Positions 1 through 64,000 of a DNA stretch of 64,000 nucleotides are shown here, in pieces (position 1 is the stretch's first letter; every line of letters begins with the position of its first letter). Source of the stretch: Rhodanobacter sp. (GTDB lineage: Bacteria > Pseudomonadota > Gammaproteobacteria > Xanthomonadales > Rhodanobacteraceae); contig SCRM01000005.1 of NCBI GenBank assembly GCA_004298045.1, positions 225,126 to 289,125 of the forward strand, written 5' to 3'. The notes below the pieces were generated by a model. The model was given only the letters and a program-made list of their open reading frames with translations. It had not been told where the DNA came from and did no database searches. The position numbers and the translations under genes were made by a program.

Positions 1-2
1 GC

Positions 3-1160
3 GAGATCAAGGACGACGAATACAAGGCGTTCTACAAATCGCTCGGCCACGATTTCAACGACCCGCTGGCGTGGACGCACAACCGCGTCGAGGGCAGCCA
101 GAGCTTCACCACGTTGCTCTACATTCCGGCGCAGCCGCCGTTCGACTGGATGATGGGCGGGCGCGACGAGCGCAAGGGGCTCAAGCTCTACATCAAGCGC
201 GTTTTCATCATGGACGCGGCCAAGGAGCTGTTGCCGAACTACCTGCGCTTTGTCAGCGGCGTGGTGGATGCCGATGACCTGCCGCTCAACGTCAGTCGCG
301 AAATCCTGCAGCACAACCGCCAGCTCGAGCGCATCAAGGGTGCGTGCGTGAAGCGCGTGCTCGACCTGATCGAAAAGCTGGCGAAGGATGAGCCGGAAAA
401 ATTCGCCACCTTCCTCAAGGCCTTCGGCAACACCCTGAAAGAAGGCATCAGCGAGGACACCGCCAACCGCGACCGCATTGCCAAGCTGCTGCGCTTCGCC
501 TCGACCAAGGGCGATGGCGCCAAGCAGAGCGTGTCGCTCGACGATTACATCGGCCGCATGGCAGTGGGCCAGGACACCATCTGGTACATCACCGCCGACA
601 CCTACGCCGCCGCCGTCGGCAGCCCGCAGCTCGAAGCGTTCAAGGCCAAGGGCATCGAGGTGCTCTTGATGTTCGACCGCATCGACGAGTGGATGGTCGG
701 CTACCTCAGCGAGTACGAGGGCAAGAAACTGCACAACGTCGCCAAGGGCGAACTGCCGCTCGACGAGGGCGAAAAGAAGCAGCAGGAGGAGGCCGCGAAA
801 GCCGCCGAACCGTTGCTCAAGAAGCTCAAGGAGCTGCTTGGCGACCAGGTTGGCGAGGTCAAGGTTTCCGCCCGCCTCACCGATTCACCGTCTTGCCTGG
901 CGCTGTCCGATTACGAGATGGCGCCGCATTTGGCGCGCCTGCTGCGCGAGGCCGGGCAGGAGATGCCGGCGACCAAGCCCACGCTGGAGATCAACCCGCA
1001 ACATGCCCTGCTCAAGCGGGTCGAAACCGAAACCGACGAGGCAAAAGCCAAGGATCTCGCCAGCCTGCTGCTCGAACAGGCGGAGATTGCCGCCGGCGCG
1101 CAACTCGCCGATCCAGCCGCGTTCGTACAGCGGTTGAACCGCGTGTTGCTTGGTGGCTGA
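3..1160 (+). CDS. htpG: Chaperone protein HtpG (Hsp90), 5' truncated by window edge
   Basis: Frame 3 is open from the window start (EIKDDEYKAFYKSLGHDFNDPLAWTHNRVEGSQSFTTLLYIPAQPPFD...); HtpG middle/C-terminal motifs such as RVFIMDAAKELLPNYLRFVSGVVDADDLPLNVSREILQ. Confidence 0.98.
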   Translation, partial: EIKDDEYKAFYKSLGHDFNDPLAWTHNRVEGSQSFTTLLYIPAQPPFDWMMGGRDERKGLKLYIKRVFIMDAAKELLPNYLRFVSGVVDADDLPLNVSREILQHNRQLERIKGACVKRVLDLIEKLAKDEPEKFATFLKAFGNTLKEGISEDTANRDRIAKLLRFASTKGDGAKQSVSLDDYIGRMAVGQDTIWYITADTYAAAVGSPQLEAFKAKGIEVLLMFDRIDEWMVGYLSEYEGKKLHNVAKGELPLDEGEKKQQEEAAKAAEPLLKKLKELLGDQVGEVKVSARLTDSPSCLALSDYEMAPHLARLLREAGQEMPATKPTLEINPQHALLKRVETETDEAKAKDLASLLLEQAEIAAGAQLADPAAFVQRLNRVLLGG

Positions 1161-1347
1161 GGAGCCGGGATTGGGGATGGGAGATGCGGGATTCGGCAGG
1201 AATCCCGGCTCCGTTGCAGGTTGCTGCAGCCTGGCGACATCTCGCTGAACCAAGTCGGGACAAACCCCGATCCGCCGGGAAGCGAGTAGGGGTCTTTTCC
1301 GAATCCCGAATCCCCCATCCCGGCCTGCAGGATTGCGGTGCGGCGAG

Positions 1348-1905
1348 TCAGCGGTTGCGTTCGACCGGGTTCGCCGCCGGCGTGCTGGCCGGTTGCGGCA
1401 TGGCGGCGGGCTGTGGCATGTGGTTGGTTTGCCGCCAGGCGGGGGCATTGAAGTCGCGCGGCGCGCGATGCAACCAGCGCTGGCGGTGATCCTGGCTGAC
1501 CAGCGCGAGGCGGTGGCCGTCCTGGTGCGACCAGAACCACGAGCCCATCGGCACCGGTTGCGCGGAAACGTAGCGGAACGAGGTGTCGTAGCCGCCGGCG
1601 TCGTTGCGGATGGCCTGCAGTGCCACGTTCATCACGAACTGGCTGGCGATCGGTTTGCCGTGCTTGTCGGTGGCGGGCTTGCTGATCATTTCGGCGAGGT
1701 TTTTGCGCAGCAGCCGGTCGAGTGCCGGCGGCAACGCGTAGGCGGGCGAGGCGGAGGTGATCCTGCCGTGCGCATCCACCTGAATCAGCACCGGCTCGAC
1801 GCGCGGAGTAAATGCATTGAGCGACATGGAGTCGCCGGCGGCCGCGGTGGCGGCGCCCAGGCCGAGCAGCGCGGCCATGCAAGCCACAGGGAATCGGTTG
1901 CGCAT
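1348..1905 (-). CDS. Secreted hypothetical protein
   Basis: ORF with signal-peptide-like N-terminus MRNRFPVACMAALLGLGAATAAAG; start trimmed from the longer ORF. Confidence 0.6.
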   Translation of the reverse strand: MRNRFPVACMAALLGLGAATAAAGDSMSLNAFTPRVEPVLIQVDAHGRITSASPAYALPPALDRLLRKNLAEMISKPATDKHGKPIASQFVMNVALQAIRNDAGGYDTSFRYVSAQPVPMGSWFWSHQDGHRLALVSQDHRQRWLHRAPRDFNAPAWRQTNHMPQPAAMPQPASTPAANPVERNR

Positions 1906-1954
1906 AGCGTTCTTCCTCACTTCGGTGTCGCTGCAGCGGGTCGTGGTGCTGGGC

Positions 1955-2620
1955 TCAACAGCTTGCGCGGCCGCCTTTGAGCGAGCCGCAGGTTTGCAAC
2001 AAGGTGTAACCCCGCACCGGCGGCGGCCTGAGATTTGTCGGTGGCGGACGGTATGGGTGTTCATGGTTGAAGGGTGGGCGATAGCCGCTGTTCCAGCCAC
2101 CAAAGTAGGCCGGGACGGTCATGTAGTACACCGGCGGTTGCGCCAGGCTGTTCTGATAGGCCGCATTCTGCGCACGCAGCTGAGTGTTTTCGGCGGCCAG
2201 GCGATCGGTTTCCGCGGCCTGTGCAGCCGCTTGTGCCGCTGCCATGGCCTGTTGCTGTTGCGCGCGCGCCGCATCGGCGGCAGCTTGCGCCGCGATGGCG
2301 TCTGCCTGGGCTTGTTTGGCCTTGGCCTCCTGCGCTGCGTTGAACAGCGCCAGGCGCGCGGTGTAGAGCGAATCCAGATGGCGGGCCATGGCCCAGGCCT
2401 TGGCCAGCTGCGGCTGGCCCAGGCGCAGGTAATGGTCGATGGTTTCCGCCGCGCTCGCCTGGTGCAGCAGCTTGCCGTTGCCGTCGTTGCACGGCTGGTC
2501 GGTGTAGGTCACCTGACCGGCCGTCACGCACTTGTAGATGTTCTGCGCGCCGGCCGGGAACGACCACGCCACCAGCGGCGTGGCGATGAGACAGCAGGCG
2601 AAGCGGGTCGGGCTGTTCAT
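1955..2620 (-). CDS. DUF4124-domain-like secreted protein with Ala/Gln-rich coiled coil
   Basis: Signal peptide then QNIYKCVTAGQVTYTDQPC, typical of DUF4124. Confidence 0.75.
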   Translation of the reverse strand: MNSPTRFACCLIATPLVAWSFPAGAQNIYKCVTAGQVTYTDQPCNDGNGKLLHQASAAETIDHYLRLGQPQLAKAWAMARHLDSLYTARLALFNAAQEAKAKQAQADAIAAQAAADAARAQQQQAMAAAQAAAQAAETDRLAAENTQLRAQNAAYQNSLAQPPVYYMTVPAYFGGWNSGYRPPFNHEHPYRPPPTNLRPPPVRGYTLLQTCGSLKGGRASC

Positions 2621-2672
2621 GCCGCGATTATGCCCGTGCACGGGGTTGCCGCAGTGTGAGGCCGGGGAGCTT

Positions 2673-2954
2673 TCAGACGCTCTTGGAGCGGCGTCGCGAC
2701 GGCTTGGCCGCACTGGCGGCAATCAGCGTCTGCAAGTAGGCGATGCCATCTTCTTCCGGAAAAAACGCGACCACTTCGGCCACCGTCAGCTGGTAGCGCT
2801 CGCGCAAGGCAAGAAACTCCACTTTGGCGCGCGCCAACCGTGACTTGGGGTTGACGACAGGCGTTGCGGCGGCAGGCGGTGACGCCGGCTGACTGGTATC
2901 CAGTGCACTCAGCTCGGTCTGGAACTGGTGGAAATCGTAGGGCTTGGAGAGCAT
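2673..2954 (-). CDS. Hypothetical protein
   Basis: ORF MLSKPYDFHQFQTELSALDT... with basic C-terminus. Confidence 0.5.
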   Translation of the reverse strand: MLSKPYDFHQFQTELSALDTSQPASPPAAATPVVNPKSRLARAKVEFLALRERYQLTVAEVVAFFPEEDGIAYLQTLIAASAAKPSRRRSKSV

Positions 2955-2999
2955 GTGACCACGCGTGATGCGAAAACGCGGCCATTGTGGCACAGGCTT

Positions 3000-3584
3000 T
3001 CAGGTGCCGAACCCGCTGGCGGTCGCCTGCATCCGACCGGCTTGCCGCCATTGCTGCAACCCGGCGACCGCCATGGCGACGAACAGCGCGTACAGCACGG
3101 CGGTGATCCGGAGATCCTTGTAGACGTACTCGCCGACGTACACCACGTCGACCACGATCCACAGCCACCACGCTGCGGTGTGACGTTGTGCCTGCCACCA
3201 TTGCGCGACGAGGCTGTACGCGGTGAGCGTGGCGTCCAGCCATGGCAGGGCTGCGTCGGTGTAGTGGCGCATGACGGCGCCAAGCGCGAGCGCACCGAGC
3301 GCGCCGAGCGCGACGTGCCAGGTCGCGCGGCCTGGCGGCAACCGCGCGATGCGCACGCGGCCGTCGGTACCCAGGTGCTGCACCCAACGCACCCAGCCAT
3401 AGCCGATCATCACGCCGAACGCGCCCTGCAGCAGCGCGTCCGAATACAGCTTGGCGTCGACGAATACCCACGCGTAGACCACCACCGACACCAGCCCGAC
3501 CGGCCAGCACGCGGGGTGGCGGCGGGTGGTGAGCCACACGCCCGACGCACTGAGCACCGCGGCGATGAGCTCGACCAGCGTCAC
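3000..3584 (-). CDS. PnuC-family transporter, likely the thiamine-specific PnuT type by riboswitch context
   Basis: Multi-TM protein of PnuC type (GVWLTTRRHPACWPVGLVSVVVYAWVFVDAKLYSDALLQ); adjacent downstream of the TPP-riboswitch-led TonB receptor gene. Confidence 0.85.
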   Translation of the reverse strand: MTLVELIAAVLSASGVWLTTRRHPACWPVGLVSVVVYAWVFVDAKLYSDALLQGAFGVMIGYGWVRWVQHLGTDGRVRIARLPPGRATWHVALGALGALALGAVMRHYTDAALPWLDATLTAYSLVAQWWQAQRHTAAWWLWIVVDVVYVGEYVYKDLRITAVLYALFVAMAVAGLQQWRQAGRMQATASGFGT

Positions 3585-3585
3585 G

Positions 3586-5739
3586 TCACAGGCCGATGGT
3601 GACGGACAGACGCGCCAGGCGCGGCGCGCCGGGGAACAGGTAGCTGTCGCCCCAGGCGCTGCCGGTGTCGCGCCAGTAGCTGTGGTCGAACACGTTGTCG
3701 ACCGCCAGCCGCCAGGTCAGGGTGCGCTCGCCCCAATGGGCGGTGTAGCGCAGCCCGGCGTCGAACACGTTGTAGGCCGGCACGCGCACCCGGCCATCCG
3801 CGGTGGCCACGTTGGGCGACGCATAGCGCCAGCCGCCGAGCAGGGCGAGCTGCGGCAGCATGGGCAGGCTGTAATCCAGATACGTGGCCACCCGCAGGCG
3901 CGGCACGTTGGCCACCTGGTGGCCGTCGTAGGACGGCGTGCCGGTGTTGCGGGCCTCGGCGCGGATCAGGTTGGCGCTGGCATCCAGCCGCAGGTGCGTG
4001 GTGAGCTGCCCGTGCGCACCCAGCTCGATGCCGGTGTGCACCTCTTCGCCGTGCTCGACGAAGGTGTAGCCGGCAGCCGAGTCATCCGGCTGCGCGTACT
4101 GGTAGGGCTGGCGGATGTGGTACAGCGCGGCGCTCAGGTTGAACGCATCGCTGAGTGCGTATTTCACACCGGTTTCGAGCTGACGCGACAGCCGTGGGCC
4201 GAGGATCGCATCCGGATTGCTGGCCCAGTACGGCGCGGCCAGGCCGAGCGACAAGCCTTCGACGTAGCTGGCGTAAACCGTGATGGGCGTGGTGGGCTGC
4301 CACAGCACGGCGGCTTGCGGCAGGGTGCGGCTCATGCGGGTGTTGCGCGTGAGCGTGCTGCTGCTGTCGTAGTCGCGTTCGTTGAGGCGGACGAACCGGT
4401 TGCCGAGGATGGCTTGCCAGTGGGTACCGAAGTGCAGGCGGTCCATGGCGAACAGCGAGTGCTGCCAGCTGGCGAGCCGGCGCGCCGAAGCACCGGGCTG
4501 ATTGGGTGAAGGCGCAAAGTACGGGGGGTTGTTGTCCGCGATGTTGGCGCTGCCGACGTAGTCGTAGACCTCGATGCGGCGGTCGATGGTGCGGCGGAAG
4601 GCGCTGGCGCCGAGGGTCAGGTCATGGCTCACTGCGCCCGTGTCGAAGTGGCCCTGGAGCGTGGCACGCGCCTCGTCCGCCACGCGGGTGTCGTCGGGGC
4701 TGCGGTAGTCATAGATGTCGTAACCACCGTCGGGAGCGAAGTAGGCCCCGGTGGTGAGCAGGTTCGCGCAGGCATCCTGATAGAAGCAGCCGTAGGCGAA
4801 CGCGACGTTGTCCTGGATCACGCCGCGGCTGTGGCCGGCGGCAAGGTTGGCGTTCCAGTCGTCGTTGAACGCGTAGCGGAAGCGGGCGCTGGTGTTGGCG
4901 CTGTGGATGCCCACCGGGAGTTGCCACGGCTCGTAGCCCAGCAGGCGCGTGGGGTCGGGGTGCTGCGGGATGACCGTGCCGCCGAGCAGTTGATAGCCGG
5001 AGACCGAGCGCTGCGCGCTGGTCTGGTAGTCGCTGTCGAGTTCCAGCGTGGCGTTTGGCGCGATCCGCCAATCCGCCGCAAGCGAGTAAAAGTTGCGTCG
5101 GCCATTGGCATGCTGCACGTAGGAGTGGATGTCCTCCCACGCGAGATTGGCGCGCACGCCGAAGCTGGGCGTAAGCCAGGTGCCGACGTCGAGCGCGCCG
5201 TAGCGCGCGCCGTGCGAGTCGGTGCCGAGCGTCACGTCGCGCACCTCGGCCGGCCGCTTGCTGACGTAGTTCACCACGCCGCCGGGTTCCATCACCCCGG
5301 CATCGAGCCCGGCGAGGCCGGAAAGCACCTCCACCTGCTGCTTGTCCTCCAGTGCCACCTTCTGCTCGCCGACCAGGGTGAGACCGTTCAGGCGGTAGCC
5401 GGTGGCGAGGTCGAGCGGATAGCCGCGGATCGAGATGTTCTGGTAGTAGCCCACGGCCGCGTAGTTGTCGCCAAGCGCGGCATCGGTGCGGGCCAGCTCC
5501 GACAAGGTGCGGATCTGGCGATCGTCGATCAGCGCGCGCGGGATCACCGTGACCGAGGCCGGCGTGTCGTGCAGCGGCGCGTTGCCCCAGGTCGCCAGTT
5601 TCGCGTTGTTGCGGTCGGTGTGCGTCGTGGCCTTGACGTGTATGGCGGCCAGGTCGGTGGTTTGCACCTCCGCGGCGCGCGTAGCGGGCGCGAGGGCGGC
5701 GAGCAGGGCAAGCAGCAGGGAAGTACGGGGAAGCGTCAT
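3586..5739 (-). CDS. TonB-dependent receptor, probably for thiamine or a precursor
   Basis: Plug domain (ASVTVIPRALIDDRQIRTLSELARTDA), C-terminal beta barrel (FDHSYWRDTG...PRLARLSVTIGL); located directly downstream of a TPP riboswitch. Confidence 0.92.
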   Translation of the reverse strand: MTLPRTSLLLALLAALAPATRAAEVQTTDLAAIHVKATTHTDRNNAKLATWGNAPLHDTPASVTVIPRALIDDRQIRTLSELARTDAALGDNYAAVGYYQNISIRGYPLDLATGYRLNGLTLVGEQKVALEDKQQVEVLSGLAGLDAGVMEPGGVVNYVSKRPAEVRDVTLGTDSHGARYGALDVGTWLTPSFGVRANLAWEDIHSYVQHANGRRNFYSLAADWRIAPNATLELDSDYQTSAQRSVSGYQLLGGTVIPQHPDPTRLLGYEPWQLPVGIHSANTSARFRYAFNDDWNANLAAGHSRGVIQDNVAFAYGCFYQDACANLLTTGAYFAPDGGYDIYDYRSPDDTRVADEARATLQGHFDTGAVSHDLTLGASAFRRTIDRRIEVYDYVGSANIADNNPPYFAPSPNQPGASARRLASWQHSLFAMDRLHFGTHWQAILGNRFVRLNERDYDSSSTLTRNTRMSRTLPQAAVLWQPTTPITVYASYVEGLSLGLAAPYWASNPDAILGPRLSRQLETGVKYALSDAFNLSAALYHIRQPYQYAQPDDSAAGYTFVEHGEEVHTGIELGAHGQLTTHLRLDASANLIRAEARNTGTPSYDGHQVANVPRLRVATYLDYSLPMLPQLALLGGWRYASPNVATADGRVRVPAYNVFDAGLRYTAHWGERTLTWRLAVDNVFDHSYWRDTGSAWGDSYLFPGAPRLARLSVTIGL

Positions 5740-5818
5740 CGTCGTGGGTCGCCGTGGGAAACGGGCGAAGCGACGATGAACCGCGTGCGCCGGTCGGGCG
5801 CGATCGCGATTCTGGATC

Positions 5819-5893
5819 AAGCTCCCTACGCCGGTTCTAACCGGGTCAGGTTCCAAGGGACTCTCTCAGCCCGGCAACGCCGGGCACCCCCGC
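5819..5893 (-). promoter_or_regulatory. TPP (THI-box) riboswitch
   Basis: Minus strand reads GGGGGTGCCCGGCGTTGCCGGGCTGAGAGAGTCCCTTGGAACCTGACCCGGTTAGAACCGGCGTAGGGAGC, matching the THI-box consensus (CTGAGA; AACCTGA.CCGGTTA..ACCGGCGTAGGGA). Confidence 0.95.
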
Positions 5894-5931
5894 TTCAGCT
5901 GCCAATTAGACCACGAACGAACCAGCTTGCG

Positions 5932-7059
5932 TCAAGCGGCGCGGATGGTTGCCAGTAGACGGCGGCCGTCGGTGCTGCGGAACCAGGCGGCATGGCCGCG
6001 CAGGAAGGTGTCCCACGCCACGTCGGCATGCGCGCGCGAATGCGTGGCGCCGTGGAAGTAATCCACTTCGGAAATGGCGAAATCGACGTGCACGATCGGC
6101 AGCAGCTCGGCGAGCAGGTCGAGATCCGCGCGGGTCAGCGGATGTTCGTCCTGATAACCGGCTATCAGCGCGAATGCCGTACCGGGACGCGCGCGGTTGG
6201 TGCCGGGTTCTAGCCAGGCGATGGCGTTGCGCTCGATCGCGGTGGCGAGGTCGAACAGCGCAAAGGTGCGTGCGGCCAGGCCGAAATCCAGCACGTCGGT
6301 GATGCGGGCGTCGGCGCCGTCGTCGCTCCAGCACAGGTTGGAAACATGCCAGTCGCCGTGTGTCCAGCATCGCGGCTGGGCGCGCAGGCGCGCGGCGGTT
6401 TGCGCGTGTTGCGGCCCGAACACGGCGGCGAGTTCGGCCTGCCACGGACGTCCGGACAGATAGACGGCCAAATCCGGCCGCTGCGTGAGCTGCGCCTGCA
6501 GTGCGGCCACCGGGTCGGCGGCTTCGATCAGTTCACTGCGCGCCACCAGCCGATGGGTGGAGCGCTGGGCGGCGGCGTAGCCGTCCGCAGCGCGGTGGAA
6601 GCGCGCAAGCATGGCGCCGGCGCGGTGCGCGCGGCCAAGATCAGTCAACGGCACCCACGACATGGTGTCGCGATACACGTCGCGGCCGCGGGCCGGTGCG
6701 TGGATTTCGTACACCCAGTCGCACAGCGCGGTGGCGGTGCGGCCGTGGCGGTCGGCAAGCACCGCCGGCACCAGCATGCCGTGGCCGGTGAGCCACGCGG
6801 CGAAGGCGTGTTCCTCACCCAGGCTCACGACGCTGCGTACGCTGCGGTGATGGCGCTTGACGAACACACACCCGCCGCCGGTATCGACCAGTGCGGCGCT
6901 GGAGAGCGGGCGCGGGCTGTGCCAGACGATATGCCGTGGCGTGCCAAGCGCTGGGTAGGCATCCAGTACCCGGGCCAGCTCGGTCGCCGTCAGTGGCGGC
7001 CAGTCGGGCGGCATGTCGTCGCCGGCAAGGCCGTGGACGTGGTGTTCGGGGAAGCTCAT
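5932..7059 (-). CDS. Aminoglycoside phosphotransferase / choline-kinase-like phosphotransferase
   Basis: Kinase catalytic loop CWTHGDWHVSNLCW and ITDVLDFGLAARTFALFDLATAIER. Confidence 0.8.
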   Translation of the reverse strand: MSFPEHHVHGLAGDDMPPDWPPLTATELARVLDAYPALGTPRHIVWHSPRPLSSAALVDTGGGCVFVKRHHRSVRSVVSLGEEHAFAAWLTGHGMLVPAVLADRHGRTATALCDWVYEIHAPARGRDVYRDTMSWVPLTDLGRAHRAGAMLARFHRAADGYAAAQRSTHRLVARSELIEAADPVAALQAQLTQRPDLAVYLSGRPWQAELAAVFGPQHAQTAARLRAQPRCWTHGDWHVSNLCWSDDGADARITDVLDFGLAARTFALFDLATAIERNAIAWLEPGTNRARPGTAFALIAGYQDEHPLTRADLDLLAELLPIVHVDFAISEVDYFHGATHSRAHADVAWDTFLRGHAAWFRSTDGRRLLATIRAA

Positions 7060-7173
7060 CTGCGCGCAGCATCGACCGGAGGGCGAAGTCGGCATTATCG
7101 CCGAGCCGGCGCGCCGCTTTCGTGCGCCGCCGGCATCGCGTCTAATGCGAGGCTTTCCCGCGCGTGATCGCCG

Positions 7174-8076
7174 ATGTCCGCCTTGGTGCTGCTGTTTGTC
7201 TGTCTTGCGCTTGGCGTGCTGGTGCGCCGTTTTGCGCACCCACCCGAAGGTACGGTGCGCGGCATCAACTGGTGGGTACTGAACGTGGCGCTGCCGGCAC
7301 TGGTGCTCGAGCTGATCCCCAAAGTGCGGCTCGATCCGCAGTTGTGGTTTCTCGTGGTGTCGATGTGGCTGGTGTTTGCCGGTGCATGGTTGGTATTTGG
7401 CTGGCTGGGGCCGCGGCTGGGCTGGTCGCGGCAACGCACGGGCGCGCTGATCCTGGTGTGCGGGCTGGGCAACACCGCGTACATGGGGTACCCGATGATT
7501 GCCGCGTTGCGTGGCGAAGCCGGCTTGTCGCTCGCGGTCGTGGCCGACCAGCTTGGCGCATTCCCGGTGTTGGCTTCGGTGGCGGTAGTGGTGGCCTCGC
7601 TGTATGCCGGGCGCGCGCCGCATGCACGCGTGATCGTGCGGCGCATTCTTACGTTTCCCGCGTTCCTGGCCTTGCTGGTTGGCGTGGTGGCGGGCCGCCT
7701 CGGCGGCTGGCCGGCGTGGCTCGACGGCGTGTTCCACCCGATTGGCGAAACGCTGACGCCACTCGCGCTGTTTTCCGTGGGCATGCAGTTCCGCCTGCGT
7801 GGCAGCCGCGGCCAATGGGGCGCCACCGCGTGGGGCCTGGGGTGGAAACTCGCGGCGGCGCCGGCCGCGTGTTGGGTACTCGGCGTTGCGGCCGGCGTCG
7901 GCGGCATGGTGCTGGTGGCGGGCGTGCTGCAGGCGGCGATGGCACCGATGGTGTCGGCCACGATCCTGGCCGACGAATACGGCCTCGACCCCGAACTGGC
8001 CAACACCGTGCTCGGTCTCGGCATCCTGGTTTCGCTCGTGACGGTGCCGCTGGCCAACGCGTGGCTGGGCACGTGA
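7174..8076 (+). CDS. AEC family transporter (auxin efflux carrier-like permease)
   Basis: INWWVLNVALPALVLELIPKV...GLGNTAYMGYPMIAAL...; ten-TM hydrophobic pattern. Confidence 0.88.
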   Translation: MSALVLLFVCLALGVLVRRFAHPPEGTVRGINWWVLNVALPALVLELIPKVRLDPQLWFLVVSMWLVFAGAWLVFGWLGPRLGWSRQRTGALILVCGLGNTAYMGYPMIAALRGEAGLSLAVVADQLGAFPVLASVAVVVASLYAGRAPHARVIVRRILTFPAFLALLVGVVAGRLGGWPAWLDGVFHPIGETLTPLALFSVGMQFRLRGSRGQWGATAWGLGWKLAAAPAACWVLGVAAGVGGMVLVAGVLQAAMAPMVSATILADEYGLDPELANTVLGLGILVSLVTVPLANAWLGT

Positions 8077-8107
8077 CGACCTCCGTCGGCGTGCGATCAT
8101 GCTGCCG

Positions 8108-8506
8108 ATGAACGAGTACGACGCAAGCACTGGTATCCGTGCCGATCAGTGGTTGTGGGCGGCGCGGCTTTTCAAGACGCGCGGCCTCGCCAAGCAGGCC
8201 ATTGAAGGTGGCAAGGTCACCGTCAATGATGGCGGCTGCAAGCCGGCGAAGCTGGTGCATGTGGGCGACGTGCTGCAGGTGACGCGCGGCGCGGAGCGGC
8301 TGGAAGTCGAGCTGCTGGCGGTGTCCGCGCAACGGGGCCCGGCCAGTGCGGCGCAGGCGCTCTACCGCGAAAGCGCGGCCAGCGTGCAGGCGCGCGCGTT
8401 GCGCCGTGAGGAGCAGCGCCTGATCGGCCGCCAGGCGCCGCCGCGGCGGCCGGACAAGCACGCGCGTCGACGGTTGCGCGACCTCAAGGATCAATCGGCG
8501 CCGTGA
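8108..8506 (+). CDS. hslR: Heat shock protein 15, RNA-binding S4 domain protein
   Basis: IRADQWLWAARLFKTRGLAKQAIEGGKVTVNDGGCKPAKLVHVGDVLQV; basic C-terminus. Confidence 0.92.
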   Translation: MNEYDASTGIRADQWLWAARLFKTRGLAKQAIEGGKVTVNDGGCKPAKLVHVGDVLQVTRGAERLEVELLAVSAQRGPASAAQALYRESAASVQARALRREEQRLIGRQAPPRRPDKHARRRLRDLKDQSAP

Positions 8507-8620
8507 TCGGATGCCTGCGCGCGGCAGCTGAGCACTGCATCCCAGTTTGTGTGCGCGGGACGTCTCACCATCCAGCCATCAACCCGCCGTACGCGGCGGC
8601 GGGCCTATGGGAGGTGGGCG

Positions 8621-9181
8621 ATGAACAGCACCGGCTTTTTGCGCAAGCTCCTGGGAAGCATGGGAAACCCGGCCGCACCGGCCACAGTGTGGCGAAAGAC
8701 ACTTGCCGACACGCGCGTGCTGGTGGTGGACGACTCGCCCACGATCTGCGCCGTGCTGGGCCGCATGCTGGAACAGGACGGCTACGCGGTGCACAAGGCG
8801 GTCGATGGCGAGCAGGCGATCGAGCTGGCCGTCGCGGGCCAGCCGGGGCTGATCTTTCTCGATATCGTGCTGCCGGGCGTGAACGGCTTTGCGGTGCTGC
8901 GCACGTTGCGGCACGCACCGCAAACCGCGCACATTCCGATCGTGATGATGAGCGGCAACCCGCAGGCGACCGAGCAGTTCTACGTGCAGCGTTTTGGTGC
9001 CGACGACTTCATCAAGAAGCCGTTCGGTCGCTCGGCGGTGCAGGCCAGCATTGACACCCTGGTGCGCGCCGGGCGCTTGCCGGCAAGGCCGGACGAGGTG
9101 GTGGCCATGGCTGCCGGTGTCCTGCAGCCCGCTGCAACCGACGCTCCTTCCGAGTCGAACCTGCTGGTGCATCACGGCTGA
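8621..9181 (+). CDS. CheY-like single-domain response regulator
   Basis: REC motifs VLVVDDSPTICAVLG, LIFLDIVLPGVNGF, PIVMMSGN, KKPFG. Confidence 0.9.
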   Translation: MNSTGFLRKLLGSMGNPAAPATVWRKTLADTRVLVVDDSPTICAVLGRMLEQDGYAVHKAVDGEQAIELAVAGQPGLIFLDIVLPGVNGFAVLRTLRHAPQTAHIPIVMMSGNPQATEQFYVQRFGADDFIKKPFGRSAVQASIDTLVRAGRLPARPDEVVAMAAGVLQPAATDAPSESNLLVHHG

Positions 9182-9297
9182 TCCGGGTAGCCGCCCGGCG
9201 CACCGCCCGTTTTCGTCACCCACGCCTGCTTGCGCTGGCACGCGGTGCCGGTGACACTCCGCCCATGTCGCCACGGGAAGCGGCAGGGGGCAGGAGC

Positions 9298-9894
9298 ATG
9301 GCCGGATTCGGTTTGTTGAAGCGACTGGTGGGCGGTCGCGAGCGCCGTCACAGCGAGCCGCGCGTGCGTGCGATGGCGTCCACCTGCATGCTGGTGGTCG
9401 ACGACTCGCCGACAATCCGCGCCGTGCTCGGCAAGATGCTTATCCAGGACGGTTACGCCGTCATCAAGGCCGCCAATGGTGCCGAGGCGCTGGAACTCGC
9501 GCGACGGGAGCACCCGGGGCTGATTTTTCTCGACATCGTGATGCCCGGCGTGTCCGGCTTCGAGGTGCTGCGCACGCTGCGCCACGAGACGGCTACGCAG
9601 GCCACGCCCATCGTGATGATCAGCGGCAATGTGCAGGCGACCGAACAGTTCTATGTGCAGCGCTACGGGGCCGACGATTTCATGAAAAAGCCGTTCGGCC
9701 GTGAAGAGGTGTTCGAGCGCATCCAGCAACTGGTGCTGGCCGGTCGGCTGCCGCGCCGCGCCGCCACCGCGCCGGAGCCCTTGCCGGCCACCGACAGTCA
9801 AGCCGAGTGGGATGCCATCCCGGACATCGCCATGCCGGATGCGGACCACTTGGTCGACGCCACCAAATCGGCTGCCGACCAAGCCGAAAAGTAG
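9298..9894 (+). CDS. CheY-like single-domain response regulator (paralog of preceding gene)
   Basis: MLVVDDSPTIRAVLGKML...LIFLDIVMPGVSGFEVLRTLRHET...PIVMISGN...FMKKPFG. Confidence 0.9.
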   Translation: MAGFGLLKRLVGGRERRHSEPRVRAMASTCMLVVDDSPTIRAVLGKMLIQDGYAVIKAANGAEALELARREHPGLIFLDIVMPGVSGFEVLRTLRHETATQATPIVMISGNVQATEQFYVQRYGADDFMKKPFGREEVFERIQQLVLAGRLPRRAATAPEPLPATDSQAEWDAIPDIAMPDADHLVDATKSAADQAEK

Positions 9895-9896
9895 CC

Positions 9897-9959
9897 GTGG
9901 GTCGGGTTTCAGCCCGACGGCGCCTTACCGACCGCCGGTCGGGCTGAAACCCGAGCCAC
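9897..9959. repeat. Long imperfect palindrome (REP-like hairpin or terminator)
   Basis: GTGGGTCGGGTTTCAGCCCGAC...GTCGGGCTGAAACCCGAGCCAC arms flank a ~19-nt loop. Confidence 0.7.
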
Positions 9960-10001
9960 GGGGGTTTCGGATCAGCGTGGGTCGCGCTGCCGAATCCCGT
10001 C

Positions 10002-12578
10002 TCACGCGTCGGGCCGCAAGGCCTTCAGCCGGTACAGCGCGTCCAGCGCCTCGCGCGGCGACAGGGTGTCAGGGTCGATCGTGTCCAGCGCATCTTCGAT
10101 GGCCGAGGGCGCGGGCGGGGCAAACAGCGACAGCTGCGGTGAGTCCGCGGCAGCCGTTTGCGTGCTGCCGGCAAGCATGCCGTGTTCGAGCTTTGCCAGC
10201 GTGCGACGCGCATCGGCAATCACCGCGCGCGGCAGGCCGGCGAGTGCCGCCACCTGCAGGCCGAAGCTGCGGTTCGCCGGACCGTCCTTCACCGCGTGCA
10301 TGAACACCAGTTGCTCGCCGTACTCGACCGCGTCGAGGTGCACGTTGGCGATGGTCGGGTACTCGTTGGCGAGCTCGGTCAGCTCGAAATAATGGGTGGC
10401 GAACAGCACGAACGCATGGCTCACGGTGGCCAGGTGCACCGCGGCGGCGCGCGCGAGCGCGAGGCCGTCGTAGGTGCTGGTGCCGCGGCCCACCTCGTCC
10501 ATCAGCACCAGGCTGTGCGCGGTGGCGTTGTGCAGGATGTTCGCGGTTTCGCTCATTTCCACCATGAAGGTGGATTGCCCGCGTGCGAGGTCGTCGCCGG
10601 CGCCGATGCGGGTAAAGATGCGGTCGACCGGACCGATCACGGCACGGCTGGCGGGCACGTAGCTGCCGATGTGGGCGAGCAGCACGATCAGCGCGTTCTG
10701 CCGCATGTAGGTGCTTTTGCCACCCATGTTGGGGCCGGTGATGACCAGCATGCGGCGGGCTTCGTCCAGCATGAGGTCGTTCGGCTCAAACGGCTCTTCG
10801 CGCACTTTCTCCACCACCGGGTGGCGCCCGCGTTCGATCTGCATGCCGGCGGTTTCGGTGAGCTCCGGCGGGTTCCAGTCGAGCGTGTCGGCGCGTTCGG
10901 CGAGGCAGCCGAGCACATCGAGTTCGGCGATGGCCTGGGCGGCCTGCTTCAGTGGTTCGAGCCGCTCGGTCAGGGTGCCGAGCAGGGCGTCGTAGAGTGC
11001 GCGTTCGCGCATCAGCGAGCGTTCCTTGGCCGAGAGCACCTTGTCCTCGAACTGCTTGAGCTCCTCGGTGATGTAGCGCTCGGCGTTCTTGGTGGTCTGG
11101 CGGCGGGTGTAGTGCGTGGGGGCCTTGTCGGCCTGCGCCTTGGTGATCTCGATGTAGTAGCCGTGGACGCGGTTGTAGCCGACCTTGAGCGTGGGGATGC
11201 CGCTCGCTGCACGCTCGCGTTCTTCCAGCTCCACCAGGTACTGGTCGGCGTGGTTCGCGAGCCGGCGCAGCTCATCCAGCTCGGCGTCGTAGCCGTCGGC
11301 AATGATGCCACCATCGCGCTGCAGCACCGGCGGTTGGGCGACGATGGCGTGCACCAGCAGCTCGGTGCTGTGTGCGTGGTCGCCGATACGCGCGACCAGC
11401 GCGTGCAGCAGCGGACTGTCCAGCGGGGCGACGCGCTCGCGCAGGGCGGGCGCCGCGAGCAGGCCGTCGCGCAGGGTGGAAAGGTCGCGCGGCCGCGCCG
11501 AGCGCAGGGCGACGCGGGCAAGGATGCGTTCCAGATCGCCGATGGCGCGCAGTTGCTCGCGCAAGGGCGCGTAGCCGCGGTTGTCGATCAGGGTGCCGAT
11601 GGCCTGGTGGCGCGCGCGCAGCACGGCGTGCGCACGCAGCGGGCGGTTCAGCCAGCGGCGCAGGAGGCGTGCGCCCATCGGCGTCACGGTTTCGTCCAGC
11701 ACGCCGAGCAGAGTGTGTTCGGCGCGGCCGCTTGGGTGGGTGTCCAGCTCCAGGTTGCGCCGGGTGGCGGCGTCCAGCGCAATGGTTTCGTCGGCCGATT
11801 CCACCGCCATGCCGGAGAGGTGTGGCAGCGCGTTTTTCTGGGTTTCCTCGACGTAGGTAAGCAGGCAGCCGGCGGCGCCGATCGCCAGCGGCAGGTGCTC
11901 GGCGCCGAAGCCGGAGAGATCGCGGGTGCCGAAGAAACGGTTGAGTTCCCGGCGCGCGGCGTCGGCGTCGAAATGCCACGGCGGGCGCTTGCGCAGGCCG
12001 GGCATGGCGGCCACCGCGGGCGGCAGGGCGGCCGCTTCGTCCACCAGCGTTTCCGCCGGCTGCAGGCGCGCCAGCTCGGCGGCCAGACCTTCGGCGTCGG
12101 CGACTTCGCTCAAGAGGAAACGCCCGCTCGACAGGTCGGCCCAGGCCAGCCCGTAGCCATGTTTTGGCCCGGCGGCAATCGCCAGGAGCAGGTTGTCCCG
12201 CCGCTGTTCGAGCAAGGCCTCCTCGGTGACCGTGCCGGGGGTCACCACGCGCACCACCTTGCGCTCCATCGGCCCCTTGCCGTTGGGGTCGCCGAACTGC
12301 TCGCAGATGGCCACCGACTCGCCCAGCCGCACGAGCCGCGCAAGGTAGTTCTCCACTGCGTGGTACGGCAGGCCGGCCATCGGGATCGGCACCCCGGCGG
12401 ATTGCCCACGCTGGGTCAGCGTGAGATCGAGCAGCCGCGCGGCCTTGCGCGCGTCGTCGTAGAACGTCTCGTAGAAGTCCCCCATGCGGAAAAACAGCAA
12501 CACATCCGGGTGTTCCGCCTTCACCGCCAGGTACTGGCGCATGAGCGGGGTGTGCTGGGAGATTTCGTCGTCGGTCAT
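10002..12578 (-). CDS. mutS: DNA mismatch repair protein MutS
   Basis: [35 protein letters not shown]; Walker [35 protein letters not shown]. Confidence 0.99.
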
Positions 12579-12661
12579 TGCAGGGTCTTGGCGGGTGCGC
12601 GCCGGAAGGGTAGAACGAAGAGCCGCGTGCTGCTGCACGCATTCCAGCCGGAGAGTGTCGC

Positions 12662-13171
12662 ATGGAGCCTGCTGCCATCCCCACCGATCAAGACCTGCTC
12701 GCGCTGGCGCAGGGCGTCGCGGCGGCCACGCTGCGGCAACGCCTGATGCTGGTCACTGCCGAATCCTGCAGCGGCGGCTGGATCGCCAAGACCCTCACCG
12801 ATATCCCCGGCAGCTCAGCCTGGTTCGATGCCGGCGTGGTGACCTACAGCTACGAGGCCAAGCAAGCCTTGCTGGGCGTCGATCCGCGCACGCTCGAGCG
12901 CACCGGCGCCGTCAGCGAGGAGACTGCACTGGAGATGGTTTCCGGTGCGCTGGCGCGCTTTGGCGCCGGGGTGGCGGTGGCCGTCACCGGCATCGCCGGG
13001 CCCTCCGGCGGTACGCCGGACAAGCCCGTCGGCTCGGTCTGGATCGCCTGGAAGCGCCGCGGCGGCTACGCGCACACCAGGCTGTTCCACTTTGATGGCG
13101 ACCGTGACGCCGTGCGCCGACAGACGGTGGCCGCGGCCCTCATCGGCGTGCGCAAGACGCTGACAGTGTGA
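12662..13171 (+). CDS. pncC: CinA C-terminal family protein (nicotinamide-nucleotide amidohydrolase PncC)
   Basis: [38 protein letters not shown]...[25 protein letters not shown]. Confidence 0.95.
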
Positions 13172-13293
13172 TGCGCATGCGGCGGGCTGGCGCGCTTGAC
13201 CGGTATGGGATACTTCTTCCGGCCTGATCGCAGCCGGTGAGACGCCATCAGGCCATGATGCAATCCATTCACAGCCCACTCGGAACCCCCACG

Positions 13294-14334
<1,041 letters not shown>

Positions 14335-14393
14335 TGCCGGGCGCGGGCACGACGGGGTCAGGATCCAGCGCGGCCACTGCGGGGTAACTGCCG

Positions 14394-14888
14394 TTGCCGC
14401 GCCGACTCAAACCGCCGTCCGAGCGTTTTCGCCCCAGCGCCTATGATAAGGCGCTGGGGCTTTTGGCCCGCCGCGAGCAATCACGGCTGGAGCTGCAGCG
14501 CAAACTCGCGCGCAGCGGTTACGAGCTGGACGAAACCGGCGCTGCGCTCGATCGGCTGGGCGCGCAGCATTATCAGGACGACGCCCGGTTTGCCGAGATG
14601 CTGGTGCGCCAGCGCGTGGCGCAAGGCTACGGCCCACAGCGCATCCGCATGGAGCTGCGCACGCACGGCTTGGGCGATACCGAGATCACACCGCTGCTGG
14701 AATCCGCCGAGGTCGACTGGAACGCGAGCGCACTTGCGCAGCTGCGTCGACACTACGGCAACCGTGCGCCGGCAGATCGCGCGGAACAGGGCAAACGCGC
14801 GCAGTTCCTGTTGCGGCGCGGCTTTGCTGCGGCCACGGTAAGATATGCCACCCACGCCGAGGTGGACGAGGCCGACGAAGCATCCTGA
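14394..14888 (+). CDS. recX: Regulatory protein RecX
   Basis: [69 protein letters not shown]; directly follows recA. Confidence 0.95.
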
Positions 14889-14938
14889 TCGCGGCCCGCC
14901 CGTGGCGTGTCCTTTTCGCAATTGGCACGCCACGGCGC

Positions 14939-17593
14939 ATGACTCAGACCCCGATGACCACGGCCGCTATCCGGTCGACTTTTCTTGAATTTTTCCGTAC
15001 CAGGGGGCACACCATCGTGCCGTCCAGCTCGCTGGTGCCGGCCAGCGACCCCACGCTCCTGTTCACCAACTCGGGCATGGTGCAGTTCAAGAACGTATTT
15101 CTCGGCAGTGAAAAGTTGCCGTATCAGCGTGCGTCCGACGTACAGCGTTGCCTGCGGGCCGGCGGCAAGCACAACGACCTGGATGCCGTGGGCTACACCG
15201 CGCGCCACCATACATTTTTCGAAATGCTGGGCAACTGGTCGTTTGGCGATTACTTCAAGCGTGAAGCCATTGCTTGGGCGTGGGAGCTGCTGACCCAGGT
15301 CTTCAAGCTGCCGGCCGACCGGCTGTGGGTCACCGTCTACCACACCGACGACGAGGCCTATGGCATCTGGCACGACGAGGTGGGTGTGCCGGCCGAGCGC
15401 ATCGTGCGCATTGGCGACAACAAAGGGGCGCCGTACGCCTCGGACAACTTCTGGCAAATGGCCGACACCGGCCCGTGCGGCCCGTGCACCGAGATCTTTT
15501 TCGACCATGGCGAGGAGATTGCCGGCGGCCCGCCGGGGTCGAAAGACGAGGATGGCGACCGCTACATCGAGATCTGGAACCTCGTGTTCATGCAGTTCGA
15601 CCGCGCGCCGGATGGCACGCTTTCGCCACTGCCTGCGCCCTGCGTGGATACCGGCATGGGCCTGGAACGTCTGGCCGCGGTGCTGCAGCACGTGCATTCC
15701 AACTATGAGATCGACCTGTTCCAGCGGTTGATCAAGGCCGCTTCGGCATTGACCGGCACGGCCGATCTCGCCAGCAAGTCGCTGCGCGTGATCGCCGACC
15801 ACATCCGCGCCTGCGCGTTCCTCATCGTCGACGGCGTGCTGCCGTCGAACGAAGGCCGCGGCTACGTGCTGCGCCGGATCATCCGCCGCGCCCTGCGCCA
15901 CGGTTGGATGCTCGGCGTGCGCGGCGATTTCTTCTGGAAGATGGTCGCGCCGCTGGTGGCCGAAATGGGCGAGGCCTATCCGGAGATCCAGGCCAAGCAG
16001 GCGTTTGTCGAAGATGCGTTGCGCACCGAGGAACAGCGCTTTGGTGAAACGCTGGAACACGGCATGCGCGTGTTCGACGATGTCGCCGGCAAGCTCACGG
16101 GCAAGACCATCCCGGGCGCCGACGCGTTCCGTCTGTACGACACCTATGGTTTTCCGGTCGACCTCACCGCCGACATCGCGCGCGAGCGCGGGCTGGACGT
16201 GGACATGCCCGGCTTCGAGGCGGCGATGAACGAGCAGCGCGAGCGCGCCCGCGCCGCCGGCAAGTTCGAGGCCAAGGGCCAGTTGCCGGCCGAGCTGGCG
16301 AGCCATCTCGCCAAGACCGATTTCCTCGGTTACCAGACGCTCTCCGCTACGCGTTGCAAGGTGCTGGCCATCGTGCGCGATGGCACGCAGGTGGCGCAGC
16401 TGGCCGAAGGCGAGCACGGTTTCGTCATTCTCGACCGCACGCCGTTCTACGCCGAGTCGGGTGGTCAGGTCGGCGACACCGGCATGCTGAGTTCGGCGCA
16501 CGGCCGCTTCGACGTGGTCGATACCCTCAAGATGGGTGGCGTGTTTTTCGGTCACTCCGGTACCTGGCACGGCACGCAGCCGCTCAAGGCCGACGATCCG
16601 CTCGATGCCCAGGTGGACGTTGCGCGTCGACAGGCGATCGTGCTGAATCATTCAGCCACCCATCTCTTGCACGCGGCGCTGCGCCAGGTGCTTGGCACCC
16701 ACGTGGCGCAAAAGGGCTCGCTGGTGGCGCCGGATCGCCTGCGTTTCGATTTCTCGCACCACAAGCCGATGAGCGCGGCGGAACTGGCCGAGGTCGAGAC
16801 CATCGTCAACACCGAGGTGCGCCGCAACGCGCAGGCCGAGGTGCATCACATGGCCTATGACGACGCGATTGCCACCGGCGCGATGGCGTTGTTCGGCGAG
16901 AAATACGGCGCCGAAGTGCGCGTGCTGAAGATGGGGGATTTCTCCACCGAGTTGTGCGGCGGCACCCATGTCGGCCGCACCGGCGACATTGGCGTGTTCA
17001 AGATCGTCGGCGAATCGGGTGTGGCCTCCGGCGTGCGCCGCATCGAGGCGGTGACCGGCGCTGGCGCGCTGGCGCACATCGACGATGAAGAGCGCCGCTT
17101 GGGCGAGATCTCGCACCTGCTTTCCGGCAACGGCAGCGAGGTGGTCGACAAGCTGCACCAGTTGCTGGATCGCCAGAAGAAACTCGAGCACGAGCTGGAA
17201 TCCCTGCGCGCCAAGGCTACTGGCTCGGCCACCGCCGACCTCGCTGCGCATGCCGCGGACATCGGCGGCATCAAGGTCGTCGCCGCACGGCTCGAAGGCT
17301 TCGATGCCAAATCGCTGCGCGATGCGGTGGATCGCCTGAAACAGCAATTGGGCGATTGCGTGATCGTGCTGGCCGGCGCCGCCGATGGTCGTGTGGCGCT
17401 GGTGGCTGGCGTGCATGGCACTGCGCTGGGCAAGATCAAGGCTGGCGATGTGGTTTCGTACGTGGCCAAGCAGATTGGCGGCAAGGGCGGTGGTCGCCCC
17501 GACATGGCGCAGGGCGGTGGCGACGATGTGCCGGCGCTGTCGACGATTCTTGCCGGTGTGCCGTTGTGGACATCCGATCGGTTGTCGGCATAA
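14939..17593 (+). CDS. alaS: Alanine--tRNA ligase
   Basis: [46 protein letters not shown]...; [17 protein letters not shown]-terminal [15 protein letters not shown]. Confidence 0.99.
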
Positions 17594-17852
17594 GGCCGGT
17601 CGCTGGCGCGTGTATGCGACGCCAACACTAAAGATACCGCGCGTTGCGCCGATCAAACCCGATAGGTAGTATCACCCGATCAACCAGTGGCACGGTGTCG
17701 CCGTGCGCTAGTCGTCGCAACAGATGGCCGGATGGAAAGCCGGGAAGGCGCGAGGGCCTTCGACGGTTGATCGTCGAGCCGAAGCAGCGGGCGCTCAGGG
17801 GTGAGGCTCCGCCGTTTCGTGTTTGCAACCAGGAATTGATGGAGTAGTAACC

Positions 17853-18062
17853 ATGTTGATTCTGACCCGCAGGGTTGGCGAAACCCTGATGATCGGTGAC
17901 GAGGTGACCGTTACCGTGCTGGGCGTGAAGGGCAACCAGGTGCGCATCGGCATCAATGCACCCAAGACGGTCGCGGTTCATCGCGAGGAGATCTACCAGC
18001 GCATCAAGAGCGAACACGACGGCGGCCCGGTGCCTCCACACGACGATCACTCCGAGTCCTGA
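17853..18062 (+). CDS. csrA: Carbon storage regulator CsrA
   Basis: [51 protein letters not shown]. Confidence 0.99.
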
Positions 18063-18133
18063 TCGACACCCTCGCCTTTACCTGCACCGCCGCCACCGCT
18101 ATCCTTGCCGGCTTCGCTGCAACCCACTCACCC

Positions 18134-18226
18134 GGAGAGATGCCCGAGAGGCCGAAGGGGCTCCCCTGCTAAGGGAGTATCGGGTTAAACACCTGATCGA
18201 GGGTTCGAATCCCTCTCTCTCCGCCA
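18134..18226 (+). tRNA. tRNA-Ser (anticodon GCU), CCA encoded; island attachment site at 3' end
   Basis: GGAGAGATGCCCGAGAGGCCGAAGGGGCTCCCCTGCTAAGGGAG...GGTTCGAATCCCTCTCTCTCCGCCA; long variable arm and class II tRNA fold. Confidence 0.97.
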
Positions 18227-18229
18227 GAT
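18213..18229. repeat. attL (direct repeat overlapping tRNA-Ser 3' end)
   Basis: CTCTCTCTCCGCCAGAT, identical to 28627-28643. Confidence 0.92.
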
Positions 18230-18420
18230 ACGCAATTAAGTCCCTGTTTCTAGGGGCTTTTTTGTTGCTCAAGGTATTGCCGTCCCGCTTTGCGTCCCTC
18301 TCTCGCGATCCGGTCGCGGGCGAACGCTTACGGACAAGGAACGGCGCGGGCTGCTCCCCTTTCGCCTTCGCGATCTAGGCTTGGGGCCGTAGGCCGGTAA
18401 GGGTCGGCTAGCGCGCGGCC

Positions 18421-18441
18421 CTCCTGCACACGCCTGCATGG
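18421..18441. repeat. 21-bp direct repeat, copy 1
   Basis: CTCCTGCACACGCCTGCATGG, identical to 19063-19083. Confidence 0.85.
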
Positions 18442-18579
18442 TCGGTGGCGTTTTCCCGTCGTCGCGGGCAACGCACGAGCATCCCCAGCGTAGGTGGTTG
18501 TCTACACGCACACCAATACCGGCGCGATCTTTCATGCGCTCGATGGTGCCGCTATGCTGTCAGAGTCTTCAAAAAGGAA

Positions 18580-18774
18580 ATGGGGGCGCTTGTGGCAAAG
18601 CAATCAACATTCAATTTAGGCGACATCGTCAAGCTCAAGGCTGGCGGTCCAGAGATGGCCGTGCAGATAGACTTTGATGGCAAGACGTACCGATGCCAAT
18701 GGTTCGCAGGGAAAAAGCTGGAAAGTGGCGTTTTCCCTGTTGAATCTCTCGAACCGGTCAAGCCGAAAAAATGA
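18580..18774 (+). CDS. YodC-like DUF2158 family small protein
   Basis: FNLGDIVKLKAGGPEMAVQ...YRCQWFAGKKLESGVFPVESLEPV. Confidence 0.8.
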   Translation: MGALVAKQSTFNLGDIVKLKAGGPEMAVQIDFDGKTYRCQWFAGKKLESGVFPVESLEPVKPKK

Positions 18775-19040
18775 GCGACGCTGCCCCAGCTGCGAAATGG
18801 ATGCAGGCGCAGATTGATCGTGACGGGTGCCTTTACCAAGATGACGTCATAGATCATCTCGTCAAATCTTCTCAAGAAGATTTGCTGCGCGAGAATGCGG
18901 ACGGCAACCTTGTCCTGGGGACGGCGCTACTGAATGCGTTTCGCAAGCTCAATGCGGAAACCGTTGTGTGGGTCAAGCCGGACTTCTATTGGCGAACACG
19001 CGTGGCTGAGGATGAGCCGGGACGTGAGGCGCGCGGCTAG
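18771..19040 (+). CDS. Small hypothetical protein (resembles DUF6953 family), ATGA-coupled to the DUF2158 gene
   Basis: AAKWMQAQIDRDGCLYQDDVIDHLVKSSQEDLLRENADGNLVLGTALLNAFRKLNAETVVWVKPDFYWRTR; 4-bp overlap with upstream stop. Confidence 0.7.
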   Translation: MSDAAPAAKWMQAQIDRDGCLYQDDVIDHLVKSSQEDLLRENADGNLVLGTALLNAFRKLNAETVVWVKPDFYWRTRVAEDEPGREARG

Positions 19041-19062
19041 GTACGGCCTTCCACGCGGCGCG

Positions 19063-19083
19063 CTCCTGCACACGCCTGCATGG
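19063..19083. repeat. 21-bp direct repeat, copy 2
   Basis: CTCCTGCACACGCCTGCATGG, identical to 18421-18441. Confidence 0.85.
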
Positions 19084-19315
19084 CGTCAGCGCTAATCGCG
19101 GTACTGGCGCGCCCTCTGCGATCGGTGCATATTCATACGCGGGGGATCATCCGCATGGAACGCAGTTAGGGGCGGCTACGAAGGACGACCATGCAGGCGC
19201 AAGTTGCGCTGCGCATGAGAGCGGTCACGGATACGCGAACCAAGCGAAATCTGCCAACGGAGGAAGCCGCTCGCCGCAATGGTGCTCCGAGCGCGGATGT
19301 TAGTTGGAGAATTGC

Positions 19316-20179
19316 ATGGCTTATACAGTTGCCGTTTCCTTTGATCAGTTCTACGAACAGATCAATCTTGGAGGCGATCACCGCAGTACTGCTAATGGTC
19401 GTAAGGACGATATCGTTGCGAAGCTCGGCAAGTCGTTTGAAATTGTCGAAGCATTCAGCACTGGTTCGATACCTAAGTTTACGGCGCTACGACAGCACGC
19501 CGATCTAGATGTGATGGTCGCACTGCACTACGACAAACACATCAAAGGCAAGACCCCAACTGAAGTTCTGCAAAGCGTTCGGAATGCGTTGTCGCAATGG
19601 CGAACGGGTGTCCGCCGCAATGGTCAAGCGGTAACCCTTAGCTACACGACCTGGCCCAGCGTGGACGTCGTTCCCGTATCACGATCTGTCGATGGCAACG
19701 GCAAGGTTACGCACTACAACGTACCCGACTCCAATACGGACAAATGGATCGAGTCCAAGCCGAAGGAGCTTGCCGCAGCCATCGAATCAAAGGCATCAGA
19801 CTGCGGCGCCAATTTCAGGCGGATCATCAAGATGATCAAGCACTGGAATCGCGTCCATAGTGACTACCTCCAGAGTTATCACATTGAAGTATTGGCCATC
19901 AAACTTTTCCATTCCGATCTCAGCGATACACCTTGGCAGGTCTTCCAGTTTTTCAGCAACGCCAGACCGCTTCTTGAAAGCTATTTGTGGTACGAAAATG
20001 GATTCGCCGACGACTACCTGAGTTGGTCTGACCGACAGGAAGTGCTAAAGCGCTTCGATACTGCAATCTCGAAAAGCAGAGATGCGTGGCACAAAACCTA
20101 CGGCACCAACAGCGATCACAAAGGTGCTATCGAAATTTGGCGGCAAATTTTTGGAAGTGACTTTCCAGCCTATGGATAA
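19316..20179 (+). CDS. CD-NTase / SMODS-type nucleotidyltransferase (CBASS signal synthase)
   Basis: Nucleotidyltransferase signature STGSIPKFTALRQHADLDVMV (GS..DLDV) with third acidic motif PSVDVVPV; followed by an S-4TM effector gene. Confidence 0.87.
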   Translation: MAYTVAVSFDQFYEQINLGGDHRSTANGRKDDIVAKLGKSFEIVEAFSTGSIPKFTALRQHADLDVMVALHYDKHIKGKTPTEVLQSVRNALSQWRTGVRRNGQAVTLSYTTWPSVDVVPVSRSVDGNGKVTHYNVPDSNTDKWIESKPKELAAAIESKASDCGANFRRIIKMIKHWNRVHSDYLQSYHIEVLAIKLFHSDLSDTPWQVFQFFSNARPLLESYLWYENGFADDYLSWSDRQEVLKRFDTAISKSRDAWHKTYGTNSDHKGAIEIWRQIFGSDFPAYG

Positions 20180-20184
20180 TACAG

Positions 20185-20952
20185 ATGTCACGCTCTGATC
20201 CCATCCGAAAGGAATATTTTGAAGCAGTCGAACTGGGCGACAAGGCTTCTGACATCCTGTTCTACATCGGTGCCGCTCTATCCATTCTCAGCCTACTTGT
20301 TGACCAGACAAAGTACCCCGTTCTTTCAACTGTAGTCCTGATCGCCTTTGGCTTATCGACGCTGCTGTTGTTTGTCATCGGGCTTGTTTCCCGTCTTTAC
20401 CTTGCGCCTCGCGCGCAGGATAAACGCCTCCAAGATTTCTTTAGCAGCGCTTGTGGCGTCAACCTGACCCATCAAAAAACAGACGGCTACTACAACAACA
20501 ATCTCACCGATCCATTAAAGCGGATGGCCGCGCAGGTACTGGAGAATAGCCACTTCAGCAAAGCCATTGCTCTGCGAATGGCAAGAACTGAGCGCATAAA
20601 GATAGTTTTATATGTCGCACTTTGGATAGTTTGTGTTCTCTGCCGACAAACCGAACTTGGTGTCATCGTTGCCGCATCACAGGCAATATTCAGCGAGCAG
20701 TTGGTGGCGCGATGGGTTAGGATCGAATGGCTTAGAGTCCGATTTGAGAAAGCATTCGGCGATGTCTACAAACTATTTCAATCACAACCGCCGACCGAGC
20801 AATTCAATGCAATCGCGCTGGAGGAAGTTTGCCTGTACGAAACCGCGAAAGCCAATGCCGCAATTACCCTGTCATCTAGGATTTTTGAAGATTTGAACCC
20901 TTCTCTTTCCAGCGAATGGGATGACATCAAAGCTGCCGTTGGAATCCAATAA
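20185..20952 (+). CDS. S-4TM family putative pore-forming effector
   Basis: Four hydrophobic segments (ASDILFYIGAALSILSLLV; TVVLIAFGLSTLLLFVIGLV; IKIVLYVALWIVCVL; ELGVIVAASQAIFSEQLV); 5-bp gap from the CD-NTase gene stop. Confidence 0.82.
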   Translation: MSRSDPIRKEYFEAVELGDKASDILFYIGAALSILSLLVDQTKYPVLSTVVLIAFGLSTLLLFVIGLVSRLYLAPRAQDKRLQDFFSSACGVNLTHQKTDGYYNNNLTDPLKRMAAQVLENSHFSKAIALRMARTERIKIVLYVALWIVCVLCRQTELGVIVAASQAIFSEQLVARWVRIEWLRVRFEKAFGDVYKLFQSQPPTEQFNAIALEEVCLYETAKANAAITLSSRIFEDLNPSLSSEWDDIKAAVGIQ

Positions 20953-20982
20953 GCGGATTACCCCAGTACTCACGTTGTCGCT

Positions 20983-21513
20983 TCAACTCCATGCTGAAAC
21001 AACCCTCAGCGGATACCGGACTGGCTCGGGAATCTGGCGGCGCTCTGCCGGCAGCAGTAGACCATGACGTCTCAAGTAGACACGCTGCGACTCGAACGCG
21101 GGTGGATTGTCGGGATCGCCAAACCATGCGGGGATTCCGTAGTGATGCGAAGGGGCATAGTTCAGCGCCTCGTGAAGAGGCATCCCTTCACCGCAAAGCT
21201 TGCGGCGCGTTTCGATCAGGCGCGGAGCCAGCAAGGTGCGTGACCAGCGCCCTAGCTGCGCAGGATCGAGACGGGGCGCATCGTACCGCCACCACATCGC
21301 TGGGCGCGTGCCAGGCTGGCTCTTGATCCAGTCGGCAAGGATGCCGGCGCGGTAGTCCTCCCACAGTAATCGCATGACGTCGTAACTCTCCGCGTCCAGC
21401 GCAGTGAAGGAATTGGCGTCGGCCGGCAGCGGGGTATCAGTGAGGATCGCCCAATGCGTCGGGTCGATGGCTTCGCGTCGCGAGCGGGTGCGGAGTCGGC
21501 GTGTCGTCGGCAT
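20983..21513 (-). CDS. Hypothetical phage/satellite protein
   Basis: 176-aa ORF, last gene of the minus-strand capsid/terS set; no recognised domain. Confidence 0.65.
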   Translation of the reverse strand: MPTTRRLRTRSRREAIDPTHWAILTDTPLPADANSFTALDAESYDVMRLLWEDYRAGILADWIKSQPGTRPAMWWRYDAPRLDPAQLGRWSRTLLAPRLIETRRKLCGEGMPLHEALNYAPSHHYGIPAWFGDPDNPPAFESQRVYLRRHGLLLPAERRQIPEPVRYPLRVVSAWS

Positions 21514-21516
21514 CGT

Positions 21517-21843
21517 TCAACGTCCTGCCGGGCGGCCCGGTCGGTCATGGAGCGGCTCAACGTCCAAGTTCAGCGCCCGCAGCGCGGCGAGCATTTGGGC
21601 ACGGGCGTCGCGCTCGGCGGGCAGCAAGTGATGGGCCTTGCGTTGACCGAACCGATCAAGAATGGTCATGCCGTCGCGAGCAATGGCCGCCTGCGCGTGA
21701 CGCATCCGGTCGAACGCTTCCAAGCCCGTTTGCAACAGCAAAAGGCCCGCGTCGTCCTCAATTTCGTACTCGGTTCGCAGCCGTTTCCACCATGCTTTCG
21801 CCTCAGTGGATAGCCCTTTGGGTGCGGTTTTCGCTGTGGACAT
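21517..21843 (-). CDS. Phage terminase small subunit, P27 family-like
   Basis: KGLSTEAKAWWKRLRTEYEIEDDAGLLLLQTGLEAFDRMRHAQAAIARDGMTILDRFGQRKAHHLLPAERDARAQMLAALRALNLD. Confidence 0.88.
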   Translation of the reverse strand: MSTAKTAPKGLSTEAKAWWKRLRTEYEIEDDAGLLLLQTGLEAFDRMRHAQAAIARDGMTILDRFGQRKAHHLLPAERDARAQMLAALRALNLDVEPLHDRPGRPAGR

Positions 21844-21988
21844 GGCTGGATTTTTTGTAAGGCAACCTTTGTTACATGTTTAAAAAATGGGCGCGACGTT
21901 TTCCGACACAACGCCCCCGGATGCTGCTGATACCCCCCCTGATGCTCGACAAGAACCGTTCTGTTCGACCAAAGCCGGGCAGCGTCGG

Positions 21989-22249
21989 TCAGTGCAGTTT
22001 TTTCAGTGTCGCGGGATCGTGGATGAAGGCGCGGAAGCGCATGGCGTTGTGCGAGTCGTTGGAGTCCGCCAGCACCAAGTCCGTCATGCAATACACCTCA
22101 AGCATCGGCACGCCTTTGACGTCGATGACCTCGGCGGCAAACGGTACAAAGTCGCCATCGCTGACTTGCTTGACGTAGGCGATCTGTTCCTTGACGTTGT
22201 TCCATGCACGCGGATAGCTGCGCTCGGTTTCGTTCAAGTCGAGCATCAT
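21989..22249 (-). CDS. Small hypothetical protein in capsid gene cluster
   Basis: 86-aa ORF overlapping the preceding ORF by 4 bp (ATGA coupling). Confidence 0.6.
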   Translation of the reverse strand: MMLDLNETERSYPRAWNNVKEQIAYVKQVSDGDFVPFAAEVIDVKGVPMLEVYCMTDLVLADSNDSHNAMRFRAFIHDPATLKKLH

Positions 22250-22440
22250 GGGCGTACTTCCTTCGCAAGCTGCTGTTCAAAGACTTCCATGCGCTGCTCG
22301 AAAGCCGTCATGCGATCCTTGAGTTGATGGTTGAGGCGCACGAGATTGGCGGCGAGTTGCGTGATGTCGCCGCGCGTCGCGGGTGCGTCGCGTTCGGCGG
22401 GGGTCATGCCGGCGAATAGCTGGTCAAAGCCGTTCATCAC
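22246..22440 (-). CDS. Small coiled-coil-like hypothetical protein in capsid gene cluster
   Basis: 64-aa ORF overlapping the capsid gene stop by 4 bp; heptad-like LAANLVRLNHQLKDRMTAFEQRMEVFEQQLAKEV. Confidence 0.55.
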   Translation of the reverse strand: MMNGFDQLFAGMTPAERDAPATRGDITQLAANLVRLNHQLKDRMTAFEQRMEVFEQQLAKEVRP

Positions 22441-23444
22441 CAGTTGGCTCCCGTGATGACCGCGACGCCGCCGACGCGCTGGTTTTCCCAGTTCGCGCGG
22501 ATCACTGCCTTAAGAGCCACAGTATTTGTGGCAAACATGCTGACCATCTCTGCCGGCGAGGTCGGTGTATCGGCCATGACCAACGAGGTCTGATCGGACT
22601 GGCTCAACTCGATACCTTCCAGCGCCAGCGCGATCCCGGAAGCGTCGATCAATGCGAGCTGGCCGCCGGAGCTGTCGCGGGGACTGAACCGGGACACCAG
22701 CAGCGGGATGCCGAGAATCGAGCCGCCGCGCGGGCCAGCATCGGGGAACAAGAAGCTGCCATTTGCGCCGCGTACCATCGCCAGCCCCGTCGCGGTGTCG
22801 GGGTCGGTGACGAGGTAGGCGGATGCCATGTCGCCCGCGAACGCGGCCACCAGCGCCTTGAGATCGGCGGCAGCATCACTGCTGGCGGCGATGGTCGGTG
22901 CGCCGTGCGTGACAGAAGCTGGGATGGCGTCGGTGCCCGCGTTGGCCGGATCAAGGAGTGCCGAGTCCAGCGCACCGACGCAGCCGGTGTCCAGGTCGGC
23001 CTGCAAGCCCGCTTCGGCGGCGGGCGATTCGGCGCGGAGCGCTTCGGTGGTGGTGCAGATGATGGCGGCGACCTTCTTCACGGTCAGCATGGAACCGGCG
23101 AGCACGGGCTTGAGCAGCGGCACGGGTGCAGCTTCGGAAACCCAGAAACCTTGCGCGCCGTTCTTGCGGGCCAGCATGAGCTTGTTCATCGGAACGGGGC
23201 GCGTGCCGACGAGTCCGCCCAGCACGGACTTTTCGCGCACTGCGCCGGCGTACTCGACCGCTTCAGCGGTGCCGAGGTCGCCGGTATTGATCGCGGATTG
23301 CGCGGCCTTGGCGATGGCGAAACCTTCGGCAGGCCAGCGGGCCGCAGCGAAGGTGTTGATTTGTTCGGGTGAACCGCCGCCGCCGAACTGTGCGGCCTTC
23401 ATGCGGATGAAACTGCGGCCGCGCGGGCCAGTGGAGAACGACAT
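22437..23444 (-). CDS. HK97-like phage major capsid protein
   Basis: VPMNKLMLARKNGAQGFWVSEAAPVPLLKPVLAGSMLTVKKVAAIICTTTEALRAESPAAE...ALIDASGIALALEGIELSQSDQTSLVM. Confidence 0.83.
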   Translation of the reverse strand: MSFSTGPRGRSFIRMKAAQFGGGGSPEQINTFAAARWPAEGFAIAKAAQSAINTGDLGTAEAVEYAGAVREKSVLGGLVGTRPVPMNKLMLARKNGAQGFWVSEAAPVPLLKPVLAGSMLTVKKVAAIICTTTEALRAESPAAEAGLQADLDTGCVGALDSALLDPANAGTDAIPASVTHGAPTIAASSDAAADLKALVAAFAGDMASAYLVTDPDTATGLAMVRGANGSFLFPDAGPRGGSILGIPLLVSRFSPRDSSGGQLALIDASGIALALEGIELSQSDQTSLVMADTPTSPAEMVSMFATNTVALKAVIRANWENQRVGGVAVITGANW

Positions 23445-23495
23445 GGGTGAATCCTCGTTGCGAGTGGGTACGCATCGAGGGTGCGCCAGCGGCTT

Positions 23496-23535
23496 GGTGG
23501 TTTATGGCTGTGCATGGCGGTTTATGGCGGTGTAG
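23496..23535. repeat. Imperfect 20-bp tandem repeat upstream of the capsid gene
   Basis: GGTGGTTTATGGCTGTGCAT followed by GGCGGTTTATGGCGGTGTAG. Confidence 0.6.
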
Positions 23536-23537
23536 TT

Positions 23538-23852
23538 CTACAACTCATCTTCTTTTTCTTGATGCGCCGCTTCCCACGCCGCCAGTTCGGTGAGGCTGTA
23601 TGACCAGCGCGAGCCGTTGACGGTGAGATGGTGTGCGCGCGGGCCGGTGCTGGGGCGAGCATTACGCTTGCCGGCGAGAGTACGTGCAGCCATGCCTAGC
23701 AGCTTCGCCGCGTTTTCCTCCGAGACCCGACCGCTGGCCATCGGGTAACCCTTGTCCACGCATTCCGCCTCCAGCGCCGCCACACGCGCGTCTAGCTCCG
23801 CATCTTCATCGTGGAACTCGAACCGACACCGGGGGCATGTGTGGGTAGTCAC
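23538..23852 (-). CDS. Zinc-ribbon / HTH-like small protein (GTG start)
   Basis: CPRCRFEFHDED zinc knuckle half; SEENAAKLLGMAARTLAGKRNA HTH-like segment. Confidence 0.55.
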   Translation of the reverse strand: MTTHTCPRCRFEFHDEDAELDARVAALEAECVDKGYPMASGRVSEENAAKLLGMAARTLAGKRNARPSTGPRAHHLTVNGSRWSYSLTELAAWEAAHQEKEDEL

Positions 23853-24017
23853 CAACGCTTCTCCTGTTTCTCCTGTTTCTCCGGCCCGCGACGCGGCGAC
23901 CGGCTCGTTACCGCAGCCCCGACTACCGGCGAGCCGCGCGACGCGCTCCTGCACGCTCCTACGTGGGCGGCGATCTGCCGGGGCTAGTCGGGCGCGAGAC
24001 TGCCGGGGGGCATCAAT

Positions 24018-24295
24018 CCGACGGTTGCCGACGATACCGACGATAAAAACCTACTCCTTACCCTCTATCTCTCTATTCCCTCTTTTTTTGTTTTATTCCC
24101 TGCAAATAGAAAGTAATCGTCGGTATCGTCGGCAACCAGTAATACCAAGGCTTAGAACCGTCGGCAGGATCGTCGGTCTATCGTCGGTAGGATCGTCGGC
24201 AGCGCCCATCGAACATCCTGCCGGCAACCTCGCTGCGCTCGCGCGGCAGGCCGAAGGGGGGTCTATCGTCGGTAGACCGACGATCAACCGACGAT
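24018..24295. repeat. Iteron cluster flanking an AT-rich segment; putative replication origin of the island
   Basis: Ten exact copies of ATCGTCGG/CCGACGAT at 24028, 24037, 24116, 24125, 24169, 24180, 24192, 24265, 24277, 24288, with ~9-12 bp spacing inside clusters, around AT/pyrimidine-rich 24045-24115. Confidence 0.82.
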
Positions 24296-24316
24296 AGGTG
24301 CCTCACCCGGCAGTCA

Positions 24317-25846
24317 TCAAATGTCAGCCAGTTTTTTTCCATCTTCATTGAGGTCGATCCCGCGCCAGCACCGCTTTTTTCCATCGGTTCCGCGCCTGAC
24401 ACGCCCGTCATGCAAACCCGCCAGCGCTTCACTCAGTTTGTTGGAGAAAACGGTGGGCATCTCCTGTTGCTGGCGCCACACGTTGTACTTCTTGGTGAAG
24501 TAGGTCGGGTCAACTTTCTCATCAGGCCCAAGCACGCAGTAGTCCTTCACAAATTGGGCAAGTGGGTTTCCGGTTTCGTACCAATCTTCGCGGGCCTGCT
24601 CTGAACTTTCCGGCTCATCGAACCGGCCGCGTTCACGCAGCCGCCGATAGCCCTCCATCGCCCACAGCGCAATGCCCGGCAGTTCGTCGGTCAGCTTGTC
24701 CAGCAGCCGGTGATCCTCCCGATCAAAAAACGACCGGCCCAACTGGAGGATCAGGAAACGCGAGCTGATGGCGTCCGAACTATCTGCGAACTGCGGCAGC
24801 GTATTCGTCAACATCATGACCCGGACGCCGAGCTGATCGGTGATCGGCTCCTTGCCTTTTCGATCCACCATGACCGGATCATTGCCCACAATGCGCAGCA
24901 GGTTCTCGACAACCGCCATCGTGTCCTTCTTACTCGACAGCTTGGCATCGCTCACAAGGAGCAGCCGCTTGTTGATGGATTCCTGAAGCCCGAACCGTTC
25001 ACCAATGGCGTTGATCGCCGGGCTGGACACCATCGACTTGCCCAACAGCCCCTTTAACACTCCGCCGATGGTGCCTTTGCCAGCACGCTTCGGCCCGACG
25101 ATGAGCAGCGCCTTCTGCGCCCACATATCGCCAGACAGCACGTAGCCGAACCACTCTTGCAGCAGGGCAATTTCGTCGGCCTTGTCGCCGAACAACTCTT
25201 CAAGAAACTGAAGCCAGCGCTCAGGCTCCGGCGCATCCGGGTCATAGCGCCAGTCCGCACCGTTCGGCACGAACGTGTACAAGGTCGGCTTTGACTTGCC
25301 GGACAGCATGTCCACAATCTCGCCGCGACAGACCATGCAGCCTTGCCCATCGACCTCGCGCCAGCTTCCGTCCGAATCGCGCACACAAGGCACTGCCAGG
25401 TCTGACGGGATCGTTTCGTTGCTTTCGATCTGGAAATAGATGGTGTTGACGTTCGGCTGCGACGTCACGAAGTCATGAATGTCGCCTTCCGCATCGACCT
25501 GCCGGCAGAGCAGCAGCCGCTTGAACAAGGCGCTTTCCACATCCTTCTTCGTCACCAGCACCCAGCGCTGGCCCTTGTACTGGTACCAATCTTCCCGGTA
25601 GTAGACCAGCAACCGAACGCTCTTCCTGGTGAAGTAGCGATCCAGCACGATCTGCGCCGCGCCGAACGGATTGGTACGCAGCGACGGCAGCACCGGGTTG
25701 CGCTCATCTGCCTGCGCAATGGCTTCTTCTTCCGCAGCAAGTAGCCGCTGCGCTTCCTCGCGTATCGCTTCATCATCTAGCGGGTGTGAAGGTTCTTGTG
25801 TCGCGCCCGTAGCGCCAGCACGGCGTCCTTTCTTCGTTGTGCTCAC
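24317..25846 (-). CDS. D5/P4-family SF3 replicative helicase (phage/plasmid primase-helicase-like)
   Basis: Walker A LLIVGPKRAGKGTIGGVL; RLLLVSDAKL; VMMLTNTLPQFADSSDAISSRFLILQL. Confidence 0.9.
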   Translation of the reverse strand: MSTTKKGRRAGATGATQEPSHPLDDEAIREEAQRLLAAEEEAIAQADERNPVLPSLRTNPFGAAQIVLDRYFTRKSVRLLVYYREDWYQYKGQRWVLVTKKDVESALFKRLLLCRQVDAEGDIHDFVTSQPNVNTIYFQIESNETIPSDLAVPCVRDSDGSWREVDGQGCMVCRGEIVDMLSGKSKPTLYTFVPNGADWRYDPDAPEPERWLQFLEELFGDKADEIALLQEWFGYVLSGDMWAQKALLIVGPKRAGKGTIGGVLKGLLGKSMVSSPAINAIGERFGLQESINKRLLLVSDAKLSSKKDTMAVVENLLRIVGNDPVMVDRKGKEPITDQLGVRVMMLTNTLPQFADSSDAISSRFLILQLGRSFFDREDHRLLDKLTDELPGIALWAMEGYRRLRERGRFDEPESSEQAREDWYETGNPLAQFVKDYCVLGPDEKVDPTYFTKKYNVWRQQQEMPTVFSNKLSEALAGLHDGRVRRGTDGKKRCWRGIDLNEDGKKLADI

Positions 25847-26049
25847 GCATGGCTACCCGACTTGACGCGGAACTTCTCAAGCACGCGGTCGCAGGAGTCG
25901 GCATGGATGAGGGTGCGCTGACCAAGCTTGCTAACTTCGAGGTCGCCGGACTTGATGAGTTCGTAGATCGTGGAGCGGCCCACACCGAGACGGCGCGCAG
26001 CGTCCAGCGGGGAGTACGCCAGCGGCGCGGGGGGCTTGTCGTCTTTCAT
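25843..26049 (-). CDS. AlpA/excisionase-like HTH DNA-binding protein
   Basis: YSPLDAARRLGVGRSTIYELIKSGDLEVSKLGQRTLIHADSCDRVLEKF; 4-bp overlap with helicase gene. Confidence 0.85.
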   Translation of the reverse strand: MKDDKPPAPLAYSPLDAARRLGVGRSTIYELIKSGDLEVSKLGQRTLIHADSCDRVLEKFRVKSGSHA

Positions 26050-26186
26050 GCTGCGTCCTCCAGAAAGGTCAGACGCGAGACGGAAGTGTTCGCGTCCGTA
26101 GCCGCTTAGGTAACTGGCTACGGACACGAATTAGATACCACACCTTAGGAAATTATCGACGGTGATTTCCGGCGAATTTGTTCATC

Positions 26187-26720
26187 TCACTTAATTTGGC
26201 TGCCGTGCTTGCTGATTTCCTCACGATAGGAGCGCATTGCCTGCTCGCGAACTTCTTCTGTGAAGCCTACTCGTTGCAGCAAGGGTTCCATGAATTCTTG
26301 AAGAAGGGCATCCGTTTCCTGAAAGAAGGAACGATCATCCTCAAGCTGCTTGATAAGAGGCTCGACCTGGTCGAGTGCGACCGCATCTGCCGATTCGCGG
26401 AAAAAATGGTGTGCGAGCACGCGACGTCTCTTATTTGCCTCCACGAGTCGGTCTTGTAAGTTCGACGGAATTGAGCTGTGCTTTGCGAGGCGGTTGGAAA
26501 GCTCTTTCAACGTTTCGGCAAAACGACTGTCGTAATAACGATCATGTTCTTCAGGAGTCCACCGGCCGCTAGTTTTTTTATACAGATCAAGCCACACAAG
26601 GGCATTCACAATTCCGTGTTCGAGAACTTGAACAAAATACATGGCTAGGCCATATCTTGCACACAACCTTTTGAAGGGCGGGTCATCCTTATCCCCATAA
26701 CCGTCATCTGTCATATTCAT
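26187..26720 (-). CDS. Hypothetical alpha-helical protein with Rx4H-like motif (possible HEPN-like)
   Basis: ORF containing LVEANKRRRVLAHHFFRESADAVALDQVEPLI. Confidence 0.6.
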   Translation of the reverse strand: MNMTDDGYGDKDDPPFKRLCARYGLAMYFVQVLEHGIVNALVWLDLYKKTSGRWTPEEHDRYYDSRFAETLKELSNRLAKHSSIPSNLQDRLVEANKRRRVLAHHFFRESADAVALDQVEPLIKQLEDDRSFFQETDALLQEFMEPLLQRVGFTEEVREQAMRSYREEISKHGSQIK

Positions 26721-26740
26721 GGATAGACGCCCCTACTGGT

Positions 26741-27235
26741 TCAATGGAATATCAATGTCGCGAGGCGACGAAGAGACATTTTTGCTAAATGCTCGGCTTC
26801 GGGTGCGGTGGAACGCAAGGCTAACTCCTTCACTTTACGCGCGGTTTCCAACTGGCTACGTTCGCGGATTTGGATGGATACTTGCTCCGCGAAAGCCTGT
26901 GCAAGATTCCTGCGCTTCATTGCCTCCTGTTTTCTTTGTTGAGCGGCGGAATCGGAAGCATTCTTGCGTTGTGTCTGAGATTTTCTATCGCGCTCGACAT
27001 GCGGCAAGGCATCGAGTTTCAGCGCTTCTTGCTCGGCACCCGATATGTCATTCAACACAGCCATGCGCCCAACATCGGTGGTTGCGGCCTTGTAGCCTTC
27101 GTCAAGAAGGTCGGCGGTCAGTTGCAATTCTTCGTGTCGGCGAAGTTGCGCAATGCGCGCCGCCGGGGCCTTCGACTTCAACGAGCGCACTATTGCGTCG
27201 AAGCTTGGTGGAGTCCGAACCCGCTTGGCGCTCAT
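26741..27235 (-). CDS. Hypothetical protein, 4-bp overlap with integrase stop
   Basis: 164-aa basic helical ORF translated directly after int on the same strand. Confidence 0.6.
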   Translation of the reverse strand: MSAKRVRTPPSFDAIVRSLKSKAPAARIAQLRRHEELQLTADLLDEGYKAATTDVGRMAVLNDISGAEQEALKLDALPHVERDRKSQTQRKNASDSAAQQRKQEAMKRRNLAQAFAEQVSIQIRERSQLETARKVKELALRSTAPEAEHLAKMSLRRLATLIFH

Positions 27236-28440
27236 GCCTTCGCCCCTTCGCGAATGCCGCGCACGTTGCCGGCCGGCGCTGGCTTTGCGCAGTACTTCGC
27301 CCAGTCCGCCATGAGGCGAGCGCGCTTGTTCAGTAGATCGGTACGGCGATAAACAGCCTCTACGCCTTGCACCGCGTGCGCCAGTGCGGCCTCGGCCACG
27401 TCGCGCGGATAGGCGGTCTGGTCAGCGGCCCAATCGCGGAAAGTGCTGCGGAAGCCGTGGGCGTCGAAGCCGGGGCGAATGGTGCGCAGCGCCTTGAGCA
27501 TGGCGGCGGTCGTGATGGGCTGATTTTTCTTGGAGCTGGGGAACACGTAGGCATTGACGCGGGGCAGTTTGCGCAGTAGTTCGACGGCGGGAGGCGATAA
27601 CGGCACGCGATGCTCCTTGCCCGCTTTCATGCGCTCGCCCGGAATCGTCCACGTCGCGCCGTCTAGGTCGAACTCGGCCCATCGCGCGTTCGCAACTTCG
27701 CCAGGGCGGCAAGCGGTCAATATTTGAAGCTCCAACGCCAGTGCCCCGAGTCCAACTTGCTGGCGAAGTTCGGTCATGAACGTCCCGGCTTCGCTGTAGG
27801 GTAGGGCGGCGCGGTGTTCAACCTTCTTTAGCTTCGTCGGCTTGGGTAGAAGATTCTCAAGATGCCCGCGCCAGCGCGCCGGATTCTCCCCGCTGCGGAA
27901 CTTGCGAGCTGTCGCCCAATTCAACACCGCTTCGATCCGCTGCCGGACGCGCGTGGCGGTTTCGGTTTTCGTCGTCCAGATCGGCGACAGCACCTTGATG
28001 ATAAGGTCGGTGTCGATCGCCCCCACGGGCAGCGGTTGGAGGATCGCTGCATAGGTGTCGAGCGTCGATGACCACTGGGCAGCGTGCTTTTCGTTGCGCC
28101 AGCCGTCGCGGTGCGCGTCCATGTACATCTGCGCACACTGGCCGAAGGTAGTACGTCGAACACCTTCCACCTTGGACGCATGGATGGGGTCGATACCTTC
28201 GCGGAGTTGCTGCCGACACTCCAGCGCATCGCGGCGAGCCTTGACTAGCGGGACGTCGCGAACGGGGCCGAGTCCCTTGTCACGGGTCTTGCCGGTGTTA
28301 CGGTCTCGCCATCGAAAGACCCACCGTTTGCCGCCGCGCGCTTTGTCGGGGGGTACGTACAAGTACAACCCGCCTCCATCAGAGTACCTTCCCGGCTTCG
28401 TCGTGTTCTTGACACCAATCGCTGTGAGTTTGTTGTCCAT
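27232..28440 (-). CDS. P4-type tyrosine integrase (DUF4102 N-terminal domain)
   Basis: N-terminal TKPGRYSDGGGLYLYVPP; catalytic ACRPGE, HGFRSTFRDW, ALAHAV, VYRRTDLL. Confidence 0.96.
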   Translation of the reverse strand: MDNKLTAIGVKNTTKPGRYSDGGGLYLYVPPDKARGGKRWVFRWRDRNTGKTRDKGLGPVRDVPLVKARRDALECRQQLREGIDPIHASKVEGVRRTTFGQCAQMYMDAHRDGWRNEKHAAQWSSTLDTYAAILQPLPVGAIDTDLIIKVLSPIWTTKTETATRVRQRIEAVLNWATARKFRSGENPARWRGHLENLLPKPTKLKKVEHRAALPYSEAGTFMTELRQQVGLGALALELQILTACRPGEVANARWAEFDLDGATWTIPGERMKAGKEHRVPLSPPAVELLRKLPRVNAYVFPSSKKNQPITTAAMLKALRTIRPGFDAHGFRSTFRDWAADQTAYPRDVAEAALAHAVQGVEAVYRRTDLLNKRARLMADWAKYCAKPAPAGNVRGIREGAKA

Positions 28441-28626
28441 ACATGCCTCCGCCTAGCGTCCGCCAAACCTTACCGTCCCGACTTCCGTCCCGCTTTATCG
28501 CACCCGCTGTAGGCGAATTATAGCGGACGGCCTCGGACGAGGTTATACAGAAAAGCCTTGTAGCATAAGGACTTGAGGCTTGATTATCGGACGAGCGCGA
28601 ACGCGGGCAAATTGGTAGTTAAGGGA

Positions 28627-28643
28627 CTCTCTCTCCGCCAGAT
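28627..28643. repeat. attR
   Basis: CTCTCTCTCCGCCAGAT, identical to 18213-18229. Confidence 0.92.
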
Positions 28644-28651
28644 GCATCAAA

Positions 28652-28682
28652 CGACGCCATGTTTTGCATGGCGTTTTTTGTT
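28652..28682 (+). terminator. Rho-independent terminator, probable original tRNA-Ser terminator
   Basis: ACGCCATG-TTTT-GCATGGCGTTTTTTG immediately after attR. Confidence 0.75.
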
Positions 28683-29139
28683 GCCCTGCGTATGGCGGCC
28701 GCATCCGATGCGGCTCGATGCCATGACGTTGATGGGGAGCCGGGTCGCAGGACCCCGCCGTGTGCCGTATTGTCGATCGCGACACGGGTACGCGATTCCC
28801 AGGATCCCCGGCCGATGACCGCACTGCGCACCGTCCAGGTCAAGGGCCTGCCAAGGGGATGCGTTTCAGGCGGGACGCGCATACACGTCCTGAACCAGCG
28901 CGGATGTTGCTGGATTCAGCGCCTGCAGAGGCATCCGGCAGCACCACTCCGAGGACTGCGACCTGAGCGTCTTCGACGACGGTTTCATCCGGCACAGCGA
29001 AGGCCAGCTCAACGACCAGCCGCAAAAGCGGTTAGGCTTTCGCACCGCGCAGCGTCGTCGAACAGTCGTTCAAACGCGCTGTATTTCGCAGTTGAATCCA
29101 CCGAATCTCTCCTCTCCGATCCCGAATTCCGGCTTCATC

Positions 29140-29736
29140 ATGTCCTCCCCCCTGCTTGCCACCTTGATCGAATCGCTGCGCTGCCTGCCGGGCGTAGGCG
29201 GCAAGAGTGCGCAGCGGATGGCGTTTCACCTGCTGGAACGTGATCGCGAGCGCGGGTTGCGGTTGGCGGATGCGTTGCGCGAGGCGATGGAAAAGATCGG
29301 GCAGTGTTCGCGCTGTCGTGATTTCAGCGAGAGTGCGCTGTGCACCATCTGTGCCGACGGCACACGGGACGCGCATTTGTTGTGCGTGGTCGAGTCGCCG
29401 ATCGACCTGGTGGCAATCGAGCAGGCGACCGGGTATCGCGGGCGCTATTTCGTGCTGCACGGGCGGCTCTCGCCGCTGGATGGTCTGGGCCCCGACGAGC
29501 TTGGCTTGCCGCTGCTCGCGCAGCGCCTGGGCGAAGGCGAAATCGAGGAAGTCATCATCGCCACCAATCCCACGGTGGAGGGCGAGGCCACCGCGCATTA
29601 CCTCGCGCAGCTGGCGCGGGCCGGTGGCATCAAGCCCACGCGGCTCGCGCATGGCGTGCCGCTCGGCGGCGAACTCGAATTTGTCGATCGCGGTACGCTG
29701 GCGCACGCCTTCGGCGGGCGGCAATTGCTGGATTGA
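29140..29736 (+). CDS. recR: Recombination protein RecR
   Basis: [31 protein letters not shown]; zinc finger [16 protein letters not shown]; Toprim [12 protein letters not shown]. Confidence 0.98.
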
Positions 29737-29748
29737 AGGAAGGAAACC

Positions 29749-30093
29749 ATGGGCGACACCATCTTCGGCAAGATCATCCGGCATGAAATCCCGGCTGATA
29801 TCGTTTACGAAGACGACGAAATACTCGGCTTTCGCGATGTGAACCCGCAGGCGCCGGTGCACGTGCTGTTCATTCCGAAGAAGCCAATTGCGACGCTGGA
29901 CGACGCGGAGCTCGACGACGCGGTGCTGCTCGGCAAGCTGCAGCTGGCGGCGGCCGCTTATGCACGGCAGGAAGGCTTGGCGGGGAAGGGCTACCGCACC
30001 GTCATCAATTGCAATGAGGACGGCGGGCAGACGGTGTTCCACCTGCATCTGCACCTGCTTGCCGGTCGCCGTTTCACCTGGCCGCCGGGCTGA
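29749..30093 (+). CDS. hinT: HIT domain protein (HinT)
   Basis: TIFGKIIRHEIPADIVYEDDEILGFRDVNPQAPVHVLFIPKKPI...FHLHLHLLAGR. Confidence 0.95.
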   Translation: MGDTIFGKIIRHEIPADIVYEDDEILGFRDVNPQAPVHVLFIPKKPIATLDDAELDDAVLLGKLQLAAAAYARQEGLAGKGYRTVINCNEDGGQTVFHLHLHLLAGRRFTWPPG

Positions 30094-30112
30094 TCGGCAC
30101 CGGCTGGAAACA

Positions 30113-30139
30113 ACAACGCCAGCGCAAGGCTGGCGTTGT
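30113..30139. terminator. Hairpin between convergent hinT and slp genes
   Basis: ACAACGCCAGC-GCAAG-GCTGGCGTTGT perfect stem. Confidence 0.7.
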
Positions 30140-30160
30140 CATCCAGGGTTGCGACAGGCG

Positions 30161-30769
30161 TTACTTGCGGGGCGCCGGCGCTGGTGCGGGTGCGGGTGTT
30201 GGCGCGGGACGCACCACGATTACCCGCGGCGCGCGCCAGTACGGGTAGCCGTAGCCGCCGTAACCCCACGGCCCCCACGGACCCCAGAACGGGTCGTAGA
30301 AGCCCGCCGGATACGGGGTGTTGACGTACACCGGGCGCTTCGGCCACAGGTACACGACATTGGCCGCCACGCGCGGGTACGGGTAGTCGTATTCGCCCAC
30401 CTTCTTGGTCACCGTGCCGTCGATCCTGCCGGTCACCGTCAGCTCGCGGCCGCGGGCGAACACCTCGGGATCGTAGAAGCCGCTGTGGCACGCCACGAAA
30501 CGACCTTGATCGCTGCCGGATTGGCCGGTGATGGGGCGTGCCTGCTTGTCCAGCGGACGCGCAAGCAGGTAGAAGCAGGTTTCCTGCGGACCCGGTTCGG
30601 TCTTGATGATTTCGCCGCCCCAGCGCACTTCGGCCCCGCTGGCACCGCCTTGTTGTGCGGCCGAGTTGGTGACGTCGGTATAGGTGCCTTGCAGCGGTTT
30701 CGGCATCGTTGCGCAGCCGCCGAGGAGCGCGGCGGCGGCAATCAACGCGAGGGGACGATACAGGGACAT
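30161..30769 (-). CDS. Slp family outer membrane lipoprotein
   Basis: Lipobox LLGGCATMP; VRWGGEIIKTEPGPQETCFYLLARPLDKQARP. Confidence 0.88.
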   Translation of the reverse strand: MSLYRPLALIAAAALLGGCATMPKPLQGTYTDVTNSAAQQGGASGAEVRWGGEIIKTEPGPQETCFYLLARPLDKQARPITGQSGSDQGRFVACHSGFYDPEVFARGRELTVTGRIDGTVTKKVGEYDYPYPRVAANVVYLWPKRPVYVNTPYPAGFYDPFWGPWGPWGYGGYGYPYWRAPRVIVVRPAPTPAPAPAPAPRK

Positions 30770-30821
30770 GGCGGTTTCTCCATGAAAATGGCAGGGGCGG
30801 CCAACGCCGCCGGACAGGTGT

Positions 30822-32801
30822 CTATTTGATCATGCGCCGCCCGCGAAATTCGCGCGTGGCCCGGCGCAACGCCCGCAACGATTCAGCTGCTGGCTCAGTG
30901 TTGGCGTAACGCAGTTCAAGGTAAAGGTGCATCAGTTTCACCAGTGTCTCGTGTTGCGTTGGCAAAGCGTCTGCCGCGCGTTGCAGGAAATCGCGCGGGC
31001 CTTCGCCCTTGGCGCGAACCACTCCGACGTGGGCGAGTTTGCGCTCGATCACGCGTAGTGCAGCGCGCACCGGATCATCGCCCGCCCGCCGCCGCCACAC
31101 CCAGGCCAGCCCGGCCAGCATGCTGAGCACGCATGCCGCCGCGAGCAGTGTCGTCAGCGTGGCAGTGTCGATCTTGCGGATGCCGAAGGGTTGCAGCAGA
31201 CCTCGCTGACGAAGTGCATTGAAGCCATTAACGCTCTGGTTCCACCAGCGGTTGACGATGTCCCAGTGGTTGCGCACGGACTGCAGCCAGCCAGCCTGGT
31301 ACCACGGCAGCTGGCCGGGCACGGCGGCAGCCGCGCCTTCGTTGATGCGCTGCGGGCGCACCGCGGCGGTGGGGTCGACGCGCACCCAGCCACGGCCGGC
31401 GATCCACACCTCGCTCCAGGCGTGGGCATCGGAGTTGCGCACGAGAAGGTAACGCCCCATCGCGTTCCAGTAGCCGCCCTGGTAGCCGGTGACGACGCGG
31501 GCCGGAATGCCGGCGGCGCGCATCAGCACGGTGAACGCGGACGAATAGTGTTCGCAAAACCCGTCATGGGTGTCGAACAGGAAATCGTCCATGGCGTTGC
31601 GGCCAAGTGGCGCTGGCGACAAGGTGTAGCGGAAGCCGCCGTCGTGGAACAGGTCGAGCGCTGCGCGCACGATCGCCATCGGGTGGTTGCCGTAGCGCTC
31701 GTGCCATTGCTGCCCCAGCGCCAGCGCCCGCGGGTTGAACCCGGCTGGCAGTTGCAGCCAGCGAGCCGGGCTGTCGGCCAGTTGCGGTTCGAGCGTGTAG
31801 TGCGTGGCCGACGCCAGCGTGTAGTCGGTCAGCCGGTTGACCGGCTTGGCCGCCAGCAGCACGCGGTCGTGCAGCAGCGTTGCATCCGCCGGCGCGGCCA
31901 GCGGCACGTCGAGCGTCGGCAGCATATGTTGCGAGGTGGGTTCGAGGCTAATGTGGTAGCGGATGCCGGCGGCGGCTTCCAGCGGGGCGGGCGGGCGAGG
32001 GCTTCGGCGATAGCGCGTCCAGCTGTAGCCGTCGTAGTAACCCATCACGTAGGCGCGGAAGTAGCGCAGGCCACGCGCTGGCGGGGCGCCATCGAAACTG
32101 ACCCGCATTGCCGGGCTGTCGTCCACCAGCAGGTGCGTGTAGTCGGCGGGCGTCATGCGATCGCTGAGGCCGGTGCGCTGGTCGGTGTTGCTGGCGCCGC
32201 CCCACAACGGGGAATCCAGGCGCGGCACCAGCAGGAAGGCCGCGAGCGCCAGCGGCAAAGCCGCCACCAGCAGGCCGGCGCCAGGCAGCAGTTCACGCCA
32301 AAACCGGGCCGGCACGCGGCGTCCCGGTTCCAGCGAGCGCAGGGCCGCGAGCGGCGGCAACAGGCCGAGGGCGACGGCAGCGGTGGTTACCATGCTTTGG
32401 TCGAACAACAGCGCCGCCATCAGCGTGAAGCAGGCGAAACTCATGCCGACGCGCGCGTCGCGTGCCGATTCGGTTTCCAGCAGTTTGAGCACCAGGAGCC
32501 CGACCGCCAGCGCTGCGCCGGGGGCCTGCCCGAAGATATTGCCGTACCAGATGACGATGGCCAGCAGCAGCGCGGCCAGCAGCGGCAGCTTGAGCCATGC
32601 CGGTACGCGACCCTGATGGCGGCGCCGCAACCACCAGCGCAGCGCGAGCAGTGGCGCCAGGCTGGCGGTAAGCCACCACGGCAGATGCGGCGCATGCAAG
32701 GCCAGCACCGCGGCAAGCGCCAGCGCCATCAGGTCGAAGCTGCGGGTGGCAACCGGCGCGCTCGCGGCTTTCACGGCAACACCGCCAGCGCGCTCATGCA
32801 A
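30822..32801 (-). CDS. TgpA-like transglutaminase family protein (DUF3488)
   Basis: Multi-TM N-terminus; GFCEHYSSAFTVLMRAAGIPARVVTGYQGGYWNAMGRYLLVRNSDAHAWSEVWIAGRGWVRVDPTAAV. Confidence 0.93.
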   Translation of the reverse strand: MHERAGGVAVKAASAPVATRSFDLMALALAAVLALHAPHLPWWLTASLAPLLALRWWLRRRHQGRVPAWLKLPLLAALLLAIVIWYGNIFGQAPGAALAVGLLVLKLLETESARDARVGMSFACFTLMAALLFDQSMVTTAAVALGLLPPLAALRSLEPGRRVPARFWRELLPGAGLLVAALPLALAAFLLVPRLDSPLWGGASNTDQRTGLSDRMTPADYTHLLVDDSPAMRVSFDGAPPARGLRYFRAYVMGYYDGYSWTRYRRSPRPPAPLEAAAGIRYHISLEPTSQHMLPTLDVPLAAPADATLLHDRVLLAAKPVNRLTDYTLASATHYTLEPQLADSPARWLQLPAGFNPRALALGQQWHERYGNHPMAIVRAALDLFHDGGFRYTLSPAPLGRNAMDDFLFDTHDGFCEHYSSAFTVLMRAAGIPARVVTGYQGGYWNAMGRYLLVRNSDAHAWSEVWIAGRGWVRVDPTAAVRPQRINEGAAAAVPGQLPWYQAGWLQSVRNHWDIVNRWWNQSVNGFNALRQRGLLQPFGIRKIDTATLTTLLAAACVLSMLAGLAWVWRRRAGDDPVRAALRVIERKLAHVGVVRAKGEGPRDFLQRAADALPTQHETLVKLMHLYLELRYANTEPAAESLRALRRATREFRGRRMIK

Positions 32802-33717
32802 CGCGCGTAATGGGCGGCGCCGCTACCGACCGCAATGTCATCGTTCGGCAGGCGCAAGCTGTAGCGGTGGCCTTGCGCTTCGGCTTCGCCGACCCAGCGC
32901 GCAAGCCGGGCGATACGTGATTCGCGATCCAGCGTGCGCAACGCGTCCCAGTCCAGCCGCCAGGTTTCGCGCGGTTGCGGGTGGTCGAATTCCTTCACCA
33001 TCAGGTCGAGGTGGTGCGCGCTGGCCTTCCACGCGATGTGCCGCAGCGCGTCGCCCGGGCGATAGTCGCGCAGCGCGGCGAGTTCCTCGCCCGGGCGCGC
33101 AACAAGTTGGGCCTGGCTGGCATCGGGCTGATGCGGCGACGGGCCGGCAGCCTCGGCGCGCGGCCACACCAGTACGGACTGCGCCGGGTGCAGCCAGCTC
33201 CACGCACGAAACAGGCCCCATGGCCAGGTGCTCCACACCCGCAGGCGCGGCAGCGCCAGCCAGCCGCGGCGCGTGGTCGGCAGGTGCACGCGCAGCTCGC
33301 TGGTGCCGTGCACCGCACACGCGGCGTGGATGCCGGCAAGGTCCACGCGCACCGATTCGTGTTTGCGCCGTGCGCTGAATTCCAGCGTGAGCTCGATCGG
33401 CTCGCCGGCCACGGCGTTGCCCGCACGGATTCCGCGCAGCGTAAGGCCATCCAGCGTGCGGAACGCCACCAGCATGCTGGCCGCGCTGCCGGCGCCGAGC
33501 AGGCAGGTGAGCAACAACGCCGCGTTGTTGGCGTAATTCAGCGCGCCGGTCAGCATCACCAGCAGCAGCGCAGCAAAGCCGACGCCGAACGCGGTAGGCA
33601 GGATATAGACACGGCGCCGGGTCAGCTCGATCGGCAATGGCTCGCGCTCGCGCAGCCGGGTCAGCGCAGGCAGGCGGCGCTCGGCGAGCTGGATCACGCG
33701 ACGCCACACGGTTGGCA

Positions 33718-33721
<4 letters not shown>
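32771..33721 (-). CDS. DUF58 domain-containing protein
   Basis: EELAALRDYRPGDALRHIAWKASAHHLDLMVKEFDHPQPRETWRLDWD. Confidence 0.9.
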
Positions 33722-34665
<944 letters not shown>

Positions 34666-34759
34666 GGATGGCACCCGATACATGGCATTCCCGGCCATTG
34701 CCGGGGCGCCTGTGAGGGTAGCCATCGGCGCGCCGACGCGCCATGAAGCACGCCCGGAA

Positions 34760-35353
34760 TCAGGGCAAGGGCACGCCCGCCGCGCGCAGCAGCTGCGCCA
34801 GGGCGATCAACGGCAGGCCGATCAGGGCGGTGGGATCGCTGCTGTCGACGCGCTCGAACAGGCTGATGCCCAGCCCTTCGCACTTGAAGCTGCCGGCGCA
34901 GTCGAGTGGTTGTTCGCGGGCCACATAGCGCTCGATTTCCACGGCGGAGAGCGTGCGGAACCGCACCTGCGTGTGATCGACCGCCGCGGCCTGGTGCCCG
35001 CTGTGGGTATCCACCAGGCACACGGCGGTGTGGAACACCACCACGCGCCCGCTGCATGCTGCCAGTTGTGCGCAGGCACGGGCCACGCTGCCGGGTTTGT
35101 GCAGCAGGTTGCCGTCGAGCGCCGCGACCTGGTCGGAGCCGATCACCAGCGTGTTTGCCTGGCCGACGGCGCCGGCCACGGCCTTGGCGATGGCAAGGCG
35201 TTCGGCGCGCGCGGCCGGGCTTTCGCCTTCCAGCGGGATTTCATCGACGTCCGGCTTGGCCTGCTCGAAGTCGGCCAGCAGGCGACGCAACGATTCGGCG
35301 CGGTAGCGCGAGGTGGACGCCAGCAGCACGCGCGGCGGGGTGGGGGTGTTCAT
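34760..35353 (-). CDS. Maf-like nucleotide pyrophosphatase
   Basis: RVLLASTSRYRAESLRRLLADF; VIGSDQVAALDGNLLHKPG. Confidence 0.94.
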   Translation of the reverse strand: MNTPTPPRVLLASTSRYRAESLRRLLADFEQAKPDVDEIPLEGESPAARAERLAIAKAVAGAVGQANTLVIGSDQVAALDGNLLHKPGSVARACAQLAACSGRVVVFHTAVCLVDTHSGHQAAAVDHTQVRFRTLSAVEIERYVAREQPLDCAGSFKCEGLGISLFERVDSSDPTALIGLPLIALAQLLRAAGVPLP

Positions 35354-35799
35354 TCGGCATCCCGGTGGATGTGTTCGCGCATCGCGCTGTCCAGATCGTG
35401 CTGGGCTGCGCTGAGGGCGCGCAGCAAGGGTTGCAGGCGATCGCGGCTGGTGCGCATGGCGGTGGCCGCGGTTTCCAGTTCTTGCTGGTTGGCGCGCGCG
35501 GCGTGGTCGCGGATCCAGATGCGTTGGCGCAGCAGCGCCTGCAAGCCGGCATCCACGGCGTGCCGGGCGTCCTGTTCGCTGCTGCCGGGCAAATCCGGGT
35601 TGGCGGCCATGACTGCGTGCGCTTGTTCCAGCCTGCTGCGACAGTTGCGCAGGTCGGCTTCGAGCCGGTCGGCGAGGTCGATGAGCTGCTGCATGGTCCG
35701 CATGCGCCGGCCCTGGCGTCGCCGTTGCACGATTGCCCAGGCGGCAAGCGCCACCAGCGCGAGCAGAGCCGCCACGCCGTACGTCAGGGAAGGATCCAC
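35350..35799 (-). CDS. Hypothetical membrane-anchored protein (start uncertain)
   Basis: Single TM YGVAALLALVALAAWAIVQRRR then coiled coil; 4-bp overlap with maf. Confidence 0.6.
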   Translation of the reverse strand: MDPSLTYGVAALLALVALAAWAIVQRRRQGRRMRTMQQLIDLADRLEADLRNCRSRLEQAHAVMAANPDLPGSSEQDARHAVDAGLQALLRQRIWIRDHAARANQQELETAATAMRTSRDRLQPLLRALSAAQHDLDSAMREHIHRDAE

Positions 35800-35945
35800 G
35801 CGAATTGCTTTGCGAAAAGAGAGCTGCAGTCTGCCGCAAGGGGGGCGAATCAGGCAAAATCCTGCGCCACACGGGCGCGAACCGGGCGCCGGGCGCAAGC
35901 CGTGACGTTGACTTGACCGCGGCGCGTATCTAACATTCGCTGGTT

Positions 35946-36461
35946 ATGTCCGTGATGTTGCCAGACTCGGTCGATGCATGGCGTGCGGCAGCGGCGCGGC
36001 GTTCGTTTGCGGGTACCTTGCCCATCGCCATGCTCAAGCGGTTGTGCGAGGTATTGGCCAGCACCGCGGGCGAGCTGGAATACCGGCTGGATTTCGGCAC
36101 GGACGCGCTCGGCATCGACGGTGTGGACGTGCATGTGCAGGCACCGCTTACCTTGCTGTGTCAGCGCACGCTGGAGCCGTTCGTGTTGCCGGTCACCGTG
36201 GCCATTCGCCTCGGCCTGATCCGTCGCGAGCAGGATGAAGCCGGATTGCCGCCGGAGTGCGAGCCGTTGCTGGTGGCCGAAGACGGCCAGTTGCATCCGG
36301 CTGATGTGATCGAGGACGAACTGCTGCTGGCGGTGCCGCTGGTGCCGATCAACCCGGACAGCAGCTTGCCGGATGCCGTACTCGCCGATGATGTGGCCGA
36401 TGCGGCGGCCGACGAACAGCAGGACAATCCGTTCGCGGTGTTGCGCGGACTGAAGCAATAA
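35946..36461 (+). CDS. yceD: YceD family protein (DUF177)
   Basis: Position directly upstream of rpmF; CQRTLEPFVLPVTVAIRLGLI...ADVIEDELLLAVPLVPIN. Confidence 0.88.
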   Translation: MSVMLPDSVDAWRAAAARRSFAGTLPIAMLKRLCEVLASTAGELEYRLDFGTDALGIDGVDVHVQAPLTLLCQRTLEPFVLPVTVAIRLGLIRREQDEAGLPPECEPLLVAEDGQLHPADVIEDELLLAVPLVPINPDSSLPDAVLADDVADAAADEQQDNPFAVLRGLKQ

Positions 36462-36526
36462 AGCGGTCGGGCGTGACAGCCGCGATCATGTAGCTATCGA
36501 ACACCGAGTTCAGTTGGAGAACCATC

Positions 36527-36721
36527 ATGGCCGTTGCCAAGAGTCGCCGTACCCCGTCCACCCGCGGCATGCGTCGCGCCCACGACAAGCTGAAGACCGT
36601 GCAGCTGTCCACCGACCCGACCACCGGCGAAGTGCACCTGCGGCACCACGTCACTGCCGACGGTTACTACCGCGGCAAGAAGGTCATCGAGACCAAGGGC
36701 GCGGTGAGCGTCGACGATTGA
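36527..36721 (+). CDS. rpmF: 50S ribosomal protein L32
   Basis: [54 protein letters not shown]. Confidence 0.98.
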
Positions 36722-36756
36722 CGTTGGGCCCGGTGCCACCGGGCCCCGCATCATCA

Positions 36757-36790
36757 ACGCAAAACGGCGCGGCGACGCGCCGTTTTGCGT
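36757..36790 (+). terminator. Strong hairpin downstream of rpmF
   Basis: ACGCAAAACGGCGCG-GCGA-CGCGCCGTTTTGCGT perfect 15-bp stem. Confidence 0.75.
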
Positions 36791-36889
36791 TACGGGCAGG
36801 AAACAACGGCGCAGGCCGCCGGCTCCGGACGGTTGCGCATGCGCCGGCCGCAGCGTTCAATGCACAGCTCACGTCTGACGGAAAGCGCA

Positions 36890-37864
36890 ATGGCTCCGAT
36901 CTACTCCCGCATCATCGCCACCGGCAGTGCGCTGCCTGAGCGCGTGGTCACTAACGCGGATCTCGAAAAGATGGTCGAGACCAGCGACGAATGGATCCGT
37001 AGCCGCACCGGTATCCGCCAACGGCATATTGCGGCCGACGGCCAAACCACCGGCGATCTCGCGTTTGCCGCGGCCAAGCAGGCGCTCGAGCGCGCCGGCG
37101 TCAAGGCTGACGAGCTGGACATGATCGTGCTCGGCACGACCACGCCGGACATCGTGTTTCCCTCTACTGCCTGCCTCATCCAGCACCGACTGGGTGCCAA
37201 CGGCTGCGCGGCGTTCGACGTCAACGCCGCCTGCTCGGGCTTCATGTACGCGCTCGGCATCGTCGACAAATTCATCAAGACCGGGCAGGTGAAAAAGGCG
37301 TTGGTGGTTGGCGCCGAGACGCTCACCCGCATGGTCGACTGGAACGACCGCAGCACCTGCGTGCTGTTCGGCGATGGCGCTGGCGCGGTGGTGCTCGAAG
37401 CCGCGAGCGAGCCGGGCATCTACGCCACGTGCCTGCATGCCGACGGTGGCTACAAGGAGTTGTTGTACAACCCGGTCGGCGTTTCGGTCGGCTTCACCGA
37501 CGAGAAGAACCATGGCGTGCGCATCTGCATGTCCGGGCGCGAAGTGTTCAAGGTGGCGGTGAAAACCCTCGACTCGCTGGTGGAGGAAACCCTGCAAGCG
37601 GCCGGCATGGAGGAGTCGCAGGTGGATTGGCTGATTCCGCATCAGGCCAACCTGCGCATCATCGAGGCCACTGCCAAGCGGCTGAAGCTGCCGATGGAGC
37701 GCGTGATCGTGACCGTCGACCAGCATGCGAACACCTCGTCCGGTTCGGTGCCGCTGGCACTGGATTACGCGGTGCAATCGGGCAAGGTGCAGCGCGGGCA
37801 GAATCTGCTGCTCGAAGCCTTCGGCGGCGGGTTTACCTGGGCTTCGGCGTTGTTGAGGTTTTGA
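36890..37864 (+). CDS. fabH: 3-oxoacyl-ACP synthase III
   Basis: MAPIYSRIIATGSALPERVVTNADLEKMVETSDEWIRSRTGIRQRHI; DVNAACSGFMYAL; QVDWLIPHQANLRI. Confidence 0.97.
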   Translation: MAPIYSRIIATGSALPERVVTNADLEKMVETSDEWIRSRTGIRQRHIAADGQTTGDLAFAAAKQALERAGVKADELDMIVLGTTTPDIVFPSTACLIQHRLGANGCAAFDVNAACSGFMYALGIVDKFIKTGQVKKALVVGAETLTRMVDWNDRSTCVLFGDGAGAVVLEAASEPGIYATCLHADGGYKELLYNPVGVSVGFTDEKNHGVRICMSGREVFKVAVKTLDSLVEETLQAAGMEESQVDWLIPHQANLRIIEATAKRLKLPMERVIVTVDQHANTSSGSVPLALDYAVQSGKVQRGQNLLLEAFGGGFTWASALLRF

Positions 37865-37988
37865 GAGCCGGGATTGGGAATTCGAAGGAGCGGGCTTCGC
37901 GGCGAGTGCGCGGCGGCTTGTTCCCTTGCATTCGCGCGCCGGGCGCATGAATGCGGACCTCCGACGACAACCATTCGAGGGTGGATTC

Positions 37989-38936
37989 ATGAGTGACGTG
38001 GCGGCCAATCTGGCGTTCGTGTTTCCGGGGCAGGGCTCGCAATCGGTCGGCATGCTGGCCGAACTGGCGGCGGCGCATCCGGAGGTGAAAGCGACCTTCG
38101 ATGAGGCCTCGCAGGGGGCCGGCATCGACCTGTGGGCGCTGAGCCAGCAAGGGCCGGAGGAAGAACTCGGGCGCACCGAACACACCCAGCCGGCGTTGCT
38201 CGCCGCGAGCGTGGCGGTGTGGCGCGTATGGCAGAAGCAGGGCGGCGCACAGCCGGCGCAGCTCGCCGGCCACAGTCTTGGCGAATACAGCGCGCTGGTG
38301 TGTGCCGGCGCCCTGTCGCTGCACGCCGCGGCGGCGCTGGTGGCCGAGCGTGGGCGACTGATGCAGGCCGCCGTGCCGGCCGGCGTGGGCGCAATGGCGG
38401 CCATCATCGGCGGCGACGATGCGCAGATTGCGCAGGTGTGCGCCGAACAGGCGCACGGGCAAGTGGTGGCGCCGGCCAACTACAACTCGCCGGGGCAGCT
38501 GGTGATTTCCGGGCATGCCGAGGCGGTTGATCGCGTGCTGGCGGCGCTCACCGGGCTCGGCGTGAAGCGCGCGATCAAGCTGGCGGTGTCGGTGCCCTCG
38601 CATTGCGCGCTGATGCGCGAAGCGGCCGACCAGCTGGCTGGGCGCATGGCGAAGCTCGACTGGCGGCAGCCGTCGCTGCCGGTGATCCAGAACGTCCAGG
38701 GCAAGCATTACGCCACGCTCGACGAGATCCGTGGCGCGCTTGCGCAGCAGCTTTACATGCCAGTGCGCTGGACACAGTGCGTCGAGGCGCTGGTGGTCGG
38801 CGGCGCCACGCGCGTGGCCGAATGCGGCCCCGGCAAAGTGCTGTCCGGGCTGATGCGGCGCATCGACAAGTCGCTCGAAGCCCACGCGCTGGGCACACCC
38901 GAAGAGTTCGACGCGACGCTCGCTGCGTGGGCATGA
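37989..38936 (+). CDS. fabD: Malonyl CoA-ACP transacylase
   Basis: LAFVFPGQGSQSVGML; LAGHSLGEYSALVCAGALS. Confidence 0.98.
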   Translation: MSDVAANLAFVFPGQGSQSVGMLAELAAAHPEVKATFDEASQGAGIDLWALSQQGPEEELGRTEHTQPALLAASVAVWRVWQKQGGAQPAQLAGHSLGEYSALVCAGALSLHAAAALVAERGRLMQAAVPAGVGAMAAIIGGDDAQIAQVCAEQAHGQVVAPANYNSPGQLVISGHAEAVDRVLAALTGLGVKRAIKLAVSVPSHCALMREAADQLAGRMAKLDWRQPSLPVIQNVQGKHYATLDEIRGALAQQLYMPVRWTQCVEALVVGGATRVAECGPGKVLSGLMRRIDKSLEAHALGTPEEFDATLAAWA

Positions 38937-38973
38937 TCCATCGCACCGTTTTCATCTTTACGGAGTCCGAACG

Positions 38974-39717
38974 ATGAGCCACCCCCTGCAGGGCGAAATT
39001 GCGCTGGTCACCGGCGCCAGCCGTGGCATTGGCGCGGCCATTGCCGACGAACTGGCGGCCCTCGGCGCCACTGTGGTCGGCACCGCCACCAGCGATGCCG
39101 GCGCCACGGCGATCGGCGCACGCCTGGCGCCGCAGGGCGGACACGGGCGCGTGCTGAATGTCACCGACTCGGCGGCGGTCGAAGCCCTGATCGAAGCCAT
39201 TGCGAAGGAATTCGGCGCGGTATCGATCCTGGTCAACAATGCCGGCATCACCCGCGACCAGCTCCTGCTGCGCATGCCGGAGGCGGACTGGCAGGCGATC
39301 CTCGACACCAACCTCACTTCGGTCTACCGCACTTCGAAAGCCGTGCTGCGCGGGATGATGAAGGCGCGCAAGGGCCGCATCATCTCGATCGCTTCGGTGA
39401 TCGGGCTGACCGGCAACCCCGGGCAGTCGAACTACGCGGCGGCGAAGGCCGGCATCATCGCGTTTTCCAAGAGCCTTGCGCGCGAGATCGGCTCGCGCGG
39501 CATCACCGTGAACGTGGTCGCGCCGGGCTTCATCGACACCGACATGACACGCGCGTTGCCGGAGTCGGCCAAACAGGGGCTGCTCGGGCAGATCGCGCTC
39601 GGCCGGCTGGGCGCCGCGGCCGACATTGCGCATGCCGTGGCGTTTCTTGCTTCGCCGGCGGCGGCCTATATCACCGGCGAAACGTTGCACGTCAACGGCG
39701 GCATGTACATGGCGTGA
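38974..39717 (+). CDS. fabG: 3-oxoacyl-ACP reductase
   Basis: IALVTGASRGIGAAIADELAALGA; NNAGITRDQLLLRM; SNYAAAKAGIIAFSKSLARE. Confidence 0.98.
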   Translation: MSHPLQGEIALVTGASRGIGAAIADELAALGATVVGTATSDAGATAIGARLAPQGGHGRVLNVTDSAAVEALIEAIAKEFGAVSILVNNAGITRDQLLLRMPEADWQAILDTNLTSVYRTSKAVLRGMMKARKGRIISIASVIGLTGNPGQSNYAAAKAGIIAFSKSLAREIGSRGITVNVVAPGFIDTDMTRALPESAKQGLLGQIALGRLGAAADIAHAVAFLASPAAAYITGETLHVNGGMYMA

Positions 39718-39946
39718 GCGGCGTGCCGGCGTTTGAAACGATGACACTCCATACGCACACGCATATCAAACCATTCGCACCGTCGCGCGTTTTCGGCGAC
39801 AATTGCGCGTTCGCGCCGATGGCAAGTCGGCTTCGCAGCATCCACGGTGGACACGTGGCGCGCGGGTTTCCCGGCCACTACAATCCGCCGGTCTTTGTCG
39901 GCCGCGAGCCGGCTTACAACACTTTCTCCGTGGGAGGTTTGGCAAC

Positions 39947-40186
39947 ATGAGCACCATCGAAGAGCGCGTCAAGAAGATCGTCGTCGAGCAATTGGGCGTG
40001 AAGGAAGACGAAGTCACGGCGAATGCCTCGTTTGTGGACGATCTCGGCGCCGACTCGCTCGACACCGTCGAGCTGGTGATGGCCCTCGAGGAAGAATTCG
40101 AGACCGAGATCCCGGACGAGGACGCCGAGAAGATCACCACCGTGCAGCAGGCCGTGGACTACATCAAGGCCCACACCAAGGAATGA
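39947..40186 (+). CDS. acpP: Acyl carrier protein
   Basis: [73 protein letters not shown]. Confidence 0.99.
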
Positions 40187-40367
40187 CCTGTCGGTTGGCC
40201 GGCGGCGTGTTCCGCAAGCCGCACGACAACACCGGAAGCTGCGCCGCGAGGGCGCAGTTTTCGTTTGTGCAACCCGCCACGTCCGACCCCGTATGGTGGA
40301 CGAACGGCGTGCGCCGCCAACGCGGTGTCGCGCGTGGGCGATTCCCGAGACACGAAGGAAAAGCAGC

Positions 40368-41609
40368 ATGAGCAAGCGACGCGTGGTAGTTACCGGCATG
40401 GGCATCATTTCGCCGGTTGGCAATGATCTGTCCAGCGCCTGGAACAACCTGCTCGCAGGCGTGAGTGGCATCGGTCCGGTCACCCATTTCGACGCCAGCG
40501 GCTACGCGACGCGCATCGCCGGGCAGGTGAAGGATTTCAATCCCACCGACTGGGTATCGCCGAAAGACGTCAAGAAGATGGACCACTTCATCCAGTACGG
40601 CATTGCCGCCGGGACCCAGGCGATGCGCGACGCCGGGCTGGAGGTGAGCGAGGCCAATGCACCGCGCATTGGCGTGGCAGTGGGCGCCGGTATCGGCGGC
40701 CTCAACACCATCGAGGACACCTCGATCGAGCTGCATGAAAAAGGCCCGCGCCGGGTGTCGCCGTTCTTCGTGCCCAGCTCCATCGTCAACATGGTGTCCG
40801 GCTATCTGTCGATCATGTTCGGCCTGAAAGGGCCCAACATCGCCTGCGTCACCGCCTGCGCCACGGCTACCCATAACATCGGCCTGGCCGCGCGCATGAT
40901 CCAGTACGGCGACGCCGACGCCATGCTGGCTGGCGGCGCCGAGTTCGCCACCACTGGCACCGCGATGGCCGGGTTCTGCTCGGCCAAGGCAATGTCCACC
41001 CGCAACGACGATCCGACCCACGCGAGTCGCCCGTGGGACAAGGATCGCGACGGTTTCGTGCTGTCCGATGGCGCCGGTGTACTGGTGCTGGAGGAATACG
41101 AAGCGGCGAAGGCGCGCGGCGCGCGCATCTATGCCGAGCTGATCGGTTTCGGCATGAGCGGCGACGCCCACCACATCACCGCGCCAAGCGAAGGCGGCGA
41201 AGGGGCGGCGCGCTGCATGGAAAACACCTTGCGCGATGCCGGCCTGAATCCGACCGAGGTGCAGTACATCAACGCGCACGGCACCTCGACGCCGCTCGGC
41301 GACCTAGGTGAGGTGATGGCCGCCAAGCGCGTGTTTGGCGATCACGCCTACAAACTCGCCATGAGCTCGACCAAATCGGTCACCGGCCATTTGCTCGGTG
41401 CCGCCGGTGGCGTCGAGGCGATCTTCTCCATTCTCGCGCTGCGCGATCAGGTGTTGCCGCCGACGATGAATCTCGATGTGCCGGGCGAAGGTTGCGATCT
41501 CGATTTCGTACCCAACACTGCGCGCCAGGTGAAAGACCTGAACGTGGTGATGTCCAATTCGTTCGGTTTTGGCGGCACCAACGGCACGCTGGCGTTCCGT
41601 CGCGTTTGA
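40368..41609 (+). CDS. fabF: 3-oxoacyl-ACP synthase II
   Basis: [67 protein letters not shown]. Confidence 0.98.
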
Positions 41610-41610
41610 C

Positions 41611-42963
41611 GTGACGGCTGGCCTGTGCCGCACGCTCGCCGGCCGGCGCGATCTGCTCGCGCCGGCTGCCGCGTTTCCCGTGCGTTATCCCGCGCTGCTC
41701 GAAAGCGTGCTGCACGGCACGCCCCAGGCGCGCTACGACATCCTGTTCGGTTTCCCGCAAGACCGGCTTGAGCTGGGGGCCGATGGCCGCGTGCGCGACG
41801 TGCACGGCGCCGTCAAGGGAACGCGCTTTCTGGAAGCGCTGGATGCGGCGTGGCAGGCCGAGCGCACACCCGAAGCCGACGACGGCTTGCCGTTCCACGG
41901 CGGCTGGGTGTTGCTGCTGACCTATGAACTGGCGCGCGAAATCGAACCGACACTGGCGCTGCCGACGAGTAACCGCATGCCAGTGGCCATGGCGCTGCGC
42001 TGTCCGGTGGCCGCCATCGTCGACCATGTACGCGGGTGCACTTCCCTCGTTGCCGAGCCGGGGCATGCAGCTGAGCTGGACCAGCTCGAAGCCGACCTTG
42101 CATCAGCGGACGGGCTGCCGCCATTGCCGGCTCCCCTCGGCGTGACCGAGGACGAACCCGCGCGGTTTCTCGACGGCGTTGCGCGCATCCACCAGCACCT
42201 GCGCGCCGGCGACATCTTTCAGGTGAACCTGTCGCGCGCATGGCGGGCAACTTACGCCGAAGCACCGCCGCCAGCGGCCCTGTACGCGGCGTTGCGCCGT
42301 GCCAATCCCGCGCCGTTTGCGGGCCTCCTGCAGCAACCGGGCTGGGCGGTCGCCAGCTCCTCGCCGGAACGCCTGCTCGAACTGCGCCATGGCGAGGCGC
42401 AGACCCGTCCGATCGCCGGTACCCGCCCCCGGGTGCCGGGCGACGACGACCCGGCGCGCATCCGCGAGCTGGTGGGCAACGTCAAGGAGCGCGCCGAGCA
42501 CGTGATGCTGATCGACCTCGAGCGCAATGATCTCGGCCGCGTGTGCGTGCCCGGTTCGGTCGCGGTCAATGAGCTGATGACGGTGGAGAGCTACACCCAC
42601 GTGCATCACATCGTGTCCAACGTGCGTGGCCGCGTGCGCAACGGCGTGACGCCGGGCCAGGCGATTGCCGCGGTGTTTCCCGGCGGCACCATCACCGGCT
42701 GCCCCAAGGTGCGCTGCATGCAGATCATTGCCGCGCTCGAAGGCGAGCCGCGCGGCGCGTACACCGGTGCGCTCGGCTACCTCGACCGCAGCGGCGAGCT
42801 CGACCTCAACATCCTGATCCGCACCTTGGCGCTTGAAGGTGCCGGCGTGAGCTTGCGTGCCGGTGCCGGCATCGTGGTCGATTCGGTGGCCACGCGCGAG
42901 CTGGAGGAAACTCGCGCCAAGGCGCGCGGCCTGTTGCGTGCGCTTGGCGTGGAGAATGCCTGA
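41611..42963 (+). CDS. pabB: Aminodeoxychorismate synthase component I (start approximate)
   Basis: IFQVNLSRAWRATYAEAPPPAALYAALRRANPAPFAGLLQQPGWAVASSSPERLLELRHG; VFPGGTITGCPKVRCMQIIAALE. Confidence 0.95.
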   Translation: MTAGLCRTLAGRRDLLAPAAAFPVRYPALLESVLHGTPQARYDILFGFPQDRLELGADGRVRDVHGAVKGTRFLEALDAAWQAERTPEADDGLPFHGGWVLLLTYELAREIEPTLALPTSNRMPVAMALRCPVAAIVDHVRGCTSLVAEPGHAAELDQLEADLASADGLPPLPAPLGVTEDEPARFLDGVARIHQHLRAGDIFQVNLSRAWRATYAEAPPPAALYAALRRANPAPFAGLLQQPGWAVASSSPERLLELRHGEAQTRPIAGTRPRVPGDDDPARIRELVGNVKERAEHVMLIDLERNDLGRVCVPGSVAVNELMTVESYTHVHHIVSNVRGRVRNGVTPGQAIAAVFPGGTITGCPKVRCMQIIAALEGEPRGAYTGALGYLDRSGELDLNILIRTLALEGAGVSLRAGAGIVVDSVATRELEETRAKARGLLRALGVENA

Positions 42964-43778
42964 TGCGGGTGAATGGTGAGCCGGCGGCGCTGATCGCTGC
43001 CAATGACCGCGGGGTGATGTATGGCGACGGCCTGTTCGAAACGATCCGCTTCGAGCGCGGCAACGCCCCGCTGTGGCCGCGCCACATGGCGCGCCTCGCG
43101 CACGGGTGCGAACGGCTGAAATTGCCGGTGCCGGACACGGCGCTGCTGCAGCGCGAAGCACTGGCCGAAATTGGCGATCGCGAGCAGGCGGTGGTGCGCA
43201 TCACGCTCACGCGTGGCGTCGGCACGCGCGGTTATGCGCAGCCGGCAGCGGTGCAGGCGACACGCATCGTCGCCGCTTCGCCGTTGCCACGGCTGGAGCC
43301 CGCGATGTACCGCGACGGCATTCGCCTGTACCGGTGCCAGACCCGCCTGGGCGATCAGCCGCAGCTGGCGGGCATCAAGCATCTGAACCGGCTCGAACAG
43401 GTGCTGGCACGCGCCGAATGGGACGATCCGGCCATGGCCGAAGGGCTGGTCTGCGACACCCACGGCAACGCGATTTCGGCGACCGCCGCCAACCTCTTTG
43501 CGGTGATCGATGGCAACGTCGTCACGCCTGGCGTCGAGCGCTGCGGAGTGGCCGGGGTGATGCGGGCGGAAGTGCTGGCGGCGTTGCCCGGCGTGGCAGC
43601 ACGCAACCTGCCGCTGGCCGAGTGCCTGGCCGCCGACGAGGTCTTTCTCTCCTCCAGTGTTCGCGGCATTCTGCCCGTTCGTGCCGTGGGCGATGCCCGG
43701 TTTGCCGCACCCGGCACGGTCGCGCGCGCCATGCTGCAACACTGGTGCGAACTCGGCTTTTCGATGGGGCAGGCATGA
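42963..43778 (+). CDS. pabC: Aminodeoxychorismate lyase
   Basis: NDRGVMYGDGLFETIRFERGNAPLWPRHMARLAHGCERL; IKHLNRLEQVLARAEWDDPAMAEGLVCDTHGNAISATAANLFAVIDG. Confidence 0.95.
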   Translation: MRVNGEPAALIAANDRGVMYGDGLFETIRFERGNAPLWPRHMARLAHGCERLKLPVPDTALLQREALAEIGDREQAVVRITLTRGVGTRGYAQPAAVQATRIVAASPLPRLEPAMYRDGIRLYRCQTRLGDQPQLAGIKHLNRLEQVLARAEWDDPAMAEGLVCDTHGNAISATAANLFAVIDGNVVTPGVERCGVAGVMRAEVLAALPGVAARNLPLAECLAADEVFLSSSVRGILPVRAVGDARFAAPGTVARAMLQHWCELGFSMGQA

Positions 43779-44818
43779 TGCGCGTGGCATGGCGTAGCAA
43801 GCGGTTTCGTCTCGGCCTGCTGCTGGCAATCGGCGTGGCCGTGCTCGCTGGCGCCGGTTGGTTATGGCACGACTTCACGCGTTTTGTACGGGCGCCGCTG
43901 CAAGTCGCGACGGCCGGCGAAACCGTGGACATCGCGCGCGGCACTGGTTTCAAGGATATCGTCGGCCAGCTGCATCGCCAGCACCTGACAAGCGCGCCCG
44001 CGTGGTACTGGCGCGCGCTGGCGTTACGGCTCGGCGTGGTCGGCAAGCTGCATGCGGGTGAATACGCCGCGCCGCCAGGCATCACGCCCCGCGAGCTGCT
44101 GGCGAACATGGCATCCGGCAAGGTGCTGCAACGCAACTTCACCATTGTCGATGGCTGGACGTTCCGCGAATTGCTGGCTGCGCTCGGGCGTGCCGACAAG
44201 TTGCAACACGCCACGACCACGATGGACGCCGCCGCGATCATGCGCGCCATTGGCGCGTCCGGCGACGCGCCGGAAGGCTGGTTTTTGCCCGAGACCTACG
44301 CCTACGTGAAGGGCGACAGCGATCTGGACATCCTGCGCCGCGCCCATGGGGCGATGGTGAAGCTGCTCGCGCAGATGTGGCCGGCGCGCGCGCAAGGGCT
44401 GCCGCTGGCCACGCCATACGATGCGCTGATTTTCGCCTCCATCGTGGAAAAGGAAACCGGCCGCGCCGACGAGCGTGCGAAAATCGCCGGCGTGTTCGTC
44501 CGCCGACTCGAGGATCACATGTTGCTGCAGACCGACCCGTCGGTGATTTACGGCATGGGTGAGCGTTATCAGGGCAAGATCCGCAAGGTCGACCTCACCA
44601 CCGACACCCCGTACAACACCTACACCCGCGCCGGCCTGCCGCCCACGCCGATCGCGCTGCCCGGCAAGCCGGCCTTGGAGGCCGCCCTGCATCCGCAATC
44701 CGGCACTGCGCTGTATTTCGTCGCACGCGGCGACGGCACTCACGTGTTCGCCGACACGCTGGCCGAGCAGAACCGCAACGTCGCCTGCTACCAGCTCAAG
44801 CGCTGCAGCCATGACTGA
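43775..44818 (+). CDS. mltG: Endolytic transglycosylase MltG
   Basis: ASIVEKETGRADERAKIAGVFVRRLEDHMLLQTDPSVIYGMG...YNTYTRAGLPPTPIALPGKPALEAALHP. Confidence 0.96.
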   Translation: MMRVAWRSKRFRLGLLLAIGVAVLAGAGWLWHDFTRFVRAPLQVATAGETVDIARGTGFKDIVGQLHRQHLTSAPAWYWRALALRLGVVGKLHAGEYAAPPGITPRELLANMASGKVLQRNFTIVDGWTFRELLAALGRADKLQHATTTMDAAAIMRAIGASGDAPEGWFLPETYAYVKGDSDLDILRRAHGAMVKLLAQMWPARAQGLPLATPYDALIFASIVEKETGRADERAKIAGVFVRRLEDHMLLQTDPSVIYGMGERYQGKIRKVDLTTDTPYNTYTRAGLPPTPIALPGKPALEAALHPQSGTALYFVARGDGTHVFADTLAEQNRNVACYQLKRCSHD

Positions 44819-45446
44819 GCGCGGCCGTTTCATCACGCTGGAAGGCGGCGAGGGCGCCGGCAAGAGCACCTTGATCGCCGGCCTCAAGGCGGATTTCGAG
44901 CGCCGCGGCATCGACCTGGTGCTGACCCGCGAACCGGGCGGTACGCCGCTGGGCGAGGCGGTGCGCGGCATCGTGCTCGATCCCGCGCAGCGCGGGTTGT
45001 GCGCGGAAACCGAACTGCTCTTGATGTTTGCCGCGCGCGCGCAGCTGGTGCGCGAAGTCATCGCGCCGGCGCTGGCCGCCGGGCGCTGGGTGCTCGGCGA
45101 CCGCTACGTCGACGCCAGCTATGCCTACCAGGGCGGCGGTCGCGGGCAACCGGCGGCGCGCATCGCCGAGCTGGAGCGCTGGGCGTGCGCCGGCATCCAG
45201 CCCGATCTCACCTTGTTGCTCGACTTGCCGATTGCCGCCGGCCGTGCGCGCGCGCAAAACCGCGGCGCCGTGGATCGTATCGAGGTCGAGGCCGACGGCT
45301 TCTTCGAGCGCGTACGGGCTGCCTATCGCGCCCGGGCCGCCGCCGAACCGCAGCGCTTCCGGGTGATCGATGCCGGCCAGTCGATCGACGTCGTGTTGCG
45401 CGCCGCGCTCGCCGCGGTGGCGCCGTTATTCGGGGCGGTGCCATGA
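44811..45446 (+). CDS. tmk: dTMP kinase
   Basis: GRFITLEGGEGAGKSTLIAGLKADFERRGIDLVLTREPGGTPLGEAVR; VLGDRYVDASYAYQGGGRG. Confidence 0.97.
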   Translation: MTERGRFITLEGGEGAGKSTLIAGLKADFERRGIDLVLTREPGGTPLGEAVRGIVLDPAQRGLCAETELLLMFAARAQLVREVIAPALAAGRWVLGDRYVDASYAYQGGGRGQPAARIAELERWACAGIQPDLTLLLDLPIAAGRARAQNRGAVDRIEVEADGFFERVRAAYRARAAAEPQRFRVIDAGQSIDVVLRAALAAVAPLFGAVP

Positions 45447-46375
45447 GCCCGCCGTGGCATGCCGATCCATGGGCGCGTCTGCAGGCGCGCCACACGCGCG
45501 GCGCGCTGCCGCATGCCCTGTTGTTTTGCGGTCCGGCCGGCCTCGGCAAGCGCGGGTTCGTGCGCCGGTTTGCGCGCGGCCTGTTGTGCGAGCGCCCGGT
45601 GGACGGCGCGGCCTGCGGCAGCTGCCGCACCTGCCGCTTGCTGGATGCCGGCACGCACCCCGACCTGATCGAGATCGGCTTTGCCCTGCGCAAGGACGGC
45701 ACGCCGCGCACCGAGATCATTGTCGACCAGATCCGCGAGCTCTCCGCGCGGCTGGCGATGAGCAGCCAGTTTGGCGGCTGGAAGGTCACCGTGATCGACC
45801 CCGCCGATGCAATGAATACCGCGGCGGCCAATGCGTTGCTGAAGACGCTCGAAGAGCCGGCCGCACAAACCTTGCTGATGCTGTTGGCGGATGCGCCGTG
45901 GCGCTTGCCGCAAACCATCCGCAGCCGTTGCCAGCGGGTCGAGTTTGCCCTGCCGCCGCGCGCGCAGGCGCTGGCGTGGCTTGAGGCGCAAGGCGTGACC
46001 GGCGCTGCCGCCGCGCTCGATGCGGCCTTGGGCAACCCCGGCCTGGCGCAAGCCTGGTCGCAATCGGGTGCGCTGGAACGGCGTACCGGCGTGCGGCGCG
46101 ACCTGGCTGCGTTGGCCAGCGGGCGCGGAGAGGTGGCCGGCGTGGCCGCAGCCTGGCTGGCGGACGAGCCGGCGCAGCGGCTGTGGTTTGCGGCGCAGGC
46201 CGCCGCCGACGAGCGCCGCGCGCGCGCAGCGCAGGCGCGCCCCGCGCTGGGCAGTGTGCTGGCGGACGAGGCGTTGGCACAGTGGTACGCGGCCGCCAAC
46301 CGCACGCGCGATCGCCTGCGCACCACGCTGCGCGCCGACCTGATGCTGCTGGAACTTCTCGTGCAATGGCGTTGA
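45443..46375 (+). CDS. holB: DNA polymerase III subunit delta'
   Basis: GALPHALLFCGPAGLGKRGFVRRFARGLLC; CGSCRTCRLLDAGTHPDL; ANALLKTLEEPAAQTLLMLLADAPWRLPQTIRSRCQRV. Confidence 0.96.
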   Translation: MSPPWHADPWARLQARHTRGALPHALLFCGPAGLGKRGFVRRFARGLLCERPVDGAACGSCRTCRLLDAGTHPDLIEIGFALRKDGTPRTEIIVDQIRELSARLAMSSQFGGWKVTVIDPADAMNTAAANALLKTLEEPAAQTLLMLLADAPWRLPQTIRSRCQRVEFALPPRAQALAWLEAQGVTGAAAALDAALGNPGLAQAWSQSGALERRTGVRRDLAALASGRGEVAGVAAAWLADEPAQRLWFAAQAAADERRARAAQARPALGSVLADEALAQWYAAANRTRDRLRTTLRADLMLLELLVQWR

Positions 46376-47349
46376 ACGCCAACGGTGCGACGCGACCGAT
46401 CTTCTCGCCACGCACGCGTCTGTTGGTGGTGGCCCCGCACCCGGATGACGAGACGCTCGCGAACGGCGTGCTGCTGCAGCAAGTGCTGGCCGCCGGTGGC
46501 ACGGTAGGGGTGTTGTTGCTCACGGCTGGCGAAAACAATCCGTGGCCGCAGCGCTGGCTTGAACGGCGCTGGCGGATCGACCCGGCCGCGCAGGCGCGCT
46601 GGGCACAGCGACGGCGCCATGAGCTGGATGCGGCGCTACGTGAGTTGGCGGTGCCGACCGACACGCTCGAATGTCTCGCCTGGCCTGACCTTGGCGTGCT
46701 CGACCGCGTGCTGCGCCCGGAGCTGGGTGCTGTCGCCCAGTTGCGTGCCGTGCTGGCACGCTTCGCTCCGGATGTCATTGCATTGCCGGCGCTCGCCGAC
46801 CGCCATCCCGACCATGGCGCAGCGCATGTGCTGACGCGCATGGCGATCGCCGCCTGGGGCGACACGCCGACGCTGCTGGAATATCTCATCCACGGCGTTG
46901 ACGCGGATGCCCGGGCCGTGGCCGCGGACGCGACCCCCGCACAGCGCGCCGCGAAACAACGTGCCGTGGCGGCACATCACAGCCAGCTGGTGCTGAGCCG
47001 GCGCCGCCTGCGGCGCTGGGGCGAGCGGACGGAGCAGCACGCCGTGCATGCTGTGCCGCCGCGGGTGGATGGGCTGTTGCCGTGGCATCCATCGGCTGTG
47101 GTGCGCGCGAAGGCGTGCCTCACGGCGGTCACCGTGAGGGGCGACGTTGGCCGCTGGCGTTGGCGCGAGGCGCCCTTGGTGTGGACGGGCACGGACTGGC
47201 GTCTGGCGTGGCCGCACGCGGCTGCCGCCGACACCTGCTTCGTGCGTCTGTCGCTCGACTGGCCATCGCCGTGGATCTTCGATCGCTGGGGCTGGCGCGA
47301 GATTCGGGGCGCCAGCACGCAGCTCGCATCGCGCATGTGGTCGGACTGA
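46366..47349 (+). CDS. PIG-L family deacetylase
   Basis: LLVVAPHPDDETLANGVLLQQVLAAGGTVGVLLLTAGE...ALADRHPDHGAAHVL. Confidence 0.92.
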   Translation: MALNANGATRPIFSPRTRLLVVAPHPDDETLANGVLLQQVLAAGGTVGVLLLTAGENNPWPQRWLERRWRIDPAAQARWAQRRRHELDAALRELAVPTDTLECLAWPDLGVLDRVLRPELGAVAQLRAVLARFAPDVIALPALADRHPDHGAAHVLTRMAIAAWGDTPTLLEYLIHGVDADARAVAADATPAQRAAKQRAVAAHHSQLVLSRRRLRRWGERTEQHAVHAVPPRVDGLLPWHPSAVVRAKACLTAVTVRGDVGRWRWREAPLVWTGTDWRLAWPHAAAADTCFVRLSLDWPSPWIFDRWGWREIRGASTQLASRMWSD

Positions 47350-47493
47350 AGTCCGACACACACGGTGTGGGTCGGGCTTCATCCCAACCGGGTTGCGGCA
47401 ATGCCGCGACATGGCGCCGCCCGTGGCGGATGCTTTCCGTGGCCCGAGCTCTTAGCATGGGCGGCGCTCGCCGCCTGCCACCAAGGAACCCGC

Positions 47494-47847
47494 ATGAACC
47501 CGGTCGCCGCCCGTCAGGGCATCATCTCGCTGAAGCTCAGGGATGCGGCTTCGCTGTACAACGCGTACATGCCGTTTCTGCGCAACGGCGGGCTGTTTTA
47601 TCCGACCACGCAAAACTATGCGCTGGGTGACGAAGTGGTGGTGCTGGTGAGTCTGGCCGACGAGAGCGAGCGCATTTCGTTGGTGGGCAAGGTGGCGTGG
47701 ATTTGCCCGGCCGGTGCGCAGGGGGCGCGCACTGCCGGCATCGGGGTGCACTTCAACGATTCCCCGGATGCGGAAGTGGCGCGCCAGAAGATCGAAAACG
47801 CCTTGGCCGGGGTACTCAACTCCGAGCGTCCGACGCTCACGATGTGA
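47494..47847 (+). CDS. PilZ domain protein (type IV pilus-type)
   Basis: GIISLKLRDAASLYNAYMPFLRNGGLFYPTTQNYALGDEVVVLVSL...VGKVAWICPAGAQGARTAGIGVHF. Confidence 0.93.
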   Translation: MNPVAARQGIISLKLRDAASLYNAYMPFLRNGGLFYPTTQNYALGDEVVVLVSLADESERISLVGKVAWICPAGAQGARTAGIGVHFNDSPDAEVARQKIENALAGVLNSERPTLTM

Positions 47848-48063
47848 GGCTCCCGTGAGCGCGCACAGCGCGTTCTTGCGTGTGATCGGGTGCCGTCAAG
47901 CTGTTGTGGTGCTGGCATGCGCTGATACAATGCTGCGGCTCGCGACCCCACGCGATGTGAATAGTCATGTGCCGGCTGCTTCGGCAACCGTCGCCCCCTG
48001 CGGAATGCATGGCCGCCAGGCCATGCCGAATCGAGTTGCCGGACCGTCCGCCCACGGTCACTG

Positions 48064-48453
48064 ATGCGCCACGACGGCGCGGAGGTACGTTGCATCGTGA
48101 TTGCCGAATACTGGCCTGTGCTTCTTTTCATTGCCGTGGCGATCGGCCTCGGCATCGCCCTGCTCGTGATCGGCCTGCTGGCCGGCCCCCGGCGCCCCGA
48201 AACCGAAAAGCTCTCGGCGTACGAGTGCGGCTTCGTCGCCTTCGAGGACGCCCGCGCCCGGTTTGACGTGCGCTACTACCTGCTCGCGATCCTGTTCATC
48301 ATTTTCGATCTCGAAGTCGCGTTCCTGTTTCCGTGGGCCGTGGTGTTCAAGCAGATCGGCATCATCGCCCTGATCGAGATGGTGCTGTTCCTCGCGTTGC
48401 TCGTGGTCGGTTTCGCCTATGTCTGGAAGAAGGGGGCGCTCGAATGGGAATAA
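48064..48453 (+). CDS. nuoA: NADH-quinone oxidoreductase subunit A (start may be GTG at ~48097)
   Basis: [45 protein letters not shown]. Confidence 0.97.
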
Positions 48454-49007
48454 TCAATTCCATCAGCCGGGTGATGAACAACCCGGAGCCCCTGAACCTG
48501 GTTGACGACATCCTGCGGCCGGCGGGCGACAACCCGGTGGTGCAGCGCGGGTTTGCCACCACCAGCCTCGATGCGTTGATGAACTGGGCGCGTACCGGCT
48601 CGATGTGGCCGATGACGTTTGGTCTCGCGTGCTGCGCGGTGGAAATGATGCACGCCGGTGCCTCGCGTCTGGATCTCGACCGCTACGGCGTGATTTTCCG
48701 CCCCAGCCCGCGCCAGTCGGACGTGATGATCGTCGCCGGCACCCTGGTCAACAAGATGGCGCCGGCGTTGCGCAAGGTCTACGACCAGATGCCCGAGCCC
48801 AAGTGGGTGATCTCGATGGGCAGCTGCGCCAATGGCGGCGGCTACTACCACTATTCGTATTCGGTGGTGCGCGGTTGCGACCGCATCGTGCCGGTGGACA
48901 TCTATGTGCCGGGCTGCCCGCCGACGGCCGAGGCGCTGGTGCACGGCATCCTGCAGTTGCAGCGCAAGATCCGCCACAGCAGCCCCACCACCATTGCCCG
49001 CGGTTGA
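48444..49007 (+). CDS. nuoB: NADH-quinone oxidoreductase subunit B
   Basis: [44 protein letters not shown]. Confidence 0.98.
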
Positions 49008-49016
49008 GGCTCGATC

Positions 49017-49748
49017 ATGACTGACACGCAACCGACCTCGCTGGCGGAACGCCTTGTTGCGCGCTTTGGCGACACGCTCAAGGTCACCACCCAGCGCACC
49101 GAGGTCATGGCCGAGCTGGCGCCGGGGGATCTGGTTTCCGTCGCCACCGCGCTGCGCGACGAGGCGGGTTTCAAGTTTGCCGAGCTGATCGATCTGTGCG
49201 GCGTCGATTTTCTGGGCTACGGCCAGGCGGAGTGGAACACGACCGACGCCACGGCGACGGGTTTCTCGCGTGGCGTCGAAGGGGAGGCGATGGGCCGTTT
49301 CGCGTGGGAAAACCGCCCGCGCAACGTGCGCTTGCCCAACCGCTTTGCCGTGATGGTGCACCTGCTGTCGACCACGCTGAACCAGCGCGTGGCGCTACGC
49401 GTGTTCTGTCCCGACGACGTGCTGCCGCTGGTGCCATCGATCACCGGCGTGTGGCCGGTCGCGAGCTGGTACGAGCGCGAGGCGTTCGACCTGTTCGGCA
49501 TCGTCTTTGAGGGCCACCCGGATCTGCGCCGCCTGCTCACCGATTACGGCTTCGTCGGCCATCCGTTCCGCAAGGATTTCCCGCTGATCGGCAACGTCGA
49601 GGTGCGCTACGACCCCGAACAGAAGCGCGTGGTGTACGAGCCGGTGACGTCCGTGGTGCCGCGCGTGCTGGTGCCGCGCGTGATCCGCAACGACGTCGAT
49701 CTTGAACAGGCCGAAGCCGAAGCCGCCGACGACTGGCGCAGGAACTGA
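49017..49748 (+). CDS. nuoC: NADH-quinone oxidoreductase subunit C
   Basis: [43 protein letters not shown]. Confidence 0.98.
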
Positions 49749-49749
49749 C

Positions 49750-51006
49750 ATGGCGCAGGAAATCCGTAACTACACGATGAACTTCGGCCCGCAGCATCCG
49801 GCTGCGCACGGCGTGTTGCGCCTGGTGCTGGAGATGGACGGCGAGACCATCGTGCGGGTCGATCCGCACATCGGCCTCTTGCATCGCGGTACCGAGAAAC
49901 TCGCCGAATCCAAGCCGTTCAACCAGTCGATCGGCTATATGGACCGCCTGGATTACGTCTCGATGATGTGCAGCGAGCACGCCTACGTGCGCGCCATCGA
50001 AACGTTGATGGGCATCGACCCGCCGGATCGCGCGCATTGGATCCGCACGATGTTCGACGAGATCACGCGCATCCTGAATCACCTGATGTGGATCGGCTCC
50101 AACGCACTCGATCTCGGCGCCATGGCGGTGTTCCTGTACGCCTTCCGCGAACGCGAAGAGCTGATGGACTGCTACGAGGCAGTGTCGGGGGCGCGCCTGC
50201 ATGCCACCTACTACCGGCCTGGCGGTGTCTATCGCGACTTGCCGGCAGTAATGCCGAAGTATCACGAATCGCCGTGGCACAAGGGCAAGGATCTCAAACG
50301 CCTGAACCGCTGGCGCGAAGGCTCGCTGCTCGATTTCATCGACCAGTTCGCCGAGGATTTCCCGCGCCGCGTCGACGAATACGAAGAGCTGCTGACCACC
50401 AACCGCATCTGGAAGCAGCGCACCGTCGGCATCGGCGTGGTCACGCCCGAGCAGGCGCAGGAGTGGGGCATGACTGGCCCGATGATGCGCGGCTCCGGGG
50501 TGGCGTGGGATTTGCGCAAGAAGCAACCCTACGCGCGCTATGCGGATGTCGATTTCGACATTCCGGTGGGCGTCAACGGCGACTGCTACGACCGCTACCT
50601 CGTGCGCGTGGCCGAGATGCGCCAGTCGGCGCGCATCATTCGCCAGTGCGTGACTTGGCTGCGTGCCAACCCCGGCCCGGTCATCGTGCAGAATTACAAG
50701 GTGGCGCCGCCGCCGCGCGCGCGCATGAAGGAAGGGATGGAAGAGCTCATCCACCACTTCAAGCTGTTTTCCGAGGGCTACGGCGTACCCGAAGGCGAAA
50801 CCTATTGTGCAGTCGAGGCGCCCAAGGGCGAGTTCGGCTGTTATCTGGTTTCCGACGGTGCCAACAAGCCCTTCCGCGTGCACCTGCGCGCACCGGGCTT
50901 CGCTCATCTGTCGTCGATCGACACCATCGTCAAGGGCCACATGCTCGCCGACGTGGTCGCCATGATCGGTACCTACGACCTCGTGTTCGGCGAGGTGGAT
51001 CGATGA
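49750..51006 (+). CDS. nuoD: NADH-quinone oxidoreductase subunit D
   Basis: [45 protein letters not shown]. Confidence 0.99.
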
Positions 51007-51118
51007 AGGCGTCGGGGTTCGCGATGTGGAATTCGGGATTCGGTCGCGCCGAAGTGTCCCGATATCCACGGCATTCGCGCGTCCCGTATCCCCAATCCCG
51101 AATCCCGAGCCAGAAACC

Positions 51119-51646
51119 ATGAAAGCCACCGGACATTACGAGCAAGTCAAGAACGTCGACCCGTTGGTGGTGCTGACGGACGAGACGCGCAAGCACATCG
51201 ACTACTGGTTGACGAAGTTTCCACCGGATCGCAAGCGCTCAGCGGTGATCCAGGGCCTGTATGCAGCGCAGGAGCAGAACGGCGGTTACTTGACCGACGA
51301 GCTGATCGCCAGCGTGGCGAAGTATCTCGACCTGCCGCCGGTGTGGGCGTACGAGGTGGCCACGTTCTATTCGATGCTGGAGACCAAGCCGGTCGGGCGC
51401 AACAACGTGGCGATCTGCACCAACATCTCGTGCTGGCTCAACGGCGCCGAGGATCTCGTCAAGCATTGCGAGAAGAAGCTCGGCATCAAGGTTGGCGAAA
51501 GCACGGCGGACGGACGCATCTACCTCAAGAACGAAGAGGAATGCATTGCCGCCTGCGTCTACGGCCCGGTGATGACGGTCAACGGCCATTACCACGAGCA
51601 CCTCACCACCGAGAAGCTCGACGAAATCCTCGACGGGTTGGAGTGA
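51119..51646 (+). CDS. nuoE: NADH-quinone oxidoreductase subunit E
   Basis: [51 protein letters not shown]. Confidence 0.98.
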
Positions 51647-51650
51647 TCTC

Positions 51651-52961
51651 ATGGCAGTCGGACCCGCTCCCAAAGAATTCCAGGTTGTCTACACCACGCT
51701 GCACTTCGATACGCCGTGGGCGATGGCAAGCTACGAGCAAGTCGGTGGCTACGAGGCATGGCGCAAGATCCTCGCCGAAAAGCCCGACCCGGCGACGCTG
51801 ATCGAAGAGCTGAAAAAATCCAGCCTGCGCGGCCGCGGCGGCGCCGGCTTCCCGACCGGCCTGAAGTGGTCCTTCATGCCCAAGGGCGACATGCAGAAGT
51901 ACATCCTGTGCAACTCGGACGAGTCCGAGCCGGGCACCTGCAAGGATCGCGACATCCTGCGCTACAACCCGCATGCGGTGATCGAAGGCCTGGCCATTGC
52001 CTGCTATTGCACTGGTTCCACGGTGGCCTACAACTACCTGCGCGGCGAGTTCCATCACGAGCCGTACGAACACTTCGAGGCGGCGCTGAAAGAGGCGTAC
52101 GCCGCAGGGCTGCTGGGCAAGAACATCCAGGGCAGCGGCATCACCGCCGACGTCTACGCCGCGCTGGGCGCCGGCGCCTACATCTGCGGCGAAGAAACCG
52201 CGCTGATGGAGTCGCTCGAAGGCAAGAAGGGCTGGCCGCGGTTCAAGCCGCCATTCCCGGCCAACCATGGCCTGTACGGCAAGCCGACCACGATCAACAA
52301 CACCGAAACCTATGCCTCGGTGCCGGCGATCCTGCGGCATGGCGCCGATTGGTTCCTGAACATCGGCAAGCCGAACAACGGCGGCCCGAAAGTGTTTTCG
52401 GTGTCCGGCCACGTCAATCGCCCCGGCAACTACGAGATTCCGCTCGGCACGCCGTTTGCAGAACTCCTGGAAATGGCCGGTGGCGTACGCAAGGGCCACA
52501 AGCTCAAGGCCGTCATCCCCGGCGGCTCGTCGATGCCGGTGCTCAAAGCCGACAAGATGATGTCGATCACGATGGATTACGACGCGATCCGCGCGGCCGG
52601 GTCCGGCCTCGGCTCCGGTGCGGTGATCGTGATGGACGAAACCGTGTGCATGGTGCGCGCCTGCGAGCGCATCAGCCGGTTCTACCACATGGAATCCTGC
52701 GGCCAATGCACGCCGTGCCGCGAAGGCACCGGCTGGATGCGTCGCACCCTCGGCCGGATCGTCGCGGGCCAGGGCGTGATGGACGATTTGCATCGCCTGA
52801 AGGCCGTTGCCGGCCAGATCGAAGGCCATACCATCTGCGCCTTCGGCGAGGCTGCGGCGTGGCCGGTGCAGGCATTCCTGCGCAATTTCTGGGACGAGTT
52901 CGAGTACTACATTGAACATGGTCATTCCATCGTGGACGACCAGGTGGGAGTGACGGCATGA
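51651..52961 (+). CDS. nuoF: NADH-quinone oxidoreductase subunit F
   Basis: [37 protein letters not shown]. Confidence 0.99.
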
Positions 52962-55282
52962 GTGCACAGCCGACCCAAGCTGCGCCAAACCTCGTCACCA
53001 TCGAGGTCGACGGCAAATCGCTGCAGGTGCCGAAAGGCTCGATGATCATCCAGGCCACGGACAAGGCCGGCATCCCGATTCCGCGTTTCTGCTATCACCG
53101 CAAGCTGCCGATCGCGGCGAGCTGCCGCCAGTGCCTGGTCGAGGTGGAAATGGGCGGCCGGCCGATGCCCAAGCCGCAGCCGGCCTGCGCCACCCCGGTG
53201 GCCGACGGCATGAAGGTCAAGACGCGCTCCGACCTTGCCTTGCATGCGCAGCGCAACACGCTGGAATTCCTGCTCATCAACCACCCGATGGATTGCCCGA
53301 TCTGCGATCAGGGCGGCGAGTGCGAGTTGCAGGACATGGCGCTCGGTTTCGGTCGCAGCGTATCGCGCTTCACCGAGCGCAAGCGCACCATCGCCGACGA
53401 GAACATCGGGCCGCTGGTTGCGACCGAGATGACGCGCTGCATCCACTGCACGCGTTGCGTGCGGTTCCTGGCCGACATCGGCGGTGGCTACGAGTTTGGC
53501 AGCATGGATCGCGGCGACCGCCACGTCATCGGCACCTACATCGGCCGCAACGTGGACAGCGAGCTGTCGGGCAACATCATCGACCTGTGCCCGGTCGGCG
53601 CGCTCACCAACAAGCCGTTCCAGTTCCGCGCCCGTGCGTGGGAGCTGCTCGCGCGCGCTTCCATTGCCTACCACGATGCGCTCGGCTCCAACCTGTGGCT
53701 GCACACCCGCCGCGGACAGGTGCTGCGTACCGTGCCGCGCGACAACGAGGCGATCAACGAGTGCTGGCTGTCCGATCGCGACCGCTACAGTTGTGAAGGC
53801 CTGTATGTCGAAGACCGGTTGCAACGGCCGGAAGTGAAGCGGGATGGCAAATGGCAGGTCACCACCTGGGAAGACGCGCTGGCGGTAGCTGCCGAGGCGT
53901 TGAAGAGCGTCGCGGGTGACGACCTTGGCGTACTCGTGCATCCGGCCACGACGAATGAAGAGGGCGACCTCCTCATGCGTCTGACGCAGGGCCTTGGCAC
54001 GCCGCACGTCGATCATCGCCTGCGCCAGCTGGATTTCGCCGACAATGCGGTGGCGCGCCGGTTTGGCACGCTGGTCGAGCAGGTGCAGGAGGCCAAGGCG
54101 GTGCTGCTGGTCGGCTCCGATTTGCGCTATGAGCTGCCGCTCTTGAGTCACCGTGTGCGCCAGGCGACCAAGCAGGGCGCCAAGGTGTTTGCGGTCAATC
54201 CGGCCAGCTTCAACTTCAATTACGAGCTTGCCGTCTCCAAGGTGGTGCCGCCGCAGGCGTTGGTGGCAGCACTGCTGGCCGTTGCCCGCGCCGCGGTGGC
54301 CGAAGGCGCCGTCGCGCCGGCCACCTTGGCCGCTGCCATCCAGGCCGCCGCCAGCGAAGAAGGCGATCACGCCATCGTCGCCGCACTCAAGGCCGGCAAG
54401 GGGGTGGTGATCGTCGGCGAGGCCGCGGTGAACCACCCCGAGGCGTCGTGGCTGCGCGCACTGGCACGCTTCATTGCCGAAGCAACCGGCGCCGGCTACG
54501 ACGAGCTGCCGACCGGGGCCAACGCGATCGGCCTGGGCGACATCGGCGTGGTGCCGGGCAAGGGCGGCCTGAACGCGCGCTCGATGCTGGCACAGCCGCG
54601 CAAGGCCTACCTTTTGTACGGCGTTGAGCCACCGCACGACTTTGCCGACGGTACGCAGGTGCTGTCCGCACTGCGCGGTGCACAGCAGGTGGTGGCGTTC
54701 ACCGCCTACGCCAGCGCAGCGCTGCGCGAAACCGCCAACGTGCTGTTGCCGATCGCGCTGCTGCCGGAAACCGACGGCACGCTGGTGAATGTCGATGGCA
54801 ACGCGCAGCGCGTGGTCACCGGCGCTGGCGCACCGGGCGACGCGCGGCCGGGCTGGAAGGTGCTGCGCGCCCTGGGCGGGCAGATGCAGTTTGCCGGCTT
54901 CGAGTTCGACGACATCGCCGGCCTGCGCGAAGGCATCGTGCAGCGCGGCGCGCAGCCGGACACGGCACTTGCCACGCGCCAGCCGATGGGCGCGCTGACC
55001 CGGCTGGCCACCTGGCCGATCTATCGCATCGACGCCGTGGTGCGCCGTTCCAAGCCGCTCAATGCGCACTCGCTCAACCGTGCGCCGGCTGTGCGCCTGA
55101 GTGTGGCCGAGGCGGCGCGCCAAGGCGTGGCGGAAGGCGCCAGCGTGCGTGTTGGCGACGTGACGCTGCCGGTGGTCGTCGATGCCAATGTGCCTGACGG
55201 CACGGCATGGATCGAGGCCGCGCAGGAACTCACTGCAACCCTGCCGCCGTATGGCGCACCCCTCACCTTGAGCAAGGTCTGA
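52958..55282 (+). CDS. nuoG: NADH-quinone oxidoreductase subunit G
   Basis: [40 protein letters not shown]; molybdopterin oxidoreductase region. Confidence 0.98.
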
Positions 55283-55285
55283 TCC

Positions 55286-56302
55286 ATGGGCGAGCAATTG
55301 TTCGACCACCTCCTGATGCCGGTCGTCTACATCCTGTGCATCGTGGTGCCGCTGATCATTGCGGTGGCCATGTACGTGTACTGGGAGCGCAAGGTCGTCG
55401 GCTGGATGCACGTGCGCCTGGGGCCAAACCAGGTCGGCCCATTGGGGTTGTTCCAGGCGTTTGCCGACGTCGCCAAGCTGCTGATCAAGGAAGTGATCCT
55501 GCCGACGCGCGCCAGCCGCGCGTTGTACTACCTGGCGCCGATGCTGGCGCTGGTGCCGGCACTGGCGGCGTGGGCAGTGGTGCCGTTCGGGGCCAAGATG
55601 GTGGTCTCCAATGCCAACGCCGGCGTGCTGTACCTCCTCGGCATGACCTCGCTGGGCGTGTACGGCATCATCCTCGCGGGCTGGGCTTCCAACTCGCGGT
55701 ATGCACTGCTCGGCGCGATGCGCTCGGCGGCACAGGTGATTTCGTACGAGCTCTCGATCGGCCTGTGCATGGTGAGCGTGCTGGTGCTGGCCGGCTCGCT
55801 CAATTTCACCGACATCGTGAATGCGCAGGGCGGCACGAAAGGCATCTTCGACTGGTTCATGTGGCCGCTGCTGCCGATCATGGTGGTGTATTTCGTGTCC
55901 GGCGTGGCGGAAACCAACCGCCTGCCGTTCGACATGGCCGAGGGCGAATCCGAAATCGTGGCGGGTTTCCACGTCGAGTATTCGGGTTCCGCCTTTGCCA
56001 TTTTCTTCCTCGCCGAATACGCCAACATGATCCTGGTCAGCTTCCTCGCCTCGATCATGTTCATGGGCGGCTGGTTCAGCCCGTTCCCGACGAGTTGGGG
56101 TTGGCTCGGGCAGGCGAGCTTCTGGTGGCTGTTTGCGAAGGCGTTCGCGTTTGCCTTCCTGTTCCTGTGGTTCCGTGCCACGTTCCCGCGCTACCGCTAT
56201 GACCAGATCATGCGGTTGGGCTGGAAGGTGTTCATCCCGATCGGACTGGTCTGGGTGGTGGTGGCCGGCTTCATGAAGTTTTACGGCGTCGCGGGGGTCT
56301 GA
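55286..56302 (+). CDS. nuoH: NADH-quinone oxidoreductase subunit H
   Basis: [42 protein letters not shown]. Confidence 0.99.
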
Positions 56303-56308
56303 CAAACC

Positions 56309-56800
56309 ATGAAAAGTGCAATCCGCTTTTTCAAGAGCCTGCTGCTGATCGAGTTGTTGCAGGGCATGGCGGTGACTTGGCGTTACATGCTTGGACCGAA
56401 GTACACGATGCGCTATCCGATGGAGCACATCCCCAAGTCCAATCGGTTCCGCGGGCTGCACGCGTTGCGCCGTTACGAGAATGGCGAGGAGCGCTGCATC
56501 GCCTGCAAGCTGTGCGAGGCGGTATGCCCGGCGCTGGCAATCACGATCGATTCGGCACCGCGCGAGAGCGACGGCCAGCGACGCACCACGCGTTACGACA
56601 TCGACTTGTTCAAGTGCATCTTCTGCGGCTTTTGTGAAGAGAGCTGCCCGGTGGATTCGATCGTCGAGACCCATATCCACGAGTACCACTTCGAGCATCG
56701 TGGCGAGAACGTGGTGACCAAGCCGCAACTGCTCGCGATCGGTGACCGGTTTGAAAAGGACATCGCCGCGGCCCGTGCGCAAGACGCGCCGTATCGTTGA
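56309..56800 (+). CDS. nuoI: NADH-quinone oxidoreductase subunit I
   Basis: Two 4Fe-4S motifs [12 protein letters not shown] and [12 protein letters not shown]. Confidence 0.99.
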
Positions 56801-56809
56801 GACCCACCG

Positions 56810-57466
56810 ATGATTGATCCCAATTTTTTTCAACTCATTTGTTTCTACGCGTTTGGCGCGATCACCGTAGGCGCCGCGATCGCGGTCATCAGCCTGCGCA
56901 ATACCGTGCATGCGGTGTTGTCGCTGGTGCTGACGTTTTTCAGCACGGCGTGCATCTGGATGCTGGCCGAGGCCGAGTTTCTCGCCGTGGCGCTGATCGT
57001 GGTCTACGTCGGCGCGGTGATGGTGCTGTTCCTGTTCGTGGTGATGATGCTCGACATCGACCAGGTCAAGATCCGCGAAGGCTTTGTGCGGTTCCTGCCG
57101 GTGGGCCTGGTCGTGGCGGTGGTGATGTTGGTGGAGATGCTGGCGCTGATCGGCGTGCGTGCGATGCACGCGCAGACGCTGGGGGTGAATCCGGCAACGG
57201 TCGCCGGGCAATCGAACACCGCCTGGCTCGGCACTGCGCTTTACACCCATTACCTGTTGCCGTTTGAAGTGGCGGCATTGATCCTGACCGTCGGCGTGGT
57301 GGCGGCAGTGGCGCTGACCTTGCGCCAACGCAGCGGTTCGAAGCGGCAAATGGCGGCTGAGCAGGTGGCGGTCGATCCGCGCGCCCGCGTGCGGCTGGTG
57401 AAGATGGATGCGGTGCGCCCGCCCGTGGCGGAGCCGCCGGCGGCATCCGAGGAGCCCAAAGCATGA
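56810..57466 (+). CDS. nuoJ: NADH-quinone oxidoreductase subunit J
   Basis: [51 protein letters not shown]. Confidence 0.98.
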
Positions 57467-57768
57467 TTACCCTGGCCCATTTCATCGTGCTCGGCGCGAT
57501 CCTGTTCTGCATCGCGGTCGCCGGGCTGTTCATCAACCGCAAGAACGTCATCGTGCTGCTGATGTCGATCGAGCTGCTGCTGCTCGCGGTCAACATCAAT
57601 TTTGTCGCGTTCTCCCGCTTCGGCCACGACGTGGCCGGGCAGGTGTTCGTGTTTTTCATCCTCACCGTCGCCGCGGCGGAGTCCGCGATCGGCCTGGCGA
57701 TCCTGGTGCTGCTGTTCCGCAACCGCAGCACGGTCAATGTCGCCGAAATCGACAGCATGAAGGGCTGA
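57463..57768 (+). CDS. nuoK: NADH-quinone oxidoreductase subunit K
   Basis: [33 protein letters not shown]. Confidence 0.98.
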
Positions 57769-57772
57769 ACAC

Positions 57773-59809
57773 ATGGTGCTTTCCACCTCCATCCTGTTGA
57801 TCATCGCGCTGGCACCACTCGCTGGCTGCCTGATTGCCGGCCTGCTGCGCCATCAGGTCGGGCGCGTGGGCTCGCACACGGTGACCATCGCCGGCCTGGC
57901 GCTGTCGACCGCGCTGTCGTTCTACGTGCTCTACCAGCTGGTGTGGGGGGGCGCCCAGGCGTACGACGAAAACATCTACACCTGGTTCCAGGTCGGGCAC
58001 ATCAACGCCAGCTTCGGCTTCATGATCGACCGCCTGTCCGCGCTGATGATGGCGGTGGTGAGCTTCGTTTCGCTCCTGGTGCACATCTACACCATCGGCT
58101 ACATGGCCGAGGACCCCGGCTACCAGCGCTTCTTCAGCTACATCTCGTTGTTCACCTTCTCGATGCTGATCCTGGTGATGGCGAACAACTTCTTCCAGTT
58201 GTTCGTCGGCTGGGAGCTGGTGGGCCTGGTGTCGTATCTGCTGATCGGCTTCTGGTTCAAGAAACCGACCGCGATCTTCGCCAACCTCAAGGCGTTCCTG
58301 GTCAACCGCGTCGGCGACTGGGGCTTCATCCTCGGGATTGCCGCGGTGCTGTACTTCCTCGGCACGCTGGATTACGCCACCGCGTTTGCCGGTGCCTCCA
58401 CGCTGCCCGGCAAGACCCTGGCGATCACCGCCAACACGCACTGGGATGCGGCGACGGTGATCTGCATCCTGTTGTTCGTCGGCGCGATGGGCAAGAGCGC
58501 GCAGGTGCCGTTGCACGTGTGGCTGCCCGATTCGATGGAAGGTCCGACCCCGATCTCGGCGCTGATCCACGCGGCCACGATGGTCACCGCCGGCATCTTC
58601 ATGGTGGCGCGCATGTCGCCGCTGTTCGAGCTGTCGTCCACGGCACTGAGCTTCGTGATGGTGATCGGCGCGACCGGCGCCTTGTTCACCGGTTTGATCG
58701 GCGTGGTGCACAACGACATCAAGCGCGTGATCGCGTATTCCACGCTGTCGCAGCTGGGCTACATGACGGTGGCGCTCGGCGTGTCGATGTATGCCGGCGC
58801 GGTGTTCCATCTGATGACGCATGCGTTCTTCAAGGCGCTGCTGTTCCTCGGTTCGGGCTCGGTCATCATGGCCATGCACCACAACCAGGACATGCGCTAC
58901 ATGGGCGGCCTGCGCAAGTACATGCCGATCACCTGGCTGACGATGTGGGCTGGCTCGCTGGCGCTGGTGGCGTTCCCGTTCACCTCGGGCTTCTACTCGA
59001 AGGATCTCATCATCGAGACCGTCGGCGAGTCGCATCGCTGGGGCGCGAACTACGCGTATTTCTGCGTGTATCTCGGCGTGTTCGTCACCTCGCTGTACAC
59101 CTTCCGCATGATGTACCTGACGTTCCACGGCAAGGAGCGCTTCAGCGTCGATCATCATCTCGACCCGCATGACGAGCATGCCGCGCACCATCACCCGGAA
59201 GTGCTGCCGCACGCGCCGAAAGAGTCGCCGCTGGTGGTGACGATCCCGCTGATCCTCTTGGCGATTCCGTCGATCGTGATCGGCTACTTCACGGTCAAGC
59301 CATTGCTGTTCGGCAACTGGTTTGGCAATTCGATCTACGTCGACCCGGCAAACAATCCGATGGCGGAAATCGCCGAGCACTTCACCAATGCGGCCGCGAT
59401 GGGGCTGCACGGTATTTCGCTCCTCGGGCCGTTTGGCCTGGTGGTGCTGGCGTTCGTCATCCAGACCTATATCTACCTGTTCAACCCGGTGGTGGCGGAT
59501 CGCATCAAGCGCCTGCTCAAGCCGTTGTGGGTGGTGCTCGATCGCAAATACTGGATGGACGACATCCAGTACGGGTTGTTCGCCTCGGGTGGTCGCTGGC
59601 TGAGCCACGTGTTCCGGCGCGTCAGCGAGGGCATGATCATCGATGGCGCGATGGTGAACGGTACCGTGCATCGCACGCACGACATTGCCCGTGGCATGCG
59701 GCGGCTGCAGACCGGTTACCTCTACCAGTACGCGTTCGCGATGATCGTCGGCCTGATTCTGCTGCTCGGGGCGTATCTGCTGTTTGGCCCGATGCTGGCA
59801 GCGCAATAA
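57773..59809 (+). CDS. nuoL: NADH-quinone oxidoreductase subunit L
   Basis: WELVGLVSYLLIGFWFKKPTA; AQVPLHVWLPDSMEGPTPISALIHAATMVTAGIFMVAR. Confidence 0.99.
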   Translation: MVLSTSILLIIALAPLAGCLIAGLLRHQVGRVGSHTVTIAGLALSTALSFYVLYQLVWGGAQAYDENIYTWFQVGHINASFGFMIDRLSALMMAVVSFVSLLVHIYTIGYMAEDPGYQRFFSYISLFTFSMLILVMANNFFQLFVGWELVGLVSYLLIGFWFKKPTAIFANLKAFLVNRVGDWGFILGIAAVLYFLGTLDYATAFAGASTLPGKTLAITANTHWDAATVICILLFVGAMGKSAQVPLHVWLPDSMEGPTPISALIHAATMVTAGIFMVARMSPLFELSSTALSFVMVIGATGALFTGLIGVVHNDIKRVIAYSTLSQLGYMTVALGVSMYAGAVFHLMTHAFFKALLFLGSGSVIMAMHHNQDMRYMGGLRKYMPITWLTMWAGSLALVAFPFTSGFYSKDLIIETVGESHRWGANYAYFCVYLGVFVTSLYTFRMMYLTFHGKERFSVDHHLDPHDEHAAHHHPEVLPHAPKESPLVVTIPLILLAIPSIVIGYFTVKPLLFGNWFGNSIYVDPANNPMAEIAEHFTNAAAMGLHGISLLGPFGLVVLAFVIQTYIYLFNPVVADRIKRLLKPLWVVLDRKYWMDDIQYGLFASGGRWLSHVFRRVSEGMIIDGAMVNGTVHRTHDIARGMRRLQTGYLYQYAFAMIVGLILLLGAYLLFGPMLAAQ

Positions 59810-59824
59810 GGGAAGCAAGCAAAC

Positions 59825-61333
59825 ATGTTCAATCACTTGCTCAGCCTGCTCATCTGGCTGCCGCTCGCCGGCACCGTGCCGGTGCTCATGGCCGGATCGA
59901 GCCGACCGAACCTCGCCCGTTGGCTGGCACTGCTGTTCATGGTGCTGACCTTCGTCGCCAGCCTGTTCCTGCTGCCGCAGTACAACGCGGATCTGGGCGG
60001 CATGCAGCTGGTCGAGCACCACGCGTGGGCGAGCACGATCAATGTGCACTACAACCTCGCGGTGGACGGCATCTCGATCGCGCTGATCATCCTCACCACC
60101 ATCATCGGCGTGCTCGTCGTGGCCGGTGCGTGGGAGATCATCAAGACCAACACGCACCAGTACATGGCGGCGATGCTGGCACTGGAAAGCATGCTGATCG
60201 GCGTGTTCTGCGCGACCGACGCCTTGCTGTTCTACGTGTTCTTCGAAGCGATGCTGATCCCGATGTTCATCCTGATTGGCGTCTGGGGCGGCCCGCGGCG
60301 CGTGTACGCGACGCTGAAGTTTTTCATCTACACCTTCCTCGGCTCGATCTGCTTTTTGATCGGCATCCTGTACCTGTACAGCAAGGCCGGCACCTTCGAC
60401 CTGCACACGCTCGCCGCGCTGCCGCTGTCGATGACCGAGCAAAGCTGGTTGTTCGGCGCGTTCGTGCTCGCGTTCGCGATCAAGGTGCCGATGGTGCCGG
60501 TGCACACCTGGCTGCCGGACGCACACGTGGAGGCGCCGACCGGCGGCTCGGTGTACCTGGCGGCGGTGATGCTGAAGGTCGGCACCTACGGCATGCTGCG
60601 TTTCATCCTGCCGATCACGCCGGACGCGGGCATGCACTACATGTGGCTGATCGTGGTGCTGAGCCTCGTCGCGATCATCTACATCGGCTACGTGGCGCTG
60701 ACCCAGGAGGACATGAAGAAGCTGGTCGCGTATTCCTCGATCGCGCACATGGGTTTCGTCACCCTCGGCATGTTCATCGCCTTCGTGCTGGTGCGTGACC
60801 TGGGTAGCGTCGAGACCGCCCGCCTGGGCATGCAGGGTGCGGTGATCCAGATGATTTCGCACGGCTTCGTCTCCGGCGCGATGTTCACCTGCATCGGCAT
60901 CATGTACGACCAGTTGCACACCCGCATCATCAAGGAGTACGGCGGCCTGGTGAACGTGATGCCGTGGTTTGCGGTGTTCTACGTGCTGTTCGCGTTTTCC
61001 AACACCGGTCTGCCGGGCACCAGCGGTTTCGTCGGCGAGTTCATGGTGATCCTCGCCAGCTTCCACATGAGTGCGTGGGTGGCTTTCTTCGCGGCCTTCA
61101 CCCTGGTGATCGGTGCGGGCTACACCCTGTGGCTGGTCAAGCGCGTGATGTGGGGCCGCATCCACAACCCGCACGTGGCCCAGATGCGCGACATCAACAA
61201 GCGCGAGGCGTTCGTGCTGACCGTGTTTGCGCTGATGATCCTGTTCATCGGCATCTGGCCGCAACCGCTGGTGCACCTCACGGACAGTTCGGTGGCGCAG
61301 CTCGTGCAGCAGCTCGCCATTCACAAGCTTTGA
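59825..61333 (+). CDS. nuoM: NADH-quinone oxidoreductase subunit M
   Basis: YVFFEAMLIPMFILIGVWGG; VPMVPVHTWLPDAHVEAPTGGSVYLAAVMLKVGTYG. Confidence 0.99.
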   Translation: MFNHLLSLLIWLPLAGTVPVLMAGSSRPNLARWLALLFMVLTFVASLFLLPQYNADLGGMQLVEHHAWASTINVHYNLAVDGISIALIILTTIIGVLVVAGAWEIIKTNTHQYMAAMLALESMLIGVFCATDALLFYVFFEAMLIPMFILIGVWGGPRRVYATLKFFIYTFLGSICFLIGILYLYSKAGTFDLHTLAALPLSMTEQSWLFGAFVLAFAIKVPMVPVHTWLPDAHVEAPTGGSVYLAAVMLKVGTYGMLRFILPITPDAGMHYMWLIVVLSLVAIIYIGYVALTQEDMKKLVAYSSIAHMGFVTLGMFIAFVLVRDLGSVETARLGMQGAVIQMISHGFVSGAMFTCIGIMYDQLHTRIIKEYGGLVNVMPWFAVFYVLFAFSNTGLPGTSGFVGEFMVILASFHMSAWVAFFAAFTLVIGAGYTLWLVKRVMWGRIHNPHVAQMRDINKREAFVLTVFALMILFIGIWPQPLVHLTDSSVAQLVQQLAIHKL

Positions 61334-61345
61334 TCGGGATAGAAC

Positions 61346-62788
61346 ATGCCAACTATCAATGACATCCTGGTCCTGTTGCCGGAGTTTTATCTGGTGGCGG
61401 CCGCCTGCCTGCTGCTGCTGATGGATGCCTTCATCAAGCCGGAGCAGCGCGGCACCTTGCACTGGTGCTCGATCGTGGTGCTGCTGGTGGCGATCTATCT
61501 CGTGATTGCCGGCCAGCCGGACGTCACCGTCACCGCGTTCGGCAACATGTTCATCCGCGACCCGGCGTCCGAAATCATCAAGGTGTTCGTGCTGTTGTGC
61601 ACGGTGCTGGTGTTCATCTTTTCGCGTCCGTATCTCATCGACCGCAAGCGTTTCGTCGGCGAGTTCTACACGCTGATGATCTTTGCCGTGATCGGCGTGA
61701 TGTTGATGGTGTCGGCCGGCAACCTGGTGATGATCTACCTCGGGCTGGAGATGCTGACGCTGTCGTCCTACGCGCTGGTCGCGCTCAACCGCGACTCGCC
61801 GCTGTCGTCCGAAGCCGCGATCAAGTACTTCGTGCTCGGTGCGCTCACCTCGGGCATGCTGCTGTACGGCATGTCGATGGTGTACGGCGCGGCCGGCACG
61901 CTCGACCTCGCGCAATTGCACGAGGCGATCGCGCAGGGCACGGTGTCGCGGCTGATGGTGTTCGGCCTGATCTTCATGCTGGTCGGCATTGCCTTCGAGC
62001 TGGGCGCGGCGCCGTTCCACATGTGGATCCCGGATGTCTACCAGGGCGCCTCGACGCCGGTGACCACGTTCATCGCATCGGTGTCCAAGCTGGCAGCGTT
62101 CGGCCTGGCGTGGCGGCTGCTGGACACCGGCCTGGCCGGGTTGTCCAACTACTGGCAGCCGATGCTGGCGGTGATCTCGGTGCTGTCGATGGGTATCGGC
62201 AACCTGGTCGCGCTCGTGCAGACCAACATCAAGCGCATGCTCGCGTACTCGACCATCGCGCACATGGGCTTCCTGCTGATGGGCATCACCAACGCAACGC
62301 CGGGCGGTTACGCCAGCGCGATGTTCTACGCGATCTGCTATGCGCTGATGAGCACCGTCGCTTTCGGCGTGGTGCTGGCGATGGCGCGTGCGGGCTTCGA
62401 GTGCGAGGAAATCTCCGACCTCAAGGGCCTCAACGAGCGTTCGCCGTGGTTTGCTGGCATGATGGCGATCTCGATGTTCTCGCTGGCCGGCGTGCCGCCG
62501 CTGTTCGGCTTCTACGCGAAGTACCTGGTGCTGCAGGCAGCGATCAACGCCGGTTACTTGTGGCTGGCGATTTGCGGCATTGTGATGGCCATCATCGGTC
62601 TGTGGTACTACCTGCACGTCATCAAGGTGATGTACTTCGACCAGCCGGAAGAAGGCGGTGCCACGGTTTCCGCCTCCGACAGTTCGTTGCGCGTCGTACT
62701 CTCGCTCAACGGCCTCGCGCTGCTGGCGCTCGGCGTGTACTGGGGTCCGCTGCTGGGCTGGTGCCGGCGCTCGCTCGGCTTGAGCTGA
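61346..62788 (+). CDS. nuoN: NADH-quinone oxidoreductase subunit N
   Basis: YLGLEMLTLSSYALVALNRDSPLSSEAAIKYFVLGALTSGMLLYG; APFHMWIPDVYQGASTPVT. Confidence 0.99.
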   Translation: MPTINDILVLLPEFYLVAAACLLLLMDAFIKPEQRGTLHWCSIVVLLVAIYLVIAGQPDVTVTAFGNMFIRDPASEIIKVFVLLCTVLVFIFSRPYLIDRKRFVGEFYTLMIFAVIGVMLMVSAGNLVMIYLGLEMLTLSSYALVALNRDSPLSSEAAIKYFVLGALTSGMLLYGMSMVYGAAGTLDLAQLHEAIAQGTVSRLMVFGLIFMLVGIAFELGAAPFHMWIPDVYQGASTPVTTFIASVSKLAAFGLAWRLLDTGLAGLSNYWQPMLAVISVLSMGIGNLVALVQTNIKRMLAYSTIAHMGFLLMGITNATPGGYASAMFYAICYALMSTVAFGVVLAMARAGFECEEISDLKGLNERSPWFAGMMAISMFSLAGVPPLFGFYAKYLVLQAAINAGYLWLAICGIVMAIIGLWYYLHVIKVMYFDQPEEGGATVSASDSSLRVVLSLNGLALLALGVYWGPLLGWCRRSLGLS

Positions 62789-62815
62789 GGTAGCGCGAAG
62801 GCCGGCGCGGCAGGA

Positions 62816-63817
62816 TCAGCGCCGGCCAACGGCCAGCCAGAACGGCAGCTTGCCGCGGGTTGGCAACTGGGCAACGACCTGCAGCGTGCGGGCGTCGATC
62901 ACGGCGACCCGGTCGGTGGCAGTCACCCCGGCGTAGATCCAGTGCCCGTCCCGGCTCGCCCGCACGCCATGCGGACCCTGGCCGACATTGATGCGCCGGA
63001 TCACCTTGTACGTCTTCGGGTTGATCACGTCGACGAAGTGGTCGGCTACGGCGCCGGTGACAACGAGGCCACTGCCGGGGACGACGTCGATGCCGGCGTG
63101 TCCGAGACCGACGGGGATCACCGCGAGCACCTTGCGGGTGGCAAGGTCGACCGCGGCCACCTTGCCGACGAAGCCGCGAATCCACAGCGTCTTGCCGTCC
63201 GCCGAGAGCGCGAGGTTGTGCGGGTGGTCGAGGCCGGGCACCGGGAACGTGGCAGTCACGGTCTTCTTGCGCAGATCGATCACGGCGACCTTGCCTTCGC
63301 CCTGCAGCGTGACGTAGGCCAGCTTGCCGTCGGCGTTGAACAGCGCGTTGTGCGGGTTGTTGCCTACCGCGATAGTGGTGAGCGGCTTGCGCGCGACCAG
63401 ATCAAGCAAGGTGACCGCGCCGGCACCGGCGCCGATCGCCAGACCGGTGCGGCCGTCCGGGCTGATCGCGACGCCCTGCGGCGTGGCGCCGACGGAGAAG
63501 GTCGCGAGGCGCTTGCCGTCATGCGCGTCGATCAGCCAGGCCTTCGGCAGCGTCGCACTGCTCACCAGGAGATGGTTGCCATGCGGCCCCAGCGCGAGGT
63601 AATGCGCACCGGGGAGCGCGTCGAAGACCTGGCCGGTTTGCAGGTTTTCGACCGCGCTGCTGGCCTGCAACGCAATGTAGGTCGCGCCGGGAAGCTGCGG
63701 GTTTGGCGTTGCAGCCTGGCTGCTTCCAACCACCAGCGCCAGCAGGACGACGGTGATGAACAGCGGCCGGTGGCGTGGCGATCGCGTGGCCGCAGCAGCG
63801 GAGGTAACGTGGCGCAT
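62816..63817 (-). CDS. YncE/YVTN-repeat beta-propeller protein, secreted
   Basis: Signal peptide plus repeated blades (GATPQGVAISPDGRTGLAIG; HPHNLALSADGKTLWI; GPHGVRASRDGHWIYAG). Confidence 0.88.
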   Translation of the reverse strand: MRHVTSAAAATRSPRHRPLFITVVLLALVVGSSQAATPNPQLPGATYIALQASSAVENLQTGQVFDALPGAHYLALGPHGNHLLVSSATLPKAWLIDAHDGKRLATFSVGATPQGVAISPDGRTGLAIGAGAGAVTLLDLVARKPLTTIAVGNNPHNALFNADGKLAYVTLQGEGKVAVIDLRKKTVTATFPVPGLDHPHNLALSADGKTLWIRGFVGKVAAVDLATRKVLAVIPVGLGHAGIDVVPGSGLVVTGAVADHFVDVINPKTYKVIRRINVGQGPHGVRASRDGHWIYAGVTATDRVAVIDARTLQVVAQLPTRGKLPFWLAVGRR

Positions 63818-64000
63818 GGGAGGCTCCTGTGGAAGAAAGGGGTGGCAGAGGATTCCCGAAAGTCTCGCCGGGGTGTCATTGCCAGCATCGCGATCACCAG
63901 GGTCGCCAATGCGGATCGCCGGGAAACCTTCGCGCGGGCGGCAGGAGTCATCATCGCCGTATTCCGCCTCATTGCCCGATCCGCCGCAGCGGTTCCCCCG

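Follow-up and report, generated by a model that had tools for sequence, protein, structure and literature searches.

The 64-kb stretch of DNA analysed here (64,000 nucleotides, referred to as the window) carries a 10.4-kb island integrated at tRNA-Ser(GCT), with an exact 17-bp repeat at both ends. The empty site is represented in four genomes of the same genus (G426, G433, G434 and G274), where the joined left and right flanks match across the junction. The minus-strand genes follow the order integrase, two unassigned ORFs, AlpA-like HTH protein, helicase, iterons, Zn-ribbon/HTH protein, major capsid protein (MCP), an unassigned ORF, small terminase (TerS) and another unassigned ORF; the plus-strand cargo that comes after them pairs a CBASS-like CD-NTase with a 4TM effector. 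The main features, in window coordinates, are:

18213–18229, plus strand: attL core CTCTCTCTCCGCCAGAT, at the 3′ end of tRNA-Ser(GCT) (18134–18226)
21517–21843, minus strand: small terminase subunit, TerS (Terminase_4 and phrog_83)
22437–23444, minus strand: phage major head (capsid) protein, MCP (phrog_617, E 9e-28)
23538–23852, minus strand: Zn-ribbon and HTH-like protein (start taken from relatives; the longest ORF reaches 23954)
24018–24025, minus strand: degenerate box CCGACGGT (ACCGTCGG), a near-match
24028–24044, minus strand: iteron pair A, two CCGACGAT boxes with 9-bp spacing, in the left arm of an inverted repeat (24023–24044)
24045–24115, no strand: core with pyrimidine tracts, proposed DNA-unwinding element, 71 bp, lowest GC of the window
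24116–24132, plus strand: iteron pair B, two ATCGTCGG boxes with 9-bp spacing, in the right arm of the inverted repeat (24116–24137)
24157–24199, plus strand: iteron triplet C (24169, 24180 and 24192, 11–12 bp spacing) with the near-match ACCGTCGG at 24157
24265–24295, both strands: iteron cluster D (plus box at 24265, minus boxes at 24277 and 24288), lying some 21 bp from the stop codon of the helicase
24317–25846, minus strand: D5-type SF3 helicase, 509 aa (DUF5906; D5_N below cut-off in the domain search), proposed iteron-binding initiator
24350–24565, minus strand: winged helix predicted at the C-terminus of the helicase (residues ~428–499, AlphaFold2 model), proposed iteron reader
25843–26127, minus strand: AlpA/excisionase-like HTH_17 protein (domain/family match)
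27232–28440, minus strand: P4-type tyrosine integrase (domain/family match)
28627–28643, plus strand: attR core CTCTCTCTCCGCCAGAT, the exact 17-bp repeat shared with attL

The island possesses the features of PICI elements, namely an integrase, an AlpA-like regulator, a rep gene, TerS and a specific att site, and in gene content it corresponds to a phage satellite of PICI type that brings a capsid gene of its own. Among the head genes of cfPICIs, MCP and TerS were found, while portal, protease and large terminase were not recognised in the island's ORFs; two small conserved ORFs have no assignment. The MCP matches the C-terminal part of phrog_617 alone (positions 354–626), and the N-terminal part of the phage family is apparently missing. 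None of the island's genes was recognised as a primase. The CBASS-like cassette, at 19304–20952, consists of a CD-NTase and a 4TM/SLATT effector (PADLOC E-values of 1e-104 and 8e-109); the same cassette (83% and 76% identical) occupies the same position in a related island, L018, which has different iterons. The ORF at 26187–26720 encodes a 177 aa protein with no family match, whose RRRVLAHHFF stretch resembles a HEPN-type motif by eye. A motif of about 24 bp, GCGCTCCTGCACACGCCTGCATGG, occurs in direct orientation at 18421, 19063 and 23946 of the window and in the related islands L015 (3100 and 8310), L017 (11791 and 17044) and L026 (9299). Its copies bracket the capsid–terminase module, one lying between the iterons and the Zn-ribbon gene and another past the module, and the motif may act as a packaging site or else mark a recombination seam. 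Among the papers searched, none links phage satellites with Rhodanobacter or Xanthomonadales.

The region directly 3′ of the helicase gene contains ten exact ATCGTCGG boxes within 24028–24295, all at the coordinates and on the strands given in the original prediction, with the first box about 21 bp past the helicase stop codon. Both near-matches (ACCGTCGG) reported there are real as well, although the second starts at 24157, not 24158. The site had been described as non-coding and lying at the 3′ end of the helicase gene, which holds, a spurious plus-strand ORF aside, with the minus-strand helicase stop at 24317. ATCGTCGG is matched 19 times in the 64-kb window against an expectation of 3.5 ± 1.9, a count reached in none of 100 shuffles. 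The best octamer in the 450 bp 3′ of the helicase has ten copies, compared with a maximum of three in 200 dinucleotide shuffles, and no other 450-bp stretch in the locus (within 9 kb) contains ten copies of an octamer. The cluster is the only one of ATCGTCGG in the 10.4-kb island, and a pattern search of the genome itself found paired boxes at this site only. The flank consensus over 46 boxes from five origins is (T/G)ATCGTCGG(T/C)A.

The two facing pairs of boxes, predicted to lie across about 70 bp of AT- and pyrimidine-rich DNA, proved to form a perfect 22-bp inverted repeat (24023–24044 and 24116–24137) with a 71-bp spacer that is 66% AT. This core, with a GC content of 34% compared with 58% for the island and 66% for the flanking chromosome, is the lowest-GC 71-bp stretch in the whole 64 kb, and its plus strand is rich in pyrimidines. 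A hairpin was considered for the inverted repeat; the single-stranded DNA can fold (z = −9.6), but the arms are explained by the facing iteron pairs. An RNA element was also rejected: no Rfam family scored above threshold here, and a DnaX match of 15 bits was far below its cut-off.

The helicase gave no match to a Prim-Pol, Toprim or other primase domain in domain searches of its 509 aa. According to a profile search, its best PDB sequence match is the SaPI5 primase–helicase (7ola, E 8e-24). The AlphaFold2 model of the helicase (mean pLDDT of 81, pTM of 0.67) has structural matches to poxvirus D5/E5, ASFV PrimPol and SaPI5 Rep, with 7ola among the best. The winged-helix region of the model has the order helix–strand–helix–helix–strand–strand, and its blocks mostly have a pLDDT of about 76–89. 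The C-terminal domain is the fastest-diverging part of the protein: in the relatives with the same boxes its identity is 52–77%, compared with 85–93% for the AAA+ core, and in the relatives L018, L024 and L025 the respective values are 25–29% and about 61%.

Similar arrangements of an initiator gene followed by iterons are known in several mobile elements. In the origins of Gram-negative PICIs (EcCICFT073 and relatives), iterons are located immediately 3′ of rep in two sets flanking an AT-rich stretch, as in the island, and the rep–ori segment replicates a plasmid (PMC6092414). These elements also share with the island an AlpA-like activator gene, an integrase at one end and, in some of them, TerS. 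The island differs from them in its iteron, the presence of an MCP, a Rep without a recognised primase domain and its host, which is Rhodanobacteraceae-type and close to Rhodanobacter (L003, one of the related islands, comes from Rhodanobacter sp. C01). In SaPIs, it is the C-terminal domain of Rep that reads the iterons, which lie just 3′ of its gene, and the SaPI primase has been reported to be non-essential in vivo (PMC7581432). The SaPI5 primase–helicase (PDB 7ola/7om0) resembles the island's protein in its helicase fold and in the iterons directly downstream of its gene; it differs in having a fused primase and in its distant sequence (about 16% identity in the structural alignment). The D5_N helicase of SCCmec, Cch2, binds direct repeats located downstream of its own gene, again through the C-terminal domain (PMC7581432). 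Cch2, like the island's helicase, is a D5_N-type helicase without a fused primase, but its origin has only three 5-nt iterons and its partner is the primase–polymerase CCPol-MP, which is not seen in the island.

Satellite P4, invoked as the precedent in the original prediction, was found to be a poorer guide. P4 has a fused primase and a second cis site, crr (in part PMC6092414, PMC7145576). Were the island's origin of this type, the helicase would act like P4 alpha, with a fused primase, on a split origin composed of ori1 and a distant crr. P4 alpha and its ori1/crr belong, like the site studied here, to a satellite with a P4-type integrase and a D5-related helicase, and the AlpA-like protein, the remote P4-family (D5) helicase and the very presence of iterons fit such a scheme. 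But the island has a single iteron cluster and no second distant cis site, its helicase has no primase domain match, and the closest solved relative of this helicase is the SaPI5 primase–helicase. A P4-type origin is thus very unlikely, and the comparison with P4 is weaker than that with PICIs and SaPIs because neither the fused primase nor crr was found in the island.

The reading of the site as a PICI-type origin served by the helicase can be followed through related islands. The same boxes were found in L004 (IMG/VR) and in L015, L016 and L017 (genomes of the family). In these four islands, the helicases are 76–81% identical and 8–10 ATCGTCGG boxes lie at the same spot. In an alignment of five origins, 94% of the window-box columns are invariant, compared with 40% of the spacer columns. 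A fixed order is observed past the helicase stop: two or three forward boxes, then a reverse box in three of the five origins, then a reverse triplet (11–12 bp), a reverse pair (9 bp), the core and a forward pair (9 bp). The triplet and a core bracketed by inverted iteron pairs occur in all five sister origins, and the 9-bp pair spacing is kept in L004, L015, L016 and L017, the last three of which have degenerate single boxes in the two pairs. The triplet pattern was found in only four of 234 family genomes, all with this island, and a reversed-pattern control gave none. A search of IMG/VR for the same pattern returned 27 contigs, nearly all with one-orientation arrays, many of them within ORFs, so the triplet alone is not diagnostic outside the family; a D5 helicase together with balanced boxes in both orientations was present in the known relative only. 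A helicase profile search at class level found no further members.

Islands with more diverged helicases have different boxes. L018, whose helicase ORF is 5′-truncated near the contig edge and is about 51% identical, represents the same island with the same CBASS cargo and contains ten TGCGTCGC boxes. L024 and L025 (50% identity) possess ATCGTCCC boxes, and L022 (32% identity) has eleven GGTCAGGG boxes. In the nine helicase loci, with four octamers among them, the densest octamer cluster of each locus is located directly 3′ of the helicase; the density of the clusters in L018, L024, L025 and L022 was not reached in shuffles. In L018 and L024, too, a pair with 9-bp spacing and an inverted pair lie on either side of an AT-rich core. 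Three other loci with D5 helicases of 31–34% identity (L019, L020 and L021) have no iterons 3′ of the gene, and the iteron rule is therefore not universal in the helicase family. The covariation of box and helicase across the relatives is confounded with common ancestry, except in the case of L026.

L026, a metagenomic contig from IMG/VR, has the backbone of the same island, with an integrase, MCP and TerS 78%, 77% and 75% identical to those of the window. Its helicase slot (2320–4960) is occupied by unrelated RepB_primase and AAA_25 genes with 11 CGAAGGGA boxes behind them; the D5 helicase is absent and there are zero ATCGTCGG boxes. The comparison of homologous islands for covariation between iteron and helicase, proposed with the original prediction, speaks for an origin read by the helicase: as the helicase and its C-terminal domain change, so does the octamer, and in L026 boxes and rep gene are exchanged together. 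Since helicase and boxes are replaced together, the boxes track the replication gene and not the integrase, AlpA, capsid, TerS or Zn-ribbon protein, and the swap separates the box reader from every other DNA-binding protein of the island. A distant capsid-carrying relative, L039, contains a DUF3987 helicase (6323–8287) followed by GGGTAACG iterons, which makes this the third helicase family seen here to have iterons of its own.

The same comparisons bear on whether the boxes are an operator array, that is, sites through which the AlpA-like or the Zn-ribbon/HTH regulator controls the downstream capsid–terminase operon. The boxes are located upstream of the genes of the Zn-ribbon protein, MCP and TerS on the same strand, and both candidate regulators are encoded beside the site. 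However, L026, which lacks ATCGTCGG boxes, encodes an AlpA 81–89% identical to those of the window, L015 and L017 and a Zn-ribbon protein 67–76% identical to those of L004 (76%), L015 and L017; conversely, L016 has the same boxes despite a Zn-ribbon protein just 26–32% identical to those of L004, L015 and L017. A promoter and terminator scan of 23.5–24.5 kb found neither, including no sigma-70-like promoter, and an operator array needs no melting core between inverted pairs. Such an array is very improbable as the explanation of the site. The Zn-ribbon/HTH protein, similar in islands with different boxes and dissimilar in islands with the same ones, and AlpA, whose similarity between islands does not track the boxes, were both rejected as box readers. 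The helicase may still have a dual role, also autoregulating the downstream operon. A packaging site (pac/cos) recognised by the small terminase is hardly credible: the island encodes TerS and satellites carry packaging sites, but when L026 or L018 is compared with the other islands, TerS retains 58–81% identity and the boxes differ completely, and the boxes adjoin the replication gene, not TerS. For each of these proteins, the reading was rejected because protein similarity does not follow the boxes.

The site is therefore very probably, judging from sequence comparison, the replication origin (ori) of a capsid-gene-carrying satellite, of PICI type and read by the D5-type helicase; this origin belongs to the already known PICI/SaPI kind. 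The proposal that the helicase encoded at 24317–25846 reads the island's ori is supported by the same boxes found with similar helicases, other octamers with diverged ones and the joint replacement of both, with PICIs and SaPIs taking the place of P4 as the leading precedent. The iterons, their layout, their conservation and their linkage to the helicase are established by the present analysis. By analogy with work on SaPIs and Gram-negative PICIs, binding, melting, a double hexamer and autonomous replication would be expected. After excision of the island, the helicase would bind the ATCGTCGG iterons via its C-terminal winged helix, nucleating on the two 9-bp-spaced inverted iteron pairs that flank the 71-bp core, where it would probably form two hexamers that face each other. 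Extra loading sites would be provided by the outer clusters (24157–24199 and 24265–24295). The core would then melt, the hexamers would load onto the single strands, and replication would be carried out by a host or helper polymerase, with the primase supplied in trans; a host or helper primase may serve the island.

Whole cassettes of helicase and repeats appear, from their sequences, to have been swapped between related islands. The exchange of initiator and iterons in one backbone is what is new here, with a single metagenomic contig, L026, as its main support. The evidence leans somewhat towards a joint proposal: a Rhodanobacteraceae lineage of capsid-carrying satellites would trade its initiator together with the matching iterons as an exchangeable unit (D5/DUF5906, RepB-primase/AAA_25 and, distantly, DUF3987), and the primase-less D5 Rep would set iteron identity via its winged helix, giving the series ATCGTCGG, ATCGTCCC, TGCGTCGC and GGTCAGGG.

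With these results, satellites of the Rhodanobacter group join those with PICI-type origins. The islands also provide initiator winged helices that occur naturally with different iterons, among them one clean exchange within a single backbone, so that the rule by which D5-type initiators read DNA can be tested directly. Which satellites are able to share a cell may depend on iteron identity.
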